DNA of 60,106 bases from a virus, in the IMG/VR virus record IMGVR_UViG_3300046170_000227, positions 1 to 60,106 of that record; one strand, given 5' to 3'. The position numbers were made by a program, and so were the translations under genes. This document shows, piece after piece, positions 1 through 60,106 of this stretch. Each line of letters starts with the position of its first letter. Position 1 is the first letter of the stretch. The notes under the pieces were generated by a model. That model saw only the letters and a program-made list of their open reading frames with translations. It had not been told where the DNA came from and searched no databases.

Positions 1-200
1 CTAATGCAACTGATATGCCTTTTAGATTTGTACCGTGTATGGTTTCAGGATTAGCTTATTATTTATCTATGAAGTATGCACCACAAATGACTCAACCAAT
101 GAAATTATATTATGAAGATGAATTAGCAAGAGCCTTGGCAGAAGATGGTTCAGCTTCAAGTACATTTATTACACCTAAAGCTTATTACCCAGGAACTTAA
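1..200 (+). CDS. P22 gp4-like head-tail adaptor, C-terminal part
   Basis: This is the 3' end of a gene whose 5' part lies at 59557-60106. Reading back from base 3 the frame is open to the window edge, and the last base of the window plus bases 1-2 make one Thr codon, giving a 249-residue protein. The visible part (PFRFVPCMVSGLAYYLSMKYAP, broken here as PFRFVPCMVSG then LAYYLSMKYAP) resembles the C-terminal region of phage adaptor proteins that close the portal after packaging (P22 gp4 type). The family assignment comes from motif memory and from its place just after the capsid genes. The stop overlaps the next start. Confidence 0.8.
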   Translation, partial: NATDMPFRFVPCMVSGLAYYLSMKYAPQMTQPMKLYYEDELARALAEDGSASSTFITPKAYYPGT

Positions 201-802
201 TGTCCAAATACGCAACAGGAAAACATTCAAAAGCAATTTCTGATAGATCAGGTATGGAATTTCCATACAGAGAAATGGTTAGAGAATGGAATGGTTCTTT
301 TGTACACTACACAGAGTATGAACCCAAACAACCACAACTTGAACCTAAACCAATTGGTGGTGATGGTGTTGCACTATTGAATGTAAGACCGGCCAGAACA
401 GAACCAATCACAACTGTAATGATACCACAAGATGGTTTTAAAACTTACCAAGCAGGATCAGGAATTATAAATGTAAATGTACCAGGACATGGTTTAACAA
501 ATGGTACAACATATTTATTTAGAGGTGCACCAACAATTTCACCTGGAACAGGAACAACAACTAATCCTGTTTTTGCTTATGCAACTATTCCTAACTTTGA
601 TGGAATTACAGGAGTACAAATAGGACAAGGATCTGGATATGCTATAACAACAGGTCTTTATGATAGTGGAGCAAGAGTTACAACAGACTATGCTTTGTCA
701 AATTTCTTCTTCTTTACAGTTAATGCAGATACTGCTACAACAGGAAATATTAATGGAGGAGGTTATGGTTGTTCAATAGGACCCATAACTATACAAGCAT
801 GA
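200..802 (+). CDS. Conserved phage structural protein
   Basis: 200 residues, starting on the ATG that overlaps the previous stop (TAATG). The N-terminus MSKYATGKHSKAISDRSG followed by FPYREMVREWNG is a strongly conserved opening that I associate with small virion proteins next to the adaptor in marine podoviruses. The C-terminal half is Gly/Thr-rich and beta-like, with no Cys cluster or membrane segment. It sits between two adaptor genes, so a head-tail or tail-tip structural role is likely. No precise function is assigned. Confidence 0.75.
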   Translation: MSKYATGKHSKAISDRSGMEFPYREMVREWNGSFVHYTEYEPKQPQLEPKPIGGDGVALLNVRPARTEPITTVMIPQDGFKTYQAGSGIINVNVPGHGLTNGTTYLFRGAPTISPGTGTTTNPVFAYATIPNFDGITGVQIGQGSGYAITTGLYDSGARVTTDYALSNFFFFTVNADTATTGNINGGGYGCSIGPITIQA

Positions 803-954
803 TAAATTTTTTTTTAAATTGGATAAAAGCTGCAGTTACACCACGTAGACAAAAAGATGAACATCTTGAGTTTTATGAAAACAAAAGAAGTCATTGTGAA
901 AAATGTCCTAAATATAAACACAGATGTCCTGATTGTAGAGAGGCAGTTAAATAA
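799..954 (+). CDS. Small Cys-rich protein, possible zinc-binding
   Basis: 51 residues from ATG 799, which overlaps the previous stop as ATGATAA; a start 30 bases upstream is less likely. The N-terminus (MINFFLNWIKAAV) is hydrophobic and could touch a membrane. The C-terminus carries CEKCPKYKHRCPDC, a CxxC-x6-CxxC arrangement that could bind zinc. It overlaps the following gene by one base (TAATGG), so the cluster is translationally coupled. Function unknown. Confidence 0.65.
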   Translation: MINFFLNWIKAAVTPRRQKDEHLEFYENKRSHCEKCPKYKHRCPDCREAVK

Positions 955-1625
955 TGGCCTACACTTTAGCTAACTTACAAGATGATATTAGAAGCTATAC
1001 AGAAGTAGATGATGGTGTTTTAACAACAGGTATTTTAAATACCATGATTAAAAATTCAGAAAACAAAATATATAGAGAATCAGATTCTGATGATAATAGA
1101 TTTTATGCAACATCAAATTTAGCAGCTGGTAGTAGATATGTTACAATTCCATCGGATTTAAGATTTATTAGATATGTACAATTAACAGATGCTGCTGGAA
1201 ACCAAACTTTCTTAGAAAAAAAAGATACAAGTTATATGGCTACTTTTTATGATACACCGGGAACAGCTTCGGGTATTCCAAAGTATTATGCTAATTGGGA
1301 CGCTAATTATTGGGTAGTAGCACCCACTCCAAATAGCACTAATTTAATAACTTTAGCCTACACAAAACAACCGGATTCAATAACAGCTTCACCAGGAAGT
1401 ACTCAAGGAACTTACACAAGTAATAAATATCAGGATTTACTTTTGTATGCTTGTCTGGTAGAAGCATATGGATACTTGAAAGGTCCTGCAGATATGTTAC
1501 AATACTACATGCAGGCTTATCAAAAAGCTTTACAATCGTATTCGATCGAACAACAAGGTCGTAGACGCCGAGACGAATATCAAGATGGTGTTATTCGAAC
1601 TCCTTTAAAATCACCATCACCATAA
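954..1625 (+). CDS. SU10-like phage adaptor protein
   Basis: 223 residues. The opening TLANLQDDIRSYTEVDDGVLT, the mid-region IPSDLRFIRYVQL and the C-terminal KYQDLLLYACLVEAYGYLKG with a basic tail (GRRRRDEYQDG) match the pattern of phage adaptor proteins that join the portal/gp4 ring to the tail (SU10 adaptor family). The family assignment is by recognition of these blocks. It follows the gp4-like gene and precedes the tail genes, which fits. A head-tail connector is the best call. Confidence 0.75.
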   Translation: MAYTLANLQDDIRSYTEVDDGVLTTGILNTMIKNSENKIYRESDSDDNRFYATSNLAAGSRYVTIPSDLRFIRYVQLTDAAGNQTFLEKKDTSYMATFYDTPGTASGIPKYYANWDANYWVVAPTPNSTNLITLAYTKQPDSITASPGSTQGTYTSNKYQDLLLYACLVEAYGYLKGPADMLQYYMQAYQKALQSYSIEQQGRRRRDEYQDGVIRTPLKSPSP

Positions 1626-1646
1626 TAATAATTAAGGAGATAATTA

Positions 1647-2079
1647 ATGGCAAATATAGTACCTGACTCTTTTAAAACAAACCTACTTGGTGGTACGTTT
1701 GATTTTGATTCATCTGGTGGATCAACTTTTAAACTTGCACTTTACAGTAACATTACTGGTTTTAGTACTTCAACAACTGCTTATACAACTACTAATGAGG
1801 TTTCTTCATCTGGTACGAAACTATACTGCAGGTGGAAATACTTTAACTAATAATGGTGTAGCGGTATCAAGTAATGTTGCATTCGTTGACTTTGCAGATT
1901 CTACTTTTAGTTCTGTAACGTTATCAGCAACAGGGGCATTGATTTATAAAGGTTCAAGTAATGAAGCTGTATTAGTTTTAGATTTCGGTGGAACAAAAAC
2001 TGCAACTAACGGTGATTTCGTTGTTCAGTTTCCAACTGCTGATTCTTCTAATGCAATCATTAGACTTGGCGACGCATAA
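1647..2079 (+). CDS. Phage tail structural protein, interrupted by a +1 indel
   Basis: The ORF opens MANIVPDSFKTNLLGGTFDF behind a clear AAGGAG site (1634-1639). At about 1818 the frame is lost through one extra A (acgaaac where acgaac restores the frame) and continues to 2079 as AGGNTLTNNGVAV and so on. Restored length is 143 residues. The content is Thr/Ser/Gly-rich and beta-like, similar to small tail-associated proteins of marine phages. The interruption is most simply a consensus error. Function is inferred only from position. Confidence 0.65.
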
Positions 2080-2098
2080 TAATTAAAAGGAAATAGTA

Positions 2099-2554
2099 AT
2101 GGCATTTGTACTCAACGACAGAGTTAAAGAAACATCTACTACGACAGGGACTGGTACGTTCAATTTAGCCGGAGCAGAAGTTGGTTTTGAAACTTTCGTA
2201 TCTGGAATTGGAACTACCAATAATACTTTCTATGCAATATCATTAGATGGAACTGCAGAGTTTGAAGTAGGTATTGGAACTGTAACTGATGCATCACCTG
2301 ATACTTTATCAAGAGACACTATTATTTCTTCGTCAAACTCCGATAACAAAGTAAATTTTTCTGCAGGAACTAAAACTGTATTTTGTACATACCCTGCAAA
2401 ACGTGCGCCGTCAGCAAGTATGACAGCTACAACTTATGTAACAACACATGCTTCAACAATTTCTGATGTTCAAACAATGGACTCAGGAGTTTTAGCAGGA
2501 CCGGTAACGGTTTCAGGTAATGTTACAGTAACAGGAACATTGGTAATAATATAA
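2099..2554 (+). CDS. Putative tail protein
   Basis: 151 residues, start supported by AAAGGA eight bases upstream. The opening MAFVLNDRVKETSTTTGTGTF is typical of a protein family found beside tail fibres in marine phages. The rest has repeated TGTG and SGNVTVTGTL stretches that suggest beta structure. It overlaps the next gene by one base (ATAATGAG). A tail-fibre accessory role is inferred from context. Confidence 0.7.
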   Translation: MAFVLNDRVKETSTTTGTGTFNLAGAEVGFETFVSGIGTTNNTFYAISLDGTAEFEVGIGTVTDASPDTLSRDTIISSSNSDNKVNFSAGTKTVFCTYPAKRAPSASMTATTYVTTHASTISDVQTMDSGVLAGPVTVSGNVTVTGTLVII

Positions 2555-3468
2555 TGAGTCAAATAGAAGTAGATAAAATAATTCCTCAATCAGGAACTTC
2601 AACACAATTAGGTGAATCAGGTGATACGATTACTATTCCCGCAGGTGCAACTATTACTAACAATGGTACTGCAAATGGTTTTGGAAGTGCAGATACTGAA
2701 AAAGTAAAAGTATCTGCTAACGATACAACAGCCGGTTTTTTAAATGGTAAATTAGTTGCAGGTACAAATATATCTTTAACTGAAGGTAATGATGGTGGTA
2801 ATGAAACTCTAACCGCTGCTCTTTCAGGAACAATTGCAACAGCACAAATTGCAGATGATGCAGTAACCTTGGCTAAAATGGCCCCAGGTACAGACGGAAA
2901 TATTATTTCATATGATGCATCTGGTAATCCTGTAGCAGTAGCAACAGGAAGTGCAGGACAAATTTTAACTTCTGCTGGAGCAGGTGCTCCTCCAACTTTT
3001 GAAACTTTAGCTAGTGAAGCTAACACTCCAGCTTTTCAAGTTTTATTAAGTAGTTCTCAATCTGTAAATTCTGGTACAAACACAGTAATTGCTTTTGATA
3101 CTGAAATTTTTGATAGTGATAATGCAGTTTCAAGTGGGGTATTTACTGTTCCATCTGGTAAAGCTGGAAAATATTTTTTTGCAGTTAATGGTGGTATGAA
3201 CACAGGAAATAATATTGAGTATGTTAATCTTTGGATTTCTAAAAATAATCAAACAACCATAGCTACAACTTCTGGCTGGGCAATAGCAATAGAGTATTAT
3301 CATCAAGGTGATGCTGGATCATCAAATCAAATTCAATCTGTCTCTGGTACAATGGATTTAGCAGTCGGAGATAGTGTAAAAATTTATATATTACACAATT
3401 TTGGAAGTAGTAAAGGTACAGCTGATAAAGGTAGATTTACTTTTTCTGGACACAGATTAATAACATAG
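2554..3468 (+). CDS. Tail fibre protein
   Basis: 304 residues. Residues 1-36 (VDKIIPQSGTSTQLGESGDT, then ITIPAGATI) form a fibre N-terminal block that recurs almost intact in the gene at 3800, so it probably anchors the fibre to the virion. The middle carries IATAQIADDAVTLAKMAPGTDG, a common trimeric-fibre shaft motif. The C-terminal ~130 residues look like a C1q/TNF-like beta sandwich (FLLSSSQSVNSGTNTVIAFDTE-like, ending FTFSGHRLI), a frequent receptor-binding head. Expected at the tail tip, exposed to the host surface. Confidence 0.8.
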   Translation: MSQIEVDKIIPQSGTSTQLGESGDTITIPAGATITNNGTANGFGSADTEKVKVSANDTTAGFLNGKLVAGTNISLTEGNDGGNETLTAALSGTIATAQIADDAVTLAKMAPGTDGNIISYDASGNPVAVATGSAGQILTSAGAGAPPTFETLASEANTPAFQVLLSSSQSVNSGTNTVIAFDTEIFDSDNAVSSGVFTVPSGKAGKYFFAVNGGMNTGNNIEYVNLWISKNNQTTIATTSGWAIAIEYYHQGDAGSSNQIQSVSGTMDLAVGDSVKIYILHNFGSSKGTADKGRFTFSGHRLIT

Positions 3469-3476
3469 GATAAATT

Positions 3477-3803
3477 ATGGCACAATTAGACACAAAAATA
3501 AAATTATACGCAGCAGCAAATGGTGTGGCAAACATTAATTTTAGATCAGATGTTATCTTGGTAGATGATGGTGATGGAGTTGTTTATATCCATGAATGGA
3601 ATTTAGATATTGCTCAACCAACTGCTGAACAAATAGCTTCATATGAAACTGCAGCAACAACAGAAGAAGCATTACAAGTAGTTTTAAGTAATAGAGCAAA
3701 AGACTATCCATCTATAAAAGATCAGCTCGACAAAATTTATCATTCAGGAATAGAGGAATGGAAAAAAGTAATTAAAACAACAAAGGATAAGTACCCTAAA
3801 TGA
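3477..3803 (+). CDS. Putative tail assembly protein
   Basis: 108 residues. The N-terminal half reads as a small beta domain (VILVDDGDGVVYIHEWN). The C-terminal half is helical and ends YPSIKDQLDKIYHSGIEEWK, a block seen in small phage proteins related to XkdW and tail assembly chaperones encoded between fibre genes. The stop overlaps the next start (AAATGAGTG). The role as a fibre assembly helper is inferred. Confidence 0.6.
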   Translation: MAQLDTKIKLYAAANGVANINFRSDVILVDDGDGVVYIHEWNLDIAQPTAEQIASYETAATTEEALQVVLSNRAKDYPSIKDQLDKIYHSGIEEWKKVIKTTKDKYPK

Positions 3804-4585
3804 GTGAAGTAAAAGTAAATAAAATTAGTCCAAGGTCCGGGACCGGTGTACAGCTAGGAGATAGTGGAGATACTATAACTATTCCTGCAGGTGCAACACT
3901 AACTGGTACACAGAACATTGCAAACACATCTTTAGTAGGTTCAGGACAAATTACAATTAATGGTACTGCGGTAGCATTAGGTGGATCTATTACTTTAGTT
4001 ACAGAAACAAGACCAACAGTATCAGGTATCAGTCCTTCAGCGATTGAAAATACACAAACAGCAGTTGTTATTACAGGAACTAATTTTGTATCGGTTCCAT
4101 TAGTTACAGCAATCAACTCAACTACCGGTGCACAATTTACAGCGGATGAAGTATCTTTTACATCATCTACAAGTATCACAGCAAAATTTACTATTTCAGT
4201 TGACGCAAGTTACAAATTATATGTAGAGAATCCAGATGGTAATGCAGTTCAAACTGGAGCTATACTAACAGTATCAGATGCACCCGCTTGGCAAACTGCA
4301 GCAGGTACACTAGGTACATTTTCAGGAGCAACAAGTATTTGAACAATAACATTAACAGCAACAAATTCTACAGGGATGGCTGTACAATCAGGAGCATTAC
4401 CTGGTGGAATTACATTGAACAGTGGATCAGGATCTAGTACACTAACAGGTACTGAATCAGGCGCTTCTGCTGATACAACTTTTAACTTTACAATTAGAGC
4501 AACAGATGCTGAAGGTCAAACAGCAGATAGAGCATTTAGTTTAACATTTACATTTGGAGCAAACAACTCTATGAGTTTCAACTAG
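3800..4585 (+). CDS. TIG/Ig-like tail fibre, cassette 1, with in-frame TGA
   Basis: Residues 1-35 repeat the anchor block of the fibre at 2554. Then comes an IPT/TIG-like domain (VSGISPSAIENTQTAVVITG then TNF) and a putative Ig-like region (ALPGGITLNSGSG, FNFTIRATDAEGQTADRAFS). A TGA at 4340-4342 interrupts the frame, but the same frame continues to 4585 and aligns throughout with the paralogue at 6966-8125, so this is probably a consensus error or a recent nonsense change. Other genes here end in TGA, so recoding is unlikely. Restored length is 261 residues. Likely exposed adhesin. Confidence 0.7.
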
Positions 4586-4594
4586 GATAATATT

Positions 4595-5914
4595 ATGGCA
4601 AACAGTTACTTATCACATACAACTTCAACACCTACTAATAGTGATAAAGCTACACTTTCATTTTGGTTAAAAAGATCATTACTATCTTCTGGGAGAGGTG
4701 TATTTGCAGAAGATACCAATGGTACTAATAAATTTGCTTTTATTTTAGGTTCAAATAATACAATAAGTATTTTTCAAGAAACTGGTGGTACAGTTGATAT
4801 TAACTTGGTGACAAATAGAGTATTTAGAGATACTTCAGCATGGTATAATATTGTTGTAGCTTATGATAGTTCACAAGGATCAGCAAGTGATAGAGTAAAG
4901 TTGTATGTAAATGGTTCTCAAGAAACATCATTTAGCACATCAACTTATCCATCTTCAAATGTAGATTTTAGATTTAATAAAAGTGGTATTGCACAAGAAA
5001 TAGGTAGGTATGAGGGTGGTAATTATTTTGATGGTTATTTAAGTCATGTTGCATTCGTAGATGGTCAAGCATTAGCACCAACTGTATTCGGTGAAACAGA
5101 TTCTACATCAGGTATCTGGAAATTTAAACAACCATCTGGTGTTACTTGGGGTACTAATGGTTTTTGGTTAAAATTTGAAAACTCTGGTGCTTTAGGTACA
5201 GATAGTTCTGGTAACTCAAACACATTCACAGTTAATGGTAATGGCAGACAGGCACTTGATACACCATCAAATGTTCATGCTACTGGAAATCCTTTATATG
5301 TTTGGAATTATAATTTAACTCAATCAAATGCAAATCTTTCTTTTGCAGGTTCACAAAACCAATGGCAAGGAGCATCTACTAATATCGCCATATCAAAAGG
5401 TAAATGGTACTATGAAGCAAAATTTACATCTGGTACAGACATAATCAATTGGGGTGTTGGTTTTATGGGGATGGAAGATTACAACCTTACCAATGCTACA
5501 AGAAATTTTGTAGGTTTTTATAACTATGATGGTGGGGAAATTTGGGTTGCAGATGCTTCAAATAGTACTGCTACTACAGCTGATTACGGTACGTTTTCTA
5601 ATGGAGATATTATAGGTATAGCACTTGATTATGATAACACATATCTTTCTGTTTATAAAAATGGGTCAGCTATTGTAACTAATTTTGATTATGGCGCTGT
5701 AGGTACAAGTTCAACTGTCAAAGGAGGAAAATTTATTGCTCCTGTATTCTTTAATTATGGAAGTGGTACTGCGTCAGCAAACTTCGGCAATGGATATTTT
5801 GGCACTACTGCTATAACTTCTGCAGGTTCAAATGGTAATGGATCTTTATTTGAATATGATGTACCATCAGGATACTACGCATTAAATACAAAAAACATTA
5901 ACACTTATGGATAA
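4595..5914 (+). CDS. LamG/SPRY-like tail protein, cassette 1
   Basis: 439 residues. The N-terminal ~200 residues (LSFWLKRS, YNIVVAYDSSQGSASDRVKL, YVNGSQETSF, GYLSHVAFVDGQAL, FGETD) show the pattern of a concanavalin/LamG-like carbohydrate-binding domain. The C-terminal half (GKWYYEAKFTSG, WGVGFMG, GDIIGIALDYDNTYLSVYKNG) looks like a SPRY domain. Both folds bind glycans or proteins, fitting a receptor-binding function at the tail tip. The paralogue is at 8125. Domain calls are by motif, not by search. Confidence 0.8.
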   Translation: MANSYLSHTTSTPTNSDKATLSFWLKRSLLSSGRGVFAEDTNGTNKFAFILGSNNTISIFQETGGTVDINLVTNRVFRDTSAWYNIVVAYDSSQGSASDRVKLYVNGSQETSFSTSTYPSSNVDFRFNKSGIAQEIGRYEGGNYFDGYLSHVAFVDGQALAPTVFGETDSTSGIWKFKQPSGVTWGTNGFWLKFENSGALGTDSSGNSNTFTVNGNGRQALDTPSNVHATGNPLYVWNYNLTQSNANLSFAGSQNQWQGASTNIAISKGKWYYEAKFTSGTDIINWGVGFMGMEDYNLTNATRNFVGFYNYDGGEIWVADASNSTATTADYGTFSNGDIIGIALDYDNTYLSVYKNGSAIVTNFDYGAVGTSSTVKGGKFIAPVFFNYGSGTASANFGNGYFGTTAITSAGSNGNGSLFEYDVPSGYYALNTKNINTYG

Positions 5915-5919
5915 AAATT

Positions 5920-6963
5920 ATGGCTTATAGTTCAATTGTAAAACCTTCTGTTTATTTTAATACTAAACTTTATACAGGTAATGGTACTACAAATACAGCT
6001 ATAACTGGTGTTGGTTTTCAACCGGATTTATCAATTATTAAAGCTAGAGATATGACTTATGACCATAATGTAATGGATGCAGTAAGAGGTTCAACTAAAA
6101 GAGTAGCAACCAATTTAACTGATGCTGAAAGTACACAGGCAGAAATGATTAAATCTTTTGCTTCTGATGGATTTAATTTAGGTGATAATGGTGGAGTTAA
6201 TCAAAATACTAAAACATATGTAGCATGGAACTGGAAAGCAAATGGTGCAGGTTCATCAAACACAGATGGAAGCATAACCTCAACTGTTAGTGCAAATACT
6301 GCAAGTGGTTTCAGTATTGTTAAATATACAGGTACAGGTGCTAATGCTACAGTTGGTCATGGTTTAGGTGCTGTGCCTAGAATGATTATAGCAAAAAGAT
6401 TAACTGATGCTGAAAGTTGGGGAGTTTATAATGTTTCAAATGGTACAAATAAATATATGAAATTAGAAGAAGCAGTTTTAGCAGAAACTGCTACTAGTGT
6501 ATGGAATGATACAGCTCCTACAAGTTCTGTATTTTCATTAGGAACAAGTGGTTTATGTAATGGCTCTAGTAAAGATATGATTGCCTACTGTTTTGCAGAA
6601 AAAAAAGGCTACTCAAAAATTGAAAGCTACACAGGAAATGGCAGTACAGATGGACCATTTATTTATACAGGATTTAAACCTGCTTTTATTTTTAGTAAAA
6701 AAACTAATGCTTCTGGAACTAGTTGGACTATATGGGATAACAAAAGAAGTCCTTTTAATCCTGCTGATAAAATATTACACCCAAATAATACTAATGCAGA
6801 TAATACTGCTGATGATACAGATTTTTTATCTAATGGTTTTAAATTGAGAGCAACAGCAAGTGGTATGAATAATAATGGAGATTCATACATCTACATGGCA
6901 TTTGCAGAAAATCCATTGGTAGCTAATTCAGGAACAGATGGAGTACCGGCAACGGCTAGATAA
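5920..6963 (+). CDS. Phage tail protein (GHGLGAVP type), cassette 1
   Basis: 347 residues. Typical blocks are VYFNTKLYTGNGT, YVAWNWKANGAGSSNTDGSI, GHGLGAVPRMIIAKRL, MIAYCFAEKKGYSKIESYTGNG, GPFIYTGFKPAFI and a C-terminal YIYMAFAENP, ending PATAR. This arrangement is common in fibre clusters of marine phages (I associate it with DUF7483). The paralogue at 9492 keeps all these blocks in order. Likely tail-tip or fibre protein; biochemical role unknown. Confidence 0.75.
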   Translation: MAYSSIVKPSVYFNTKLYTGNGTTNTAITGVGFQPDLSIIKARDMTYDHNVMDAVRGSTKRVATNLTDAESTQAEMIKSFASDGFNLGDNGGVNQNTKTYVAWNWKANGAGSSNTDGSITSTVSANTASGFSIVKYTGTGANATVGHGLGAVPRMIIAKRLTDAESWGVYNVSNGTNKYMKLEEAVLAETATSVWNDTAPTSSVFSLGTSGLCNGSSKDMIAYCFAEKKGYSKIESYTGNGSTDGPFIYTGFKPAFIFSKKTNASGTSWTIWDNKRSPFNPADKILHPNNTNADNTADDTDFLSNGFKLRATASGMNNNGDSYIYMAFAENPLVANSGTDGVPATAR

Positions 6964-6965
6964 TT

Positions 6966-8125
6966 ATGAGTAGTATATTAAAAGTAGATACAATACAGGA
7001 CCAAAACGGTAATCTGATCATCAGTAAAGATTCTGGTGGTGGAGGATTTCTTAGTCCTTATGCATCGTCATCTGCTCCAATAACTTATACTGTAACTGTT
7101 GCATCAAAAACTGCAGCTCACCCTTATAATGGTGTGGGTAGTTCTAACGGTTATTTTATTAATGGTATCGAGTCACCTATTATTGAGATCAAAGGTAATG
7201 ACACATCAAAACCTTATCACTATAAATTTGATCAATCAGATGCATCTAACTCAGGACACCCTTTATGATTTTACAACAACGCTAGTAAGACTACAGCATT
7301 TACAACAGGAGTAACTACTAACTGGTACACCAGGACAAGCTGGTGCTTATACATTAATTGCTGTTGATAGCGATACACCAAATATTTTATACTACCAATG
7401 TTCATCACACGCGAACATGGGTAATCATACTTTCTCAACTTCACCTACAGTTAATACAGGTTTCTTTTTAAAATTACCTGCAGCCGATGGAACGGCAGAT
7501 CAGGTATTAAAAACCAACGGATCAGGTACCTTGTCTTTTGGATCAAGTGTAACTTTTCCAACTATAAGTTCTATTAGTCCAAGTGCTATTGAAAACACAC
7601 AGACAGCAGTAACGGTTACAGGAACTAACTTTCAATCAATACCTACAGTTGATGCAATCAATGCTTCAACCGGTGCAATTACTAACTGCAGACAGTGTTG
7701 CATTTACAAATGCAACAACGATTGTTGCAACGTTTACAATATCGGTAGATGGTACTTATTATTTAAGAGCAGAGAACAACGATGGTTTAGCCGTAAGATC
7801 AACTAATGCATTATTAACTGTATCGGATGCACCTGCATGGACAACTGCTGCAGGTAGTCTAGGAACAGTGGCCGCAACAGGAAGTGTTAACTTTACAGTA
7901 GCTGCAACAAATGCTACAAGTTTTGCTAAGACATCTGGAAGTTTTCCAGGTGGTGTAAGTATTAATGCAAGCACCGGAGTAATATCTGGAACTGAGTCAG
8001 GGTCAAGTGCTACGACTACTTATACATTTACAATAAGAGCAACAGATGCACAGGGCCAAACGGCTGACAGACAGTTTACAATTACAATATCTCACGGAGC
8101 ATCAGGAGGAGGACAATTTAACTAA
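6966..8125 (+). CDS. TIG/Ig-like tail fibre, cassette 2, interrupted
   Basis: It opens MSSILKVDTIQDQNGNLIIS, a common phage fibre start. Three lesions break it: TGA at 7266-7268 (expected basic codon in SGHPL-x-FYNNAS), one extra base near 7321 and one near 7683; both extras make ACTAACT where ACTACT restores the frame. Restored, it is about 385 codons: an N-terminal beta region, SSHANMGNHTFSTSPTVNTG, a TIG-like domain (SSISPSAIENTQTAVTVTG) and an Ig-like C-terminus (FTIRATDAQGQTADRQF), matching cassette 1. Three lesions in one gene suggest poor consensus here. Confidence 0.7.
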
Positions 8126-9492
8126 TGGCTAGTACATATTTAACATACACACAACAATCACCATCTACAGCAGAGGGTCAAAAATTTACTTTATCTATGT
8201 GGGTTAAAAAAACTGCAAATACAGACATGGGTTTGTATGGAAACACCTATTCTAATACACATAGAGGATATATTTATTTTGATGGTAATGATAGATTATC
8301 TTATTATGATTCTAATGGAGTAAATTATACAACAACAAGAGTATTTAGAGATAATAACTCATTTTATCATATTGTAGTTTCAGTAGATACAACACTGTCA
8401 ACATCATCAGATAGAATTAAATTTTATGTTAATGGTCTAAGAGAAACTGTTTTTACTAATAGTTCAGCACCAAATCAAAATGATACATTAAAATTAATGA
8501 ATACTACTAATACTCCGAATATGGGAAGAATGGTAGAGGCAGGAACTTCTTATTATTTTCAAGGTGTCATATCTCATGCTCATTTTACACAGGGTTATAC
8601 TTATGATGCAACACCATTTGGTGAAACAGATAGCACAACTGGAGAATGGAAAATTAAAACTGATGTTACTGGTGTAACTTATGGAACTAATGGTTTTTGG
8701 TGGTTAAAAGATAATATTGCTACAACAGACCATTCACCAAACTCAAACACATTTTCAGTTGGTGGTGGTACACTTACAAAAACAGAAGATAATCCAAGCA
8801 ATGTTTTTGCTACATTAAATAAATTACAAAAACCTTATGTATCTCAAAGTAATACTTTAAGTTTTGGTAATACTCAATACGCAGATAATAATTCAAATTG
8901 GCAAAGAAATTATGGTACGATAGGTGCTACAACTGGAAAATATTTTTATGAGTTTAAATGTTTAAATGATGATGGTAATTCAGGACGTTGCCGTATTGGT
9001 TGGGATAGTATTGATGATATAAATGCTTCTAATGATAATTATTATAGTGGATTAACTTTAGATAGAGCAGGAATATTAAGAGGTGGTGAAAAAGGTTATG
9101 ATGGTTATAGTCCAAATAATGTTCAAATGTCAGCAGCTCATAGTAGTGGTAATTTTAGTTTTACCGCAGGTGATATTCTTGGAATGGGTATTGATATAGA
9201 TAATAATACATTTTCAGTTTATAAAAATGGAAATTTAGAAATTAATGCTTACAGCTATGCTTCTTCAGCTAATTGTAGTATATTAAAATCAAAAGGACAT
9301 TTTATAGCACCATCTGTAAATTGGTATTCTACAAGTGGAGATGTAAATAGTGGTGCTTTTAACTTCGGCAATGGCTACTTCGGAACAACAGCAGTATCTA
9401 GTGCAGGAACTAATGCTAGTAATAATGGAATTTTTGAGTATGATGTACCATCTGGTTACACAGCTTTTTCAACAAAAGGATTAAACTTATAA
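8125..9492 (+). CDS. LamG/SPRY-like tail protein, cassette 2
   Basis: 455 residues, starting by overlapping the previous stop (TAATGG). Same architecture as 4595-5914: LamG-like half (FTLSMWVKKT, FYHIVVSVDTTLSTSSDRIK, FYVNGLRETVF, FGETDSTTGEWK) and SPRY-like half (GKYFYEFKCLND, GDILGMGIDIDNNTFSVYKNG, FNFGNGYFGTTAVSSAGTNA). Sequence is clearly diverged from cassette 1, so this is an old duplication or two co-maintained specificities. Probably surface-exposed glycan-binding tail protein. Confidence 0.8.
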   Translation: MASTYLTYTQQSPSTAEGQKFTLSMWVKKTANTDMGLYGNTYSNTHRGYIYFDGNDRLSYYDSNGVNYTTTRVFRDNNSFYHIVVSVDTTLSTSSDRIKFYVNGLRETVFTNSSAPNQNDTLKLMNTTNTPNMGRMVEAGTSYYFQGVISHAHFTQGYTYDATPFGETDSTTGEWKIKTDVTGVTYGTNGFWWLKDNIATTDHSPNSNTFSVGGGTLTKTEDNPSNVFATLNKLQKPYVSQSNTLSFGNTQYADNNSNWQRNYGTIGATTGKYFYEFKCLNDDGNSGRCRIGWDSIDDINASNDNYYSGLTLDRAGILRGGEKGYDGYSPNNVQMSAAHSSGNFSFTAGDILGMGIDIDNNTFSVYKNGNLEINAYSYASSANCSILKSKGHFIAPSVNWYSTSGDVNSGAFNFGNGYFGTTAVSSAGTNASNNGIFEYDVPSGYTAFSTKGLNL

Positions 9493-10517
9493 TGGCTTAC
9501 ACAACAATTAATAAATCTACAGATTACTTTAATACTAAACTTTGGACAGGTAATGGCTCTACACAAAATATAACAGGTGTTAATCATACACCAGATTTTG
9601 TATGGATAAAGAAACGAACTGATGCTGATGGTGCAAGAATATTTGATACTGTTAGAGGTGCAACAAAAGGTATTTTTACCAATTCTACTGCAGCAGAAAC
9701 TACTGTTACAAGTGAGTTAAGTGCATTTGGTTCTGATGGTTATACATTAGGTGCATCTGATGCTGTTAATGGAAATTCAAAAAATTATGTAGGTTGGAAC
9801 TGGAAAGCAAATGGTCAAGGTTCATCAAATACAGATGGTTCAATAAACACTACATACACTTCTGTTAATACAACAGCAGGTTTTTCAATATGTAAATGGA
9901 CAGGAACAGGAAGTGCAGGAACTATTGGTCATGGTTTAGGTGCTGTACCTAAAATGATAATTATTAAAGATTTGTCTAATACTAGAGATTGGTTTGTTTA
10001 TCATGCAAGTGTAGGAAATAATAAAAGATTAAAATTAAATGATACTGTTGCAGAAGGAGCTTCTACTGTATTTAATAGCACAACACCTACTTCTTCTGTT
10101 TTTTCTATAGATGGTTCAGTATATGTAAATAATTCTGGTTCAAATTACATAGCCTACTGCTTTGCAGAAAAAGCTGGTTACAGCAAGTTTGGTTCTTATA
10201 CTGGTAATGGAAATGCAGATGGACCATTTATTTATACAGGATTTAAACCTTCGTTTCTTATGGTTAAAAGAACAGATACTGCAGATACTTGGATTATGTA
10301 TGATAATAAAAGAATTGGTTACAATCCAAATAATTATTTTCTTCAAGCAAATAGTAATGCTGCTGAATCTAGTTCAGATAGATTTGATTTACTAAGTAAT
10401 GGTTTTAAACCAAGATATGATTGGACACCCATAAATGCTTCGGGTGGAACATACATCTACATGGCCTTTGGCCAAAGCATAGTTGGCAGTAATAATATTC
10501 CGGCGACGGCAAGGTAG
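9492..10517 (+). CDS. Phage tail protein (GHGLGAVP type), cassette 2
   Basis: 341 residues, start overlapping the previous stop (ATAATGG). Shares the blocks YFNTKLWTGNGS, YVGWNWKANGQGSSNTDGSI, GHGLGAVPKMIIIKDL, YIAYCFAEKAGYSKFGSYTGNG, GPFIYTGFKPSFLM and YIYMAFGQS with the gene at 5920, in the same order. The C-terminus NNIPATAR matches VPATAR of the first copy. It closes the second fibre cassette. Function inferred as tail-tip or fibre. Confidence 0.75.
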   Translation: MAYTTINKSTDYFNTKLWTGNGSTQNITGVNHTPDFVWIKKRTDADGARIFDTVRGATKGIFTNSTAAETTVTSELSAFGSDGYTLGASDAVNGNSKNYVGWNWKANGQGSSNTDGSINTTYTSVNTTAGFSICKWTGTGSAGTIGHGLGAVPKMIIIKDLSNTRDWFVYHASVGNNKRLKLNDTVAEGASTVFNSTTPTSSVFSIDGSVYVNNSGSNYIAYCFAEKAGYSKFGSYTGNGNADGPFIYTGFKPSFLMVKRTDTADTWIMYDNKRIGYNPNNYFLQANSNAAESSSDRFDLLSNGFKPRYDWTPINASGGTYIYMAFGQSIVGSNNIPATAR

Positions 10518-10523
10518 CCCGCC

Positions 10524-11357
10524 ATGTACTTTGGCGCAACACCTTTCGCCTCAGCTGCATTTTCAGATGTAGGCTTTAACCCTAATGCATTCGTCAATGT
10601 CCTTGGATCAAGGATCAACGAATCTACAGGCAACCCAACAATCATTGCAAACGCTTTAGTATTACCAACAGGTAATAGATTAAATACTACAATTGGTAAT
10701 GTTGAAATTAATATTAATCAAACCGTATCTCCAACAGGTCAAAGATTAAATTTCTCTACAGGTTCTGTTACAGTTACCGCAGCAGCTAACTTTGGTGTTA
10801 CTGGGAATGGTTATGAAATTGATACGGGAATTGCTAAAGCTATTGATGTAGTAGGTGTATCCGGTAACAGATTAAATCTTGATACAAGTTCTGTCACAAC
10901 TATTGGTAAAGCAAAAATCATTCCAACAGGATCAAGAATCAATGAGGCTACTGGTACAGTTACACTTGCATTTAAATACAATGTAACAGGATCAAGAATT
11001 AATGAGGCTACCGGTACAGTTACAACGACTGCAGCAGCAGGAGTCTTGCCTCAGGGATCACGGATCAATGAATCTACAGGAGAAGTTACAATTGTTGCAG
11101 GAGCAACTATTACACCTACAGGAAGTGGTATTGAAATCGCTATTGGAAATGCTACAACCAAAGCTAACGCAACAGCTATTGTTACAACTAATAGACAAAA
11201 CTTATCTACAGGAACAGTAACTATTAAAGCTAAAGCTAAAGTCTTACCAACAGGTGTAGGATTAGAAGTAGCGGTACCTACTTCTATTAACATTAAACAA
11301 TGGGACGGTGTAGTACCAGGCGTCTCACAAACTTGGACAAGGATTCAAACACCGTAA
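10524..11357 (+). CDS. Repeat-rich tail protein (PTGxRxN repeats)
   Basis: 277 residues. After MYFGATPFASAAFSDVG it is built from about ten units of ~21 residues with the consensus PTGxRxNxxTGxVTI (for example TGNRLNTTIGNV, TGSRINEATGTVT twice, QGSRINESTGEVT). Such regular units suggest a beta-solenoid or stacked beta shaft. The C-terminus ends QWDGVVPGVSQTWTRIQTP. The start and the C-terminal GVxQxW block recur in the short paralogue at 11357. Likely fibre shaft or tail-tip protein. GGATCAN doublets occur at 10605 and 11055 inside it. Confidence 0.7.
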   Translation: MYFGATPFASAAFSDVGFNPNAFVNVLGSRINESTGNPTIIANALVLPTGNRLNTTIGNVEININQTVSPTGQRLNFSTGSVTVTAAANFGVTGNGYEIDTGIAKAIDVVGVSGNRLNLDTSSVTTIGKAKIIPTGSRINEATGTVTLAFKYNVTGSRINEATGTVTTTAAAGVLPQGSRINESTGEVTIVAGATITPTGSGIEIAIGNATTKANATAIVTTNRQNLSTGTVTIKAKAKVLPTGVGLEVAVPTSINIKQWDGVVPGVSQTWTRIQTP

Positions 11358-11605
11358 TGTTTTTTGGAGCAACACCTTTCGCATCAACTACTTTTGCCGG
11401 AGTCGGTATACAGAATATCACTGTATTAGCTAATGGTAATAGATTAAATATAGCAATAGGTAATACAACAGTTGATCTAGTGACTACAGTAAACGTTACA
11501 GGACAACAATTTAACCTTGCAAATAACCCTGTAAGTGTGATATCATGGAACCCAATACCACCAGGAGTAAATCAAGTTTGGGTCCCTATAGACCCAGACG
11601 CATAG
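11357..11605 (+). CDS. Short paralogue of the PTGxRxN repeat protein
   Basis: 82 residues from ATG 11357, overlapping the previous stop (GTAATG). It opens MFFGATPFASTTFAGVG, nearly the same as the 10524 protein, has two repeat units (NGNRLNIAIGNTTV, TGQQFNLANNPVSV) and ends PPGVNQVWVPIDPDA. It looks like a minimal version of the same repeat protein, perhaps capping or length-varying. Function unknown. Confidence 0.7.
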   Translation: MFFGATPFASTTFAGVGIQNITVLANGNRLNIAIGNTTVDLVTTVNVTGQQFNLANNPVSVISWNPIPPGVNQVWVPIDPDA

Positions 11606-11612
11606 GAGAATT

Positions 11613-12332
11613 ATGGCATCAAGTACATCAACAGACTTAAAACTAGAACTCATAACAACAGGTGAAAAATCTGGTACATGGGGAACTATTACTAATACAA
11701 ACTTACAAATTTTAGAACAAGCAGCTAGTGGTTATCTATCACTTGCAGTAGGTGGAGCGGACGTTGCTTTATCTTTAGCTAATCATGCTACAGCAAACGG
11801 TAAAAATTTATACTACAAACTAACAGGAACTTTAACAGCAGCAAGAACAGTTACTATGCCGGATGGCGCTGAAAGAGTATTTATTATAGAAGATGCAACA
11901 GCAAGATCTTCTTCTAATTATACATTAACAGTTAAAACAGTTTCAGGAACAGGTGTTACTTTACCTGTAGGATCAACAACTATTTTATATTCTGATGGTA
12001 CAAACGTTACAGGAAAATTACAGACAAAAGGATACTACACACCACCTTCTACTTATACAGCAGTTAACGGTGATCAATTATTAATAAACACATCTGGAAG
12101 TGGTATTGGTACAGCAGTTACAATTAACTTACCAGCATCCCCTGCAATAGGTAATGAAGTACATTTTATAGACAGTGGTAATGCTTTTGCATCTAACAAT
12201 TTAACAATCGGTAGAAACAGTTCTAATATTTTAGGTGCCGCTTCTAATTTAGTGGTTAATGCTAATGGTGCTGCATTTACTTTAGTGTATGTTAATGCAA
12301 CTAGAGGCTGGATTTATAAAGATAACATATAG
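11613..12332 (+). CDS. Tail fibre-associated protein
   Basis: 239 residues, start with AGGAGAATT upstream. The opening SSTSTDLKLELITTGEKSGT then WGTITNTNLQILEQA is a block widely seen in phage fibre clusters. The remainder is beta-rich with a C-terminal RGWIYKDNI. No enzymatic motif seen. It lies between the repeat proteins and the tail-tube-like gene. Virion location is inferred. Confidence 0.75.
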   Translation: MASSTSTDLKLELITTGEKSGTWGTITNTNLQILEQAASGYLSLAVGGADVALSLANHATANGKNLYYKLTGTLTAARTVTMPDGAERVFIIEDATARSSSNYTLTVKTVSGTGVTLPVGSTTILYSDGTNVTGKLQTKGYYTPPSTYTAVNGDQLLINTSGSGIGTAVTINLPASPAIGNEVHFIDSGNAFASNNLTIGRNSSNILGAASNLVVNANGAAFTLVYVNATRGWIYKDNI

Positions 12333-12343
12333 GAGCATGGACC

Positions 12344-14290
12344 ATGGCTCTAATTGATTTTAAAGTCTTACCAGGAATAGACAAACAAGATACTGCATCT
12401 GGTGCTGAAAACAGATGGATTGATTGTGATAACACAAGGTTTAGATATGGACTACCTGAAAAAGTAGGTGGTTGGTCATCATTAGTTACAGATACAATAG
12501 TAGGTGTTGCAAGACGTCAGTTTGCTTTTGTAGATCTAGATGGAAATAGATATATTGCAATCGGTACAGATAAATTTTTACTTATATATTTTGAAGGTCA
12601 GTTATATGACATTACACCTTTAAAAACTACACTAGCTTCTTGCACCATTGCAACAGTTAACAACTCAGCTGTTTGTTCTATAACAAAATCAAATCATGGC
12701 CTAAGTGCAGGGGACATTATATTATTAGATAATGTAACTTTACCAAGTAGTACAGGTTATCAAAACTCTGATTTTGAAGATAAATTATTTCAAGTAACAA
12801 GTATTACAAGTACAAGTGTATTTACAATTACACAAAGCTCTAATGCAACAGCAACTGTTTCAACAGGTGGTAGTTTAGAAGTTAAACCTTACGAACAAGT
12901 GGGTCCTGCAGAACAATCTTATGGTTATGGTTGGGGTATTGATACTTGGAGTAGTGGAGCATGGGGAGAAGCAGCTTCTGCATCTGACGTATCACTTGAA
13001 CCCGGGTTATGGTCATTAAGTAATTTTGGTCAGGTACTAGTTGCAACAATTGCAAATGGAAAAACTTTTACATGGGACGCTGGTATTGCTGCAAGATTAA
13101 CAACTAGATCATCTACATCAACTTCAGGTTTTTCTACATCAGCTAATCCAACAGCAACTAGAGTTACACTAGTATCACCTACAACACGTCACTTAATTCA
13201 TTTAGGTACTGAAACAACTATTGGAGATACATCAACACAAGACGATATGTTTATAAGATTCTCGGACCAAGAAGATATAAATGATTATACACCTACTGCA
13301 ATTAATTCAGCAGGTTCACAAAGACTACAAGATGGTACAAAAATTATGGGTTCATTAAAAGCAAAAGAAACAATTTTGGTTTGGACCGACAATGCTTTGT
13401 ATACAATGAAATTTATTGGTGCACCTTTTACATTTGGTTTTGAACAAGTTGGTACTAACTGTGGATTGATTGGTAAAAATGCAGCTGTTGAAATAGATGG
13501 TGCTGCGTTTTGGATGAGCCCTAATGGTTTCTTTATGTTTGATGGTACAGTTAAATCACTACCTTGTTCTGTTGAAGATTATGTTTATGACCAAGCAGAT
13601 ACTACAAAAGGTCAACAAATTTGTGCTGGTATAAATAATTTATTTACAGAAGTAACTTGGTATTATCCATCAACTAGTTCTGATTATAATGATCAGTATG
13701 TGGTATTTAATTATGGAGAACCTATGAAAGGTGGTGTTTGGTATATAGGTACAGAAGCAAGAACATCTTGGATTGATGCTAGTGTATATCCTAAACCATC
13801 GGCTACTAAATTTAGTGACTCAGCAACAGGTACTTTTCCTGTGATAGTAGGTCAATCAGGTTTAGGTCAAACAACATTATTTGAACACGAAGTAGGAACA
13901 GATCAAGTTAATCCTAATGGTAGTACAACAACAGTTACATCATTTGTAAAATCATATGACTTTGATCTACAAGCAAAACAAAAAGATGCACAAGGTAAAT
14001 CAAGTGGTCCTACAATAGCGGGTGAAGTATTTTTAGCTATGAGAAGATTTGTACCAGATTTTAAAGACTTACAAGGTAATGCAAAAGTAACCCTTGCTGT
14101 TAAACGTTATCCACAACAATCAGAGACAACAACAGCTTTAAGTCCTTTTACAGTTAGCTCAAGCACTGAAAAAAAAGATACTAGAGCTAGAGGTAGATTT
14201 GTTAATATTAAAATAGAAAATACAGACGTTAGTGAGTCTTGGAGATTTGGAACTTTAAGAATAGATGTACAACCGGATGGTAAAAGATAA
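12344..14290 (+). CDS. Tail tube / stabilization protein (P22 gp10-like)
   Basis: 648 residues. The opening LIDFKVLPGIDKQDTASGAE then NRWIDCDNTRFRYGLPEKVGGW is typical of large podovirus tail proteins related to P22 gp10 and functionally to T7 gp12. Further blocks are FVDLDGNRYIAIGTD, FIRFSDQEDIND and AFWMSPNGFFMFDG. The last residues (ESWRFGTLRIDVQPDGKR) end in an overlap with the next start. It likely forms the tail hub under the adaptor. Assignment by recognition of blocks and by position. Confidence 0.7.
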   Translation: MALIDFKVLPGIDKQDTASGAENRWIDCDNTRFRYGLPEKVGGWSSLVTDTIVGVARRQFAFVDLDGNRYIAIGTDKFLLIYFEGQLYDITPLKTTLASCTIATVNNSAVCSITKSNHGLSAGDIILLDNVTLPSSTGYQNSDFEDKLFQVTSITSTSVFTITQSSNATATVSTGGSLEVKPYEQVGPAEQSYGYGWGIDTWSSGAWGEAASASDVSLEPGLWSLSNFGQVLVATIANGKTFTWDAGIAARLTTRSSTSTSGFSTSANPTATRVTLVSPTTRHLIHLGTETTIGDTSTQDDMFIRFSDQEDINDYTPTAINSAGSQRLQDGTKIMGSLKAKETILVWTDNALYTMKFIGAPFTFGFEQVGTNCGLIGKNAAVEIDGAAFWMSPNGFFMFDGTVKSLPCSVEDYVYDQADTTKGQQICAGINNLFTEVTWYYPSTSSDYNDQYVVFNYGEPMKGGVWYIGTEARTSWIDASVYPKPSATKFSDSATGTFPVIVGQSGLGQTTLFEHEVGTDQVNPNGSTTTVTSFVKSYDFDLQAKQKDAQGKSSGPTIAGEVFLAMRRFVPDFKDLQGNAKVTLAVKRYPQQSETTTALSPFTVSSSTEKKDTRARGRFVNIKIENTDVSESWRFGTLRIDVQPDGKR

Positions 14291-14454
14291 TGGCTAAAGT
14301 AATAGTAAGACTACCAGAACCAAAAGAAGAGTATGATGTATCTAACCAAAAACAAATTAATAGAGCAATTGCTTTAATTGTAGAACAATTAAACTCTACA
14401 TTTTTAAACGAACAGAAACAAGAACAAGAAAGGTTTGCGTGGCTTAATGGCTAA
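14290..14454 (+). CDS. Small conserved phage protein
   Basis: 54 residues from ATG 14290, which overlaps the previous stop (ATAATGG), ending at 14454 where it overlaps the next gene by eight bases. Sequence MAKVIVRLPEPKEEYDVSNQ then a helical, Gln/Glu-rich C-terminus ending FAWLNG. The overlaps on both sides support a real gene. Position suggests a minor tail component or assembly factor. Confidence 0.65.
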   Translation: MAKVIVRLPEPKEEYDVSNQKQINRAIALIVEQLNSTFLNEQKQEQERFAWLNG

Positions 14455-14776
14455 TATATACACAAATGCAAAAGTAGATTTAACTACTACAGGAGAAACG
14501 GTTTTATATACAGCACCCTCTAATTCTAGAGCAATTGTAAAATCTATATTGGTATCAAACGACGCTGGAAGTGCAGCAACTATAACGGTAACATTAACTA
14601 ATGCAGCTAGTGCTGTATTTAGTTTATTTAAAACAAAGTCAATAGCTTCTAATGCTACTGAACAATTATTAACAGAACCACTAATTTTATTAGAAAGTGA
14701 GGTATTGAAAGTTACCGCATCTGATGCTAATGAGTTACATGTAGTGGCATCTTTATTAGAAATAAACAGAGACTAA
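14447..14776 (+). CDS. Small virion-associated protein
   Basis: 109 residues from ATG 14447; a start 12 bases upstream is possible but would extend the overlap. The sequence is a single Thr/Ala-rich beta domain (YTNAKVDLTTTGETVLYTAP, SRAIVKSILVSNDAGSAATI) of the kind found in small phage head or tail decoration proteins. It is followed by AAGGAG and the next gene. Function inferred. Confidence 0.65.
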   Translation: MANIYTNAKVDLTTTGETVLYTAPSNSRAIVKSILVSNDAGSAATITVTLTNAASAVFSLFKTKSIASNATEQLLTEPLILLESEVLKVTASDANELHVVASLLEINRD

Positions 14777-14785
14777 GGAGAAAAC

Positions 14786-15028
14786 ATGGCGTTTAAAGAA
14801 GAAGGATCAGTAAATTACACAATGATAAATGGTAAAAAAGTACCTGTTGTTAAGTGTGAAACTGAGGTAGTATTAAGAAATACACAAACAAGTTATGAGT
14901 ATAATTCTGATCAAGAGGCAGAAGATGATATTAATAATGCAGAGACAGCAACACAAAGAGAACACGTGACAAGATCATTAAAAATTAAAGTAGCAGCAAT
15001 GCCACCATTAGGAGCAGCGTCAGAGTAA
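14786..15028 (+). CDS. Small conserved phage protein
   Basis: 80 residues behind AAGGAG (14775-14780). Contains NYTMINGKKVPVVKCETEV and an acidic stretch, YEYNSDQEAEDDINNAET. No membrane or metal-binding pattern. It overlaps the next start (GTAATGG), so it is co-translated with the large virion-associated protein. Function unknown. Confidence 0.65.
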   Translation: MAFKEEGSVNYTMINGKKVPVVKCETEVVLRNTQTSYEYNSDQEAEDDINNAETATQREHVTRSLKIKVAAMPPLGAASE

Positions 15029-16944
15029 TGGCAATAACAAACGCACAACAATACAAACAACTATTAGCTAAAGGTGGACGTATCGGACTTAAAGGTGGAG
15101 CTGATGCTTCTACAGAATCTTTTTCAAAATCTTTTGACAGACAGCATGGAACTAATACTGCAAGCAGAGCTACAAAAGATAATAGTGTAAATGTTGGAGC
15201 AGGTGGTGCAAATACTAGAGGAGATGATGGACGTAATGATAATTTAAATGTTCCATCTTCTGATACAGGTATTACAAAACGACAAAAAGATAAATATGAT
15301 AATCAATTTTATGAAAAAGATCAGTTATCTCCAAGTGATAAAAATTTAAATTTTATTGCTAAACATAATAAAAAAAAGAGAATTAATTATATCAATGATT
15401 TAATTGCTTCTAGACGAAACAAAATAAATGCAGGTTTAATACAGTTTCAAGATGAGTATGGTCAAATAGAAGGTCTTACAGACTTTGATGAAATAGAAGA
15501 TTATATAAATAATGTAGCTTCTGTTACAGATTATACAAAAGGAGATCCAAATAAATTTAAAGATGTATATGATCCCAAAGGTCTTTATGCTACAGGACAA
15601 AAAATTCCTGATTTTTTTACTAAAATAGATCCAAATGCAATTCCGACCCTAGCAGGAAAAGGTGTAACTGCTGTTGCAAATTTTATAGGACCTAAAATGG
15701 CTGGACCCGTAACAAAAGAAAAATTATTAGAATTACTTGGGGAACAAAAAACATTAGAAAATTATTTAACTACAGATAATTTAAAAGATATTTCTATTAA
15801 TGACTTAAAAGAAACTTATCAACCCAATAGATTTAAACTAGAGAATCCAGAACCAGGTGGTGGAGGCGGAGGTCAACAACAAGACCCATGTAAAGGACCC
15901 AACCCACCGGCTTATTGTTTTGTTGGTAATAATACTACAGAAGAAGATGTAACACCTACAAGAAATTTAGGTGGCCTTGCTCCAAGAATCGCGGGCTCTA
16001 TATTTAATTTCGATGGCCTTGCTGATGGCGGACGTGCAGGAAAGATGGACGGTGGTATGATGGAAGATACTCCTGAAGGAGGAATCATGGACCTTGAATC
16101 AGGAAGACAGATGTATTTCTTAGGTAAACTAGTTAAAAAAGCAACAAGAGCTGTTAAGAAAGTTGTTAAGTCTCCGATAGGTAAAGCTGCGTTGATGTAT
16201 GGTTTAGGTGCTATGGGTGGATCTTATGGTGCAGGAAAAGGATTTTTTAGTAAAGGTATGTTTAATATTGGTAATATGAAACGTGGTTTATTAGGAGCAA
16301 ACAGTTTAATGATGAATAAAGCAGGTTTAGGTAGTCAAGCAGCTATGAAAGGTTTATTTGGTAAACTAGGTTTAACTTCTGGTTATGGAGGACTGATGCC
16401 AACATTAAAAGGTGGTATAACTTTAGGTTTAGGTGTTCCAGCATTAATGGATTTATTTGGTAAAAAAGAAGAAGAGGATGATGGATTAGATGATTACTAT
16501 AGAAAAAATAGTATAGACATTGCTGATATAAGAAATAGACCTTATAATTTTTTAGCACCAAGAATAGCAGGAAGTCAGTTTGCTGCGGACGGTGGTAGAA
16601 TAGGTTATCAAGAAGGATCTAAAGAACCTGTTGCAAAAGAGACTATGCCATTATTAGATATGGACGGTCAAGAAATGGATTTAAGAGAAGAAGGTGGGTT
16701 CGTACCACTGGGTAGAATGGAAAGAGCAGATGACGTGCCTGCAAGATTATCAAAGAATGAATTTGTATTTACAGCTGACGCTGTTAGAAATGCAGGTGAA
16801 GGAGATATAGACAAGGGAGCAGAAGTCATGTATAACATGATGAAAAACCTCGAATCCGGAGGTGAAGTATCAGAGGAATCGCAAGGATTAGATGGCGCTA
16901 AAGAAATGTTTAAAACATCACAACGATTAGAGGAAGTATTATAA
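15028..16944 (+). CDS. Virion-associated protein with DGGRxG motifs
   Basis: 638 residues. Three copies of the (A/K)GGRxG-type motif occur: residues 14-20 (AKGGRIG), 332-338 (ADGGRAG) and about 520 (ADGGRIG). The last two are each preceded by LAPRIAGS. A Gly-rich hydrophobic stretch lies around 385-480. The C-terminus holds RADDVPARLSKNEFVFTADA then VRNAGEGDIDKGAEVMYNMM, a block conserved in phage tail or internal proteins. Probably a minor virion protein. The motif recurs in five other genes of this window. No enzyme signature seen. Confidence 0.65.
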   Translation: MAITNAQQYKQLLAKGGRIGLKGGADASTESFSKSFDRQHGTNTASRATKDNSVNVGAGGANTRGDDGRNDNLNVPSSDTGITKRQKDKYDNQFYEKDQLSPSDKNLNFIAKHNKKKRINYINDLIASRRNKINAGLIQFQDEYGQIEGLTDFDEIEDYINNVASVTDYTKGDPNKFKDVYDPKGLYATGQKIPDFFTKIDPNAIPTLAGKGVTAVANFIGPKMAGPVTKEKLLELLGEQKTLENYLTTDNLKDISINDLKETYQPNRFKLENPEPGGGGGGQQQDPCKGPNPPAYCFVGNNTTEEDVTPTRNLGGLAPRIAGSIFNFDGLADGGRAGKMDGGMMEDTPEGGIMDLESGRQMYFLGKLVKKATRAVKKVVKSPIGKAALMYGLGAMGGSYGAGKGFFSKGMFNIGNMKRGLLGANSLMMNKAGLGSQAAMKGLFGKLGLTSGYGGLMPTLKGGITLGLGVPALMDLFGKKEEEDDGLDDYYRKNSIDIADIRNRPYNFLAPRIAGSQFAADGGRIGYQEGSKEPVAKETMPLLDMDGQEMDLREEGGFVPLGRMERADDVPARLSKNEFVFTADAVRNAGEGDIDKGAEVMYNMMKNLESGGEVSEESQGLDGAKEMFKTSQRLEEVL

Positions 16945-17834
16945 TGGCGACAGAAACCACAATATCGCGACCAGCACCATTTGTAGAAGATATAGGAAAA
17001 GATTTAGCTAAACAGGCCGTTGCCTTTACAGGTGTTCCTGTTGTATCAGGTGGAATTGGAAGTTTATCACAACAAACAGGTGAGACTGCAGAAGGATTTA
17101 AAGCAAGACAAGATGCTGCAAGAGCATTTACAACAAGACAACAAAATTTAGCAGGACTTGCACCAACAGTTGCAGGTCAAGATGCATTACAAACACAAGC
17201 ACAAAATTTAGCAACACAAGGTGTTGGATCATACCAACCTTTTTTAGATCAAGCAAAAGCTTCAACTGGACCACAAGCTTTTCAAGAGTTTATGTCACCA
17301 TACCAATCACAAGTTATGGAAGCATCACTTGCAGAGTTTGATAGAAATGCACAAATGCAACAACAACAAATTTCAGATCAAGCAGTAGCATCAGGAGCTT
17401 TCGGTGGTGGACGTGAAGGTGTTATGCAATCAGAATATCAATTAGGTTCAGATAGAAACAGAGCGCAATTACAAGCAGGTTTATTAAATCAAGGGTTTCA
17501 ACAAGCTCAACAAGCAGCACAACAACAGTTTCAAAATCAACAAGGTCTAGCTCAATTAGTACCTGGATTACAAGGAACAGATATTTCACGTTTAGGTTCA
17601 TTGGGCGCATTGAATCAAGCGCAAACACAAGCGGGCCTAGATGCAACTAGAGAAGCAAACAGAATGGCTGCGTATCAACCACAAGAACAATTACAAAACT
17701 ACGGTAATCTTGTTACAGGGATCATGGGTGGAATGGCAGGATCAGGAACACAAACATCACAAGTACCAGATCCAGGATTCTTACAAACTGCATTAGGTGC
17801 AGCGGCTACTGGAGCAGGATATACGGCGCACTAA
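16944..17834 (+). CDS. Gln/Ala-rich putative internal virion protein
   Basis: 296 residues, starting by overlapping the previous stop (ATAATGG). Very rich in Gln and Ala, with long predicted helices (RAFTTRQQNLAGLAPTVAGQ, QAQQAAQQQFQNQQGLAQ). The block QISDQAVASGAFGGGREGVM is conserved in related marine phage proteins. C-terminal Gly/Ala-rich (GIMGGMAGSG, LGAAATGAG). By composition and position it resembles internal core or ejection proteins that enter the host with DNA. This is inferred. Confidence 0.65.
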   Translation: MATETTISRPAPFVEDIGKDLAKQAVAFTGVPVVSGGIGSLSQQTGETAEGFKARQDAARAFTTRQQNLAGLAPTVAGQDALQTQAQNLATQGVGSYQPFLDQAKASTGPQAFQEFMSPYQSQVMEASLAEFDRNAQMQQQQISDQAVASGAFGGGREGVMQSEYQLGSDRNRAQLQAGLLNQGFQQAQQAAQQQFQNQQGLAQLVPGLQGTDISRLGSLGALNQAQTQAGLDATREANRMAAYQPQEQLQNYGNLVTGIMGGMAGSGTQTSQVPDPGFLQTALGAAATGAGYTAH

Positions 17835-17843
17835 AAAAATAAT

Positions 17844-18872
17844 ATGAATAGAACATTAAAAAGACCGATGTTTAGAATGGGTGGTTCTACAAACTCTGGT
17901 ATTACATCAGGGTTAGATACACCAAGACAAGGTTATAAAGTACCTGGAGTTGTAGATAAGAACGATGTAATTAGACAAGATGCACAAAGAATATTTGATG
18001 TTGGAGTTGATTTAAGAAAAGCAAATCAAATACCTACAGATAGGATGTTATATGGATCAGTACCAAGTTTATTAACTTCTTTTGGTTTAAATTTAATGTC
18101 ACAAACGCCTAGAGGTAAAGGTTTAACTGGATTATTGGCTACAGCGGGTGAAGCTGCAAAAGAACCTTTTTCACAATTTCAACAAGGTAGACTTATGCAA
18201 CAAGAGAAAGCTAGAGGGAGAAGAGATGATGCTTTAGACTCAGCAGTAGCAAGTGCTGTGGATCTTGAAAGAGAAAGAATTGAAGCAGCTGGTAAAGGAG
18301 CAGGTGGTACAGAATTTGAAAAAGAGAGAAGAGTTCAAATGTTGAATTCTCTTTATGATAATAAAATTCTTAAAAAAGAAGTTGAATTAGAAAATGCTTC
18401 AGGAGAAGCAAGAGATAAAGTTTTAGCTGATATAGAAACTTTAAGAAGAGAAAAAGAAGATTATGCAACATCTATTCTTGCAGGAACTATGACAGAAGAT
18501 GACTTTGTAAAAGATATTATTATAGCCGGTGTTAAAAATGATGTGTTTGATCCTGCTAAAGTTGCAGAAAAATATCCTGCATTAGCTGGATTATTATATG
18601 ATGAAATGGCAGATGGTGGTAGAGCTGGTTATAATGTAGGTGGATCAGCAATGATGCCAGCAGTTGCAGAAGCTGATGAAGATCAAGTTGAAAATTTATC
18701 TTTTACCGAACTAAGAGCAAGATTACCTCAATCTATAGATAATGATATTGTGCAAGTAATTGCTAATAGCAAACAAGCTCTATTAGATTTTGCAAATATT
18801 AGAGATCAACAAGATGTTGATCAATTCAACCAAAGATACAACGTAAGTTTGAATATAGCACAAGAGGGTTAA
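17844..18872 (+). CDS. Putative internal virion protein with DGGRxG motif
   Basis: 342 residues. It opens MNRTLKRPMFRMGGSTNSGI, a start typical of a family in marine phages; a helical central region (coiled-coil-like EVELENASGEARDKVLADIE) follows. The MADGGRAGYNVGG motif is at 18606-18644. It lies between the Gln-rich protein and the large virion protein and abuts the latter (stop at 18872, next start 18873). Likely an internal or ejection protein; not proven. Confidence 0.65.
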   Translation: MNRTLKRPMFRMGGSTNSGITSGLDTPRQGYKVPGVVDKNDVIRQDAQRIFDVGVDLRKANQIPTDRMLYGSVPSLLTSFGLNLMSQTPRGKGLTGLLATAGEAAKEPFSQFQQGRLMQQEKARGRRDDALDSAVASAVDLERERIEAAGKGAGGTEFEKERRVQMLNSLYDNKILKKEVELENASGEARDKVLADIETLRREKEDYATSILAGTMTEDDFVKDIIIAGVKNDVFDPAKVAEKYPALAGLLYDEMADGGRAGYNVGGSAMMPAVAEADEDQVENLSFTELRARLPQSIDNDIVQVIANSKQALLDFANIRDQQDVDQFNQRYNVSLNIAQEG

Positions 18873-21800
18873 ATGGCTGACCCTTTTAAACAAAAAGAAA
18901 AAAGCATAGAACGTGCTGAAACCATAACAGGACTTGCACGAGAAGTTTTAAACAAGAAGAAAAAACCTGTAAAGTTTACCTGGAAAGGTTTTGCTAATCT
19001 TGCATCTGGTTTTTTAGAAACAAATCCTTTTGATAAATTAAAAACAGACAGAATAAAAGAACTACAAGAAGGTTCCGAAGCTAAAGAAAAAGACTATATA
19101 GATTTTTTTGAAGATATAGAAAAAAGTTTGTATGGTGGTGTTCAAGATTTAGGTTACGCTGTAGGAGACTTGTTAACATCTGGTGTTGATGCTGTAGCAG
19201 GAACAGATCTTTCAGAAAAATTAGATGAAGTTTATGAAGAAAATAAAATAAAAGATCCTGAAACATTAACAGGTTCTATTACAAAAGTTCTTACACAATA
19301 CGCTGTACCAGGTGGTGCAGCATTTAAAATATTAAACAGAGTTAAAATACTTCAAAGAAATAGAAAACTAGCAGAGACTGGAACTAAATTACAAAAAGGA
19401 TCACAGATTGCAAAGAGAGCTGGTTACATGGCAAGTGCTCTTGCCGCAACAGACTTTGTTGCATCTACTCCGGACAAAGAAACTTTATTTGTAAAAGAAG
19501 AAAAAACAGAAGGATTAACTGGTAGAGATTTAGCATTAGCAAAACTAAGAAACAGAGTTAGATTTGGTGCAGAAGGTGCATTGCTTGGTGGTGGTTTTTC
19601 AATGATTGGTAAACCAGTGGCTCTTGGTTTTAAATATGGTATCTTTAAACCTGGTGCAAAGATCGCGGGCCTTGGATTAAAAGCAGTAGACAAGACTATT
19701 GTATCACCACTCACGTACTTTGGATCAAAAGCAATACCAGCACCTGCAGGAAAAGCTATAAGAAATGCAAGTGCGTTTGTAGTAAACAAAGCGTTAGCAC
19801 CAATTAGATTAGGTACTGGAGCAAAACAATTACCTAAGTTTCAAGAATGGAAATTATTCAGTAGAGATAGTAAAGACCCACTAGAAAGAAGATTAAAAAA
19901 ACTATCTGGTTTTTTAGAAAAGTTTACATCACAAGGAAAACTAACAGGACTTGGCTATCAAATATCATCAGAAGCTAAAAGAGAAATTAAAGCACAATCA
20001 AGAACTATAGAAAAATATTTAGAGTCTATTGAAAAGAAAGCGTACAATTTAGCAAAAGATTTTGAAACAAAACACAATACAAGAACTACATCAGAAGCTA
20101 GTCAAGATTATTATCTAGATCAAATACTTGGTTATTTAAAGGGTAATGTAAAATTAAAATCAGTTGCACCTGATCTTCAAGGAAGTGCGAAAAGTTTAAA
20201 TAATGAATTGGTACAAATAAAACAAAAGTTCGCAGATCTACTACCTGAAGGTGATCTTAAAAATTTTATGTTAGATAATTTAAAAACATATATGAGACAA
20301 TCATTTAGTATTTTTACTAACCCAAACTATCAACCAGATAAAAAAATATATGATGGTGCAGTAAACTGGGTAGCTAAAAATGTTGTACAAGCAAACAAAG
20401 ATTTAAGAGAAGAAGCTTTAAAAACACTAAAGACCGGTAAGATGACAGACAAACAAGCTATTGATGAAATGGCTGAGTCTTTAACAGATAAGATATTGAA
20501 AGCTGGTAAACAAGATGGTGCAGATCCATTACAAGTATTAAGAAATGTAGCAGGAAAAGATTTTTTAAGAACAGATAGAATAATAAGAACTGGTGAAGAA
20601 TTACCAGATGCTATTAGAAAATTATTGGGACAAGAAAATAATTTAAAGTCTTCTGTACTAACTACTACATCACATGCAATTACACACGCAGTTAACAAAC
20701 AATCTTTTGATAAACTAGCTAAGATAGGTTTAGATGAGGGTTGGTTATTTAGAAGCAAGGCTGCAGCTGACGCTAAAAGATATTTAGATGCAGATAAAAT
20801 AGGTGATATAAAAAGTTTAGGTTTACTTAAAAGTGAAATGTCTAAACTATATGCAACACCAGAATTACTAGATGTGTTTAGACAAACAAGAAAAGGTTTA
20901 GATACATGGATACAAAATGGTGTTTACAGAAACATACTACAATTAAAAGTAGCAGCACAGTATGGTAAAACTGTACTATCACCTGTTACACAAGTACGTA
21001 ACGTTTCATCAGCAAGTTTATTTCCACTAGCTAATGGTCACATAGGTGGTAGAGCTTCGGTATCAGAATCATTAAAGATGACAATCGATGATATATTTGG
21101 TGCAGGAAAAGTTATAGATGAAGATGCATTTATCAAAAATATAGAAAACAAAATTAGACTTGGGGTATTAGATGAAAACATTGTAGCATCAGAACTTAAA
21201 GCAGTGTTGCAAGAAATAAAAAGTACAAGGGGTCTAACAAGTTTAGACAAAATTATAAGAGCATTATCTGATGGTAAGTTTGCATTTGATGATACAGCTC
21301 TTAAAAAAACTGGAGAAACAATAAGTAAGTTTGGTAAAGGTGCTACAAGAGTATATGCAGGTGGTGATAATATGTGGAAATGGTATGGACATGAATATGT
21401 TAAATCACAATTAAGAGGTTTGTATAGTAAGACAAGTGATATTTCTAAATGGTATGATGAAATTGTAGGTAGAAAATTTGACCCTAAAAATACATTCACA
21501 GGAAAACTAAAAACATTTGATGAAGCAGTAGATGAAGCTGCTGCATGGTATATTAGAAACACGTATCCAACATACAGTAAAGTTCCTGAGTTTGTTCAAT
21601 CAATTAGAAAGTTACCATTTGGTAACTTTCGTATCTTTCCCAGCAGAGATGATAAGAACAACATACAACATTATAGAATTGGGTGCAAAAGAAGCTACAT
21701 CAAATAATCCTAAATTAAGACAGATGGGTCTTAGAAGACTACTAGGAGCATATGTAACATTATCTGGAACAGGAGCAGCTGTAGGTAAAACAGCACAAGC

Positions 21801-23079
21801 TTTAACTGGTGTAACTATGGAAGAGATAGAAGCATATAAAAGAAGTCTATCTGCACCATGGGAAAAGAGAGCACAGATTATACCTATTAATAAATGGAAA
21901 GAAGGGGTAGGTAAAGCAATTAACTTTTCATACTTTAGTCCATATGATGTAGTAACAAAACCAATAGAAGCTGTATTTAAACAATGGCAAGAAGGAACTA
22001 TTAAAGGACAAGACATAGGAGACAAATTACTTGCTCAAGCATTTAATCAAGATGGACCTTTAAGAACTTTATTAGATCCATTCATTACTCAGTCAATTGC
22101 ACTTGAAAGATTTACAGATGTATTACCTGCAGAAATAGGTTTAGGTAATAGAGGTGGTATTACAAAAACAGGATCTAAAGTGTATTCAGAAACAGATAGT
22201 AGTGGTGACAAGATAGCAAAAAGTTTTGTGCATGTATTAAAAGGTATAGAACCGGGAGCACTTACAACAGGAAGAAAATTAGTACAAGGTTTACAGGGTG
22301 ATGTAAAAAGAGGTGGTCAACCTGTATCCCTACAAGATGAAATACTTGCATTGTTATCAGGTATTAGAATTATCAATATTGATGCACCACGAACCATGCA
22401 ATATAAAATTACAGAATACAACAATAACAAAAGATCTGTTACAGCTACAGAAAAATTTTTTAGTTTAGAAAACTTTAGACAAAGAGGTCCAGAAGTTTTA
22501 GCGGATGAGTTTAAAGACATACAAGAAGAAAATTTAAGAGTAAACAAAGACTTCTATCAAGTATTAGAAGATGCTCAAAGTATGGGTGTACCAAAACAGA
22601 AATTAAAAAGAATAATGAAAGAAAGAGGTATTTCTTCTAAAAACTCTAATAAACTTTTAAGAGGAGTTAATATACCTTACTCAGGTTATGATGGTCGTAT
22701 GAAAAAAAGAATTACAGATGCTAGAAAATTATCTAAAGAATTAAATGAAGGATCTATTAATAGAAACTATTTTTACCCTAGAAGATTATTTAAACAAATA
22801 GAAAGAGAATACAAAAGAAAAAGTATTAAACCTATTGAACCAGGTCCAGGTTTGATTGAAAGAGGTATAAGTGGTGCACAAGATTTATTTGGTAGCATAC
22901 CTCAACAAGACACAACAGTTCAACAAGCTAATATACAAACACCACCATTACCAAATACGCCTATGCCAATAACACCAAAAATAGCGACAAATATAAACTC
23001 AAATACTAACTTGACACAAACAGAGAGTGCATTACTATCTCCAAGTGAACAATTAATAAGACAAAGGTCTAGAACATAA
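18873..23079 (+). CDS. Very large internal virion / ejection protein, +1 indel
   Basis: Restored length is about 1401 residues. The first frame runs to 21707, the second from about 21630 to 23079. One extra C near 21632 (ttcgtatc for ttgtatc) restores PFGNFVSFPAEMIRTTYNII, a block conserved in large phage virion proteins, so the break is almost certainly an indel. Largely helical with Lys-rich stretches and a Pro-rich, low-complexity C-terminus (TPPLPNTPMPITPK). Size and position match podovirus internal core or ejection proteins (analogues of T7 gp16). No lytic transglycosylase motif was recognised. Confidence 0.7.
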
Positions 23080-23159
23080 TGATAAACAAATTTAAAAGTT
23101 TGGGCGGTATGATAGGCAAGTCCTATCGGGTTTCTATTGTAGCGGGGGTTACAATATAA
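23079..23159 (+). CDS. Tiny conserved-position peptide
   Basis: 26 residues (MINKFKSLGGMIGKSYRVSI, then VAGVTI). Its start overlaps the stop of the large virion gene (ATAATG) and its stop overlaps the next start (ATAATGG), exactly filling the gap, which is the main support. The DNA contains an imperfect hairpin (GATAGG/CCTATC) within the gene. C-terminus mildly hydrophobic. Function unknown. Confidence 0.45.
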   Translation: MINKFKSLGGMIGKSYRVSIVAGVTI

Positions 23160-23335
23160 TGGCTAAAAGATCTGCATCTGAGAGAATTGATTCTCATGAA
23201 AAGCTATGTAAGATTATGCAGAAACAAACTTTTACAGAAATTAGAGAAATAAAAGATAGAATATTAAGGTTAGAAAAAATGATATTGGGTGCAGCTGGTG
23301 CAGTTATAATTGCATTACTAATTAATAATATATAA
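23159..23335 (+). CDS. Holin-like small membrane protein
   Basis: 58 residues. The N-terminal two thirds are a charged coiled-coil-like helix (ERIDSHEKLCKIMQKQTFTE, IREIKDRILRLEKM), and the C-terminus is one membrane segment (ILGAAGAVIIALLINNI). This is the layout of XhlA/haemolysin-type phage holin partners. It sits two bases upstream of the M15 peptidase, forming a lysis pair. Family assignment is by topology and context. Confidence 0.6.
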   Translation: MAKRSASERIDSHEKLCKIMQKQTFTEIREIKDRILRLEKMILGAAGAVIIALLINNI

Positions 23336-23337
23336 AA

Positions 23338-23814
23338 ATGGAACTTACACGAAACTTTACTCTTCAAGAGCTTATCAAATCAGACACTGCTATACGTAAA
23401 GGTATTAATAATAATCCTAACGCAGAACAAATAGAAAAATTAAAATTACTTTGTGAAAAAATTTTACAACCGGTAAGAGATCATTTCGGTAGAGTCAAAG
23501 TCACATCAGGGTTCCGTTCTCCTCAGCTTTGTCAAGCCATCGGTAGTTCGATCAACAGCCAGCACTCACGTGCGGAAGCGGCAGACTTCGAATGTGTTGG
23601 AGTAGACAATGCTGAACTTGCAGATTGGATACATAGAGAATTAGAATGGGATCAGCTGATCGTTGAGTACTACGTACCTGGAGAACCTAACTCGGGGTGG
23701 ATACATTGTAGTATAACAGAAGGCACACCAAGAAAACAATTTCTACATGCATATAGAGAAGAGAATAAAACTAAGTACAAACCTATTTTAGGTAAAGCAA
23801 AAGATATACTTTAA
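23338..23814 (+). CDS. M15-family peptidase, putative endolysin
   Basis: 158 residues, the usual size for single-domain M15A-like phage endopeptidases. It opens NFTLQELIKSDTAIRKGINN. The metal-binding set is visible: SQHSRAEAADF gives His76 and Asp83, and GWIHCS gives His123; SGFRSPQL precedes them. These residues bind zinc and cleave peptidoglycan cross-links or stem peptides. Directly downstream of a holin-like gene. The stop overlaps the convergent helicase gene by four bases. Confidence 0.85.
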   Translation: MELTRNFTLQELIKSDTAIRKGINNNPNAEQIEKLKLLCEKILQPVRDHFGRVKVTSGFRSPQLCQAIGSSINSQHSRAEAADFECVGVDNAELADWIHRELEWDQLIVEYYVPGEPNSGWIHCSITEGTPRKQFLHAYREENKTKYKPILGKAKDIL

Positions 23815-25242
23815 ATCCAATCTTTTAATTCTTCACCCATAACTTCAGATGCAATATTTATTTTATCTCTTAAAGCCTTCACAATCTTCTCGTCGATCGT
23901 GTCCTCGCAAATCAGATCGATATAAGTCACTGTTTTCTTTTGTCCTATTCTGTGTGCTCTGTCTTCTGATTGGAGTCTCTTTTCTAGATCATAGCCATTA
24001 GAATAATAGATAACAGTATTAGCTTGCGTAAGAGTAATACCATAGCCACCTGTTTGAGGTGTACCTATAATAAATCTACACTTAGGATCGTTTTGAAACT
24101 TACGAATATAGTCTTGTCTATCTTCTTGAGGAGTTAGACCATAGTAATGAACATATGAATCTGGACCATAGACTTTAATTATCTTCTGTATAATCTCACC
24201 TACACTTAATTGATAGTTGGCCCATATAATAACTTTACCTTCCGTATCTTCTAGTATGGACATCAATTCATTAAGTCTATTGCTTTCAACTTGTTGTGTA
24301 GGTCCCATCATCAGCGGTTACATAACCACATGTAATTTGATGTAGTCTCATTAATTGAGTTAACACAGTCATAGTAGTTGTAACTTTACCGTTAAGCACA
24401 GCAAGAGCTTGATCTTTCATTTGTTTATAAATTCTTTGTTGATCAGCTGTCAATGCTATATGACGTTTAATAAATACTTTAGGGGGTAAATCTAAACAAT
24501 CTTCTTTTAATACTCTGTATGAGAATTGTTTTACTGTATCCGATAACTCACCTAAGTTTTGAAACTTATCTACTACTTGAATAGAACGTCCGTGTACATG
24601 CATCGTTTTCATTTCAGCATAACGATTACGAAACGCGTAGTAAGAACTAAAGTCCAATAACCACGGATCAAGGAACTCGCACTGTGTATATAAGTCCAGA
24701 GGGTTTTTTGTAATAGGAGAACCGGTCATGATTCTTTTATACTTAGCGTTTACTCCCATCTTAATAATATTTTTAGTACGTCTAGCAGTAGGAGTTTTGA
24801 TTGTAGTAGACTCATCTATTGCCATCAAAGTTTTGTGAGAGTTAATAAATTTGGTTGCAAACTTAACACCTTTGTCTGTTGATAAAGCTTCAACATTCAT
24901 AACTAAAATATGTAATGCACTATCTATTTCAAATAAAGAATCTAATTTTTCTTGTTGTGTTTTTGTAATATTTGGTTGCCACAATACAGACACATTTTCT
25001 ATATGGTCAGGTAAGTGTGTAGGAAGTTCTTGTTCATACCAAGTTTTAACAACACCTTTAGGTGCAATAATTAAAGCACCATCTATCTTGCCTTTGTCAT
25101 ATAACATAGCAAGGTTGTCTATTAATACTTTTGTTTTACCTGTACCCATCTCCATAAAATAAGCAAAGTTTTCTTTGTTCCACGATTTTTCCAATGCAGT
25201 TAATTGATGTGCATAGGGTTTAGTTTTAAATTTATAATTCAT
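23811..25242 (-). CDS. SNF2/DEAD-like DNA helicase, +1 indel
   Basis: Restored length is about 476 residues. The first part has Walker A MGTGKT (residues 32-37), LMAIDESTTIK (Walker B DEST) and MTGSPITKNP. After one extra base near 24305 (acct for acc, minus strand) the second part has GGYGITLTQANTVIYY and RLQSEDRAHRIGQKKTV, helicase motifs V and VI of SNF2-type enzymes. Phage members act in replication or recombination. It faces the replication genes across a 57-base divergent promoter region. The frameshift is probably a consensus error. Confidence 0.85.
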
Positions 25243-25263
25243 AATTTTTTTTCTTCTTTCTAG

Positions 25264-25291
25264 TTGACATTAATATAAACATGTTTATATA
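25264..25291 (+). promoter_or_regulatory. Sigma70-like promoter with 18-bp palindromic operator
   Basis: TTGACA (25264-25269), 16 bases, TATATA (25286-25291). An 18-bp perfect palindrome, ATATAAACA/TGTTTATAT at 25273-25290, fills the spacer and the -10. Expected transcription start falls about two bases before ATG 25300, so the transcript would be nearly leaderless. The palindrome is well placed for a repressor controlling the replication genes, and perhaps also the divergent helicase. Seen in sequence; regulation inferred. Confidence 0.6.
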
Positions 25292-25299
25292 GTTTGTCA

Positions 25300-25668
25300 A
25301 TGTCAGAAAGAAAAGTTTATGTAATACAAGAGATACCAGGTAGCCAAGCAGGCAGCCCTAAAATAAATATTATGGGTGCAGCCTCTTATTCTACTTCAGG
25401 TAAATTTAATTTTTTATTACCAGAGTTTTCTCAAATGATTTTTTCTCCTGGTCCATTAATTTTTAAATTAAGAAAAGGTTTAAGAAATTATACATCAGAA
25501 GATTATTTATTATTAACAGGAGATCCTGCAATCATTGGTGTTGCATGTTCTATTGTATCTGATATTACAAACGGCAAATACAATGTATTGAAGTGGGATA
25601 AACAAGAAAGAAAATATTATCCTATTGAGATTAATCTATACGAGAAAGGAGAAATAGATGACAATTAA
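25300..25668 (+). CDS. Conserved hypothetical early protein
   Basis: 122 residues from ATG 25300; a TTG two codons upstream would lie on the predicted transcription start. Sequence SERKVYVIQEIPGSQAGSPK, then KINIMGAASYSTSGKFNFLL; mixed alpha/beta, no membrane segment. First gene of the plus-strand replication operon. It overlaps the next gene by 11 bases. Function unknown. Confidence 0.65.
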   Translation: MSERKVYVIQEIPGSQAGSPKINIMGAASYSTSGKFNFLLPEFSQMIFSPGPLIFKLRKGLRNYTSEDYLLLTGDPAIIGVACSIVSDITNGKYNVLKWDKQERKYYPIEINLYEKGEIDDN

Positions 25669-26209
25669 TTTTGAACAAGACCAACAAGATGCAATGAGTA
25701 AAACTGAAAACATTCAGTCTCTTGCAGATCAAGTAGAAATGTTAGAGGGGTTGCACAAAAGAATAGAAGCAAGTGAAAATAACATTAAAGATTTAAAAAA
25801 AGAATACCAACGTATATCAGGTGAGGTTATACCGACCATGATGTCCGAGATGGGTTTAGCAGAATTAAAACTTCAAGATGGATCACATCTTAAAGTTTCA
25901 ACGACGTATCGTGCTACTATTACAGAAGCAAATAAAGAGACGGCGTTTAACTGGCTTCGAGACAATGGACTAGGTGATATTATTAAGAACGAGATCTTGG
26001 TATCATTTGGTCGTAACGAAGATAACAAGGCAGCATCATATGCTGAACTTGCGAAGGGTCAAGGGTTTCAACCGACACAAAAGATGAAGGTTGAGCCCAT
26101 GACTCTGAAAGCGCTAGTCCGTGAGCGTATTGAGGCAGGTAAAGAAATGCCAACGGAAATCTTTGGGGTATTCTCAGAGAATAAGACAACAATAAAAAGG
26201 AACAAATAA
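25658..26209 (+). CDS. Conserved phage protein with N-terminal coiled coil
   Basis: 183 residues behind GAAAGGAGAAATAG. Residues ~10-60 form a heptad-rich helix (SLADQVEMLEGLHKRIEASE, NNIKDLKKEYQRI), followed by MMSEMGLAELKLQDGSHLKV and a C-terminal basic region. Similar proteins occur beside single-strand-binding-type genes in marine podoviruses. The role in replication is inferred from operon position. Confidence 0.65.
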   Translation: MTINFEQDQQDAMSKTENIQSLADQVEMLEGLHKRIEASENNIKDLKKEYQRISGEVIPTMMSEMGLAELKLQDGSHLKVSTTYRATITEANKETAFNWLRDNGLGDIIKNEILVSFGRNEDNKAASYAELAKGQGFQPTQKMKVEPMTLKALVRERIEAGKEMPTEIFGVFSENKTTIKRNK

Positions 26210-26211
26210 AC

Positions 26212-26965
26212 ATGAACCAAGTAGCAGAAAAAAAGAATAAGCGCATTAGCAACATTTGATATGGAAGCTGATGCAGCACAAGGCGCTCAAAATATATCGC
26301 AAGAAGATCTTGCGTTACCATTCTTAAAAATTTTGGGACAACTATCTCCAGAGGTAAACAAAAGAGATGGTAAATATGTCGATGGTGCAGAACCAGGCAA
26401 AATAATAAATACTGTAACTAATGAATTGTATGACACTTTAAATGTTGTACCATGTCATTACAAAAGACAGTACATCGAATGGCAAGACAGAGGTACCAGT
26501 ACAGGTGCACCTGTTGCAATGCACGAGGCAGACAGTGACATTGTAAGTCAGACGACTAGAGGTAAAGATTATAAAGACAGATTACCAAACGGTAACTATC
26601 TTGATAACACAGCTAGTCACTTTGTATTGACTCTTGGAAATACTCCACAAACAGCTTTGATTTCTATGAAATCTACTCAACTTAAAGTTAGTAGAAAATG
26701 GAACTCAATGATGATGGGTATCAAGATGCAAGGTAAAAACGGTCTATTTACACCGCCAACTTATAGCCACATTTATAAACTATCAACCGTTCAGATGTCT
26801 AATGACAAAGGAACATGGTTTGGTTGGGATGTAGCTAAAGTTAGTCCTGTAGAAGATAAAGCTGTATATGATATGGCAAAATCTTTTGCAGAATCAGTGG
26901 GTAAAGGTGAGATTGAAGCAAAACCTGAAACTCAGGAACAGACTAAAAAATCTTTAAATTTATAG
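26212..26965 (+). CDS. Putative ssDNA-binding or recombination protein, +1 indel
   Basis: Starts MNQVAEKKN, then one extra A near 26240 shifts the frame; removing it gives SALATFDMEADAAQGAQNIS and a 250-residue protein through 26965. Blocks include DLALPFLKILGQLSPEVNKR, YIEWQDRG and FTPPTYSHIYKLSTV. The size and operon position (before primase, followed by a terminator) match proteins often annotated as phage ssDNA-binding or recombination-associated. I do not see an OB-fold signature by eye, so function is tentative. Confidence 0.6.
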
Positions 26966-26975
26966 TATCCTAGGT

Positions 26976-27017
26976 AGTGGGCGTCTAAGCGAGAGTGGCA
27001 ACGCCCACTTTTAATTT
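26976..27017 (+). terminator. Rho-independent terminator
   Basis: Perfect 9-bp stem AGTGGGCGT (26976-26984) with ACGCCCACT (27001-27009), 16-base loop, then TTTTAATTT. It ends the 25.3-27.0 kb operon 11 bases after the stop codon. The next gene starts right after the T-tract, so its transcription comes from read-through or a weak promoter. Confidence 0.8.
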
Positions 27018-28240
27018 ATGAATGAAAAGATAAATAAAATTCCGATTAATTATGAAGATTGGCTTGATCTTGGTCACGTGATAATACCCACTGATCAAAA
27101 AAAAGCTAGGGTCAGTTGGAAGAAAGATGATTTTAGTTTAACGAAAGAAGAATGGAAAAACAATTATTCAAAAGCACAAATAGCACTAAGATTAGATAGT
27201 CATATTGATTTAGATATAGACAATCCTGTAGTTAGAAGATTTATAACACACTATTTAAAAGACTGTGGAGCAATTTATGGAAGAAGAAATAACCCTAATA
27301 GTCACTATCTTTGGAAAGGGTCTTGTGAATTTATACAATACATATTACCAAAAAGTTTTGAAAAAAATTTTAAAAAGTTTCCACATGGTGCAACTCTTTG
27401 CGAATTAAGAAGTGGCAAAGAACGGTATACTATCGTTCCAGAATCTCCTTATGATGACAATGGTGAAACAGTTGAGTGGTCTAACTACAATGAGATACAC
27501 GAGTACATCGGTAACGTAGTTGTAGATGTTAGTAAGATTGCTTTGTCAACTGCTCTTACAATTATATATCCTTCTACAGGTTCTAGAGATATTTATTGTA
27601 CAGGCCATAGCTGGAATTTTAATTAAAAACACAGACTGGACAACAGAACAAATAGATAGCTTTGTTTACAACATTGCTATTGAAGCGAACGATACCTGAA
27701 CCCGAAGAACGTAAACAAAAAGGTACGACAGGAAAAAAGGGAGATAAGCTTTATGGTATTCCAAAATTAGCAGAAGTTTTAAATGTAGATAAAAAAGATG
27801 TTGCAAAATTATTTAGTTGGATTGGTGTTAAAAACAATAGTGAAGAAATACAAGAACACATAGGTGATATAGTTGAATACGGTAGCGATAGGTATTTTGT
27901 AAAAATTTATTTATTAGAAGACGGAAAGAAAATAGAAAAAGACATAACTGTGGAAGGTCCACATTTAATGAAAAAGAAAATTTTTTATGATGAAGTAATG
28001 AAACAAGCAGCGGTCTTTTTACCTTTTATGAAAGAACTTGATTTTGATAAAATGATGATGGCAAAATTTCAAGCCAGAACAAAATCACAAGATTATGATC
28101 CTGAGTCTAGCGAAGATGTAAGATTTATAGGATGGTTTGAATCTTTTATTGATAAGTACAAAGCTTATACAGATAAGAAAGAATTAGCAGATTTTAGTAT
28201 GCCTTATTTTAATATGAAAAATAATAGTTTAGGAATTTAA
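27018..28240 (+). CDS. Primase/polymerase-like protein, two +1 indels
   Basis: Restored length is about 406 residues. The N-terminal part has IALRLDSHIDLDIDNPVVRRF, with acidic DLDID like the catalytic pair of bifunctional primase-polymerases, then SHYLWKG and LCELRSGKERYTIVPES, typical prim-pol blocks. Extra bases near 27606 (G) and 27693 (T) break the frame. The C-terminal part (GIPKLAEVLNVDKKDVAKLF) looks helical. It likely primes replication for the polymerase downstream. Family assignment by motif, moderate. Confidence 0.65.
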
Positions 28241-28241
28241 T

Positions 28242-28472
28242 TTAAATAAATTTGATGAGTTTTTAGCTGAAAAAAGAGTAACTTTAGCAAGAGTAGATCT
28301 TGTTTTAAAATGCAAACGTATTTTAAGAGCTAAAAGATATAGAGGAAAATACAAAGAACAGTCTTGCCCTTCTTATAAAATAGATAACTATAATATAAAC
28401 AAGGATCATTTGATCATAGAAGGAGAAGCACAAGAAATAGAGGAAAGGGTAATAACTCATGAAACAACCTAA
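28242..28472 (+). CDS. Small basic protein lacking a visible start codon
   Basis: An open frame from 28242 reads LNKFDEFLAEKRVTLARVDL, then VLKCKRILRAKRYRGKYKEQ, and ends THETT at 28472, overlapping the helicase start by 14 bases. A TAG lies a few codons upstream and no ATG, GTG or TTG is present; TTA stands where a start is expected, behind AGGAA. The coding-like sequence and packed context suggest a real gene with a consensus error at its start codon. Function unknown. Confidence 0.5.
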   Translation, partial: LNKFDEFLAEKRVTLARVDLVLKCKRILRAKRYRGKYKEQSCPSYKIDNYNINKDHLIIEGEAQEIEERVITHETT

Positions 28473-30040
28473 ATTTGTATCTGGTCCTCCAGGTACAGGA
28501 AAAACTCATTTATTTTTAATAGATAAATATAAAGAATTATTAAAAAACTATGAACCAGAAAAAATAATAATGTTATCGCACACAAATGTAGCTGCAGATG
28601 AATTAAAAGATGCTGTCTTAGATTTACCAGAAATGAAAGAAAGAGGTTTAAGAAAAAAATTTTTTAAATATAAAATATGCACGAATACATTCTTTTTGTA
28701 AAAGCAAGTTATTAAAAAAAGAATTAAGAACGTATGCAGATTACCTTAACTTGTGTACAGAAAATAGTGGTTTTAAAGCACAAAGAGTAACTCAATCAGA
28801 ATTTGATAATGACAAACATAAATTTTTTAAATTTCTTGGAGATGCTTTTGGACAAGGAAGAACAATCAAAGAGCATTGGAATTCTTTAAGAGAGACTAGC
28901 TCTAACTACTATCCTTATAATAACTTTAAAATGATTAGTGAAATGAAAGAAGTTTACGATAATTATAAAAAAGTTAATCAAGTATGCGATTATGATGACA
29001 TGATAAAAGATTTTATAGATCACGCAGTTACTCCAGACATAGATGTTTTAATAGTGGATGAGGCTCAAGATAGTAATATACCTCAGTTAAAAGCTTTAGA
29101 AAAAATGTCTACAAATGTAAAAGAATATTACATGGTAGGAGATGCGGATCAAACTATCTTTGAATTTGCTGGTGCTAATGCAGATTATTTTCATAAACTT
29201 TCTAAAGATGCAGAACAATTAAAACAAGGTTTAAGATGCGGAGAAACAATAAATACATTATGTAAAGAAATAATAAAACCTATATGGGACCATTATGGAT
29301 ATGAAAGAGTTTGGAAACCTGCAAAAAATATTATTGGAACACATTACTATTTACCAAGTCTTACCACAGACTGTTCGGCTATGGAAACTTTATTAGACAA
29401 AATAAAAAATACTAAAGAAACTTTTTTATTTACTTATAGAGGAACGCCTTCTGGAAAATGGGCAAGATCTTTTTTACACTATCACGGGATAGAGTTTTGT
29501 CATGTAGGTAGTGACCCTTATGTTTCTAAAAAAGAAATAAGATGTCATAAAACATGGCCAGAATTTGTAAAAGGAAAACAAATGCCTTTAAAACAGATAA
29601 AAGAATTTTGGAATTATATGGGTCAACAAGTTATTGTAAGAGGAAAAGGAGAAGCAACTTTTGAAGATTGGATAAACAAAGATTATTCTATCCAGGAGTT
29701 AATAGAAAAAAAATATTTACGTGCAGAAAGCCTTGATTTTACTGACTTTTATCACACAAGGATTAAATCAAAAACAAATGAAGAAAAAATTATGTACATA
29801 AATAATTTAATAAGAGATGGAGTGGACACAGAAGGAGAGGCAAGAGTTTATTATGGAAACATACATAAAGTAAAAGGACAGACTTACGATAATGTAATAG
29901 TCGATGAAACTTGTACTAGACGAGAAGACTATTTTACTCAACTGCGATTAAAATACGTAGCATACAGTAGAGGTAGGGTAGATTGTTGGACTGTAGCATC
30001 ACAAGATAGATACACATTAGGGAGAAAATATGACAGATAA
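28459..30040 (+). CDS. SF1 (UvrD/Rep/Dda-like) DNA helicase, +1 indel
   Basis: Restored length 526 residues. Walker A GPPGTGKT at residues 9-16, then LSHTNVAADEL. One extra A near 28683 breaks the frame; restored, it reads TIHSFCKSKLLKKEL (motif Ia/Ib-like). Then LIVDEAQDSNIPQL (motif II), MVGDADQTIFEFAGA (motif III), HKVKGQTYDNVIVDE (motif V) and YVAYSRGRVDCW (motif VI). Unwinds DNA during replication or recombination. Sits between the primase-like gene and the polymerase. Confidence 0.85.
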
Positions 30041-30272
30041 ATCTATATTTAAAGGAATGGGTTATAAATCACTAGACAAGCAACACGGCGGGAATCACTA
30101 CAAACAATTTAGCATACAACCTGCAGAATTTATAAATGAAAATAAATTTTTATTTGCAGAAGGAAACGCTATAAAGTATATTTGTAGACATTCTATGAAA
30201 GGAAAAGAAGAAGATATTAAGAAAGCAATACACTATTTAGAAATGATATTAGAGAGGGATTATAATGTGTAA
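30030..30272 (+). CDS. DUF3310-type protein
   Basis: 80 residues overlapping the helicase end by 11 bases. The core HGGNHYKQFSIQPAEFINEN followed by FAEGNAIKYICRH and DIKKAIHYLEMILERDY is the DUF3310 (SaV-like) pattern, common beside phage polymerases and sometimes annotated as nucleotide kinase. True activity is unsettled. The stop overlaps the polymerase start. Confidence 0.8.
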   Translation: MTDKSIFKGMGYKSLDKQHGGNHYKQFSIQPAEFINENKFLFAEGNAIKYICRHSMKGKEEDIKKAIHYLEMILERDYNV

Positions 30273-32284
30273 GACACCAGAAGATTTAGATTTAGAACGG
30301 TATAGATACAGTTGCAGTTGACTTAGAAACTTACGACCCTAATTTAAAAACAAAAGGTTTAGGTGCTATAAGAGGAGATGGTTTTGTATGTGGAGTTGCA
30401 GTTGCAACAGGTAGAGACACTGTTTATTTTCCAATTAATCATTCAGATACAAATTTATCTTTAGATAAAAAAATTAAATTATGGGAAGCTTTAGATGAAA
30501 AATTATTTCAAAATGAAAAAATAACAAAAGTATTTCACAATGCAATGTACGATGTATGTTGGATTAGAGCTGTGACAGGTAAAAAAATGAAAGGTCGAAT
30601 TGTTGACACAATGATTGCAGGTTCTGTAATTGATGAAAATAGATTTAAATACTCATTAGATTCTTTATCTAAAGATTATAAAATTGGATCTAAGTATCAA
30701 TATGATTTACAACAGAAAACTTTAGAATGGTCTAAAGGAACAATTAAAGATCCGATGACTAATATGCATAAGTTACCTGCATCTATTGTAAAAGATTATG
30801 CCAAGCAAGACGTTGATTTAACTTTTAAGTTATGGAAAATGTTCAATGAAAAATTTGACGAAATATTATACACTAAATACAAAGAAGATAAAAATGGAAA
30901 AAGAATAAAAGATAAAAATGGAAAAGATATTATTATCGAAGAAAAAACAAGTAGAAATATTTTTGAATTAGAAACAAAATTATTTCCTTGTTTAGGTTGA
31001 CATGAAATTTAAAGGCGTTAAAATTGATGTCGAAAAAGCTAAAGCATTTGGTAAACGTTTAGAAAAAACTAAAAATAATATTATAAATTATATTGCTAGA
31101 AAAACTAACATTCGAGTAGAAATATGGGCAGCCTCTTCAATTAAAGCTTTATTAGATCACGAAAATATTGATGATTATACAAAAACACCTAAATCTGGAA
31201 TGCCACAGCTTCCTAAAAATTATCTATCTACCCATAAAAATAAATATTTAAGACTAATAGCTAAGGCTAGAGAATTAGATAAAGCTAAAAATACTTTCGT
31301 AGATGGTTTATTAGGTTTTGTTCACAACGGAAGAATACATGCAGATATAAATCAAATTAGAGGAGAGCATGGAGGAACGGTTACAGGTAGATTTTCTATG
31401 AGTAACCCTAACCTACAGCAAATTCCTTCTAAAGGTTATATAGGCAAAAAGATGAGAGAATTATTTATTCCTGAAACTGGAAGTGATTGGTATAGTTTTG
31501 ACTATAGTCAACAAGAACCACGTATTGTTGTCCACTATGCTATTAAATTAGGTATGGATGGAACAGATGATTTAAAAGAAGAGTTTGATAAAGAAGATGC
31601 TGATTTTCATCAGATTGTTGCAGACATGGCAAATATACCAAGAAAACAAGCTAAAACAATTAATCTTGGTTTGTTTTATGGTATGGGTAGAATAAAACTA
31701 CAAAAAGAATTAAACTTGGATTCAAAACAAGCTCAAACTTTATTTAATACTTATCATTCTAAAGTCCCTTTTGTAAAACAATTATCTAAAGATTTATCAG
31801 ATTTTGCAAGTGAAGAAGGATTGTTGTTTACGGTAGCAGATAGGTTCTGTCGATTTGATAAATGGGAAACTAGAGACAAAGAATGGAACCCTGAGACCAA
31901 TCGTTTTACTGAAGTAAAACTTCACGCCAAAAAAGAAGATGCCATTGATGCTTATAAATTAGAACAAATGGAAAAATACGATAAATATATAGATCCTACT
32001 TGTGAGCATTTTGAAAAACATTATACTAGAGCATTTACATACAAAGCATTAAATAGACTGATACAGGGATCAGCTGCAGATATGACAAAAAAGGCAATGG
32101 TCTTGTTATATGAAAAAGGTATAGTTCCTCACATACAGATACACGATGAGCTTTGTGTATCGATCAAGGATCAAGAAACACGGACCACGGTTCAAAAACA
32201 ATGGAGACAGCAATACCTTTAATGGTCAAGAACAAGGTAGACTATGAATCTGGACCAAACTGGGGTAATATAGATGAGGAATAA
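30265..32284 (+). CDS. Family A DNA polymerase with 3'-5' exonuclease, three indels
   Basis: Restored length is about 672 residues, normal for phage PolA. Exonuclease motifs: VAVDLETYDPN (ExoI), FHNAMYDVCW (ExoII), YAKQDVDLTFKLW (ExoIII). Polymerase motifs: YSFDYSQQEPRIVV (A), RKQAKTINLGLFYGMG (B), HIQIHDELCVS (C). The frame is broken near 30302 (extra T), 30997 (extra G) and 32206 (one A too few in a run); each repair joins conserved blocks, so the enzyme is probably intact in nature. Replicates the phage genome. Confidence 0.88.
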
Positions 32285-32286
32285 TT

Positions 32287-32937
32287 ATGGCTTACTTAAA
32301 TGCAAACATACCGGCAACTTATGCACAAATAAGAAGAGAATATTTATATGATTGTAAAAAACATCATGGAGAAGTTGAAGACTGCATTGTCTTTGGTCTT
32401 AGCGCTCTTACAGGTCGTAGCTATATTATTTCATGCTATTATGGAAAACGGTGCAGTATTTTATCGCCTACCAATTAGCGCGTTTATTCAACAGGGATTT
32501 GAACCATCCGGAGTGCCCGCAAGACGACTTGATGAACTACAGCTCTGGAATTGTTTTTCTTATTATCCTTCTGTCCATCGTTGGGATATATTAGACGGAC
32601 AAGCCGGTAAGTATATCGGAAAAGATAAGAAATGGCACCCAGGAAAATATTTATTTACAGTTGACTTTGCACATCCAGACAGTAATATACTTGACACTGA
32701 TCATTCAGAGATTCCGCACGAACACAAGTGCGCTCACATAATTGCCCTCGATGACGGTAATTTTGCAGCACAACCTAACAACAGATGTATATGGGACATA
32801 CCTTCTTTTACTGTAAGGATGAAACTCCTGATTGGAAAGTGCAAACTACTGAATGGAACGTAGAAGATAGTAGAGCATGGCGGACAGAAGATACCGACAA
32901 GTTCTTCTATGAAATCGAGGAGAAAAAAAATGATTGA
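32287..32937 (+). CDS. Conserved hypothetical phage protein, two indels
   Basis: Restored length 216 residues. It begins AYLNANIPATYAQIRREYLY; an extra base near 32414 breaks the frame, then LFHAIMENGAVFYRLPISAF, YIGKDKKWHPGKYLFTVDFA and DTDHSEIPHEHKCAHIIALD; a missing A near 32815 leads into DETPDWKVQTTEWNVEDSRA. The compensating indels give an uninterrupted frame to 32937. The block order is conserved in marine podoviruses downstream of PolA. Function unknown; His/Asp-rich centre could bind metal. Confidence 0.65.
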
Positions 32938-33030
32938 TAAAATAAAAAGTAAAGCTGTGCATTACTGGTCAGAACCACAAGATTGAATGTCTTGTAGTTC
33001 GTAGTTTTGGTTATAGCACTACATAGTTAA
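32930..33030 (+). CDS. Small membrane protein, two +1 indels
   Basis: It opens MIDKIKSKAVHYWS. Removing one A near 32968 and one C near 33002 gives DHKIECLVVVVLVIALHS: a basic N-terminal helix and one membrane segment, 32 residues. As read, it ends early at 32985. Its start overlaps the previous gene by eight bases. The repaired layout is typical of tiny phage membrane peptides; function unknown. Confidence 0.45.
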
Positions 33031-33033
33031 GTA

Positions 33034-33345
33034 ATGAATTTAGTAGATTTATTAAAAAAGAATATCGTAATGGTTCCGGTTGTGGCTTCAGTCCTAGTCG
33101 GAACTTTTACTGGTGTTCGTTATATTGTAAATCTTACTGACACTATTAATCAAAACGAATTAAGACTTACTAATCTTGAAAGAGATGTAGGTGTATTAGA
33201 AAAAAATATTACAGATATTAATACAAGACTATCTTCTGCTGAAGCAACATGGCAGATGGCAGAGAATTTATACAGACAATTAGCTGATCAAGTTAGAGAA
33301 CACAGTTATGATATCAAAGATCTCAACAGAGAAATAAATTATTAA
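33034..33345 (+). CDS. Membrane-anchored coiled-coil protein
   Basis: 103 residues. A membrane segment at residues 12-32 (VMVPVVASVLVGTFTGVRYI) follows a basic start. The rest is a long coiled coil (NELRLTNLERDVGVLEKNIT, DINTRLSSAEATW). This layout resembles i-spanins or holin-associated proteins, but it lies 9 kb from the lysis genes. Function unknown. Confidence 0.65.
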   Translation: MNLVDLLKKNIVMVPVVASVLVGTFTGVRYIVNLTDTINQNELRLTNLERDVGVLEKNITDINTRLSSAEATWQMAENLYRQLADQVREHSYDIKDLNREINY

Positions 33346-33353
33346 GGTGACCT

Positions 33354-33443
33354 ATGGAGATAGCCAGGATGAATTATTATTTTACAGGTTTGTTGGTTGT
33401 CTTGCTTTGTTTGTTAGCTTGGGTTGGTACCTGCATATCCTAA
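33354..33443 (+). CDS. Small membrane peptide
   Basis: 29 residues from ATG 33354 behind AAGGTGA. MEIARMNYYFTG leads into LLVVLLCLLAWVGT, a single membrane segment, ending CIS. A longer GTG-started reading in another frame overlaps it, but this one has the better ribosome site. One of several tiny membrane peptides here. Function unknown. Confidence 0.45.
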   Translation: MEIARMNYYFTGLLVVLLCLLAWVGTCIS

Positions 33444-33445
33444 AA

Positions 33446-33592
33446 ATGAGTATCTCAATAATGGTACTAATACTTGTAGCACTGGTGATCTTAGCTTATC
33501 AGTCGAACAAAGGGACTCGGAGTCTAGGTATAGACACTTTAATCCTGACAATAATTATAATAGCCCTTCTGATGATAGGTCCTTACGTCTGA
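33446..33592 (+). CDS. Small two-helix membrane protein
   Basis: 48 residues from ATG 33446, two bases after the previous stop. Two membrane segments (SIMVLILVALVILAY and LILTIIIIALLMIG) are separated by a short basic loop (QSNKGTRS). Could be a holin-like pore or an inner-membrane peptide; nothing distinguishes these. The hydrophobic runs are seen directly. Confidence 0.55.
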   Translation: MSISIMVLILVALVILAYQSNKGTRSLGIDTLILTIIIIALLMIGPYV

Positions 33593-33605
33593 CTTAGAGA
33601 AAATT

Positions 33606-33900
33606 TTTAGGTTCAGCCTGCACTGATGAATTTAAAGCTGTTCAACAAGAAAATATGGAGCTAAAACAACAGTTAGAGCTCATGAAAATGTGCGGAAAAG
33701 TCAATAAAAACCCCTACTTTGAGCCAATAATCCTAACTTCAAATTGTTAGTTTCTAAATGTTCTGGTATAGTTATTCCCTGATGATAAGATTATTAAACC
33801 TGATGGAAGCTATTGGGATTCAATTAAAGATGATTATAAAAAAGAAAACCCTAACATCAAACTTATGGGCGACAAGTTTATAGGACCAAAAGATGAGTAA
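33606..33900 (+). pseudogene. Broken gene, possible lipoprotein or secreted protein
   Basis: Pieces of one coding sequence in shifted frames: GSACTDEFKAVQQENMELKQ then QLELMKMCGK from 33612, a stop at 33748-33750, then VIPDDKIIKPDGSYWDSIKD-like sequence and NPNIKLMGDKFIGPKDE to 33900. LGSAC-like residues near the start could be a lipobox. No start codon is visible; a missing T near 33610 is likely. Whether this is decay or consensus error cannot be told here. The end overlaps the next start. Confidence 0.45.
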
Positions 33901-34270
33901 TAAACCATTAAATATCGGAGAAGAGGCAAGAGTACAGATGCCGATGAAGACGGTAGCTAGCCTGATCGTGCTCGTAGCAATGGGCGTGTTTGCGTACACA
34001 GAGCTTACTGCGAGGTTGGTATCGTTAGAGACATCACGTGAGTTGTTTGAAAATGATTTGCTCAAGAAGTCAGAACAAGTGCCCACGGACCAAGAACAAC
34101 ATTTTTTAATTGAGGATTTGTACAAGACCGTCGAGAAGATGGAAGAGACTCAAGAGATGAACATGACTAACAAAGTCAACATAGAATTTTTAAGAGAACA
34201 ATTAGATAAAGCATTAGAAGATATTGAAGGATTGAAAGATAAAGTAAGAGAAAACGGAAAGGCTTACTAA
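33893..34270 (+). CDS. Membrane-anchored coiled-coil protein
   Basis: 125 residues. After NKPLNIGEEARVQMPMKTVA comes one membrane segment (SLIVLVAMGVFAYTELTA), then a long coiled coil (RLVSLETSRELFENDLLKKS, EFLREQLDKALEDIEGLKDK). The start overlaps the previous frame (ATGAGTAA). It pairs with 33034-33345 in layout. A role at the inner membrane is likely; function unknown. Confidence 0.65.
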   Translation: MSNKPLNIGEEARVQMPMKTVASLIVLVAMGVFAYTELTARLVSLETSRELFENDLLKKSEQVPTDQEQHFLIEDLYKTVEKMEETQEMNMTNKVNIEFLREQLDKALEDIEGLKDKVRENGKAY

Positions 34271-34483
34271 TGACAGAGTTAATTGTAGCCCTACTTATGA
34301 TTGTACACGGAGAGATTAAGGAAGCCCGTATACAACCGACAATGTCAGATTGTTTGAAAGGGAAAGCGCATCGCAAAGCGTGCATCTAAGTCACATATAA
34401 AATATCAATGTATTAAATCAAAAGCAGAATTAGAGAAAAATATAGATGGATCTTTGTCGATAAAAAAGCTAATATTAGAGTAA
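34270..34483 (+). CDS. Small secreted-like protein, +1 indel
   Basis: Restored length 70 residues. MTELIVALLMIVHGEIKEAR is a short hydrophobic start, followed by DCLKGKRIASRASKSHIKYQ and GSLSIKKLILE. An extra G near 34366 (aaagcgc for aaacgc) ends the as-read frame early. Both ends overlap neighbours (TAATG). Two Cys could form a disulfide. Function unknown. Confidence 0.55.
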
Positions 34484-34689
34484 TGAAAGTAACAGCAGAG
34501 ATAGTAAATGGACAATGTCCAACATGTGAAGAGGTCACTATGTTAGTTGGATTGTCTAATGAAATTTATAGATGTTTAAGTTGTGGTTCTGATCTAGTAC
34601 AGCACATCAATGGTAAGATAGTTTACCTACCTTCAATTACTAGAACAAAAGACATGAAACCTTTTGTAAAAGAATGGAAGAATGGCTAG
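34483..34689 (+). CDS. Zinc-ribbon-like protein
   Basis: 68 residues. CPTC at residues 11-14 and CLSC at about 31-34 form a two-knuckle CxxC/CxxC zinc ribbon, followed by DLVQHINGKIVYLPSITRTK. Small zinc ribbons often act as transcription or translation modulators in phages, but the target is unknown. It overlaps the neighbours on both sides. Confidence 0.65.
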   Translation: MKVTAEIVNGQCPTCEEVTMLVGLSNEIYRCLSCGSDLVQHINGKIVYLPSITRTKDMKPFVKEWKNG

Positions 34690-34816
34690 ACAAAGTTTTA
34701 AGTTCTTTACACCTCGTGATAAACCCAAGAAACGTGGACCACGGCAACATAAAAAAAATAAAAATAAGCAAGAAAAGCGCCAAAAATCACAAAAAAGATA
34801 TAAAGGCCAGGGTTGA
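34682..34816 (+). CDS. Small highly basic protein
   Basis: 44 residues from ATG 34682: ARQSFKFFTPRDKPKKRGPR, then a Lys/Gln-rich tail ending YKGQG. About 40% Lys/Arg, so nucleic-acid binding is plausible. Its last codons overlap the -35 box of the promoter at 34813. Similar short basic proteins occur in pelagiphage-type genomes. Function unknown. Confidence 0.55.
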   Translation: MARQSFKFFTPRDKPKKRGPRQHKKNKNKQEKRQKSQKRYKGQG

Positions 34817-34841
34817 CAAACATCCATTAGTATCCTATATA
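34813..34841 (+). promoter_or_regulatory. Sigma70-like promoter with ATCCTATA element
   Basis: TTGACA (34813-34818), 17 bases, TATATA (34836-34841); the element TATCCTATA spans 34831-34839. It precedes the small gene at 34879. It shares the ATCCTA element with promoters at 36088, 40041, 43806 and 44563. Confidence 0.65.
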
Positions 34842-34878
34842 TAATACAAATAACAATTAACACAGAAAGAAGAAAGTT

Positions 34879-35100
34879 ATGAAAAAGAAAAAAGCAGCAA
34901 AAGACGCTTATTACGAAGAAGAGTCTAACAGAGTATATGTATTTAATAATGTTATGTTTAACTTTAGTATGTACATAAACGCAAGCACCGCTAATGAAGC
35001 CATGGAAAAATTTGATCAATGTGGGTTTGCTCACAGAAATCACTGGAAAGTTATGGTCGAATTATCAGAACAACCATCGGAGGGTCCTCATGGCGAATAA
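34879..35100 (+). CDS. Hypothetical early protein
   Basis: 73 residues behind AAAGAAGAAAGTT. It opens MKKKKAAKDAYYEEESNRVY, then VFNNVMFNFSMYINASTANE, and ends QPSEGPHGE. First gene after the promoter at 34813. No recognisable domain. It overlaps the next gene by 11 bases. Confidence 0.6.
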   Translation: MKKKKAAKDAYYEEESNRVYVFNNVMFNFSMYINASTANEAMEKFDQCGFAHRNHWKVMVELSEQPSEGPHGE

Positions 35101-35389
35101 ACTAGATTGTACTGATAAAGCTTACGAGATAATGATGAAGCATACCAACTGGCGTAAGCCTAAACGTATGACTCCAAAACGTCAAAAAGCAATTGATGAA
35201 TCTTGGGGACGATGGAAGATATATAGACAAGCATTATTAGATGCTAATTTATATAGTGGTATGGCTTGGTCTGGAGATAGTAAATGGCCTAAAGTAGATA
35301 TAAACACTAAAGAAAAATTTACTGAAAGTATGTTGACACAACATTGTATCAGTCATACATTTACTTTAGATATAGAAAGGTTGAGATGA
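35090..35389 (+). CDS. Hypothetical protein
   Basis: 99 residues from ATG 35090, which has GGAGGGTCCTC immediately upstream; a longer reading from 34994 would overlap the previous gene by 107 bases. The N-terminal half is basic (MKHTNWRKPKRMTPKRQKAI), the C-terminal half has Trp and aromatic residues (WSGDSKWPKVDI). Stop overlaps the next start (GATGAG). Function unknown. Confidence 0.6.
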   Translation: MANKLDCTDKAYEIMMKHTNWRKPKRMTPKRQKAIDESWGRWKIYRQALLDANLYSGMAWSGDSKWPKVDINTKEKFTESMLTQHCISHTFTLDIERLR

Positions 35390-35592
35390 GTAAAGAAAAA
35401 ACAATAACAATAACAGTAGATGGTACTAATCCTGGTCAATGGTCTAACCTAATACTGGAACTAAATATTATGAAAAAAGCTTGGAGATCTTTTGGTGTAA
35501 CCATGGATTTAAAAGCACCAGGTATAAAAAATATAATTGAGTGGGGAAATAAAACAGGAGATTATGTCAGACCTAATCGAAAAAAAAAATAA
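35386..35592 (+). CDS. Hypothetical protein
   Basis: 68 residues from ATG 35386 (ATGA overlap). SKEKTITITVDGTNPGQWSN then LILELNIMKKAWRSFGVTMD, ending in a Lys/Arg tail (RPNRKKK). One beta strand and one helix can be guessed. Overlaps the next start (TAATGG). Function unknown. Confidence 0.6.
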   Translation: MSKEKTITITVDGTNPGQWSNLILELNIMKKAWRSFGVTMDLKAPGIKNIIEWGNKTGDYVRPNRKKK

Positions 35593-35762
35593 TGGAACTA
35601 ATAATACAAAACGACGGATTGTATCAGTTAGTTCCTGTCACAAAAGCAGATGATGGAACATATCTCATTGTTGGTAAAAGTAGATTGCATGGATCTGTGC
35701 GAGATACTAAGACTAAAACTGACAACGTACGCCGACAGTTTAAATCTACATGTCATGAATGA
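35592..35762 (+). CDS. Small hypothetical protein
   Basis: 56 residues from ATG 35592, overlapping the previous stop. MELIIQNDGLYQLVPVTKAD then DGTYLIVGKSRLHGSVRDTK; compact alpha/beta composition. The stop overlaps the following ATG (GAATGATGG). Real-gene support comes from the chain of overlaps. Function unknown. Confidence 0.55.
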   Translation: MELIIQNDGLYQLVPVTKADDGTYLIVGKSRLHGSVRDTKTKTDNVRRQFKSTCHE

Positions 35763-35845
35763 TGGCAGTGGAAATTTTTACGGTTGTATTTGTAAATAGA
35801 CCTATCCCTAAAGAGGGGAAATATTGTGGGATAGGTTTATGGTGA
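35759..35845 (+). CDS. Tiny putative protein
   Basis: 28 residues, MMAVEIFTVVFVNRPIPKEG then KYCGIGLW, starting by ATGA overlap with the previous gene. The DNA contains an inverted repeat ACCTATCCC/GGGATAGGT (35799-35835). Either a real small gene or a transcribed hairpin; support is modest. Confidence 0.35.
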   Translation: MMAVEIFTVVFVNRPIPKEGKYCGIGLW

Positions 35846-35868
35846 GAAGATCTAATCCGATAACACAA

Positions 35869-36088
35869 TTAAATTATCTTGTCAACTTTACAATCAAACC
35901 TAGTATACATTTCGTATTTATCTACTACTTCTGGAGTCATTTCTTTTAATAAAATACTAGAGTAATCATAACCAAAATAAATACATTCATGATAGGTATC
36001 AAACTCTACGATAGGGAGTTGGAATTGGTTTGCAGTCATTTCCTGGAATACCACTACAAACTAACATTAATAAAATAAATTTTGTCAT
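35869..36088 (-). CDS. Small secreted protein, +1 indel
   Basis: Restored length 72 residues on the minus strand. MTKFILLMLVCSGIPGNDC looks like a short signal or lipoprotein-like leader, followed after an extra base near 36012 by VEFDTYHECIYFGYDYSSIL and KYEMYTRFDCKVDKII. Four Cys suggest an exported, disulfide-bonded protein. Its start abuts the plus-strand promoter at 36088, so this is a divergent pair. Function unknown. Confidence 0.55.
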
Positions 36089-36115
36089 TGACAATCCTAT
36101 ATTATGCACTATATA
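36088..36115 (+). promoter_or_regulatory. Sigma70-like promoter with ATCCTATA element
   Basis: TTGACA (36088-36093), 16 bases, TATATA (36110-36115); ATCCTATATTAT lies in the spacer. It drives the ribbon-helix-helix gene at 36144 and overlaps the start codon of the minus-strand gene, so binding here could affect both. Confidence 0.65.
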
Positions 36116-36143
36116 GTCTACTTTAACATGAAAGGAAGTAAAC

Positions 36144-36317
36144 ATGACAGACATGACTAAGTACAAAAACGTTTCTTTAAGTAAAGAAACATACGCTACT
36201 TTAGATAAGTTATCAAAGGTAATATTGCCCGATGCAAAATTATCAGTAGCAAAGACAATAGAAGCAATAGCAAACGAGAAAGCGAAGAAATTAAATGGCA
36301 AGTTCAAAAAAAGTTAA
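36144..36317 (+). CDS. Ribbon-helix-helix DNA-binding regulator
   Basis: 57 residues from ATG 36144 behind AAAGGAAG. YKNVSLSKETYATLDKLSKV then KLSVAKTIEAIANEKAKKL: one short strand (NVSLS) followed by two helices, the Arc/CopG ribbon-helix-helix layout. These bind DNA as dimers at palindromes, so it is a candidate repressor for the ATCCTA/TAGGAT operators, one of which lies in its own promoter. Overlaps the next gene by 23 bases. Fold assigned by eye. Confidence 0.6.
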   Translation: MTDMTKYKNVSLSKETYATLDKLSKVILPDAKLSVAKTIEAIANEKAKKLNGKFKKS

Positions 36318-36492
36318 GAAAGTATACATTTGTCCTACCTGTAAAGGTAATGGCTATGTAAAAGTCGCTTGCATTTATGAAAAAGAAGATATGGTTCATC
36401 AATGTTGGGACTGTGAGTCGCAAGGAGAACTTTACGATTATGGAGATGAAGACTTTTCAGATCTTGAAGGGGAAGGAATGTCAATACACTAA
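36295..36492 (+). CDS. DnaJ-type zinc-finger small protein
   Basis: 65 residues. CPTCKGNGYVKV (residues 13-24) is a CxxCxGxG DnaJ-like knuckle, paired with CWDCESQGELY at about 37-47, forming one zinc site. The C-terminus is acidic (YDYGDEDFSDLEGEGMS). Overlaps both neighbours. Could be a chaperone-like or regulatory protein. Confidence 0.65.
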   Translation: MASSKKVKKVYICPTCKGNGYVKVACIYEKEDMVHQCWDCESQGELYDYGDEDFSDLEGEGMSIH

Positions 36493-36932
36493 TGATACCT
36501 GATACTGACAAAGCGTATATTGCAGGACTGTTTGACGGAGAAGGGTCCATACATATAAGACGTGGCATTGAAAAGAAAAAGAAACACAAAGGCAAACCTG
36601 GATACAGACTATCTAATAGTCTGCGTCTAAGCATGGAGATCACTATGACTGACCGTAGTGTTCTCATGTGGGTGCATGAAGTATTAGGTGTTGGAACTCT
36701 AACACCTAAAAAGGTTAAGGGTAAACGTGTAGATGGTACACCTTATCTTAAACAATACAGATGGCGATGTACATTTAGAGATGCATACTATGTGTGTTGT
36801 TTGATATGGCCATTTGCACATACTAAACTACCTAAGATACAACAAGTCATAGAACATTACACACAACAAGCGTTAAAAGGTAATGTAATTTCTTTAGAAG
36901 AGTATAGGATGGTACAAAAAGATGTTAGATAA
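36492..36932 (+). CDS. LAGLIDADG homing endonuclease-like protein
   Basis: 146 residues with a single LAGLIDADG-type motif IAGLFDGEGSI (residues 10-20), then LRLSMEITMTDRSVLMWVHE, TPYLKQYRWRCTFRDAYYV and a C-terminal helix. One motif implies a homodimer. Such enzymes cut one target site and are often free-standing in phage genomes. It sits between small genes near the recombination exonuclease. A degenerate, non-mobile role is also possible. Confidence 0.75.
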   Translation: MIPDTDKAYIAGLFDGEGSIHIRRGIEKKKKHKGKPGYRLSNSLRLSMEITMTDRSVLMWVHEVLGVGTLTPKKVKGKRVDGTPYLKQYRWRCTFRDAYYVCCLIWPFAHTKLPKIQQVIEHYTQQALKGNVISLEEYRMVQKDVR

Positions 36933-37187
36933 ATATATTTATAATTTTTTATATTTTGTAAACCATGTATCAACTAAACTAACAAGTTGGTCCTGGTGTA
37001 AATTATATAGTGATAGGAAAAAAGGTTATGGCTACAGGAAAAAAAAGATAGACCATGGGATGGTAGATCAAGACCGTCTGATGATTAGTATAGTAAAAGA
37101 GTTTGATGAGAATATTTAAAACCTAAAACTACTTCAGAATTACTTAGAGAAGGTTACGAGGAAGAGAAGAAGGATGTTAGAGAATGA
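36922..37187 (+). CDS. Hypothetical protein, frame broken near 37100
   Basis: It starts MLDKYIYNFLYFVNHVSTKL and reaches IVKEFDENI, stopping at 37119. The adjacent frame continues LKPKTTSELLREGYEEEKKD to a TGA at 37185-37187 that overlaps the next ATG, so a 1- or 2-base indel near 37100 probably splits one ~88-residue protein. Amphipathic N-terminus, acidic-basic C-terminus. Function unknown. Confidence 0.45.
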
Positions 37188-37934
37188 AGAAGAGTAATAA
37201 ATACAATTATTTAGAAGGAAAACAAATCACGGATCCTGATACAGGAAAACGTGTCTATGAGATAAGTTCTTATAGACTTCCGAGTCGTAACTACTATATT
37301 AGGGGCTACCAAAAATACAGAATTTTTAACCAAATGGAAGGCCAAAGTCGGTGAAGAACAAGCAGAGCGAATCAAGAATGTTTCTAGTGCACGGGGGACC
37401 AGTATGCATAAATTCCTCGAGTCATTTATCACAGATGTTGGTTACGATGATCTTACAGAACTCGGACAGGCGGCGTTGCCCATGGCCAAAAAAATTATGG
37501 AGATCGGTCTTGCGCCGGTGGAAGAGTATTATGGTTCCGAAGTTACGTTACACTATCCGGGCCTATACGCAGGCCAAACAGACCTTATCTGTAATCATAA
37601 TGGTATGGAAACTGTCGTTGACTTCAAGCAAGCTAACCGTCCGAAAAAGAAAGAATGGATCGAAGATTATTATTTGCAAATTGCAGCATACGCCATGGCA
37701 CACGACTATGTCTACGGCTCCCAAATTAAACAAGGAGTTATCATGGTATGCACGCCTGACCTATATTATCAAGAGTTCAAAGTAGAAGGACCTGAATTAA
37801 GGCGCTGGAAACATGCGTTTTTGAAGAGATTGGACATGTATCATGACCTAATGTTCGATGAGAAAGAAAAAACAACACCGATGAAAGAAGAAGATTTTAA
37901 TGAAAACAATCAACACAAATTTAAAAAATTATAA
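37184..37934 (+). CDS. RecB/Cas4-like exonuclease, +1 indel
   Basis: Restored length 249 residues. MKKSNKYNYLEGKQITDPDT then, after an extra C near 37285 (agtcgta for agtgta), VTTILGATKNTEFLTKWKAK. The PD-(D/E)XK nuclease core shows GLYAGQTDLIC (Asp), VVDFKQA (D-x-K) and QIAAYAMA (QxxxY), as in RecB-type phage exonucleases. Expected to act in recombination or DNA degradation alongside the helicases. The 3' end overlaps the GIY-YIG gene by 35 bases. Confidence 0.8.
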
Positions 37935-38574
37935 AACAGATATAGGTGTTTCTGAATTAGAAAAACAAATAGAAACATTAAAACAAAAAGCAGCTTTACC
38001 TTGTATTTATGCTTTTATAGATATTAAAAAAGAATTTGTTCCTAATGGAGTTCTTTACATTGGACAAAGTAAATCAGTCAAAAACAGAATTCTTAATTAT
38101 AAAGGTAAAAAATCTTCTGAGATTTTAAAAAAATTACAAAAAAGATTTAATCTTTGGGATAATTATTGGGGACAAGATTGGGGAGATGGTGAAATAATGG
38201 GCCCTAATCAAAAACAGGCAGCAGAAATAGATAACCTTCGTAAGTTTATAGAAGACCCAACAAGATGTCAGTTAATAATTAAAATAAGAAAAAAAGAAGA
38301 ATCAGAAGAAACACGTAAAAAATATGAGAAATTATATATAAATCGTTACTATCCTTTTTTAAATAAAATGCCATGGCATCCTTATAAAGCTACATCACGA
38401 AGATATTATATGAATCAAATGCATCCTGAAAAAAATCAAAGAAGTAAATTACCTGTTTATTGTTTACATACAGGAGACGTTTTTGAAGGACCTAGCGAAA
38501 TAGAAATAAGAAATTTAAATAAACAAAAGTATGATTCGAGAGTGAAAGGAATAAAAATAGATTTAAATGTTTAG
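37900..38574 (+). CDS. GIY-YIG endonuclease
   Basis: 224 residues. CIYAF (35-39), LYIGQS (52-57) and KNRILNY (Arg63) match the GIY-YIG core. The C-terminal part includes YINRYYPFLNKMPWHPYKAT and a final region VYCLHTGDVFEGPSEIEIRN like DNA-binding modules of phage homing endonucleases. The start lies inside the exonuclease gene. Likely mobile and site-specific. AT content is even higher than neighbours, which supports insertion. Confidence 0.75.
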   Translation: MKTINTNLKNYKTDIGVSELEKQIETLKQKAALPCIYAFIDIKKEFVPNGVLYIGQSKSVKNRILNYKGKKSSEILKKLQKRFNLWDNYWGQDWGDGEIMGPNQKQAAEIDNLRKFIEDPTRCQLIIKIRKKEESEETRKKYEKLYINRYYPFLNKMPWHPYKATSRRYYMNQMHPEKNQRSKLPVYCLHTGDVFEGPSEIEIRNLNKQKYDSRVKGIKIDLNV

Positions 38575-38758
38575 AAAGATAAGACCAAATAATTTAGATA
38601 AAATAAATAAATTACAATCTATGAAGGTACATCCTGTAGGAGTAATAGGTAAAAGAGATGTGCGTATAAATAAATTAATTAGTAAGTTATATAATAGAAA
38701 GGAATACTATGACGGACCAGACGAGATGGGGAATAGACCAAGTTCAAGTAAAGAATAA
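38567..38758 (+). CDS. Small conserved protein
   Basis: 63 residues. FRKIRPNNLDKINKLQSMKV then HPVGVIGKRDVRINKLISKL and YYDGPDEMGNRP. The core is a conserved block that I associate with small pelagiphage proteins. It starts inside the GIY-YIG gene and overlaps the next gene by 50 bases in another frame. Function unknown. Confidence 0.6.
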   Translation: MFRKIRPNNLDKINKLQSMKVHPVGVIGKRDVRINKLISKLYNRKEYYDGPDEMGNRPSSSKE

Positions 38759-38909
38759 GGCTATAAAATACCAGAAGGACCTTGTATCACGGGCCATGGA
38801 TCATGTGGTCAAGATGGACGAATCAGGGATCACGGATCTTATGATTCAGATTGAGGCGGAATATGAGCGAAAGTATGGCAAAAATAAAACAGATAAAGTT
38901 GTTCTTTAG
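38709..38909 (+). CDS. Small helical protein
   Basis: 66 residues from ATG 38709 behind GAAAGGAATACT. TDQTRWGIDQVQVKNKAIKY then VVKMDESGITDLMIQIEAEY and ERKYGKNKTDKVVL. Mostly helical. Contains GGATCAN repeats (38795, 38827-38840). It is the last gene before the repeat-rich non-coding region and overlaps its 17-bp palindrome. Function unknown. Confidence 0.55.
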   Translation: MTDQTRWGIDQVQVKNKAIKYQKDLVSRAMDHVVKMDESGITDLMIQIEAEYERKYGKNKTDKVVL

Positions 38910-38921
38910 AATAATTCTAAA
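38905..38921. promoter_or_regulatory. 17-bp palindrome TTTAGAAT-A-ATTCTAAA
   Basis: A perfect palindrome with 8-bp arms around one central base, at the edge of the GCGAAC repeat region. The same palindrome with central C occurs at 42253-42269. Size and symmetry suit a dimeric DNA-binding protein. Confidence 0.5.
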
Positions 38922-38924
38922 TAA

Positions 38925-39250
38925 TTTTGCGAACCCTAGGGTTCGGGAAATGCCCAAAAGTGCGAACTTAGGGTTCGGGAGCCTTCGCACTTTTTGTAAA
39001 AAACAGGTCAATTGTGTCCAAATTGTGTTCAAATATGGCCTTTGCCACATTTCTGCCACAAAAGTGCGAACCCTACCCCCTGTTTTGCGAACCCATTTTA
39101 CGCCAATGCGAAGCCTTGCGAACTTAGGGTTCGGGGCTTACTATTCAAGTATACCAACACTAATAGCTCAATTTTTAAGTTTTGCGAACTTTCAAAAATA
39201 TTTTTTGTCTAGCGCATGAAAAAATATAATTTGTCATATAGGGTTCGCAG
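38925..39250. repeat. Non-coding GCGAAC iteron-like region, origin candidate
   Basis: About 330 bp with no convincing gene. GCGAA units occur at about 38929, 38962, 39066, 39087, 39108, 39118 and 39184, with inverted TTCG(C) partners at 38945, 38984 and 39244. A 19-nt unit starting TGCGAACTTAG and ending GGGTTCGGG is identical at 38961 and 39117. CGAACCCTAGGGTTCG (38930-38945) is a perfect palindrome. An AT-rich stretch follows (39170-39240). This layout resembles iteron origins with an unwinding element, but no initiator gene was identified. Confidence 0.5.
38956..38995. terminator. Possible bidirectional terminator in repeat region
   Basis: AAAAGTGCGAA (38956-38966) pairs with TTCGCACTTTT (38984-38994), an 11-bp perfect stem ending in T-rich sequence on the plus strand and an equivalent on the minus strand. 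It lies 47 bases after the stop of the last gene, so it may end the replication/accessory operon. It is built from the repeat unit, so dual function is possible. Confidence 0.55.
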
Positions 39251-39264
39251 ATGTAAAAGAAGTT

Positions 39265-39582
39265 ATGCCTAAAAAGAAATCTAGACGTATAAATAGCTAT
39301 AACAAACCCAAAGCTGGTCAAAGCAGGCAGTTAAGTTTCCATACAAGCGTGTACGTATAGATTGGATTGACATCATCACAGAAGGTGGCTGGGGCACAGG
39401 TAAAAGAGTTTACTGATATGAAACTAGCTACACCTGTAAGTGAAGGTTGGCTGTTTTCTAAAGACAAAGATACTGTGAGAATATTTGCAGGTTATGATGT
39501 TGATGATGATGGTACTATTACTTTTTCGGAGCGATCGGTTTTTCCAACGTCTTGTGTGAAGAAGATAACGAAGATTCATTAG
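39265..39582 (+). CDS. Hypothetical protein, two indels
   Basis: Restored length ~105 residues. It opens MPKKKSRRINSYNKPKAGQS; a missing G near 39325 and an extra A near 39405 interrupt it. Repaired, it reads AVKFPYKRVRIDWIDIITEG, GTGKEFTDMKLATPVSEGWL and FSKDKDTVRIFAGYDVDDDG. This resembles small SH3-like phage proteins that modify transcription or translation, but that is weak. The 3' end overlaps the small terminase gene tail to tail by 65 bases. Confidence 0.5.
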
Positions 39583-40039
39583 GTGTCACATTTATCAGAG
39601 ATCCGTAATCGTCTATTATCTGTTTCATTTTTGCTTCTAGCTCTTGTTCTGATAGGTCCTCTAGTTTTCCTGTTTTTATTATCTTTCTATCTATGTATAG
39701 TCCTGCTGCTTTTCCTCTGTTTGCTTCCGCGTTCACTGCTGAAGAGAATGATCCTTTTTTTAAAGCGGCCTCTCTTAGTCTAGCAAGTTCTGCAATGTGT
39801 CCTTCATAAGATACCTCATGTTTTCTAATTCTCTCTTCTCTCAACTGTCCTAAATATTTTGCAACTAATGGTGAGAGTCTTGGGTTGTTTAATTCTGATC
39901 CTTCTTGTCTTGCACGTTTAGGACTGTAGCCAGCAGCGATAGCCGCTTCTGTTTGTGTCATTGGTCCTTCCGGTCCACCGAATACTAAGAACTCAGCAAA
40001 ACGTTGTTGCATTTCTGTTAATCTTTTTGGAACACCCAT
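39518..40039 (-). CDS. terS: Terminase small subunit
   Basis: 173 residues on the minus strand. LTEMQQRFAEFLVFGGPEGP, TQTEAAIAAGYSPKRARQEG (helix-turn-helix) and ALKKGSFSSAVNAEANRGKA then AGLYIDRKI form the DNA-recognition and oligomerisation blocks of phage small terminases. It selects phage DNA for packaging with the large subunit at 45091, which is on the other strand 5 kb away. The promoter places the transcript start at about its ATG, so the message may be leaderless. Confidence 0.85.
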   Translation of the reverse strand: MGVPKRLTEMQQRFAEFLVFGGPEGPMTQTEAAIAAGYSPKRARQEGSELNNPRLSPLVAKYLGQLREERIRKHEVSYEGHIAELARLREAALKKGSFSSAVNAEANRGKAAGLYIDRKIIKTGKLEDLSEQELEAKMKQIIDDYGSLINVTPNESSLSSSHKTLEKPIAPKK

Positions 40040-40040
40040 G

Positions 40041-40074
40041 TTGACAATTTAAGGTAACTATCCTATATTGTCAA
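40041..40074. promoter_or_regulatory. Overlapping divergent promoters
   Basis: Plus strand: TTGACA (40041-40046), 17 bases, TATATT (40064-40069), serving ATG 40077. Minus strand: TTGACA (40074-40069), 17 bases, TAAATT (40051-40046), serving the small terminase ATG at 40039. Each -10 overlaps or abuts the other's -35, so only one polymerase can bind at a time. CTATCCTATATT at 40058-40069 is the shared element. Both starts lie within a few bases of the start codons. Confidence 0.65.
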
Positions 40075-40076
40075 GA

Positions 40077-40262
40077 ATGAAAGTACATAGAAGTTCACAA
40101 GAATTACAAGAAACTATAGAAGGATATAAGATGATTATAGAAGAACAGAAGAAAGAGATTTGGGAATTAAAACAAATTGCATCTGAATACGAAAAAAATA
40201 AAAACTTGTTGCAAGGTTATAAAAACGTGATACAGGATTTATCATCCAGGTTGGTTAAATAA
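40077..40262 (+). CDS. Coiled-coil small protein
   Basis: 61 residues from ATG 40077, chosen over a TTG nine bases upstream that lies in the -10. MKVHRSSQELQETIEGYKMI then IEEQKKEIWELKQIASEYEK is a continuous amphipathic coiled coil. The mRNA appears leaderless. The stop overlaps the next start (AATAATG). Function unknown. Confidence 0.6.
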   Translation: MKVHRSSQELQETIEGYKMIIEEQKKEIWELKQIASEYEKNKNLLQGYKNVIQDLSSRLVK

Positions 40263-40504
40263 TGTTAATCAAACATTTGCAAGACTATCTAGAAAAGTTT
40301 ACTGAAGGTCCAGGTGGCACAAAAGGCAACGCAGTTTCCAATGCTCGTGTCTACATTATGGACGAGAAAGGTTTTCTTGAAGAGATCAAACGTATTGAAG
40401 TGCACGAAAGTACAATCATAGGGGACGGTTCTATTAAGGTAGTATTGAAACCACAACGTGAGAAAAAGCTTATTTTAAATCCTGGTTTAGTGGGTGACCA
40501 TTAA
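40262..40504 (+). CDS. Hypothetical protein
   Basis: 80 residues. LIKHLQDYLEKFTEGPGGTK then GNAVSNARVYIMDEKGFLEE and STIIGDGSIKVVLKPQ. Mixed alpha/beta, likely cytoplasmic, no known motif. Co-transcribed with the coiled-coil gene. Function unknown. Confidence 0.6.
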   Translation: MLIKHLQDYLEKFTEGPGGTKGNAVSNARVYIMDEKGFLEEIKRIEVHESTIIGDGSIKVVLKPQREKKLILNPGLVGDH

Positions 40505-40536
40505 CATTTAAACACAGGAGTAACCTTGAAAACAGC

Positions 40537-40914
40537 ATGGCGCCAGAGCGTAAATTATATCAAAAAGTTAAGAAACATTTTACCAATTTTTCCCTCATTA
40601 GACTTGAAAATAATAGCTTACACGGTACTCCCGATCTATTGGCTTATAATAATTCTGGCCACTTTTTCACTATCGAACTGAAAGTCACTTCGGGTAACCG
40701 ATTAAAGTTTTCACCACACCAAATAGCCTTTCATGTGAGGCATCCGAACAATACATTTATCATAGCAGAGGCCCTTGGTCCAAGGTCCGAGAAACTTATT
40801 TACATGTATCCTGGTTCAAGAATCTTGGAGCTTGAAGCCTGTGGCTTGAAGCTTGATCCTTTATGCTTGGGGCTTGAAGCTTGTGGCTTGTGGCTTAATA
40901 GACTTGGTGCTTGA
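40537..40914 (+). CDS. VRR-NUC-like nuclease with repeat-derived C-terminus
   Basis: 125 residues. RLENNSLHGTPDLLAY (Glu24, Asp33) and FFTIELKV (Glu47, Lys49) form a PD-(D/E)XK core of the VRR-NUC/Holliday-resolvase type; PHQIAFHVRH follows. The last ~30 residues (LELEACGLKLDPLCLGLEAC and onward) are translated directly from the CTTGNNG heptamer array, so the natural end was probably extended by the repeat. Shared array with the converging minus-strand gene. Confidence 0.7.
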   Translation: MAPERKLYQKVKKHFTNFSLIRLENNSLHGTPDLLAYNNSGHFFTIELKVTSGNRLKFSPHQIAFHVRHPNNTFIIAEALGPRSEKLIYMYPGSRILELEACGLKLDPLCLGLEACGLWLNRLGA

Positions 40915-40972
40915 AGCTTGCGGCTTGGAGCTTGATGCTTGTGGCTTGCTGCTTGGAGCTTGAGGCTTGTGG
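40824..40972. repeat. Tandem heptamer array CTTGNNG, about 20 units
   Basis: Near-perfect 7-base units (CTTGGAG, CTTGAAG, CTTGTGG, CTTGATC and similar) run for 149 bases, interrupted slightly at 40894-40904. On the minus strand, three units encode the 7-residue repeat KPQASSS, giving Ser/Pro/Gln/Lys tails; on the plus strand they encode LEACGLK-like repeats. The array lies where two genes converge. Related arrays are at 41744 and 42203. Confidence 0.85.
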
Positions 40973-41100
40973 CCCGGACCAGGTGCACGCTGGGCTTCAG
41001 CCGTCGCTTTTCCATTGCTAATGACCTGATCCGATTTATCCCTTGGGATTCTGTAAAATTTTGGGTGTTTAAAAACAAATGTCATGTTAGTGTTTACCAT
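40861..41100 (-). CDS. Small protein with KPQASSS repeat tail
   Basis: 79 residues on the minus strand. The N-terminal 36 residues (NTNMTFVFKHPKFYRIPRDK, SDQVISNGKATAEAQ) look like a small unique domain; the rest is heptapeptide repeats from the CTTGNNG array. It overlaps the GP88-like gene by 14 bases. A start at Met6 is equally possible. Function unknown; the tail length probably varies between isolates. Confidence 0.5.
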   Translation of the reverse strand: MVNTNMTFVFKHPKFYRIPRDKSDQVISNGKATAEAQRAPGPGHKPQAPSSKPQASSSKPQASSTKSIKPQATSFKPQA

Positions 41101-41686
41101 ATTCTATATTCTTAACAAGCGGGTCCCAGCAAGCTCGACAGCTGCCGCACTCATTGTTGTTGTCAGGGGCTGGACAGCTTCGACTCTTCGTCGAGACTGT
41201 TGACGTATTGGCCCAGCTCTTGACTGGTCCCTGGTCAATCATCGGTGATGAAAATCTTACAACTAAGTTTGCTGGCGCCATGTGCATATGGTCCTTGATC
41301 CACGCTTCACGCGTTGGCATCCAGTGACGCTTAGCTGGTGTGGCTCTACAGACTTCGAAAATTTTCATTAAGTGGGTGAAGTCCTGCACGTCGCCTGAAT
41401 CGTGCCATCTAAACACATCAGGCTTTTTGCTGTTGATCAGTGTTGCCATCGCTTCGACCCATTGCGGGTGATCAATTGCCTTCAGGCGCTTGTATTGCGC
41501 CGCTTGTACAACAGCGAAAACATAACAACCTTTCTCAGCGTAACAGCCTGAGCATACTGAGTTAGGTATTAATTTTAATTTGTTTCCAGTCTTGCATTCA
41601 GCAGCAGGAATTCCAATTGCCCAGCCGGGCATCTTCGACGGTTTACTTAGCCCTCCAACCAGGGCCCATGCTTCTTTAGTATTCAT
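41087..41686 (-). CDS. GP88-family phage protein
   Basis: 199 residues. MPGWAIGIPAAECKTGNKLK, then CSGCYAEKGCYVF (Cys45, Cys48, Cys54), FRWHDSGDVQDF (92-103) and a Cys-rich C-terminus (CPAPDNNNECGSCRACW) fit the GP88 family of phage proteins known from actinophages and others. The paired Cys suggest zinc or Fe-S binding; activity is not established. Codon use and GC are higher than in the surrounding genome, suggesting transfer. Driven by the minus promoter at 41714. Confidence 0.7.
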   Translation of the reverse strand: MNTKEAWALVGGLSKPSKMPGWAIGIPAAECKTGNKLKLIPNSVCSGCYAEKGCYVFAVVQAAQYKRLKAIDHPQWVEAMATLINSKKPDVFRWHDSGDVQDFTHLMKIFEVCRATPAKRHWMPTREAWIKDHMHMAPANLVVRFSSPMIDQGPVKSWANTSTVSTKSRSCPAPDNNNECGSCRACWDPLVKNIEYGKH

Positions 41687-41868
41687 ATTCTTTTGTCCTT
41701 TCTTTTATAGGATACTATAACATTATAATTCTTACGTGTCAAGCTTGCGGCTTGTCGCTTGCAGCTTGAGGCTTGTTGCTTGTAGCTCGGTCCTTGGGCC
41801 TCGAGCCAGCGCCAGTGGTGCAGCAGGATCTGTATACTTTCAGATCCTGCTCTATGGGCCTTATTCAT
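41683..41868 (-). CDS. Small protein with repeat-derived tail
   Basis: 61 residues on the minus strand: MNKAHRAGSESIQILLHHWR, then WLEAQGPSYKQQASSCKRQA from the heptamer array at 41744-41792, and a basic end. The start overlaps the upstream stop (ATGA), and its 3' end contains the promoter of the GP88-like gene. Function unknown. Confidence 0.5.
   Translation of the reverse strand: MNKAHRAGSESIQILLHHWRWLEAQGPSYKQQASSCKRQAASLTRKNYNVIVSYKRKDKRI
41714..41742 (-). promoter_or_regulatory. Minus-strand sigma70-like promoter
   Basis: Minus strand TTGACA (41742-41737), 17 bases, TATAGT (41719-41714), immediately followed by ATCCTATA. It lies 28 bases upstream of the GP88-like start codon, with AGAAAGGAC as a ribosome site between. 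Confidence 0.65.
41744..41792. repeat. Tandem heptamer array, about 7 units
   Basis: Seven units of the CTTGNNG type (CTTGCGG, CTTGTCG, CTTGCAG, CTTGAGG, CTTGTTG, CTTGTAG, CTCGGTC) lie just upstream of the promoter at 41714 and inside the 3' part of the gene at 41683-41868. Same family as the array at 40824. Confidence 0.75.
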
Positions 41869-42017
41869 TTTAAATATCCAATCTCTTTCAGGTAGTCATA
41901 GGCATCATCCATCGTGGATCTAAAATGCTCAGTCCTGTATTCGGCTGGACAGTCTTCATCAGCCTGGCAGCACATAGCTGCCAGGTGAGCTGCAAGTATT
42001 TTTTCTTTTTCAGTCAT
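41865..42017 (-). CDS. Small hypothetical protein
   Basis: 50 residues on the minus strand: MTEKEKILAAHLAAMCCQAD, then EDCPAEYRTEHFRSTMDDAY and DYLKEIGYLK. Helical, with three Cys. Its start overlaps the previous gene by eight bases (ATGACTGA) and its stop overlaps the next start (ATGA), strong support for a real coupled gene. Function unknown. Confidence 0.55.
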   Translation of the reverse strand: MTEKEKILAAHLAAMCCQADEDCPAEYRTEHFRSTMDDAYDYLKEIGYLK

Positions 42018-42144
42018 CCTTTCTGTCCTCCATGTATTTTCTTGATCTCTCCTGATCTTCCTTCACCATCCGGATGATCTCTTCCAGGGCGTTAGCTACT
42101 CTGTTCAGCTGCTCACCAGCTTCGTATATTTTTATTTTACTCAT
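42010..42144 (-). CDS. Small helical protein
   Basis: 44 residues on the minus strand: MSKIKIYEAGEQLNRVANAL, then EEIIRMVKEDQERSRKYMED. A continuous amphipathic helix, likely a coiled coil. It starts about 25 bases after the -10 of the promoter at 42169 and overlaps the next gene by eight bases. Function unknown. Confidence 0.55.
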   Translation of the reverse strand: MSKIKIYEAGEQLNRVANALEEIIRMVKEDQERSRKYMEDRKDD

Positions 42145-42168
42145 ATGTATTTCTCACTTTCTATATTA

Positions 42169-42197
42169 ATCCTACATTATCCTTGAGCCATTGTCAA
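42169..42197 (-). promoter_or_regulatory. Minus-strand sigma70-like promoter, -10 TAGGAT
   Basis: Minus strand TTGACA (42197-42192), 17 bases, TAGGAT (42174-42169). Spacing is ideal and the -10 is the same TAGGAT hexamer as at 43829 and 44586. It would transcribe the chain of small genes 42144 to 41683. Confidence 0.65.
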
Positions 42198-42401
42198 GCG
42201 CTGCTTGCGGCTTGAGGCTTGGCGCTCTCTGCTCTTCTTCTTTAGAATGATTTTTAGAATCATTCTAAACTGGCAATTTACCCGTTGCGCCTCCTGATCA
42301 GGGAACTCGGCGCACCATGGTGTTACACACATTGCTACCTTGCGGATCATCGCTAACGTACAGGGAAATGCCAGAGGCAAGATGTGGACGCTGGTGTACA
42401 C
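42177..42401 (-). CDS. Doubtful minus-strand reading frame
   Basis: 74 codons from a GTG at 42401, with internal Met codons (AMIRKVAMCVTPWCAEFPDQ) and a heptamer-derived end. No ribosome site is seen, it contains a 12-bp hairpin (42241-42269), and it runs into the promoter at 42169. Either a poorly conserved small gene or part of a structured leader. Kept because it is the only long frame here. Confidence 0.25.
   Translation of the reverse strand: MYTSVHILPLAFPCTLAMIRKVAMCVTPWCAEFPDQEAQRVNCQFRMILKIILKKKSRERQASSRKQRLTMAQG
42203..42224. repeat. Short heptamer array, three units
   Basis: CTTGCGG, CTTGAGG, CTTGGCG at 42204-42224, the third locus of the CTTGNNG family, next to the promoter at 42169. 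As at 41744, the array sits beside a minus-strand TTGACA box. Confidence 0.6.
42241..42269. promoter_or_regulatory. Palindrome and 12-bp hairpin
   Basis: TTTAGAATGATT (42241-42252) pairs with AATCATTCTAAA (42258-42269) around five bases. The same stretch contains the palindrome TTTAGAAT-C-ATTCTAAA (42253-42269), identical in arms to 38905-38921. Could be an operator (one and a half sites) or a transcript hairpin. Confidence 0.5.
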
Positions 42402-42419
42402 TTACTGATACTATTATTA

Positions 42420-42723
42420 GCAGGACCCTGAGTTGAGGCCGGCGTGCTTTATTTTAACAGCCCGGGCAACAGGCCTAACAGGTTATCACCTGTCAGGGTC
42501 CAGCAAATAATGATCAGTCACTATGCTACGCGGGGTAGGTAGCGTTGCTTAATACCATGCAGGATCCTACGCGTGCCCCCGGGTTATAGTGTTATCTCCA
42601 CAGTCAATAATGACTGATCCCAGATCCAATTTACCAGTTCTAAAGCATAGCTGAACTTACTATCTATTGGATCAGGGATCAGTGCAGGGGAATTTTTAGG
42701 GTATCCCCTGCTCCTATTTTTTT
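42420..42723 (+). ncRNA. Candidate structured non-coding RNA
   Basis: About 300 bases, GC-richer than the genome, with no plausible gene but many perfect complementary blocks. P1 GGACCCTGA (42423-42431) with 42493-42501, enclosing AGGCC/GGCCT (42436, 42472) and hairpin ACAGGT-TATC-ACCTGT (42478-42493). P4 GATCAGTCA (42512) with 42611-42619, enclosing CACTAT/ATAGTG (42519, 42586) and GTAGG/CCTAC (42535, 42566). P6, about 18 bp with one mismatch (42613-42630 with 42666-42683), caps a smaller hairpin. It ends at a terminator. P4 and P6 compete for 42613-42619. Strand is uncertain; the terminator favours plus, a minus promoter lies at 42757. Confidence 0.55.
42684..42723 (+). terminator. Rho-independent terminator
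   Basis: GCAGGGGA (42684-42691) pairs perfectly with TCCCCTGC (42704-42711), 12-base loop, followed by TCCTA and seven T (42717-42723). It ends the candidate structured RNA and would stop plus-strand read-through into the gene at 42835. Confidence 0.8.
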
Positions 42724-42756
42724 ATTTCACCTAAACAGAATAAAAAACATAAATGC

Positions 42757-42785
42757 AATATAATCCTTGACTATCCTATTGTCAA
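42757..42785 (-). promoter_or_regulatory. Minus-strand promoter overlapping a weak plus-strand one
   Basis: Minus: TTGACA (42785-42780), 17 bases, TATATT (42762-42757). Plus: TTGACT (42767-42772), 17 bases, TAAAAC, weaker, serving the gene at 42835. ATCCTATTGTCAAG in the middle is shared with the site at 40041. A minus transcript would run antisense through the candidate RNA toward the 42.1 kb gene chain. Confidence 0.5.
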
Positions 42786-42834
42786 GTAGTAAAACAATTA
42801 AATGCAAAATAAAAATAATAACCAGAAAGGTACA

Positions 42835-43699
42835 ATGACTAAAATAAGAATGAATACAGAGTTAAGAAACAAACTCTTTAATAAAATAAAAAATGTCTTT
42901 GAGAATGAGGACACTCAAGAACGAGAGGCATATCTTCAATCAAGAGAGTATGTTGATGAGCAATATACAACTGCACACAAACTTGCAAAAGAAGTTGTTG
43001 AGAGATCATATCCAACAGAAGATGTTGCAACATTAAGACACTTTAAAAATAAATATGGAAGTCCTTGTGATGTTGTTGCAAAAGATAAATGCTTTTACTT
43101 TGCACACAATGAGGGTGTTGATGATGAGGGCGAACCAAAAGAAACTAAATCACATTTTGATTTTGGTTTGTTTGGCAATACCAATGGTAGTGAGTACGAT
43201 CATACAGAGGGTAATCACTTTGCACTTGCTTATTATCGTGAGGATTTAAAAGCTATGGATTGCAACCCAGATATCTATGCACAACAAAAAGAAAACAAAG
43301 AGAATCCCACACAAAACAAAACATGTTGATGAGTGTTTAAAAGCACTTGGCAAAGTTGGTAATTATCATTCTTCAAATGATAATGTTGGTATGGCAAAAA
43401 CATTTGATGACCAATACTATCTTGATGTAATTGGAACATCTTATTGCAGATCACGTGCAATCGCATGTACTAAAGATGAGTACGAGCAATTTGAAACTTG
43501 GCGAATTGCAAAAGCTAATGTTGTATCTAAACACCAAACATGGATTGATACAATTCAAAAACAATGCGATCAGTTAAAGATTGGATTGAAAGCATACAGA
43601 TATCTTTCAGAGGGTATTGAACTTGCTACTGAACTTGGAATACAATTAGATGAGGCAGAGTTAATTAGAACTAACTCAACAGGGATTGACTATCTATAA
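42835..43699 (+). CDS. Conserved hypothetical protein, +1 indel
   Basis: Restored length 287 residues from ATG 42835 (AGAAAGG upstream); a start at 42802 lacks a site. TKIRMNTELRNKLFNKIKNV, FDFGLFGNTNGSEYDHTEGN, then an A-run indel near 43300, VDECLKALGKVGNYHSSNDN, YYLDVIGTSYCRSRAIACTK and YRYLSEGIELATELGIQLDE. N-terminal helical, central acidic part, C-terminal coiled coil. No family recognised. First gene after the 42767 promoter; likely early. Confidence 0.6.
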
Positions 43700-43718
43700 T
43701 CCAAGCAACTTGGCTAGT

Positions 43719-43802
43719 ATGATTAAAGGTATGAAGAATAAAAATCAATCAAGAGAGGCGAAGATATTGGCTAGAAAAAAATATGAAGAAAGTCTAAATT
43801 AA
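43719..43802 (+). CDS. Tiny basic peptide
   Basis: 27 residues, MIKGMKNKNQSREAKILARK then KYEESLN, 19 bases after the previous stop and just before the promoter at 43806. Composition is basic and helical. No clear ribosome site (a TTG start seven codons up is possible... upstream frame is open). Low support. Confidence 0.3.
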   Translation: MIKGMKNKNQSREAKILARKKYEESLN

Positions 43803-43805
43803 AGT

Positions 43806-43836
43806 TTGACAAGGGCTATCCTATAATATAGGATAG
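43806..43836 (+). promoter_or_regulatory. Promoter with 21-bp palindromic operator
   Basis: TTGACA (43806-43811), 17 bases, TAGGAT (43829-43834). A perfect palindrome, CTATCCTATA, one A, TATAGGATAG (43816-43836), covers the spacer and the -10. This is the fullest version of the ATCCTA/TAGGAT element found at other promoters here, and a likely repressor site. Confidence 0.7.
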
Positions 43837-43860
43837 TCCTATTAACTAGAAAGGTATAAT

Positions 43861-44050
43861 ATGACAAACAAAACATTTTACATAACTTATTGGGCTTCTC
43901 AAACATAAGAAGCACATTACAAGACAAGGAAAGCATGACGAGAAATCTCGTTATGGTACATCTAAACAAGGTGTTCCATATTATGTTTATTATGACTTAG
44001 ATAGTCATGGTTACAGAACTGCAACTACAACATGGAAAGTGAGGCACTAA
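43861..44050 (+). CDS. Small hypothetical protein, +1 indel
   Basis: Restored length 62 residues from ATG 43861 (AGAAAGG upstream): TNKTFYITYWAS, then KHKKHITRQGKHDEKSRYGT and PYYVYYDLDSHGYRTATTTW. An indel near 43900 stops the as-read frame after 15 codons. The end overlaps the next start (CTAATG). Aromatic-rich, perhaps a small beta protein. Function unknown. Confidence 0.5.
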
Positions 44051-44121
44051 TGACAAGTTTTGAATTTTATTGTGTTGTTGGTTTCTTTGGTTTAATTATG
44101 GGATTGGTGGTAGTAGCATGA
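44050..44121 (+). CDS. Tiny membrane peptide
   Basis: 23 residues: MTSFEFYCVVGFFGLIMGLV then VVA, one membrane segment. Overlaps the previous stop (TAATG) and the next start (ATGA). The chain of overlaps supports translation. Function unknown. Confidence 0.45.
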   Translation: MTSFEFYCVVGFFGLIMGLVVVA

Positions 44122-44225
44122 TCTTAGGATTTATATTAATGTTTGGGATAGCAATGATACTTTGTGTTGGTTGTATTCTAGCAAATGGCACACAAGATTT
44201 TATGATGAACAAAATGAAAAAATAA
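44118..44225 (+). CDS. Tiny membrane peptide
   Basis: 35 residues: MILGFILMFGIAMILCVGCI then LANGTQDFMMNKMKK. One membrane segment with a basic cytoplasmic end. ATGA overlap with the previous gene; followed by AGAAAGG and the next gene. Function unknown. Confidence 0.5.
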   Translation: MILGFILMFGIAMILCVGCILANGTQDFMMNKMKK

Positions 44226-44237
44226 GAAAGGATAACA

Positions 44238-44588
44238 ATGCCAAATAAACATTTTTGCCAAGGACCAAGATGTCATGAACAAGTTACAACAGATAGGTTT
44301 TTAAAATCGCGTGGTGTAATTCGTGGAAGATATGCATATGCAGATAGAGATAGAACACCTAATAATTGGGGTTGGACTCCAAATGGTTCTGATGTTTATT
44401 TTTGTTCTCAAACATGCAAGCTTTCATGGTTAAGTGATAACATGACCAATATTGAACATGGTCGACCGATTGAGTTTATCAGACACAGACGAGAGAGCCA
44501 AGGCTATGCCAAGGTCAAGAATGATGAGTCTAGGTGGGGTCCAGAATATTCTATTGAAAGGGTTGACAATGGTCAGCTAATAGAGTAG
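44238..44588 (+). CDS. Zinc-binding small protein
   Basis: 116 residues behind AGAAAGGATAAC. FCQGPRCHEQV (Cys7, Cys12) and YFCSQTCKLSWL (Cys56, Cys60) form a CxxxxC/CxxxC site like treble-clef zinc fingers, with WGWTPNGSDV between. The 3' end contains the promoter at 44563. Could be an anti-host or regulatory protein; unknown. Confidence 0.6.
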   Translation: MPNKHFCQGPRCHEQVTTDRFLKSRGVIRGRYAYADRDRTPNNWGWTPNGSDVYFCSQTCKLSWLSDNMTNIEHGRPIEFIRHRRESQGYAKVKNDESRWGPEYSIERVDNGQLIE

Positions 44589-44598
44589 GATTATCCTA
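44563..44598 (+). promoter_or_regulatory. Promoter with TAGGAT-T-ATCCTA palindrome
   Basis: TTGACA (44563-44568), 17 bases, TAGGAT (44586-44591), and the 13-bp palindrome TAGGATTATCCTA (44586-44598) starting at the -10. It serves the gene at 44617 (AGAAAGG upstream). Same operator family as 43816-43836. Confidence 0.65.
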
Positions 44599-44616
44599 TT
44601 AACAAGAAAGGTATAT

Positions 44617-44859
44617 ATGACACAAACAAACACAGACAACAAGACAGAAGAACGTAAGAATAGATTTACAGGTCAATCTATTATGTTAACAAAAGAAGAG
44701 TCTATTATTCATGATAGAATATTTATCAATGAATTAGGTGCAACGATCGAAGACAAAGAACTTGGATACGGTGGCTCTAAACTTTGGGACAAAGTACGTA
44801 AGGACATTAACTACTTCAGACAGCATAATGCTGAAGCATACATGGTGTTACTAGATTAA
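44617..44859 (+). CDS. Small hypothetical protein
   Basis: 80 residues: TQTNTDNKTEERKNRFTGQS, IMLTKEESIIHDRIFINELG, then DKVRKDINYFRQHNAEAYMV. Acidic/basic, helical, soluble. Last gene before the terminase operon, followed by a strong hairpin. Function unknown. Confidence 0.6.
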   Translation: MTQTNTDNKTEERKNRFTGQSIMLTKEESIIHDRIFINELGATIEDKELGYGGSKLWDKVRKDINYFRQHNAEAYMVLLD

Positions 44860-45090
44860 CACCAACCTTTCTTGCCCTGGCCCTAACGGGCCAGGGCGCA
44901 CGATCCAAGTACCTTGGATCCCTATCCAATACCAACATTGCAACTAACGTCGACCCCACCCACCCTTTATATAAAAAGGGGTCCCACTACTCTAGGTTGT
45001 ATTGCTTGATTTAGACAGTTTATGGTGGTAAAAACATATTCAACACTTTATGGTGCAAAAAAATTATAAAAAAATTTTTTAAAAAATTTT
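44860..45090. other. Intergenic region before the large terminase
   Basis: No gene seen. It holds two hairpins (GCCCTGGCCC/GGGCCAGGGC, 44874-44897; GATCCAAG/CTTGGATC, 44902-44920), a GC-rich stretch to 44995, then two copies of TTTATGGTG (45019-45027, 45047-45055; 28-base spacing), and a long A/T run before the terminase ATG. The direct repeats could be regulatory or packaging-related. No good promoter boxes were found. Confidence 0.5.
44874..44897. terminator. Strong GC hairpin, possible terminator
   Basis: Perfect 10-bp stem with TAAC loop, 15 bases after the stop of the previous gene. There is no T-run on the plus strand, so intrinsic termination is uncertain; it could be an RNA-processing or stabilising element. 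Confidence 0.45.
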
Positions 45091-46572
45091 ATGAATTTGA
45101 ATAACGTAGATATTAGTAAGCTACCTGCAGACGTCAGAAAGACATTCAAGAAACTGCAAGTCATGCATGCAGAAAAACAAATCCAAGGTAAAGCCAGAGA
45201 TGACTTCATGTCCTTTGTAAAATGTGTGTGGCCCGATTTTATAGAAGGATCTCACCATAGACACATAGCAAAAAAATTTAATGAACTTGCAACAGGAGAA
45301 ATTACTAGACTGATTGTCAACATGCCTCCACGTCATACGAAATCAGAATTTGCAAGTTACTTGTTACCAGCGTGGATGGTGGGCCGTAACCCTAAGTTAA
45401 AGATAATCCAAGCAACTCACACAGGAGAACTAGCCGTAAGATTTGGTCGTAAAGCTAAAACCTTGATTGATAGTGACGAGTATGGAAAAATATTTGAAAC
45501 AAGACTAAGAGAAGATTCGCAAGCCGCTGGTAGGTGGGAGACAGCACAAGGTGGTGAGTATTTTGCAGCTGGTGTCGGCGGTGCAATAACCGGACGGGGT
45601 GCTGACTTATTAATAATTGATGATCCACATTCTGAGCAAGACGCAATGAGTCCGACTGCAATGGAATCTGCTTATGAATGGTATACATCAGGTCCACGTC
45701 AGCGTTTACAACCTGGTGGTAAAATTATATTGGTTATGACTAGATGGTCTAACAAAGATCTGACAGGTAAATTAGTTAGTAACCAAAAAGAAGCTAAAGC
45801 TGATCAGTGGCACGTGGTCGAATTTCCAGCAATCTTGGACCACGGATCAAAGAAACAAAAACCTGTTTGGCCTGAGTATTGGAAGCTCGATGAGTTAGAG
45901 AAAGTCCAAGCAACACTGCCCACGGGCAAATGGAACGCACAGTGGATGCAAAATCCAACAAGTGATGAAGGTGCAATTATAAAACGAGAATGGTGGAGAA
46001 CATGGAAGCATGATTGGATACCAGAACTACATCACGTCATACAATCTTATGATACAGCATTTTTAAAAAAAGAAACTGCTGACTACTCAGCTATTACTAC
46101 TTGGGGTGTATTTTACCCGGACCAAGACTCAGGTGCTAATTTAATGTTATTAGATTCTATAAAAGGTAGATATGAGTTTCCTGAATTACGTAGATTAGCG
46201 TTAGAACAATATAAGTATTGGCAACCAGAATCGGTTATAGTTGAAGCAAAAGCATCAGGTTTACCTCTTACATACGAGCTTAGACAGATGGATATACCGG
46301 TTGTGAACTTCACACCATCACGTGGAAATGATAAACATTCACGTGTAAATGCTGTTGCACCTTTGTTTGAATCTGGTATGATATGGGCGCCTGAGCAGAA
46401 ATTCGCAGATGACGTCATTGAAGAGTGCGCTGCGTTTCCGTATGGCGATCATGATGACTTAGTCGACTCGACTACACAAGCAATCATGCGTTTTAGACAA
46501 GCAGGGTTATTACAACACCCTGAAGACTACGTGGATGAACCGCGTGAGGAACGTAAAAGGAATTACTATTAA
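45091..46572 (+). CDS. terL: Terminase large subunit
   Basis: 493 residues. ATPase: Walker A-like PPRHTKS (79-85), Walker B LLIIDDPHS (173-181), coupling region VMTRW (215-219). Nuclease: QSYDTAF (Asp321), VIVEAKASG (Glu385) and YGDHDDLVDS (Asp455/456), the RNase H-like metal triad. It docks on the portal and pumps and cuts DNA; its small subunit is at 39518 on the other strand. Start after a long A/T run without a clear ribosome site. Ends overlapping the next gene (TAATG). Confidence 0.93.
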   Translation: MNLNNVDISKLPADVRKTFKKLQVMHAEKQIQGKARDDFMSFVKCVWPDFIEGSHHRHIAKKFNELATGEITRLIVNMPPRHTKSEFASYLLPAWMVGRNPKLKIIQATHTGELAVRFGRKAKTLIDSDEYGKIFETRLREDSQAAGRWETAQGGEYFAAGVGGAITGRGADLLIIDDPHSEQDAMSPTAMESAYEWYTSGPRQRLQPGGKIILVMTRWSNKDLTGKLVSNQKEAKADQWHVVEFPAILDHGSKKQKPVWPEYWKLDELEKVQATLPTGKWNAQWMQNPTSDEGAIIKREWWRTWKHDWIPELHHVIQSYDTAFLKKETADYSAITTWGVFYPDQDSGANLMLLDSIKGRYEFPELRRLALEQYKYWQPESVIVEAKASGLPLTYELRQMDIPVVNFTPSRGNDKHSRVNAVAPLFESGMIWAPEQKFADDVIEECAAFPYGDHDDLVDSTTQAIMRFRQAGLLQHPEDYVDEPREERKRNYY

Positions 46573-48242
46573 TGATAAGATTTGGAATGAAACTACCAGA
46601 AATTTTTAACCAATTGGTTAGAGGTTACCAAAAAGTTAGAGGCCAAAAACCAACAGGTCTAGATCTTATAAAAATTAAACAAGAAGCAATGTTAAAGTTT
46701 CAAGAGATGAGAAAAGTCTTGGACATGCAACGAAATCCAATTGACCCAAATAAACCTATTATAGGTGGTAAACAATTAGATAAAAATGCTCCGGGATATT
46801 TTAATGATTTTACATCAATGATGATTAAAGATGCAAACGTAGCACCCAAGGTTATTAGATCAGGGATCATGAAAACAACTGAAGCTATGAACCCTAAATT
46901 TATAGATTTTACAATTAACAGTTTTAAAAACATGGACGGAATAAAAGTTATGAAAGAAGCAAACAAAGTTATTAAAAGAGAAGGTCCATACAAAGATTTA
47001 ACTAAGAACGATGCTAAACGGATCATGGATGCAGTCGACGACAAATTAAAAAATATAGATATGGACCCAGAAGATATGTATGCTGACGGTGGACGTATTG
47101 GTTTAAAAGATGGTGAAGGTATTATGAAGATGGCATCTATGGAAGAAAATGAAAGAGAATTTATGAGACTTGTAGAGGAGTTTATGGAACAAGGTTTTAG
47201 CCAACAAGAAGCAATTGAAGAAGCTAAAGATACACTTGAAAGAAAATCAATCGCTACAGGTGGACGTGCAGGTTTTAAAGATGGTGAAGGTATTATGCAG
47301 ATGGCTTCAGCACCAGAACCTATGGATGAAAGAAATGAATTATCCTTACAAATATTTGGTAAACCTATAAAACTTTTAACACCAGAAGAAATGGATATGC
47401 TTAATGATGAAGCTGAAAGACTTATGCAAAAATTTTCTTCAGCACCAGATCCAATGGATGAAAGAAATATGGTTATGGAAAATATTGCAATAAAAGAATT
47501 TGGTAAACCTTTAAAAGATTTAAATGAAGAAGAGATTATAGAAATAGAAATAATGATAGATGAGATGACTGAAAAACCAAACAGAGGAGCACAGTCAATT
47601 AAACTTGCAGATGGTGGTATTACCCGTGTTGGTTTAAAAGATGGGTTATCTAGCAAATTAAATAAAAAATTTAAAATTGATGGTGGGACTTTACGAAGTA
47701 TGTTTTTTAATAAAAACAATCCTATTTTAACAGGATTTAATGCTTCAGAATTATTTGATCTTGCTGTAAGAAATATAGGCCCTGCTATAGGTTTAGCAGA
47801 TGGTGGACGGGCAGCATTTAAGGATGGACCAAAAGATCCTAGAAGAAGAGGCTTCATGAAAGCAGCTGTTGGAGTTGCATCGATGTTACCATTTGGAATG
47901 GGTAAAATTATTAAAACGGCAGCACCTGCAATTGAAAAAGCTGCAGATATTTCAGGACCAGCATTAGCTAAAATTGTAGAGACTGTAATGTCTCTTGGTA
48001 AAACTATTTCACAATCTGGTAAAAGAGTTAAAGAAATGATAACTAAGAAAAAACACAAAGGTGTTGAAGTTGAAGAAGATATAATGGACGGAAGCTACAC
48101 AATTAAAAAAGGTAATAAAGAAATTTACTTTAAACCTGGAAGACGAGATGAGATGGGTATTGACGATGACATTATAGAAGTTATTGAAAAGACAGTCACT
48201 AAAAAAGCTGGTGGTGGTGTTGCTAGATTATTAGGTGAATAA
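46572..48242 (+). CDS. Putative virion protein with four DGGR motifs
   Basis: 556 residues. Motifs: YADGGRIGLKDGEG (47082), ATGGRAGFKDGEG (47253), ADGGITRVGLKDG (47606) and ADGGRAAFKDGP (47796). Between them are acidic helical repeats (EPMDERNELSLQIFGKPIKL, DPMDERNMVMENIAIKEFGK), a duplicated ~60-residue unit. A basic segment precedes a hydrophobic stretch (RRRGFMKAAVGVASMLPFGM). Directly between terminase and portal. The long antisense frame is an artefact of composition. Function unknown; virion entry is inferred. Confidence 0.6.
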   Translation: MIRFGMKLPEIFNQLVRGYQKVRGQKPTGLDLIKIKQEAMLKFQEMRKVLDMQRNPIDPNKPIIGGKQLDKNAPGYFNDFTSMMIKDANVAPKVIRSGIMKTTEAMNPKFIDFTINSFKNMDGIKVMKEANKVIKREGPYKDLTKNDAKRIMDAVDDKLKNIDMDPEDMYADGGRIGLKDGEGIMKMASMEENEREFMRLVEEFMEQGFSQQEAIEEAKDTLERKSIATGGRAGFKDGEGIMQMASAPEPMDERNELSLQIFGKPIKLLTPEEMDMLNDEAERLMQKFSSAPDPMDERNMVMENIAIKEFGKPLKDLNEEEIIEIEIMIDEMTEKPNRGAQSIKLADGGITRVGLKDGLSSKLNKKFKIDGGTLRSMFFNKNNPILTGFNASELFDLAVRNIGPAIGLADGGRAAFKDGPKDPRRRGFMKAAVGVASMLPFGMGKIIKTAAPAIEKAADISGPALAKIVETVMSLGKTISQSGKRVKEMITKKKHKGVEVEEDIMDGSYTIKKGNKEIYFKPGRRDEMGIDDDIIEVIEKTVTKKAGGGVARLLGE

Positions 48243-50146
48243 TGGACGATCTTCTTTCTGCAATCAGAAAATTACAAGATCTATACGATGATCCAGATAT
48301 CGTAACTACAGCAGATCAAATTAAAATACCAGAACCAAAACAAGAAGTAAAAAATATAGAACTTGTTAATGACTTTATGAAACGTAACCCACGAGCTGAT
48401 GGTGGACGTATGGGTTATTCTATTGGAGATAGAGTTGATCCAATAACCCCACAAAATAATTTAACGAACATGACGTTAGAAGAGTCCACTACAGGTCCTG
48501 GCGGTTATCCAATGACAGCGGGTTTTACAACAGCTATGAAAGTGCCTAGCGCAATAAAAGCTATTGAATCAGGAGCAGCTAACGTTAACAAAGCTAAAAA
48601 AATAGTAACTGATTTTTTTAAACAAAGACAACCTTATACTGGTGCAACTAAAATTGGAGAATCTACTACAAAGGATTTTACTCCTGAAAAAAATTTTTTA
48701 TCCGTATTAAAAAGTTACATGAATAAATATACGGGAGGCAGTCTTAGTCAAGCTTCTAGGGATTTAGGTATAAGTAGAAATACACTTAAAGGCATAGACG
48801 AAAGAATTAATTTACAAGAAACAGGTAGCAGAGTATCGGGACTTGGTTTTAAAAATCCAGCTAAAATTTCAGAACCTATTGATGGTCTTCAATATGCACA
48901 AATGACTACTTTGATGAAAAATGACCCTAATAAATTTAAAATTCTTAAAGGTGGTAAAAATAAATTTCTTGATCAAGAATCTTTAGGACATTATTTAGGT
49001 GTTAAATTTGCAAGAGACCCAAAAACAGGAACTAGAGTAGAGATTGGAAAATTTCAATATGATCAATTAGGTTCAATGTTAAAACAATTAAACGTTAAAA
49101 AAAATAAACTAGGTGAATTTAATGTTGATGATGCAATTAATAAACTTTTAAATAAAAATAAAACTAAACTTGTAAAAGGTCAAAGAGTAAGTGATGCCGG
49201 TAAAGATAGATATACTCTTGAAAAAAAATATGACCCTGAATTATTTTCTATAAGAGCAGGTTTAATAGATAGAGTTGGTAGCCGTGCAAAAGGTTTAGAT
49301 GTTTATTTACCAAATGCTATTGATGATGTAGGTCACCCTTTTTCTTTATCTAAATCTATAAAAAAATATAATAAACTATTTAAAGATTCAAACATGAATA
49401 GTATAAATACTTTAGTTTACCAGGATCACACATTAAATACTAAATTACATAAAGTAACTGGGTTTGAAGGAAGATATGAAAAAATGTTTGATCAACTTGC
49501 AAAACTTCAAAATAAAAAAATTACACCTAAGATCCAAGAACAATTAATTGATATTAAAAATCAAATGAATTTAAATTATACGAATTATATTAACCTTCTA
49601 TCAAACCCTAAAAAAATAAAAGAAGTTTTATCTAAAAAAACTAAAATATTTGGAGACTCTAAAGTAAATATTACAGATGATTTTGCAAAATATTTATCCG
49701 GTCAAGTTGATAGAGTTCAAAAGATAGATATAAATATTCCAAAAATTGGAGATACTTTTAAATCAAAAGATCTTTTTGTAGACATGTCTACAGTTAATCC
49801 AAAATATATAATGGGATATGTAAATCAAATAAATCCAAAAGCTAAAAAATTTAAAGATCTTAGTATGTCAGAAAAAGCTATTTTTAAACAAAATGCATTA
49901 AATCAAAATGCTGATATTGTTTCTGAGTATTATAAAAAAGCAAAATTTCCTGTTGAAGATGTTGAAGCCGTTAAAGAAACAATTAAAATGGATTTTGCAA
50001 AAGGAGGACCAGTAGACATAGATTTAAGTTTTTTTGCAGGGGGAGGCATTGCAAAAGAAGCAGGCGATTCATCAGGCCCACCACCACAATCAGGACCTAC
50101 ACCTCAAGGGTTGCAAGGTCTATTTAATCGTGTTAAGAAGGTATAG
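48242..50146 (+). CDS. Large hypothetical protein with DGGRxG motif
   Basis: 634 residues, TAATGG overlap with the previous gene. RADGGRMGYSIGDRVDP (48395) near the N-terminus and AKGGPVDIDLSFFAGGGI near the C-terminus frame a Lys-rich, helical body (SQASRDLGISRNTLKGIDER looks like a helix-turn-helix; LHKVTGFEGRYEKMFDQLAK). It ends GPTPQGLQGLFNRVKKV, a basic amphipathic tail. No known family by eye. Probably a minor virion protein. Confidence 0.6.
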   Translation: MDDLLSAIRKLQDLYDDPDIVTTADQIKIPEPKQEVKNIELVNDFMKRNPRADGGRMGYSIGDRVDPITPQNNLTNMTLEESTTGPGGYPMTAGFTTAMKVPSAIKAIESGAANVNKAKKIVTDFFKQRQPYTGATKIGESTTKDFTPEKNFLSVLKSYMNKYTGGSLSQASRDLGISRNTLKGIDERINLQETGSRVSGLGFKNPAKISEPIDGLQYAQMTTLMKNDPNKFKILKGGKNKFLDQESLGHYLGVKFARDPKTGTRVEIGKFQYDQLGSMLKQLNVKKNKLGEFNVDDAINKLLNKNKTKLVKGQRVSDAGKDRYTLEKKYDPELFSIRAGLIDRVGSRAKGLDVYLPNAIDDVGHPFSLSKSIKKYNKLFKDSNMNSINTLVYQDHTLNTKLHKVTGFEGRYEKMFDQLAKLQNKKITPKIQEQLIDIKNQMNLNYTNYINLLSNPKKIKEVLSKKTKIFGDSKVNITDDFAKYLSGQVDRVQKIDINIPKIGDTFKSKDLFVDMSTVNPKYIMGYVNQINPKAKKFKDLSMSEKAIFKQNALNQNADIVSEYYKKAKFPVEDVEAVKETIKMDFAKGGPVDIDLSFFAGGGIAKEAGDSSGPPPQSGPTPQGLQGLFNRVKKV

Positions 50147-50155
50147 GAGTAATAA

Positions 50156-52594
50156 ATGGCAGATATAGATAAAGGACTCCCTAACACAAGAACTAAAATT
50201 GATATCCCTTCAGATGAAGAGATGGCAGAAGAAGTTAGTGTTCAGGAAGAAGACATTGATAAAGGACCTGTAGAGGTCATCCCAGAAGACGATGGTGGAG
50301 TTACATTAGACTTTGACCCAAGTGCAATAAATACGTCAGGTACAGAATCTCACTTTGATAACTTGGCAGATATTTTACCGGAAGAATCAGTTGAACCAAT
50401 CGGAAACGAAATGGTTCAAAACTACATGGATTATAAATCTTCTAGAAAAGAATGGGAAAGCGCTTACACAAGCGGTCTTGATCTTTTAGGATTTAAATAC
50501 GAAAACAGAACAGAACCTTTTCAAGGAGCTTCAGGTGCAACACACCCAGTTCTAGCAGAAGCTGTTACACAATTCCAAGCTCAAGCTTATAAAGAATTAT
50601 TACCAAGTGACGGTCCTGTTAGAACACAAGTTATAGGAGTTAAGAATCCACAAACAGAACAGCAAGCAGGTCGTGTTAAAGATTACATGAATTATTTAAT
50701 CATGGACACTATGAAAGAATATGAATCTGAATTTGATTCAATGTTATTTCATTTACCACTAGCTGGATCTACATTTAAAAAAGTTTACTACGACGTACCA
50801 CTTGGAAGAGTGGTATCGAAGTTTGTACCAGCGGATGAATTAATTGTTCCGTATACAGCTACCTCATTAGACGATGCGGAAGCAGTTATTCATACCGTGA
50901 AAATTTCAGAGAACGAATTAAGAAAACAACAAGTCAATGGTTTCTACAGTGACGTTGAGTTAGGACCTCCAGGTACAGATACCAATGGAGAACTATCTAA
51001 AAAAGAACGTGAACTAGAAGGAACTAAGAAGACAGGTAAGAACGAACCTGTTTACACTTTGTTAGAGTGTCATGTTAATTTAGACTTAGAAGGTTTCGAA
51101 GATGTTGGTGAAGACGGAGAACCAACTGGAATAAAATTACCTTACCTCGTTACAGTCGATGAAGGTAGTAGGAAAGTTTTGTCTATTAGACGAAACTATG
51201 CGCCCGATGATCTAAAGAAAACTAAAATCCAATATTTTGTCCACTTCAAATTTCTGCCAGGACTAGGATTTTATGGCTTTGGATTAATTCATATGATTGG
51301 CGGATTGAGTCGTACGGCAACGTCGGCTCTCCGTCAGTTATTAGATGCGGGTACATTATCAAACCTACCAGCAGGATTTAAACAACGAGGAGTTAGAGTA
51401 AGAGACGAAGCATCACCAATACAACCAGGTGAATTTAAAGATGTAGATGCACCAGGTGGAAATTTAAGAGATGCATTCTTTCCTCTACCCTACAAAGAAC
51501 CATCAGCAACATTATTACAATTAATGGGTGTTGTAGTTGGTGCAGGTCAAAGGTTCGCGGCTATTGCTGATATGCAAGTGGGCGATGGAAACCAAGGCGC
51601 TGCAGTAGGAACAACTGTTGCACTTCTTGAGCGTGGATCACGTGTAATGTCTGCTATTCATAAAAGATGTTACGCTGCAATGAAGAATGAATTTAAATTA
51701 TTATCAAAAGTAGTTTCACAATATCTACCACCAGAATATCCTTATGATGTTGTAGGTGGTGCAAGAAATATTAAGCAAGCTGACTTTGATGATAGAATAG
51801 ATGTAGTACCAGTTGCAGATCCTAATATATTTTCGATGTCTCAGAGAATTACTCTAGCTCAAACACAATTACAGATCGCAACATCTAATCCACAACTTCA
51901 TAACATGTATCAAATATACAGAAACATGTATAATGCGATTGGTGTAAAAGATGTTGATGCAGTTTTACCACCACCCGCACCGAATGCACCAATGGACCCA
52001 AGTTTAGAACACATAAATGCAATGGGTGGAAAACCTTTTCAAGCTTTTCCTGGTCAAGATCACAGAGCACACATCACAGCGCACTTAAATTTTATGTCAA
52101 CTAACATGGTTAGAAATAATCCTGCTGTTATGGCTGCAATACAAAAAAATATCTTAGAGCACATTTCAATTATGGCTCAAGAACAAGTTCAAATGGAGTT
52201 TAAAGAAGAAATGGCACAGATGATGCAGATGCAACAGATGGCTGCGATGGATCCACAGATACAACAACAGTTACAAATGTTAAATAATCAAGTTGAAGCA
52301 AGAAAAGCTGTGTTGATTGCTGAAATGACTGAAGAATTTATGAAAGAAGAGACTAAAATTACTTCACAAATGGATTCAGACCCACTATTGAAACTAAAAT
52401 CACGTGAAGTTGACCTAAGAGCAATGGAAAATGAACGAAAAAAAGAAGCTGATGCAACAAAAGCTGATTTTGATAGAGCAAAATTGATGCAAGCAAGAGA
52501 ATTAGCTGAAGATAAGATGGATCAGAACGAAGAATTAGCAGAATTAAGAGCAGGAGTAAGTCTTGCAAAAAAAAATAATGCTAATATAAACTAG
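50156..52594 (+). CDS. Portal protein (P22-type)
   Basis: 812 residues, in the size range of large podovirus portals. YKSSRKEWESAYTSGLDLLG, FQGASGATHPVLAEAVTQFQ then AQAYKELLPSDGPVRTQVIG, LGFYGFGLIHMIGGLSRTAT and MQVGDGNQGAAVGTTVALLE are typical portal blocks. A long Gln/Met-rich helical C-terminus (MMQMQQMAAMDPQIQQQ) could form the barrel. It makes the dodecameric DNA entry ring at one capsid vertex. AGGAGTAATAA precedes the start. Confidence 0.9.
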   Translation: MADIDKGLPNTRTKIDIPSDEEMAEEVSVQEEDIDKGPVEVIPEDDGGVTLDFDPSAINTSGTESHFDNLADILPEESVEPIGNEMVQNYMDYKSSRKEWESAYTSGLDLLGFKYENRTEPFQGASGATHPVLAEAVTQFQAQAYKELLPSDGPVRTQVIGVKNPQTEQQAGRVKDYMNYLIMDTMKEYESEFDSMLFHLPLAGSTFKKVYYDVPLGRVVSKFVPADELIVPYTATSLDDAEAVIHTVKISENELRKQQVNGFYSDVELGPPGTDTNGELSKKERELEGTKKTGKNEPVYTLLECHVNLDLEGFEDVGEDGEPTGIKLPYLVTVDEGSRKVLSIRRNYAPDDLKKTKIQYFVHFKFLPGLGFYGFGLIHMIGGLSRTATSALRQLLDAGTLSNLPAGFKQRGVRVRDEASPIQPGEFKDVDAPGGNLRDAFFPLPYKEPSATLLQLMGVVVGAGQRFAAIADMQVGDGNQGAAVGTTVALLERGSRVMSAIHKRCYAAMKNEFKLLSKVVSQYLPPEYPYDVVGGARNIKQADFDDRIDVVPVADPNIFSMSQRITLAQTQLQIATSNPQLHNMYQIYRNMYNAIGVKDVDAVLPPPAPNAPMDPSLEHINAMGGKPFQAFPGQDHRAHITAHLNFMSTNMVRNNPAVMAAIQKNILEHISIMAQEQVQMEFKEEMAQMMQMQQMAAMDPQIQQQLQMLNNQVEARKAVLIAEMTEEFMKEETKITSQMDSDPLLKLKSREVDLRAMENERKKEADATKADFDRAKLMQARELAEDKMDQNEELAELRAGVSLAKKNNANIN

Positions 52595-52608
52595 TAAAGG
52601 TAAATATT

Positions 52609-52788
52609 ATGATGAACTATAAAAAAGCAAAACAAATGGCAGTTCCAAGTCAGAATGTAGAAATAGATCCAAGATCTAAGACTACTGCAGACAACGCTTT
52701 CAATTATCTTCCTACAGGAGATAAAGAAAAAGTTAGAGGAACTAAAAAAATGTTAGCTGATAAGAAAAAAACAGCTACTTGGTACTAA
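52609..52788 (+). CDS. Small conserved structural-region protein
   Basis: 59 residues behind AAAGG: NYKKAKQMAVPSQNVEIDPR, then ADNAFNYLPTGDKEKVRGTK and KKTATWY. Basic, likely partly disordered. One base separates it from the next start. Expected to be a head assembly accessory or packaged protein; unknown. Confidence 0.6.
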   Translation: MMNYKKAKQMAVPSQNVEIDPRSKTTADNAFNYLPTGDKEKVRGTKKMLADKKKTATWY

Positions 52789-52789
52789 T

Positions 52790-53179
52790 ATGTGGTTTCA
52801 GGCAATTAAATTAGCCGTCTCTGCTGGTAGTAAAATTTATGCTAACAAGCAGAAGACTAAAATGGCAATGTCAGACGCACAGTTAATGCATGCGTCTCGT
52901 ATGGCCGAAGGAAAAGAAGCTTACCAGGGTAAATTGTTAGAAGCACGTCAATCAGACTGGAAAGACGAGGCCGTTTTGATAATTCTCTCGGCGCCAATCG
53001 TAATTTTGGCGTGGGCAGTCGTAAGTGAGGACCCAACAGCGATGGACAAGGTAAAATTGTTCTTTGACATGTTCTCTACGCTCCCGAGCTGGTTCACAAA
53101 TCTCTGGATCCTTGTCGTTGCGAGCATTTATGGTATAAAGGGTACACAGATTTTTAAAAATCACGGAGGAAAAAAATAA
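52790..53179 (+). CDS. Putative holin / membrane protein
   Basis: 129 residues. A helical N-terminal half (KIYANKQKTKMAMSDAQLMH, EAYQGKLLEARQSDWKDE), then two membrane segments (AVLIILSAPIVILAWAVV and LWILVVASIYGIKG) around a short acidic loop. Similar marine podovirus proteins in this position are often called holins. It may be the main pore-former, with 23159 as partner, but no test is possible here. Confidence 0.6.
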   Translation: MWFQAIKLAVSAGSKIYANKQKTKMAMSDAQLMHASRMAEGKEAYQGKLLEARQSDWKDEAVLIILSAPIVILAWAVVSEDPTAMDKVKLFFDMFSTLPSWFTNLWILVVASIYGIKGTQIFKNHGGKK

Positions 53180-53619
53180 TGTCAGGATATGTAGGTTATG
53201 CTTTAAGAGCAGGTAAATCAAAAACAGGTCAAAAAATTATAAAAAAAGTTAAAGACTTTTTTACAGGCGGTGGAAAATCAAAAACTATTTCATCTGTACC
53301 ACCGGCTCTAGGTAAATTAAAAAAAACTCAAGACGCTAAGAAAAAAATTACAGATATAACAGATAAATATGCTGTGGGTTTTGCAAAAGAGGACCCTAAG
53401 CTTTTAAAAAAATTTAGAAAAGGTTCTAAAAAGAATTTAGATAGTATATCTGACATTTACAAAACTAGAAAAAAAGAAGGTGGAAGAATAGGTAGAAAAT
53501 TTGGTGGTGGAGCTGATTTAAAAGATATACCCGCAGGTAAAAAATTTAATGGTTTAAGAAAACTTCCTAAAGAAGTTAGAAATAAAATGAAATATAAAAA
53601 AGACGGCGGAAAAATTTAA
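53179..53619 (+). CDS. Basic virion-associated protein with GGRIG motif
   Basis: 146 residues, TAATG overlap with the holin-like gene. Very Lys-rich (GKSKTGQKIIKKVKDFFTGG, KKITDITDKYAVGFAKEDPK), with EGGRIGRKFGGGADL (53476) and a KKDGGKI end. High pI suggests binding to packaged DNA. One of six genes carrying the GGR motif. Function unknown. Confidence 0.6.
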   Translation: MSGYVGYALRAGKSKTGQKIIKKVKDFFTGGGKSKTISSVPPALGKLKKTQDAKKKITDITDKYAVGFAKEDPKLLKKFRKGSKKNLDSISDIYKTRKKEGGRIGRKFGGGADLKDIPAGKKFNGLRKLPKEVRNKMKYKKDGGKI

Positions 53620-53819
53620 TGGCTAAACTTTGTGCAAAAGGCAAAGCAGCCGCTAAAAGAAAATTCAAAGTATATCCTTCAGCATATGCTAACATGTACG
53701 GTTCAGCCGTATGTTCAGGTAAAGTTACACCAGGTGGTAAGAAGAAAAGAAAAAAAGCCATGGGTGGTGGAATGATGGATATGACTAGAATGAGATATTT
53801 GAAAGGAGGTGTAGTATAA
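53619..53819 (+). CDS. Small basic conserved protein (KRKFKVYPSAYAN type)
   Basis: 66 residues. CAKGKAAAKRKFKVYPSAYA then NMYGSAVCSGKVTPGGKKKR is a block conserved in cyanophage and other marine phage proteins of unknown function. Two Cys flank it. About 27% Lys/Arg. The start and stop overlap both neighbours. A packaged DNA-binding role is possible. Confidence 0.65.
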   Translation: MAKLCAKGKAAAKRKFKVYPSAYANMYGSAVCSGKVTPGGKKKRKKAMGGGMMDMTRMRYLKGGVV

Positions 53820-53992
53820 TGCCAATCAGAATTTTAAAAAGTGAAAAAGTAAAAAAAAAAGAAAAAGATGAAAAAGACATGTTAGATGTTCAAGGAGCCA
53901 AAGATGGTGGACGAATGGGATACAAAGATGGTTCTAAAGGTTGTAAGATGGCCACAAAAGGCAAAGGAAGAGCTTACGGAAAGAATTCGTAA
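53819..53992 (+). CDS. Small basic protein with DGGRMGYKDG motif
   Basis: 57 residues from ATG 53819 (ATAATG overlap). A charged N-terminus (SEKVKKKEKDEKDMLDVQGA) leads to KDGGRMGYKDGSKGCKMATK and ends GRAYGKNS. The motif spans 53900-53932. Stop overlaps the next start (GTAATG). Its shortness makes it a good minimal example of the motif. Function unknown. Confidence 0.6.
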   Translation: MPIRILKSEKVKKKEKDEKDMLDVQGAKDGGRMGYKDGSKGCKMATKGKGRAYGKNS

Positions 53993-54246
53993 TGCGTACA
54001 CACTTTTCAAAGGGTGGTTTAAGAAAATGGGTAGCGGACAAATGGGTGGACATTGGAGCACCGAAGAAAGACGGGAAGTATCAACCATGCGGGAGAAGCA
54101 AAGGCTCGAAAAGGAAATATCCGAAATGCGTACCACTTGCAAAAGCCACACGGATGTCAAGCTCGCAAAAGGCGAGTGCTGTCAAACGAAAACGAGCAGC
54201 CGGTAATCCTGGCGGTAAACCAACCAACGTAAAAACATTTGCATAA
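53992..54246 (+). CDS. Small basic conserved protein (KWVDIGAPKKDGKYQPCGR type)
   Basis: 84 residues. LRKWVADKWVDIGAPKKDGK then YQPCGRSKGSKRKYPKCVPL and VKRKRAAGNPGGKPTNVKTF. This block is conserved in cyanophages and relatives (I associate it with DUF5872, not verified). Two Cys could bind metal. Strongly basic. Co-translated with neighbours (GTAATG, ATAATG). Function unknown. Confidence 0.7.
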   Translation: MRTHFSKGGLRKWVADKWVDIGAPKKDGKYQPCGRSKGSKRKYPKCVPLAKATRMSSSQKASAVKRKRAAGNPGGKPTNVKTFA

Positions 54247-54401
54247 TGAACCTAGAAAAAGATTTACAAAAATTAAGAAAAGAAAAAGCATTAAAAGAAT
54301 CTGCTATTGCTCAACTTAGAAAAAGAAGTAAAGACTCTGTTGCTAGACCAAGAGCAGAAAAAAATATTTTATCTAACAACCCAAACATGCAGAAGATCTA
54401 A
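54246..54401 (+). CDS. Small helical basic protein
   Basis: 51 residues from ATG 54246: NLEKDLQKLRKEKALKESAI then AQLRKRSKDSVARPRAEKNI. A continuous basic coiled coil and a short tail. Overlaps both neighbours (ATAATG, CTAATG). Function unknown. Confidence 0.55.
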   Translation: MNLEKDLQKLRKEKALKESAIAQLRKRSKDSVARPRAEKNILSNNPNMQKI

Positions 54402-54697
54402 TGAGAAAAAGAGAAAACCCTATTAGAAAAACTACTACAGGTAAGGGTGCTAATTATAGAAAAACAAAATCTGGAGCTGGAATGACAGCTAAAGGTGTAA
54501 GAGCTTACAGGGCCGCAAACCCTGGAAGTAAATTAAAAACAGCCGTGACTGGTAAAGTGAAAAAAGGGTCTAAAGCTGCAAACCGACGTAAGTCGTACTG
54601 TGCAAGAAGCGCAGGTCAATTAAGAAACTCATCAGCTAAAACACGTAACGATCCTAATTCTCGAATCAGACAAGCACGGAGAAGATGGAAATGTTAA
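54401..54697 (+). CDS. Basic conserved protein (DUF6321-like)
   Basis: 98 residues, about one third Lys/Arg. ENPIRKTTTGKGANYRKTKS, GAGMTAKGVRAYRAANPGSK, then KAANRRKSYCARSAGQLRNS and the end DPNSRIRQARRRWKC. The last two blocks recur in cyanophage DUF6321-type proteins (assignment from memory). Likely binds DNA in the head or during assembly; unknown. Confidence 0.7.
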   Translation: MRKRENPIRKTTTGKGANYRKTKSGAGMTAKGVRAYRAANPGSKLKTAVTGKVKKGSKAANRRKSYCARSAGQLRNSSAKTRNDPNSRIRQARRRWKC

Positions 54698-54922
54698 ATG
54701 CAATTAGAAACAGTAATAAATAAAACTTTAAGATTCCTCGATTCAAGAATAAATCAATTGTCAGTTTCGGTTACGTCCGGAGGGGTTGACAGTATGGAAA
54801 ATTACAAGTATATAATAGGACAAATCAATGCACTGGAATCAGTGCGTCAGGAAATCTCTAACCTGCTAAACGATAAGGAGCACAATGAAGGAACAGTCAT
54901 CGATATTAACACCAAACAATGA
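54698..54922 (+). CDS. Small helical head-region protein
   Basis: 74 residues, start directly after the previous stop. LETVINKTLRFLDSRINQLS then ENYKYIIGQINALESVRQEI: helical, amphipathic, like small phage head-assembly helpers. Overlaps the co-chaperonin gene by 38 bases in another frame. Function unknown. Confidence 0.6.
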   Translation: MQLETVINKTLRFLDSRINQLSVSVTSGGVDSMENYKYIIGQINALESVRQEISNLLNDKEHNEGTVIDINTKQ

Positions 54923-55298
54923 TCTTATTGGTGTAAAAAAATCAGAGAAAAAAGAAGAGAAAGAACCTAACTTACCAAAACCTACTGGGTGGAGGATGAT
55001 AGTTTTACCTTTTAAGATGAAGGAAAAAACTAAAGGTGGATTAGTATTAGCTGAAACAACTATAGAGAGGCAACAAGTTGCATCTCAAGTTGGATTAGTT
55101 TTAGCTATGGGACCACAATGTTATAAGGATAAAGAACGATATCCTGAAGGCCCGTGGTGCAAGGTCAATGATTGGGTAATGTTTGCACGTTACGCCGGAT
55201 CACGGATCAAGATAGATGGCGGAGAAATGCGTCTTCTAAACGACGACGAAGTACTAGCAACAATTGATAGTCCAGAGGACATCTTGCATGAGTTTTAA
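54885..55298 (+). CDS. GroES-like co-chaperonin
   Basis: 137 residues. PTGWRMIVLPFKMKEKTKGG then LVLAETTIERQQVASQVGLV is the Cpn10 core with the mobile-loop region (KMKEKTKGGLVLA), followed by NDWVMFARYAGSRIKIDGGE and LLNDDEVLATI. It has an extra N-terminal ~35 residues. Phage co-chaperonins such as T4 gp31 redirect host GroEL to fold the capsid protein, consistent with its place just before the scaffold and capsid genes. A GGATCAN doublet lies at 55197. Confidence 0.85.
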   Translation: MKEQSSILTPNNDLIGVKKSEKKEEKEPNLPKPTGWRMIVLPFKMKEKTKGGLVLAETTIERQQVASQVGLVLAMGPQCYKDKERYPEGPWCKVNDWVMFARYAGSRIKIDGGEMRLLNDDEVLATIDSPEDILHEF

Positions 55299-55316
55299 TC
55301 ATAGGAAGGAGTAACT

Positions 55317-56261
55317 ATGCCAGACGAAGAACAAAAAAACACAGTAGATATAGATACATCAGGACCTGATGCAACTATAGATATTGAAGAAGCAAAAGAC
55401 GAAGCAGTTATTGAAACGGAAAAAGAAACAGAAACAGATAAATCATTTGAAAATGAAAGAGAAACAAAGTTAGAAGAAAAAAAATCAGACGAAACATTAG
55501 AAGACTACAGTAAAGGTGTACAGTCTCGTATTGCGAAATTAACTCGTAAGATGAGAGAAGCAGAAAGAAGAGAACAAGCTGCTATTGATTATGCCAAAGG
55601 TGTAGAAGAAAAAAGACAAGCATTAGAAAAAAGATTTGAAAAAACTGATGCTGATTATGTTAAGAAATTTGAGACTAGTATTAGTTCAGGTTTAGAGTCT
55701 GCACAAAAAGAATTAGCTGCAGCAATTGAATCGGGCGATGCACAGGCTCAAGTTGAGGCGAACAAAAGAATTGCAACACTCGCTTTTGAGAATGCAAAAC
55801 TAGAGCAAGCTAAAGCTGGTAGAGAAGAGCAACAGGCTGAGAAACCTGTCTTATCTCAACCACCCGTTCAAAGACAACAAATGGACGATCCAATTAATCC
55901 AGATCCTAAAGCTGAAGCATGGGCTTCTCAAAACTCATGGTTTGGTACTGATAAAGCAATGACTTATACTGCTTTTGAAATACATAAGGATTTAACGGAA
56001 AAAGAAGGATATGATCCTAACTCAAATGAGTATTATGCAGAAGTTGACAGAAGAATTAAAGTTGACTTTCCACATAAATTTGGTACTACTAATAATAAGC
56101 AAACGGCCGCTCCTGTTCAGACAGTTGCTTCTGCTACAAGAAGCGTAAAGCCAGGTCGCAAAACTGTGAGACTCACATCTTCACAGGTAGCAATAGCTAA
56201 AAAATTAGGTGTGCCACTCGAAGAGTACGCAAAACAATTAAAAACCACGGAAGGAGCGTAA
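55317..56261 (+). CDS. Scaffolding protein
   Basis: 314 residues behind AGGAAGGAG. Acidic, disordered N-terminus (DIDTSGPDATIDIEEAKDEA), long coiled coil (IAKLTRKMREAERREQAAID, ALEKRFEKTDADYVKKFETS), and a C-terminal basic region (ATRSVKPGRKTVRLTSSQVA). This is the composition of podovirus scaffolds that template the procapsid. It sits immediately upstream of the capsid genes. Confidence 0.8.
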   Translation: MPDEEQKNTVDIDTSGPDATIDIEEAKDEAVIETEKETETDKSFENERETKLEEKKSDETLEDYSKGVQSRIAKLTRKMREAERREQAAIDYAKGVEEKRQALEKRFEKTDADYVKKFETSISSGLESAQKELAAAIESGDAQAQVEANKRIATLAFENAKLEQAKAGREEQQAEKPVLSQPPVQRQQMDDPINPDPKAEAWASQNSWFGTDKAMTYTAFEIHKDLTEKEGYDPNSNEYYAEVDRRIKVDFPHKFGTTNNKQTAAPVQTVASATRSVKPGRKTVRLTSSQVAIAKKLGVPLEEYAKQLKTTEGA

Positions 56262-56262
56262 A

Positions 56263-56725
56263 ATGGAAAACGAAAATAAAAATACTTCTCGTGCGAACCA
56301 AACACGGTCAAAGTCTGAACGACCAAAAGTGTGGGTTCCACCGTCATCTCTAGATGCACCCCCTGCACCTGATGGATTCAGGTATAGATGGATAAGAGCT
56401 GAAGTCGTAGGCTTTCAAGATACTAAAAACATAACTTCACGTTTAAGAGAAGGTTATGAATTAGTTAGATCTGAAGAAGTTGAAAATGCAAGTGACTATC
56501 CTGTCGTCGAAGACGGCAAATACAAGGGAGTGATTGGGGTTGGTGGCCTTCTACTTGCGAAGGTACCTGAAGAGATCGCAGCAGCAACGTCAACAGTATA
56601 TGTCTGATAGACATAAAGAACGTAACGAAGCCGTAAACAACGACCTTATGAGGGAGCAGGATAATAGAATGCCTATCAATGTTGATAGACAATCTCGTGT
56701 AACCTTCGGTGGTACTAAAAAGTAA
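56263..56725 (+). CDS. Capsid-region conserved protein, +1 indel
   Basis: Restored length 153 residues. SERPKVWVPPSSLDAPPAPD, FRYRWIRAEVVGFQDTKNIT, GLLLAKVPEEIAA, then after an extra base near 56585, QQRQQYMSDRHKERNEAVNN and INVDRQSRVTFGGTKK. The same block order occurs beside capsid genes in related marine phages. It may be a minor head or assembly protein. Confidence 0.6.
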
Positions 56726-56753
56726 TTTTTTACATCACTGAATTTAATAAACC

Positions 56754-56780
56754 GTACTGGAGGCCCTTCGGGGCAGGTAC
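56754..56780 (+). promoter_or_regulatory. Hairpin with TTCG loop
   Basis: GCCC-TTCG-GGGC (56763-56774) flanked by GTAC (56754-56757) and GTAC (56777-56780), 16 bases before the next ATG. UUCG loops are very stable. No T-run follows, so it is more likely an mRNA-processing or expression-tuning element than a terminator. Confidence 0.5.
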
Positions 56781-56796
56781 ATAAGGAGAAACAACT

Positions 56797-57363
56797 ATGG
56801 CAAATAGAAACAAACAAGGTTTTGGTTTGATCCCTGCAGGAACTCTTGGCTCAACGCCAGCGACTTCTGGTCAAGGCAAATACAAAATCGATGCGGGTTA
56901 TGCAACTACTATATACAATAGCGGAATGGTTAAATCTGCTGCTGGTTACATTGTGGACGGTCAAACGGCCGCTGCACCTGTAATTGGAGCGCTTAACGGA
57001 ATTTTCTATAATGCGGCTACAACTTTGAAGCCAACTTTTGCAAATTTCTACAAAGCATCAATTACACCAGCAAACAGTGAAGACATCACTGCTTTTGTAA
57101 TGGACAACCCACACCAACAATACGTATGCGCAACAGATGCAGCAGTAACACAAGCAGGTTTCCTAGAAACTTATGATATGAATTCATCAGCAGGTGATGA
57201 TATCAATGGTAGATCTAGAGGAACTTTAGATATTGGCGTTACAGGTGCAGACAGCAAATCACTAAGACTTTTAAGAGTAGCAGAAGATCCTGAAAATGAG
57301 GATATTGGCTCTACACTATGTTCAGTGGTTGTTTGTTTAAATCTGATTGAGCTACAATCATAA
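56797..57363 (+). CDS. Putative head decoration or minor capsid protein
   Basis: 188 residues behind AAGGAGAAACAACT. ANRNKQGFGLIPAGTLGSTP, SAAGYIVDGQTAAAPVIGAL, NSEDITAFVMDNPHQQYVCA. Beta-rich, no membrane. Placed directly before the major capsid gene, with its own hairpin and strong ribosome site, so it is probably abundant. A decoration or head-stabilising role is inferred. Confidence 0.65.
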   Translation: MANRNKQGFGLIPAGTLGSTPATSGQGKYKIDAGYATTIYNSGMVKSAAGYIVDGQTAAAPVIGALNGIFYNAATTLKPTFANFYKASITPANSEDITAFVMDNPHQQYVCATDAAVTQAGFLETYDMNSSAGDDINGRSRGTLDIGVTGADSKSLRLLRVAEDPENEDIGSTLCSVVVCLNLIELQS

Positions 57364-57385
57364 TAGGCAAATAGGAGAATAAATT

Positions 57386-58297
57386 ATGGCTATATCACGA
57401 TCACAACTAGTCAAAGAACTAGAGCCAGGTTTGAACGCACTGTTCGGCTTGGAATACAAACGTTATGAAAATCAGCATGCTGAAATTTATAACGAGGAAT
57501 CATCTGACAGAGCTTTTGAAGAAGAAGTAATGTTAAGTGGTTTCGCAAACGCACAAGTAAAAGGTGAAGGTTCTGGAGTTTCATTTGATGAAGCACAAGA
57601 AACTTTTACTGCTAGATACACTCATGAGACTGTAGCTTTAGCATTCGCAATCACTGAAGAAGCGATTGAGGATAACTTGTATGATAGACTTGCGTCTAGA
57701 TATACAAAAGCTTTAGCAAGATCTATGAGTAATGCGAAACAAGTAAAATCAGTAGAACCACTGATTCAAGGTTTACCAACAACAAATAACTTTGATTCAG
57801 GTGACGGTGTTAGTTTATTTAACACAGCTCACCCAACGGTTGCTGGAACTTTCGCAAACACACTAGCTACTCAATCTGACCTTAACGAAACATCGTTAGA
57901 GCAGTCTATGATAGACATTGGTAAAATGACTGATGAAAGAGGTTTAAGAGTTGCAGCAAGAGGACTTAAAATGATAATTCCTTCTGAGCTACAATTCACT
58001 GCTGAAAGACTTATGAAGTCTCAAGGTAGAGTTGGAACAGCTGATAACGATATCAATGCAATCGTATCTATGGGTATGGTTCCTCAAGGTTATAGAGTGA
58101 ACAACTACCTAACAGATTCAGATGCGTTCTATATCTTAACAGACGTGCCTAACGGTATGAAAATGTTCAACAGAGCACCATTGACAACTGCAATGGAAGG
58201 CGACTTTGACACTGGAAACGTTAGATACAAAGCTAGAGAAAGATACTCTTTCGGAGTTTCTGACCCTAGAGGTATCTTTGGTTCGCCAGGAGCGTAA
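57386..58297 (+). CDS. Major capsid protein
   Basis: 303 residues. SRSQLVKELEPGLNALFGLE, EEEVMLSGFANAQVKGEGSG, FTARYTHETVALAFAITEEA, NTAHPTVAGTFANTLATQSD and GDFDTGNVRYKARERYSFGV then SDPRGIFGSPGA are typical of HK97-fold capsids of the Mu gpT-related type. AGGAGAATAAATT upstream. It forms the icosahedral shell on the scaffold. Assignment by family blocks and position after scaffold. Confidence 0.88.
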   Translation: MAISRSQLVKELEPGLNALFGLEYKRYENQHAEIYNEESSDRAFEEEVMLSGFANAQVKGEGSGVSFDEAQETFTARYTHETVALAFAITEEAIEDNLYDRLASRYTKALARSMSNAKQVKSVEPLIQGLPTTNNFDSGDGVSLFNTAHPTVAGTFANTLATQSDLNETSLEQSMIDIGKMTDERGLRVAARGLKMIIPSELQFTAERLMKSQGRVGTADNDINAIVSMGMVPQGYRVNNYLTDSDAFYILTDVPNGMKMFNRAPLTTAMEGDFDTGNVRYKARERYSFGVSDPRGIFGSPGA

Positions 58298-58308
58298 TCA
58301 ATAATTTT

Positions 58309-58335
58309 TTGTGGCGGGACATAGTCTCGCCACAA
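58309..58335 (+). terminator. Stem-loop after the capsid gene
   Basis: TTGTGGCGGGA (58309-58319) pairs with TCTCGCCACAA (58325-58335), 11 bp with one G-U pair and a 5-base loop. Twelve bases after the capsid stop. The T-run (58304-58310) is on the 5' side, so it would terminate a minus transcript better; on the plus strand it may stabilise capsid mRNA. Confidence 0.5.
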
Positions 58336-58358
58336 TTGACAAATAGAAAGACAAAACC

Positions 58359-58616
58359 ATGACAAAATTTATAGTAAACATTTGGGCGTATAATCATCAC
58401 GCTAAATTTAAAGTAGAATCAGAAGATTCCCCAACTAACCTTGAACAATCTATCCTTGACAAACTTGGAGAAAACAGTATAGTTTGGGAAAACCTTGGAA
58501 ATAGTTACAATGACAAGGTAAATAGAATAACCTATGAGGAGGTTATAGATGATACAAGACCTATACAAAGCAAAAAGGTCCTTGGAGTTGAAGTGGGAAC
58601 AGGAGCATCTATCTAA
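58359..58616 (+). CDS. Small hypothetical head-region protein
   Basis: 85 residues: TKFIVNIWAYNHHAKFKVES, then SILDKLGENSIVWENLGNSY and QSKKVLGVEVGTGASI. Compact alpha/beta. Overlaps the next gene by 68 bases in another frame. Function unknown. Confidence 0.55.
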   Translation: MTKFIVNIWAYNHHAKFKVESEDSPTNLEQSILDKLGENSIVWENLGNSYNDKVNRITYEEVIDDTRPIQSKKVLGVEVGTGASI

Positions 58617-58758
58617 CAATAGATATACTCTTGAAATGGTCAGAATTGATGACAAAGTAAAAAAAATCATCACTGACATTAAGCTGGAAGAAGCAGCAAT
58701 TGCCCATAGACAGAACACAATAGAAGGTTCTGCTCCAGAAGTTTCAGTAGCTACTTAA
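58549..58758 (+). CDS. Small coiled-coil protein
   Basis: 69 residues behind GAGGAGGTTATAG: IQDLYKAKRSLELKWEQEHL, then DDKVKKIITDIKLEEAAIAH. Helical. The good ribosome site inside the previous gene supports it despite the overlap. Possible head-completion helper; unknown. Confidence 0.55.
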   Translation: MIQDLYKAKRSLELKWEQEHLSNNRYTLEMVRIDDKVKKIITDIKLEEAAIAHRQNTIEGSAPEVSVAT

Positions 58759-58924
58759 TCAAAAGCTACATCGTTGGAATAAATCCACTCCACACTACAG
58801 GCTCTCTTGCACTCTATTAAAAACTAGTATATACTTTTGACACTATACATAAATTAATATTCTACATGGACGCAGTATAGTCGACGGCCTAGAGACTATG
58901 TAGGATTTAACTAGGAGAATAATC

Positions 58925-59203
58925 ATGGCAAATACTACATTTTCAGGACCAGTAACTTCATTAAATGGTTTTATTGGTGGACCTAACCCAAATGCAGGTG
59001 ACACTCAACAAGGTGGAACTAACACTTGGTCTGTTACTGACGCAAACACTGTTACTAATGGAACTGATTCATTAGAAGCAGCTAGCAATGAAGGCGTAAT
59101 GATTTACGTTGACAACGGTGCAGCAGGCGCAGCAGTATATGCTTTTTCAGATGGATCAAACTGGAAAAGATGTGATACACTTGCAAACATTGCATCATCA
59201 TAA
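58925..59203 (+). CDS. Putative decoration or head fibre-like protein
   Basis: 92 residues behind TAGGAGAATAATC. ANTTFSGPVTSLNGFIGGPN, then EAASNEGVMIYVDNGAAGAA and YAFSDGSNWKRCDTLANIAS. FSGPVTSxNGF is a block common in marine phage decoration-like proteins. The 166-base gap before it holds only a weak TTGACA (58837). Followed by a TTCG hairpin. Confidence 0.65.
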   Translation: MANTTFSGPVTSLNGFIGGPNPNAGDTQQGGTNTWSVTDANTVTNGTDSLEAASNEGVMIYVDNGAAGAAVYAFSDGSNWKRCDTLANIASS

Positions 59204-59214
59204 TAAATAATTAT

Positions 59215-59234
59215 TGTGGACCTTCGGGTCCACA
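59215..59234 (+). promoter_or_regulatory. Stem-loop with TTCG loop
   Basis: TGTGGACC-TTCG-GGTCCACA, a perfect 8-bp stem, then ATAAAATTTTAAGGAGA leading to the next gene. The partial T-run could allow partial termination, grading expression of the two decoration-like genes. Confidence 0.55.
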
Positions 59235-59257
59235 TAAAATTTTAAGGAGAAAACAAT

Positions 59258-59548
59258 ATGTCATCAGACCAAAAATTTACAACACTTACAGCTGACGGAC
59301 AGGTAAAAACTTTTTCTGGAGGATCTACTAATATTGGTCCTGCTAGAGTTACATACATTCAAGCTACAGGAGTTACAAATATAAAACTTTATGATGCAGC
59401 AACTGCATCTGGAAACATAGTATTTGAATCTACTTTTGGAAGCGAAGGATTAGATATGTATATGCCTGGAAACGGAATTAGATTCGAAACTACTATCTAT
59501 GCAGATGTAACTGGATCAGGATCTGTTACTATCGGATATACTGGCTAG
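59258..59548 (+). CDS. Putative decoration protein
   Basis: 96 residues behind AAGGAGAAAACAAT. SSDQKFTTLTADGQVKTFSG, then NIGPARVTYIQATGVTNIKL and IYADVTGSGSVTIGYTG. A single beta-rich domain. Strong ribosome site suggests abundance. Between capsid and adaptor genes; decoration role inferred. Confidence 0.65.
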   Translation: MSSDQKFTTLTADGQVKTFSGGSTNIGPARVTYIQATGVTNIKLYDAATASGNIVFESTFGSEGLDMYMPGNGIRFETTIYADVTGSGSVTIGYTG

Positions 59549-59556
59549 GAGGCTAA

Positions 59557-60106
59557 ATGGCTAATACAACCTCAGGAACTACAACGTTCGATAAAACTTT
59601 TTCTATTGATGAAATAGTAGAAGAAGCTTTTGAACGATTAGGTATTCAACAAGTTTCAGGTTATCAATTAAAAACCTCTAGAAGATCTTTAAACATAATG
59701 CTTCAGGAATGGGGTAACAGAGGTATTCACTATTGGGAAATAGGAGAACTTGATCTTGATTTAATACAGGGTCAAGCTGAATATAAATTTTTTAGAGAAG
59801 CTGCAGATGGTACAAGTGCTACATCAAATCCAAATGGTGTATACGGAATATCCGATGTCCTTGAAGCACAATTAAGAACTAATAGAACCGCTACAAATCA
59901 ATCAGATAGTCCTATGACTAAAGTTGATAGATCAACTTATGGTGCTTTTTCTAATAAACTATCACAAGGTACACCTAATCAATATTGGGTCCAAAGATTT
60001 ATAGATCATGTTAGTATAAATGTTTATCCTACACCAGATGCAACTAATGCATCTAAAGATGTTCACTTCTATTACATAAAAAGAATTCAAGATGTTGGAT
60101 CTTATA
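59557..60106 (+). CDS. P22 gp4-like head-tail adaptor, N-terminal part
   Basis: 183 codons to the window edge, continuing at base 1 to 200 (249 residues in total). ANTTSGTTTFDKTFSIDEIV, EEAFERLGIQQVSGYQLKTS, RRSLNIMLQEWGNRGIHYWE and DLDLIQGQAEYKF are typical of gp4-like adaptors that bind under the portal and retain packaged DNA. AGGAGG precedes the ATG. Splitting across the window ends is an effect of where the circle was opened. Confidence 0.8.
   Translation, partial: MANTTSGTTTFDKTFSIDEIVEEAFERLGIQQVSGYQLKTSRRSLNIMLQEWGNRGIHYWEIGELDLDLIQGQAEYKFFREAADGTSATSNPNGVYGISDVLEAQLRTNRTATNQSDSPMTKVDRSTYGAFSNKLSQGTPNQYWVQRFIDHVSINVYPTPDATNASKDVHFYYIKRIQDVGSY

Follow-up and report, generated by a model that had tools for sequence, protein, structure and literature searches.

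A probable multi-slot receptor-binding array with combinatorial lectin exchange in an HTVC023P-type pelagiphage

A tandem duplication of a three-gene receptor-binding cassette was described in the first-pass annotation of a virus sequence, which raises the question of whether the two sets arose by duplication in this phage and of what two different adhesin sets would do. The analysed stretch (the window) comprises an entire IMG/VR virus record of 60 kb. Two tandem three-gene cassettes were confirmed at 3800-6963 and 6966-10517, bounded by the genes 2099-2554 (left) and 10524-11357 (right), and in both copies a TIG/He_PIG adaptor is followed by a protein with LamG (pentraxin-fold) and SPRY domains and then by a DUF7483 protein. 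The features of the locus are the following:

2099..2554, + strand: left border gene of the array, 151 aa, 79-95% conserved in near relatives
2554..3468, + strand: slot 0 gene, with adaptor-type N-terminus MSQIEVDKIIPQSGT and a non-cassette head, C1q/TNF-like by eye only
3477..3803, + strand: XkdW-like small protein, 108 aa (PF09636, E 1.3e-15)
3800..4585, + strand: slot A adaptor, TIG/He_PIG, with an in-frame TGA at 4340-4342, intact in relatives
4595..5914, + strand: slot A LamG-SPRY protein, 439 aa
5920..6963, + strand: slot A DUF7483 protein, 347 aa
6966..8125, + strand: slot B adaptor, TIG/He_PIG, broken (TGA and frameshifts), about 386 aa in relatives
8125..9492, + strand: slot B LamG-SPRY protein, 455 aa, pentraxin/LamG fold in residues 1-227 and SPRY in 227-455
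8191..8544, + strand: slot B exchangeable LamG module, aa 23-140
8572..8802, + strand: slot B slot-locked scaffold segment, aa 150-226
8842..9339, + strand: slot B exchangeable SPRY module, aa 240-405
9358..9489, + strand: slot B C-terminal end of the LamG-SPRY protein, slot-locked, aa 412-455
9492..10517, + strand: slot B DUF7483 protein, 341 aa, with a freely exchanged core between slot-locked ends of ~20 aa
10524..11357, + strand: right border gene of the array

The same gene order and domains were found in both copies, as first annotated, with scores above the cut-offs for DUF7483 (PF24299; 418.8 and 409.4 bits, cut-off 27), SPRY (PF00622; 28.9 and 34.5 bits, cut-off 26.3) and He_PIG (PF05345; 46 bits in the slot B adaptor fragment, cut-off 24). 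TIG (PF01833) reached 20.0 bits in a window fragment against a cut-off of 20.9, and 27.3 bits in the slot 0 adaptor of the relative L004, and PF13385 matched 30 of the 56 members of the LamG-SPRY family, the slot B protein of the window not being among them. In the predicted structure of the LamG-SPRY protein (pLDDT 82), residues 1-227 matched the fold of the Bacteroides carbohydrate-binding protein 4dqa (Z 19.3, 187 aligned, rmsd 2.5) and also pentraxins, and residues 227-455 matched the SPRY domain of Ash2L (Z 19.2, 165 aligned, rmsd 2.1). The DUF7483 model was all-beta (pLDDT 91.5), with three internal repeats of about 100 aa in both 5920-6963 and 9492-10517 (hhalign, probability 97.8-98.0); no structure in the PDB resembled this fold convincingly (highest Z 5.8; Foldseek E 6e-4 at best, TM 0.24-0.30), and no published description of DUF7483 was found in the literature search. 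A sequence match of DUF7483 to CanA (E 0.008) was also observed, and a DUF7483 protein of the phage Greip (gp2, L289 478-1548) is labelled 'SprT-like protease' in GenBank, likely a misannotation. With the Gp77 model of a fibre-tail adaptor, the adaptors gave weak matches (E 0.0016-0.005) that were below the cut-off. The PHROG labels found were 'virion structural protein' and 'tail fiber protein', and one PHROG 19943 chain, with the former label, joins LamG-SPRY and DUF7483, which supports the assignment of both proteins as putative parts of one fibre.

Both copies keep these blocks in clearly diverged form, with 41% amino acid identity over 425 positions between the LamG-SPRY proteins and 54% over 340 positions between the DUF7483 proteins. 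At the DNA level the DUF7483 genes were 67% identical and the TIG regions 65%, with a best E value of 6e-75, so that the likeness is not due to chance. A recent duplication was rejected because of the identities of 41-54% and the slot-specific adaptors. The tandem had been read as a duplication event in this phage, but the position-specific adaptors and scaffold segments described below point to an old, ordered array. The whole region is probably a multi-slot receptor-binding array with combinatorial lectin exchange in an HTVC023P-type pelagiphage, a reading in which sequence comparison gives us good, though not full, confidence.

The fibre (adaptor) genes had been taken as intact, but both are broken as read. 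In the slot A adaptor (3800) the TGA at 4340-4342 is followed by an open stretch in the same frame to 4585. The slot B adaptor (6966) contains a TGA at 7266-7268 and frameshifts near 7320 and 7680, the open frames 6966-7268, 7417-7806 and 7649-8125 being pieces of one gene that ends at 8125. Another frameshift was found near 1818 in the tail-region gene 1647-2079, which is unrelated to the adaptors and intact in relatives. These two TGA codons and three frameshifts, in three strongly conserved genes (1647, 3800 and 6966), are private to this contig: open frames of relatives cross the lesion sites in 46 aligned proteins at 4340, 26 at 7266 and 71 at 1818, and the adaptors read out in same-backbone relatives are single ORFs. 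Recoding of TGA was rejected, as relatives read ordinary Gly or Leu at these positions and frameshifts coexist with the stops. Since both adaptors are broken in this contig, neither set could assemble as read. If the breaks were genuine, the genome would be a defective variant that has lost both sets, which is compatible with a multi-slot array and is suggested by the clear lesions in the adaptors themselves (two TGA and two frameshifts). We consider this unlikely, because the joint loss of both adaptors while all the other cassette genes are intact, with open frames for the LamG-SPRY and DUF7483 proteins, is not expected in a living phage, and because of the further frameshift in gene 1647-2079 and the intact relatives spanning the lesions. 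The lesions would seem to resemble assembly or sequencing errors more than biology. Degradation of one cassette in relatives, which the first-pass annotation had named as evidence against its proposal, was not found, as relatives keep both adaptors intact.

The portal protein showed 66% amino acid identity to that of HTVC027P, 63% to 023Pt_psg01 and 52% to HTVC023P, and the tail protein 12344-14290 was 66.6% identical to that of 023Pt_psg01; because of these relationships the phage was assigned to the HTVC023P type, whose isolates infect Ca. Pelagibacter HTCC1062. Relatives of this type hold from zero to three cassettes at the locus. Among the 20 loci with both anchors, several of which belong to the same contig, three cassettes were found in 5, two in 10, one in 1 and none in 4, so that two complete, diverged adhesin sets, as first described, are typical of the group. 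Many pelagiphages carry one cassette. The isolates HTVC103P and HTVC104P carry two complete TIG/LamG-SPRY/DUF7483 cassettes each in tandem order (gp69-68-67 and gp64-63-62 in HTVC103P; PMC8528129), on an unrelated backbone; in HTVC103P, bar one weak local hit, the cassette genes alone match the window. A difference in HTVC103P is the Gly-rich adhesin-like gene (gp66, L114 14636-15961) located between the two cassettes, which are annotated as hypothetical and are not discussed in the accessible text of PMC8528129. Judged from these sequences, the tandem is neither recent nor unique to this phage.

A fixed slot order, 0, A and B, was observed in relatives (187 loci with backbone genes). Slot 0 lies directly after 2099-2554 and has the N-terminus MSxxEVDKIIPQSGT, and the two adaptors of the window differ in their N-terminal anchors, MSEVKVNKISPRSGT in slot A and MSSILKVDTIQDQNG in slot B (about 386 aa). 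In the window, slot 0 is a third slot upstream of the cassettes and is filled by 2554-3468, with a slot 0 N-terminus and another head, for which no Pfam/HMM match to C1q was obtained. At this locus, the isolates HTVC023P and 023Pt_psg01 have Gly_rich_2 heads attached to N-termini of the slot 0 and slot A types. Slot 0 of the window and the heads of these isolates therefore indicate that the N-terminus goes with the slot and that the head is exchangeable. Cultured HTVC023P-type phages contain three to four tandem Gly-rich adhesins at this locus, some of them with slot N-termini (L280 5787-11938, which corresponds to HTVC023P gp58-62; L278 7472-11679). A domain is also common to 11613-12332 and other slot 0 heads, and in the region 10524-11605 the right border gene is composed of GSRINESTGTVTI-type repeats, a further short gene related to it being present at 11300-11605. 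The median identity of the first 60 aa of the adaptors was 64-78% within slots versus 25-51% between slots, with labels partly derived from the N-terminus; as slots were labelled by adaptor N-terminus and position, the slot specificity of the adaptors (96%) is partly circular. Slot tests on the LamG-SPRY and DUF7483 genes are free of that circularity.

Column-wise slot information was computed over 88 LamG-SPRY and 78 DUF7483 proteins. It was concentrated in aa ~150-226 and 412-455 of the LamG-SPRY protein and in the first and last ~20 aa of the DUF7483 protein, and it was near zero in LamG (23-140), SPRY (240-405) and the DUF7483 core. The locked middle segment spans the latter half of the LamG domain as far as its junction with SPRY. 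The nearest neighbour came from the same slot (chance 33%) in 92% of cases for the LamG-SPRY middle, 77% for its end and 69% and 83% for the two DUF7483 ends, versus 48% for LamG, 51% for SPRY and 36% for the DUF7483 core. On FastTree trees, slot changes numbered 7 for the middle segment (shuffled 41, sd 2.3), 35 for LamG (41, sd 2.7), 42 for SPRY (41, sd 2.6) and 30 for the DUF7483 core (37, sd 2.4). The adaptors, the LamG-SPRY middle and end and both DUF7483 ends are slot-specific. The slot A sets of the window and of L006 were 97% identical in LamG, 90% in the middle segment, 28% in SPRY and 95% in the SPRY end, with 53% in the DUF7483 core and 92% in the DUF7483 end; slot 0 of L124 and L004 gave 31% in LamG, 97% in SPRY and 48% in the DUF7483 core. 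Between slots, identity reached 76% for SPRY (L196 A/L197 0, with 51% in the middle segment) and 67% for the DUF7483 core (L006 A/window B). Cross-slot LamG identity never exceeded 52%, so that LamG exchange is visible only within a slot or between phages. The LamG tip, the SPRY tip and the DUF7483 core are exchanged separately.

A rearranged locus was found in HTVC200P (L116, MH598801, 9466-15020), in which one adaptor is followed by a LamG-SPRY gene (gp35) lacking the C-terminal ~38 aa and an inverted DUF7483 gene (gp36); further on, the end of the adaptor and the start of LamG-SPRY occur once more, ahead of a LamG-SPRY/DUF7483 pair that is intact. The repeated adaptor end/LamG-SPRY start forms a 168-nt direct repeat (98%), and the LamG-SPRY end/DUF7483 start lies in an inverted repeat of 58 nt (95%). 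Both repeats fall exactly at slot-locked junctions, as expected if these junctions are recombination sites, although this was seen in one genome. The locus may represent an intermediate of shuffling or a segment able to invert. The two pairs behind one adaptor, with one inverted DUF7483, one truncated LamG-SPRY and repeats at the junctions, would also favour a reading in which only one set is displayed and the other holds alternative tips for recombination. For the present locus such a silent store appears quite improbable, as HTVC023P-type relatives keep a complete slot-specific adaptor and uninterrupted genes in each slot, for which a silent store would have no use.

To guard against chimeric metagenome contigs, the comparison was repeated on isolates (15 cultured phages, 17 cassettes). 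In the pair Skadi-4/HTVC031P, identity was 97% in LamG, 34% in SPRY (background level) and 52% in the DUF7483 core, with DNA identity of about 95-99% across the shared LamG module and 32-65% in the adjoining SPRY. HTVC011P and Greip were 39% identical in LamG, 88% in SPRY and 49% in the DUF7483 core, and HTVC048P was 89% identical to slot B of L151 in SPRY. According to taxonomy lines and the accessible text of PMC10504331, the Skadi-4/HTVC031P and HTVC011P/Greip pairs join different phage groups, Autographiviridae and HTVC010P-type phages, and their near-identical modules therefore indicate recent movement between them. The tip modules are very diverse (median identity 29-46%) and old signal may be saturated, which would allow for vertical evolution of each slot without exchange, the tips having diverged too fast to keep slot history. 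There is very little probability for this, in view of the abrupt steps from 97% to 28% inside one gene and back to 95% at its end and of the near-identical single modules in isolates of different phage families; the pairs named above already contradict it for LamG, for SPRY and for the cores of DUF7483. The proposal that one cassette serves as a recombination reservoir holds in a modified form, in which exchange of lectin modules takes place inside a slot, between slots (for SPRY and DUF7483) and between phage families. A tandem or mosaic made by metagenome assembly is scarcely credible, since the genomes of two isolates and numerous independent contigs also contain cassettes in tandem and pure isolates show module mosaics, which refutes it for the architecture, but it is still likely for this contig's five private lesions, which fall in strain-conserved genes (1647, 3800 and 6966) where mixed-strain assembly errors are expected. 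Part of the mosaicism of metagenome contigs could also be assembly chimerism, and the isolate pairs argue against it as the general cause.

Multi-receptor-binding-protein arrays are already known from Ackermannviridae (PMC11414711), as are hypervariable host-recognition genes from marine phages, as far as the accessible texts of PMC3909814 and PMC10504331 describe them. The tail-spike complex of Ackermannviridae (TSP1-4) also consists of adjacent receptor-binding genes with conserved position-specific N-termini and variable C-terminal binding parts, and its N-terminal similarity is thought to guide recombination (PMC11414711); position-specific conserved N-termini with variable binding parts were equally found here. 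However, the Ackermannviridae proteins are single-chain tail spikes linked by gp10-like XD domains, whereas the podovirus-type phage studied here has sets of three genes in which three lectin modules are exchanged separately, and the Pfam sequence profiles matched by the adaptors include no XD (T4 gp10-like) domain. In marine phages, pelagiphage relatives included, genes for host recognition (lectin-like, C1q-like, tail fibre) rank with the most variable ones (Mizuno 2014, PMC3909814), a likeness to the present locus; the metaviromic islands in the accessible text are described as under-recruiting genes, with no slots, three-gene unit or module-wise or inter-family exchange. In Polarivirus skadi, too, a structural protein with a lectin domain is encoded in a hypervariable region associated with the arms race (PMC10504331), but the phage has only one LamG-SPRY/DUF7483 pair, versus several sets here, and neither module boundaries nor sharing with Autographiviridae are described in the accessible text. 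In literature searched mostly outside subscription journals, no account was found that describes slots, locked segments or module-by-module exchange between families for this cassette.

In the multi-slot array proposed here, each slot opens with a TIG/He_PIG adaptor whose slot-specific N-terminus probably docks at a fixed site of the short tail, and the LamG-SPRY double lectin and the DUF7483 protein behind it would probably form the distal binding part. From fold, position and variation pattern we infer display on the virion, possibly simultaneous, as well as carbohydrate binding and an effect on host range; the binding of two hosts or two glycans, as first suggested, is plausible. The slot-locked stretches would keep assembly specific and supply homologous sequence for recombination, and the three tip modules of each slot (LamG, SPRY and DUF7483 core) are replaced independently, probably from a pool common to several SAR11 phage families, so that new combinations of surface-binding sites may arise without new fibres. 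A diversity-generating retroelement was rejected as the diversifier, as no reverse transcriptase (PF00078) match was obtained in the 60-kb record, which is possibly incomplete.

More broadly, SAR11 phages of several families may draw on a single common pool of small lectin modules (LamG, SPRY, DUF7483 core), each of which enters slot-specific frames by its own recombination. A three-slot virion could then present as many as nine binding sites, each replaceable on its own, and no enzyme dedicated to diversification was found; we regard the case for this generalisation as evenly balanced. Tip exchange of the kind proposed for this locus would let the virus keep altering which surfaces it can grab. 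The module map indicates the pieces of 120-290 residues that are expected to set specificity, and the prediction is that a single piece, and not the whole fibre, would decide the surface recognised, which Skadi-4/HTVC031P and HTVC011P/Greip, with exactly one shared module each, make directly testable.

Follow-up and report, generated by a model that had tools for sequence, protein, structure and literature searches.

The repeats of the spacer

What is the role of a short, non-coding stretch of viral DNA in which one six-letter word, GCGAAC, recurs again and again? The stretch lies in a 60,106-base virus record (the whole of which was analysed, and is referred to below as the window) that is kin to Pelagibacter phage HTVC027P, an ocean SAR11-type phage. 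The origin-like module spans ~350 bp (38910–39264). It is bordered on the left by a 66-aa open reading frame (38709–38909, plus strand) and on the right by a homologue of gp28 (39265–39582, plus strand), which is followed by the gene for the small terminase subunit, TerS (39518–40039, minus strand). An earlier note on this DNA described the region as iteron-like and as a possible replication origin.

The repeats are far from a chance occurrence: within 326 bp, CGAAC and its complement GTTCG add up to 10 copies, whereas 1000 dinucleotide-shuffled sequences averaged 0.42 and never exceeded 3. Nowhere else in the window do repeats cluster so densely, and the 330-bp stretch richest in GCGAAC across all 60 kb begins at position 38921. 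Seven direct GCGAA units are present, exactly as first described (38929, 38962, 39066, 39087, 39108, 39118 and 39184), with GCGAAC in six of the seven. Inverted copies also exist, but their number had been given as three, while we count either two (as TTCGC, at 38984 and 39244) or four (as GTTCG, at 38941, 38973, 39129 and 39243).

Read from left to right, the module opens with a GCGAAC iteron combined with the 16-bp palindrome CGAACCCTAGGGTTCG (38929–38945, the palindrome itself at 38930–38945). The first copy of a perfect 19-nt direct repeat, TGCGAACTTAGGGTTCGGG, with paired words CGAAC-N5-GTTCG, follows at 38961–38979 (plus strand), and the second copy at 39117–39135 (plus strand); palindrome and repeat are both where the note had placed them. 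The first copy sits within a long hairpin, AAAAGTGCGAA...TTCGCACTTTT (38956–38994). This element had been called a symmetrical terminator; it does fold (-15.5 kcal/mol, z -2.0), but does not score in an intrinsic-terminator scan, and could be either a bidirectional terminator or a pair of iterons. Further iterons on the plus strand begin at 39066 and 39087 (39066–39071 and 39087–39092, the next being 21 bp on in each case), and then comes a degenerate GCGAAG (39108–39113, the next 10 bp on). Beyond the second 19-nt copy lies the sequence CTATTAGTGTTGGTATAC (39149–39166, read on the minus strand), a core that is common to spacers with unrelated words. One more GCGAAC lies on the opposite side of this core (39184–39189, plus strand), within an AT-rich segment (39167–39264) that is a candidate unwinding region. 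In the AT-rich tract of the original description (~39150–39260) the enrichment is only mild (z about +1). An inverted iteron, GTTCGC (39243–39248), closes the segment immediately before gp28.

The surroundings of the spacer offered several observations of their own. The palindrome TTAGAATAATTCTAA at the left border (38906–38920) has a counterpart, TTAGAATGATTCTAA, next to spacers belonging to several word types. Just upstream of the spacer, GIY-YIG is matched weakly (E 0.007) and a LAGLIDADG endonuclease is encoded (37900–38574 and 36492–36932); the GIY-YIG segment has no counterpart in four compared genomes. No tRNA, as might indicate an attP site, was found anywhere in the window, and no Rfam family matched within the spacer. 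Elsewhere, the Rfam model Flavobacterium-1 RNA (RF02976) matches the window at 42280–42399 (minus strand) and three related contigs (L001, 17753–17873; L007, 5775–5890; L023, 2599–2718). RF02976 is found in this pelagiphage group, isolate HTVC027P included; behind the family name there is thus a phage RNA.

Homologous spacers carry different words around a common core

Relatives were gathered by TerS-based and pattern searches of viral contigs, yielding ~140 distinct spacers. Word types were called by eye from the repeated words in these spacers, and then used in the tests below. The homologous spacers share position and layout, while the repeated word differs from one phage type to another. 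The type A word, that of the window, is GCGAAC; type C has GGT(A/G)TCGCA, type D AAGTGTACTTT, type E ATGGAACTTT, type F CGAGGGGTA, type G TGTTACAA and TGCTACAA, type H GTGTCTCAA, type I GTGTTACAA, type J GTGTGACTG and type K ACGTTACA. Others exist, and GGTATCGCA is among the repeated words found in the spacers of other phage types. Within a spacer all copies of the word switch together, while pieces of the backbone persist. In most types tested, the best 8-mer exceeded shuffled controls, with a small margin in the degenerate types D and E.

Two further features are shared. Firstly, a core, CTAnAAGTGTTGGTATA, is found flanked by repeats in the homologous spacers: with up to 4 mismatches it is present in 99 of 213 spacers (some of these loci being copies of the same contig), whereas randomised spacers gave 3. 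The core includes TTGGTAT and frequently GTG, and lies on the minus strand in types A and C and on the plus strand in types D, F and H. Secondly, the several short words of these non-coding stretches are helically phased. Across many unrelated words, neighbouring copies on the same strand are predominantly spaced by 10–11, 20–22, 31–34 or 63–66 bp, that is, mostly by 10–11 bp and multiples thereof; the type A spacings are 10, 21, 31, 33 and 66 bp. Several types have a pair of words ~8 bp apart ahead of the core and a further three or four after it, at 10–11 bp intervals.

In a more distant phage (L532), the core occurs as an inverted pair, AAGTGTTGTATACCAACACTT. The core was also considered as an IHF site; by eye, the HTVC027P core matches the IHF consensus, but most other cores do not, and the idea was dropped.

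Word type follows the replication block

Contigs reaching from the primase gene to TerS were compared gene by gene against word type. The word type is linked to a block of three replication genes lying 8–12 kb away, and not to the genes beside the spacer or between the two. In the window these three genes, all on the plus strand, encode a primase-polymerase (PrimPol; 27018–28469), a UvrD-like helicase (28459–30034) and a family A DNA polymerase (PolA; 30296–32272). All three are frameshifted in the window, as are a 216-aa gene, the exonuclease and gp28 (27018–32922, 37184–37901 and 39265–39582); each is intact in relatives, the primase with 483 aa in L113, which suggests that the frameshifts are indel errors in the record.

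Among contigs of the window's group, PolA, helicase and primase each separate same-word from different-word pairs with an AUC of 1.00, while the exonuclease, encoded between block and spacer, reaches 0.77 and TerS, next to the spacer, 0.67 (4–6 same-word and 23–30 different-word pairs). Over all contigs the values are 0.980 (primase), 0.992 (helicase), 0.945 (PolA), 0.974 (exonuclease) and 0.768 (TerS), every one of them inflated by shared ancestry; within the larger HTVC027P group the exonuclease, too, discriminates well between types, partly through that ancestry. A single pair of contigs illustrates the pattern: between L113 (type A) and L362 (type D) the exonucleases are 90% identical, while the helicases share 27% and the PolA proteins 49%, and BLAST detects no similarity between the primases.

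The same exchange can be seen at the DNA level between the window and a type D genome (G003). The two are 81–97% identical at 24–27 kb, then have nothing alignable from 27 to 30 kb and just short pieces up to 32 kb. Identity of 78–94% resumes over most of 32–38 kb, the spacer is replaced, and beyond it the sequences are again 87% identical. Small accessory genes also differ (at 33, 35 and 38 kb), and outside 24–40 kb the tail genes and 46.5–50 kb differ. Accessory genes aside, what has been exchanged is two pieces, the replication block and the spacer, a pattern shown for 24–40 kb but not genome-wide.

Among contigs fetched afterwards, L525/L526 (one sequence) and L527 pair C-type primases with C-type words, and L529 pairs an HTVC027P-type primase with TGGAACA words, as in L351. 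The coupling of iteron identity to the replication proteins is broken by two contigs. G008/L524 (1–13310) combines D-like words with primase, helicase and PolA genes of type C. This scaffold is interrupted by a gap of 10 Ns, and the stretch in which it closely matches another contig stops near 6.5 kb; it may be either a true recombinant or a scaffold chimera. In L084 (1–5852) an HTVC027P-type helicase is found close to a type A spacer, PolA and exonuclease are missing, and the contig is likely chimeric.

These linkages bear on two other explanations of the spacer. The small terminase gene adjoins it, and the cosB site of lambda-type phages also contains repeated R sites, so that the spacer could be a packaging (pac or cos) site for the neighbouring terminase. 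We consider this very improbable: phages whose words are unrelated have TerS proteins that are 82–96% identical, within the window's group TerS does not follow word type (AUC 0.67), and the large terminase gene region is also alignable between types A and D. The second explanation, which we regard as unlikely though less so than packaging, is transcriptional control, with the words acting as operators for a phage regulator at the gp28 promoter, or with the spacer insulating early from late genes. Such a role would suit the position of the last word, directly upstream of gp28, and the presence of terminator-like hairpins; moreover, in temperate phages repeated operators also switch in concert with their repressors. 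However, the word type goes with enzymes of DNA replication, the block yielded no regulator gene linked to type, and a scan of the spacer gave no sigma-70-type promoter above chance. Up to ~10 phased copies around a conserved core also fit an origin better.

The spacer as a probable replication origin

The proposal of an origin gains support from the conserved layout, the helical phasing of the repeats and the linkage of the word to replication genes and not to the terminase. We infer that the spacer is probably a replication origin with switchable iterons, which is the best reading of the locus.

Two checks had been suggested alongside that proposal: a change in GC skew near the site, and conservation of the repeats in related phages. 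The skew does not change sign at the spacer; it is positive throughout the window except for a flat stretch at 39–43 kb, where some genes are on the other strand. All four complete genomes examined have positive skew throughout, and the skew switch of a bidirectional origin is seen neither in these nor in the window. Since the genes run one way and skew follows gene direction, skew is uninformative as an origin test here. As for conservation, the exact word recurs in just a minority of relatives, but the architecture is conserved. Neither check therefore decides the matter.

A candidate reader of the origin

No initiator gene had been evident near the repeats, and indeed there is none; a good candidate, the PrimPol gene at the head of the replication block, lies 11–12 kb upstream, a distance that tells against this reading. 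The primases of types D and E and of HTVC027P match the Pfam AEP-TOTE family, and thus carry an AEP catalytic domain. The type A primase has no Pfam family match, and is tied to the others by gene position, apparent AEP motifs (DxDxD, SxH) and C-terminal profile similarity: the two primase family profiles align over residues 285–436 (E 1e-4, 57% probability). A structural model of an HTVC027P-type primase (a relative's protein; pLDDT 84) matches the PrimPol domain of CAPP (Z 20), while the type A model is of lower quality (pLDDT 70). At the C-terminus, each of the two models has a winged-helix-like domain. For the HTVC027P-type model, the match of this domain to oriT-bound TcpK scores Z 8.7, and a weaker one to SaPI Rep scores Z 6.8. 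For the type A model the matches are SCCmec Cch (Z 6.8) and TcpK (Z 5.8). A Z under 8 can mean no more than a common arrangement, and both type A matches, under 7, are weak. Foldseek returned nothing significant for the type A model, whose domain matches came from a second look alone, and the type A profile matched no sequence in the PDB. These models support, rather than prove, a predicted DNA-binding role for the C-terminal winged helix of the PrimPol. For AEP proteins that carry a C-terminal winged helix, a role in origin recognition has been proposed (PMC5862659).

Whether the PrimPol reads the iterons is, in our judgement, about an even call. Sliding identity along the primases isolated no single clear specificity region; the C-terminal end diverges fastest, both between types A and N and within type C. 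The likely recognition helix of the type A primase is conserved between types A and C, which counts against the PrimPol as reader. Nor does linkage point to the primase in particular, given that helicase and PolA move with it. The spacer might accordingly be an origin that is read specifically by the helicase, by PolA or by an unrecognised protein, the PrimPol being confined to priming. The three genes are inherited as one block with equal linkage, and the helicase AUC over all pairs is slightly above that of the primase (0.992 versus 0.980); nevertheless, a winged helix of the origin-binding kind is predicted in the PrimPol alone, and UvrD-type helicases and PolA are not known to bind iterons. 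We therefore hold this alternative to be possible, but the less favoured one.

With the PrimPol as reader, replication could proceed as follows: (i) the helically phased words would serve as iterons for the phage-encoded initiator, recruiting the PrimPol through its C-terminal winged-helix domain; (ii) the core and its adjacent AT-rich side would be the place of strand opening and of the start of priming, carried out by the catalytic domain; and (iii) the UvrD-like helicase and PolA would then build and extend the forks. The phage PrimPol NrS-1 initiates sequence-specifically, at TTTGGTTA or GTG (PMC8718748). The TTGGTAT and frequent GTG of the core resemble these start sites, an analogy that we take as a lead only to the role of the core.

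Significance and comparison with known systems

No replication origin of a SAR11 phage was described in the literature searched. It is conceivable, though we advance this tentatively, that pelagiphages draw on a hypervariable repertoire of replication specificities, with over a dozen types of origin word, each tied to a PrimPol-helicase-PolA block of its own. Word and block would be swapped together as a two-piece cassette, and the PrimPol would both read the origin and start synthesis de novo at the core. If so, these phages would fall into replication incompatibility groups, perhaps driven by competition during co-infection or by origin-stealing satellites. SAR11 phages are among the most abundant viruses of the ocean, and for many of their types in parallel an origin and its likely reader can be predicted from the sequence; the naturally occurring pairs of word and primase make origin recognition directly testable. 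The pairing of word and block also suggests a reason for the replication genes moving as a unit in these phages.

On the best reading, the spacer would function as known iteron origins do. What sets it apart would be that a separate PrimPol is the likely reader, that origin and reader lie far from each other, and that one phage group has so many specificities. The Rep and Cch initiators of SaPI and SCCmec elements act at iteron origins and bind DNA through a C-terminal winged helix; alignments link the type A model to Cch and, weakly, the HTVC027P-type model to SaPI Rep. However, those initiators are AAA+ helicases encoded beside the origin, whereas the PrimPol here has no fused helicase and its gene is 8–12 kb away. 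In phage P4 (ori, crr), the alpha protein bears a primase and recognises short repeats, in either orientation, with its C-terminal domain. It unites primase, helicase and origin-binding functions, while primase and UvrD-like helicase are separate genes here. Lambda ori combines iterons with an AT-rich region, and origin and initiator O change together between phages, but the lambda iterons lie inside the O gene and O, unlike the PrimPol candidate, is not a primase. NrS-1 PrimPol and pRN1 ORF904 are AEP PrimPols with specific template starts (TTTGGTTA, GTG); the accessible part of the source describes for them no iteron arrays of switching specificity such as those seen here (PMC8718748). A further comparison is with the pelagiphages HTVC027P and HTVC023P: in HTVC027P, gene order and spacer architecture are those of the window, but the word is TGTTACAA instead of GCGAAC.

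Follow-up and report, generated by a model that had tools for sequence, protein, structure and literature searches.

A candidate modular non-coding RNA on the minus strand between the terminase genes of HTVC023P-type pelagiphages

HTVC023P-type pelagiphages, widespread marine viruses of the most abundant ocean bacteria, carry between their terminase genes terS and terL an array which comparison of homologous regions shows to be conserved, strand-specific, structured and modular, and to be selected for its fold and not for its sequence. We propose that the array encodes a modular non-coding RNA of about 460-500 nt on the minus strand with its own promoter, a proposal which we hold to be evenly balanced when the assembly and the scaffold or decoy steps described below are included. 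The DNA analyzed here, referred to as the window, is a virus record of 60,106 bases. In it, the array is intergenic between divergent terS-side and terL-side genes and is separated from terS and terL themselves by several genes. The features are given by position in the window:

39518-40039, minus strand: terS, terminase small subunit
42241-42269, no strand assigned: AT-rich palindrome TTTAGAATGATTTTTAGAATCATTCTAAA at the 3′ edge of the array, present in many relatives
42280-42399, minus strand: Flavobacterium-1 RNA (RF02976, found by cmscan), the 3′ domain of the array
42413-42511, minus strand: B frame, ATTATTTGCTGGACC...GGTCCTGCTAATAAT (minus strand) around a swappable core
42512-42619, minus strand: C1 frame, the main module, GATCAGTC...GACTGATC and CACTATAAC...GTAGCATAGTG, with a hypervariable pseudoknot core
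42538-42572, minus strand: C1 core of the window phage, with P2 (42538-42541/42553-42556) and pseudoknot (42542-42545/42569-42572)
42561-42568, minus strand: self-complementary octamer AGGATCCT within the pseudoknot linker, a candidate homodimerisation site
42612-42619, no strand assigned: shared segment, near-invariant in 122 C1 modules
42613-42683, minus strand: C2 frame, a long stem ACTGATCCC...GGGATCAGT (42613-42630/42666-42683) around a variable core
42684-42711, minus strand: 5′ hairpin module
42785-42757, minus strand: sigma-70-like promoter TTGACA-N17-TATATT, facing the array, 11/12 consensus matches
45091-46572, plus strand: terL, terminase large subunit

From its 5′ end on the minus strand, the array consists of the 5′ hairpin, C2, C1, B, Flavobacterium-1 and the AT-rich palindrome, in this order. 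Comparison with relatives shows the array to be a mosaic of constant outer frames around hypervariable cores, with 122 distinct C1 module sequences and 99 distinct C1 cores, about 100 distinct inner cores in C2 and about 48 in B. Several of the B cores occur in the C2 frame as well, so that whole domains are exchanged between frames. The shared segment at 42612-42619 has three possible, mutually exclusive pairing partners: the C2 arm, the other C1 arm and an adjacent CAGTCA/TGACTG repeat. Because the segment is common to both, the C2 and C1 stems would not both be fully closed at once, and the RNA might switch between the alternative pairings. The palindrome at 42241-42269 is a possible processing site or operator. 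A second structured patch in the window (41745-41865, stem CAGGATCTG...CAGATCCTG) is among the strongest folding windows and sits between the GP88 gene and small ORFs; similar sequence is found in the related locus L189.

An earlier sequence-only reading had taken part of this stretch for a structured RNA of about 300 nt on the plus strand, with a single fold and a textbook terminator. The structured RNA itself is well supported, being conserved, with many homologues, extensive covariation and no protein, whereas strand, length, terminator and single fixed fold had to be given up: the array comprises about 460-500 nt of interchangeable modules and extends from about 42740 down to 42280, beyond the left end of the region first described. 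The strong nested stems which had been pointed out are present and more stable than every shuffled control, the minimum free energy of 42410-42730 being -112.5 kcal/mol, whereas 100 dinucleotide-shuffled sequences have -87.8 ± 5.3 kcal/mol (z -4.7; 0/100 as good). Folding of both strands against shuffled controls, proposed as a check, yielded z -4.7 for the plus and z -5.2 for the reverse strand; as the reverse strand is equally stable, the strand is undecidable by folding alone. For the minus strand of 42235-42745, z was -4.8. The noted GC enrichment was borne out (49% in 42280-42720 vs 35% for the window), the region holds short ORFs only and no credible gene, and ARAGORN found 0 genes in the window, in agreement with the view that this is neither a tRNA nor a tmRNA.

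Relatives were gathered by pattern and protein-guided scans of IMG/VR. A gapped pattern scan gave no matches, the cores probably being longer than the permitted gap. In total, 108 distinct homologous intergenic regions were obtained, all located upstream of a homologue of HTVC027P gp35, the right-hand gene, and 96 of them have the left-hand GP88-family gene (PF17338) on the same contig. Most of the 108 regions contain module C, its orientation relative to the flanking genes being conserved; the Flavobacterium-1 domain is found in about half of them, and module B varies. The cultured Pelagibacter phage HTVC027P, classed as an HTVC023P-type pelagiphage (PMC9599517; PMC12753301), is one of the relatives; its homologous intergenic sequence, 17759-18157 of MN698241, is flanked by gp34 (minus) and gp35 (plus). 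In HTVC033P, only a distant relative of the flanking gene was found, and there is no divergent intergenic region. In the window phage, the homologue of gp35 (333 aa; 42802-43699, plus strand) is in two frames, 42802-43329 and 43277-43699, reflecting either a frameshift or an assembly error.

As the sequence-only reading had called for, covariation in these homologues is extensive, with the pseudoknot included, and the homologous regions are without a conserved protein. On the minus strand, the elements of C1 follow in the order P1 5′, pseudoknot 5′, linker, P2 5′, loop, pseudoknot 3′, P2 3′ and P1 3′, and the alignments show that the larger C1 core families keep this one topology of a P1 stem enclosing a pseudoknot. 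In family A1 (22 sequences), 98.9% of the cells pair, and two-sided changes occur in 11 of 17 pairs, including 4/5 pseudoknot pairs, compared with 4.2 ± 1.1 pairs in shuffles and 0-2 pairs in slid alignments; since the sequences are related and not independent, the shuffle counts are not probabilities. Two-sided changes were likewise found in 10/17 pairs of family A2 (14 sequences), among them 3/3 pseudoknot pairs, and in 5/9 pairs of P1 and P2 in family A3 (25 sequences). At the foot of P1, all four Watson-Crick combinations are seen: C-G, G-C, A-U and U-A. For the C1 core of the window phage, the topology is backed by covariation in sister families, and its own six-member family varies modestly. 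A few smaller C1 core families gave no clean segmentation into the P1/pseudoknot topology.

In A1 and A3, the two largest core families, the pseudoknot linker holds a self-complementary octamer which differs between alleles but retains its self-complementarity: it self-pairs in 100% of the aligned cells with two-sided changes in 3/4 and 4/4 pairs, respectively (examples are GGGATCCC, GGAGCTCC, GAGATCTC, GGATATCC, GGGTACCC and GACTAGTC). When 22 distinct octamers were chosen by flank motif, 12 were self-complementary, compared with 1.5 expected and a maximum of 6 in 2000 shuffles; the octamer is missing or non-palindromic in several core families. Folded back on itself, it would leave no bases for a loop and so cannot make an ordinary hairpin. 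A register with a 3-nt loop, which would make an ordinary short hairpin, was rejected because its pairing is poorer and two-sided change is absent from it in A3. The linker of family A2 is a hairpin whose loop holds short palindromes such as GGTACC. Of 132 comparisons between predicted self-duplex and cross-duplex, 129 gave the self-duplex equal or greater stability. Intermolecular pairing would be the simplest reading of the octamer and suggests homodimerisation. In the proposed mechanism, the octamers or loop palindromes would pair between two copies, so that an RNA would associate with its own kind and little with other alleles, a step for and against which we see about equal grounds.

The strand of the RNA was deduced from non-Watson-Crick pairs in the variable stems, which read on the plus strand comprise 71 A-C vs 6 G-T. 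Since an A-C on the plus strand corresponds to a G-U pair of a minus-strand RNA, this asymmetry shows, by comparison of relatives, that the array RNA is encoded on the minus strand, contrary to the plus-strand assignment first made. The C2 frame contributes 1033 Watson-Crick, 44 A-C and 1 G-T pairs on the plus strand (61 distinct arm pairs, counted on oriented loci because this frame is palindromic), and the ratio of A-C to G-T is 13:2 in the B frame and 14:3 in a hairpin whose loop is constant. With the C1 cores aligned and read as minus strand, 9 G-U and 2 A-C pairs were counted; P1 of C1 favours neither strand (4:3). The Flavobacterium-1 match and the near-consensus promoter also lie on the minus strand. 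This promoter is one of the two joint-best in 41600-43000, and a related motif (up to 3 substitutions) was recognized in 48 of the 108 relatives. From it we infer a transcription start near 42750, and the transcript would probably begin there and continue leftwards over C2, C1, B and Flavobacterium-1. CAAGCNN heptad-like repeats occur at 40800-41080, 41740-41790 and 42205-42225 of the window. Two of these patches, here and likewise in relatives, are directly upstream of minus-strand TTGACA promoters and are possibly an activator site.

The main rival explanation is a long structured 5′ leader which controls or protects the mRNA of the minus-strand genes gp34 and gp33 (GP88). The array is on the same strand as these genes and upstream of them in nearly all loci, and in HTVC027P they are the genes directly downstream of it. 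A terminator was sought at the left end of the array and none was found between the array and gp34/gp33, so that the array RNA may run on into them. In HTVC027P, gp34 and gp33 are highly expressed at 6-9 h and form their own, unusual expression cluster (PMC12753301). This common cluster is in line with a leader, and it fits active minus-strand transcription at this site, the array RNA itself being inferred. Against a leader stands a second promoter, TTGACA-N17-TAGGAT, which lies between the array and the minus-strand genes (42197-42169) and has similar counterparts in relatives. Moreover, the hypervariable, exchangeable cores are unlike known cis-regulators, and some contigs carry a stand-alone Flavobacterium-1 copy. 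Taken together, we regard a leader as rather unlikely.

Cores are exchanged between phages as well. The identity of C1 cores and that of the flanking genes are hardly correlated (r = 0.15; 70 loci, 2415 pairs): cores at least 95% identical adjoin genes of 85% median identity, and beside genes that are at least 93% identical the C1 cores are often unrelated (median 62%). Cores thus move between phages, uncoupled from the neighbouring genes, in addition to moving between frames. In one phage, the B module is tandemly duplicated (L021:3969-4158). GC-rich mobile hairpin elements without phage function, nested at one tolerant site in the manner of mitochondrial GC clusters, would produce nested modules, cores common to several frames and a mosaic distribution. 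However, the array has no further copies scattered over the window, in which strong inverted repeats are otherwise few, its orientation and location are fixed, and mobile hairpins leave unexplained both the pseudoknot and the strand-specific selection of G-U pairs, which makes this explanation improbable. We give a little less credit still to a DNA-level element such as a replication origin, a packaging site or a recombination hot spot, in which the hairpins would act as cruciforms or in single-stranded DNA. The location between terS and terL and the octamers, which are palindromic in DNA too, would suit such an element, but the 71:6 asymmetry is unexpected for DNA hairpins, as are H-type pseudoknots kept by covariation. 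Finally, the plus-strand RNA of about 300 nt with an intrinsic terminator at 42723 is contradicted by the comparative data and highly improbable, since its terminator-like hairpin and T run in the window phage and its stable plus-strand fold are set against the G-U asymmetry, a T run in few relatives and nearby plus-strand promoter-like sites that are no better than weak (9/12).

Concerning this terminator, a plus-strand scan does detect the site at 42684-42711, but chance alone would give 1.1 sites of this kind. As a conserved feature it was rejected, since at least 7 T after the corresponding hairpin are found in only 11 of 73 relatives. In relatives other hairpins take its place, and a more fitting reading is that of an exchangeable 5′ hairpin in the putative minus-strand RNA.

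Among known RNA families, cmscan with Rfam found nothing over 42413-42711, most of the region of the sequence-only reading, and assigned the stretch to its left, 42280-42399, to Flavobacterium-1 (104.3 bits, gathering score 58.9, model positions 1-121). The left 120 nt of the array are thus a full-length minus-strand match, here and in many relatives. In contrast to the Rfam model, which comprises 121 nt alone, the RNA forms here a 3′ domain beside at least three structured domains absent from Rfam. Apart from, or beyond, the array copy, further matches occur at L022:6421-6536, L032:3676-3797 and L259:6655-6775, so the domain can stand alone. In GTDB, a 19-nt C1 motif is matched exactly by one contig only, a scaffold from a Flavobacterium single cell with phage terminase-side genes (L197; KB911123.1, Flavobacterium sp. 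SCGC AAA160-P02). It carries the array and probably comes from a phage, and the name given in Rfam may go back to a contig of this sort. Beyond Flavobacterium-1, Rfam gave no match in the window or in 36 related loci, and the literature searched, open without subscription, yielded no publication about Flavobacterium-1 RNA or a non-coding RNA of pelagiphages.

Several characterized systems resemble the array in part. GOLLD and ROOL RNAs form homo-oligomers via intermolecular kissing loops, some of which are conserved by covariation (PMC12286853). The array shares with them that they are large, ornate, phage-associated non-coding RNAs, but it is shorter, is a mosaic of exchangeable modules and lies in a window without tRNA genes. 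Covariance models of GOLLD, ROOL and OLE gave no match at gathering scores and none at E≤5 in 42240-42740; the array perhaps works like GOLLD and ROOL, by analogy, yet is no member of these families by this test. The cabRNA of staphylococcal phages is structured, about 400 nt long, located in the terS/terL region and divergent between phages (PMC10686824). Whereas cabRNA derives from terS/terL coding sequence, the array is intergenic, and it evolves by module exchange and is without a known cyclase sensor. The ToxI RNAs of type III toxin-antitoxin systems are small H-type pseudoknots in a non-coding array, and H-type pseudoknots in a non-coding array are found here too. An array of identical tandem units is absent from this locus, and no ToxN-like toxin gene was recognized downstream of the array, where the proteins belong to the GP88 family or to no family.

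For the proposed minus-strand modular RNA, a more tentative part of the mechanism is that, during infection, the assembled RNA would present several domains to a protein as a scaffold or decoy, and that its cores would diversify by recombination at the constant frames, selected by the protein partner or by an RNA-sensing host defence; we consider this combination possible but speculative. With similar reserve, the element might be a combinatorial, allele-specific, self-assembling phage RNA, with private self-complementary sites on interchangeable pseudoknot domains, self-only recognition and an exchange of these domains among phages, at the level of RNA, like that of antigenic cassettes.

If the proposed reading is true, these phages carry an RNA with domains that are shuffled and strongly diversified while fold and topology stay the same, as is better known for surface proteins. 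The roughly 100 natural core alleles, in which pseudoknots are preserved, also offer a rare set on which to test the prediction of RNA structure, and the orphan Flavobacterium-1 RNA gains a context. As HTVC027P is cultured and its RNA-sequencing data are public, the question is directly testable.
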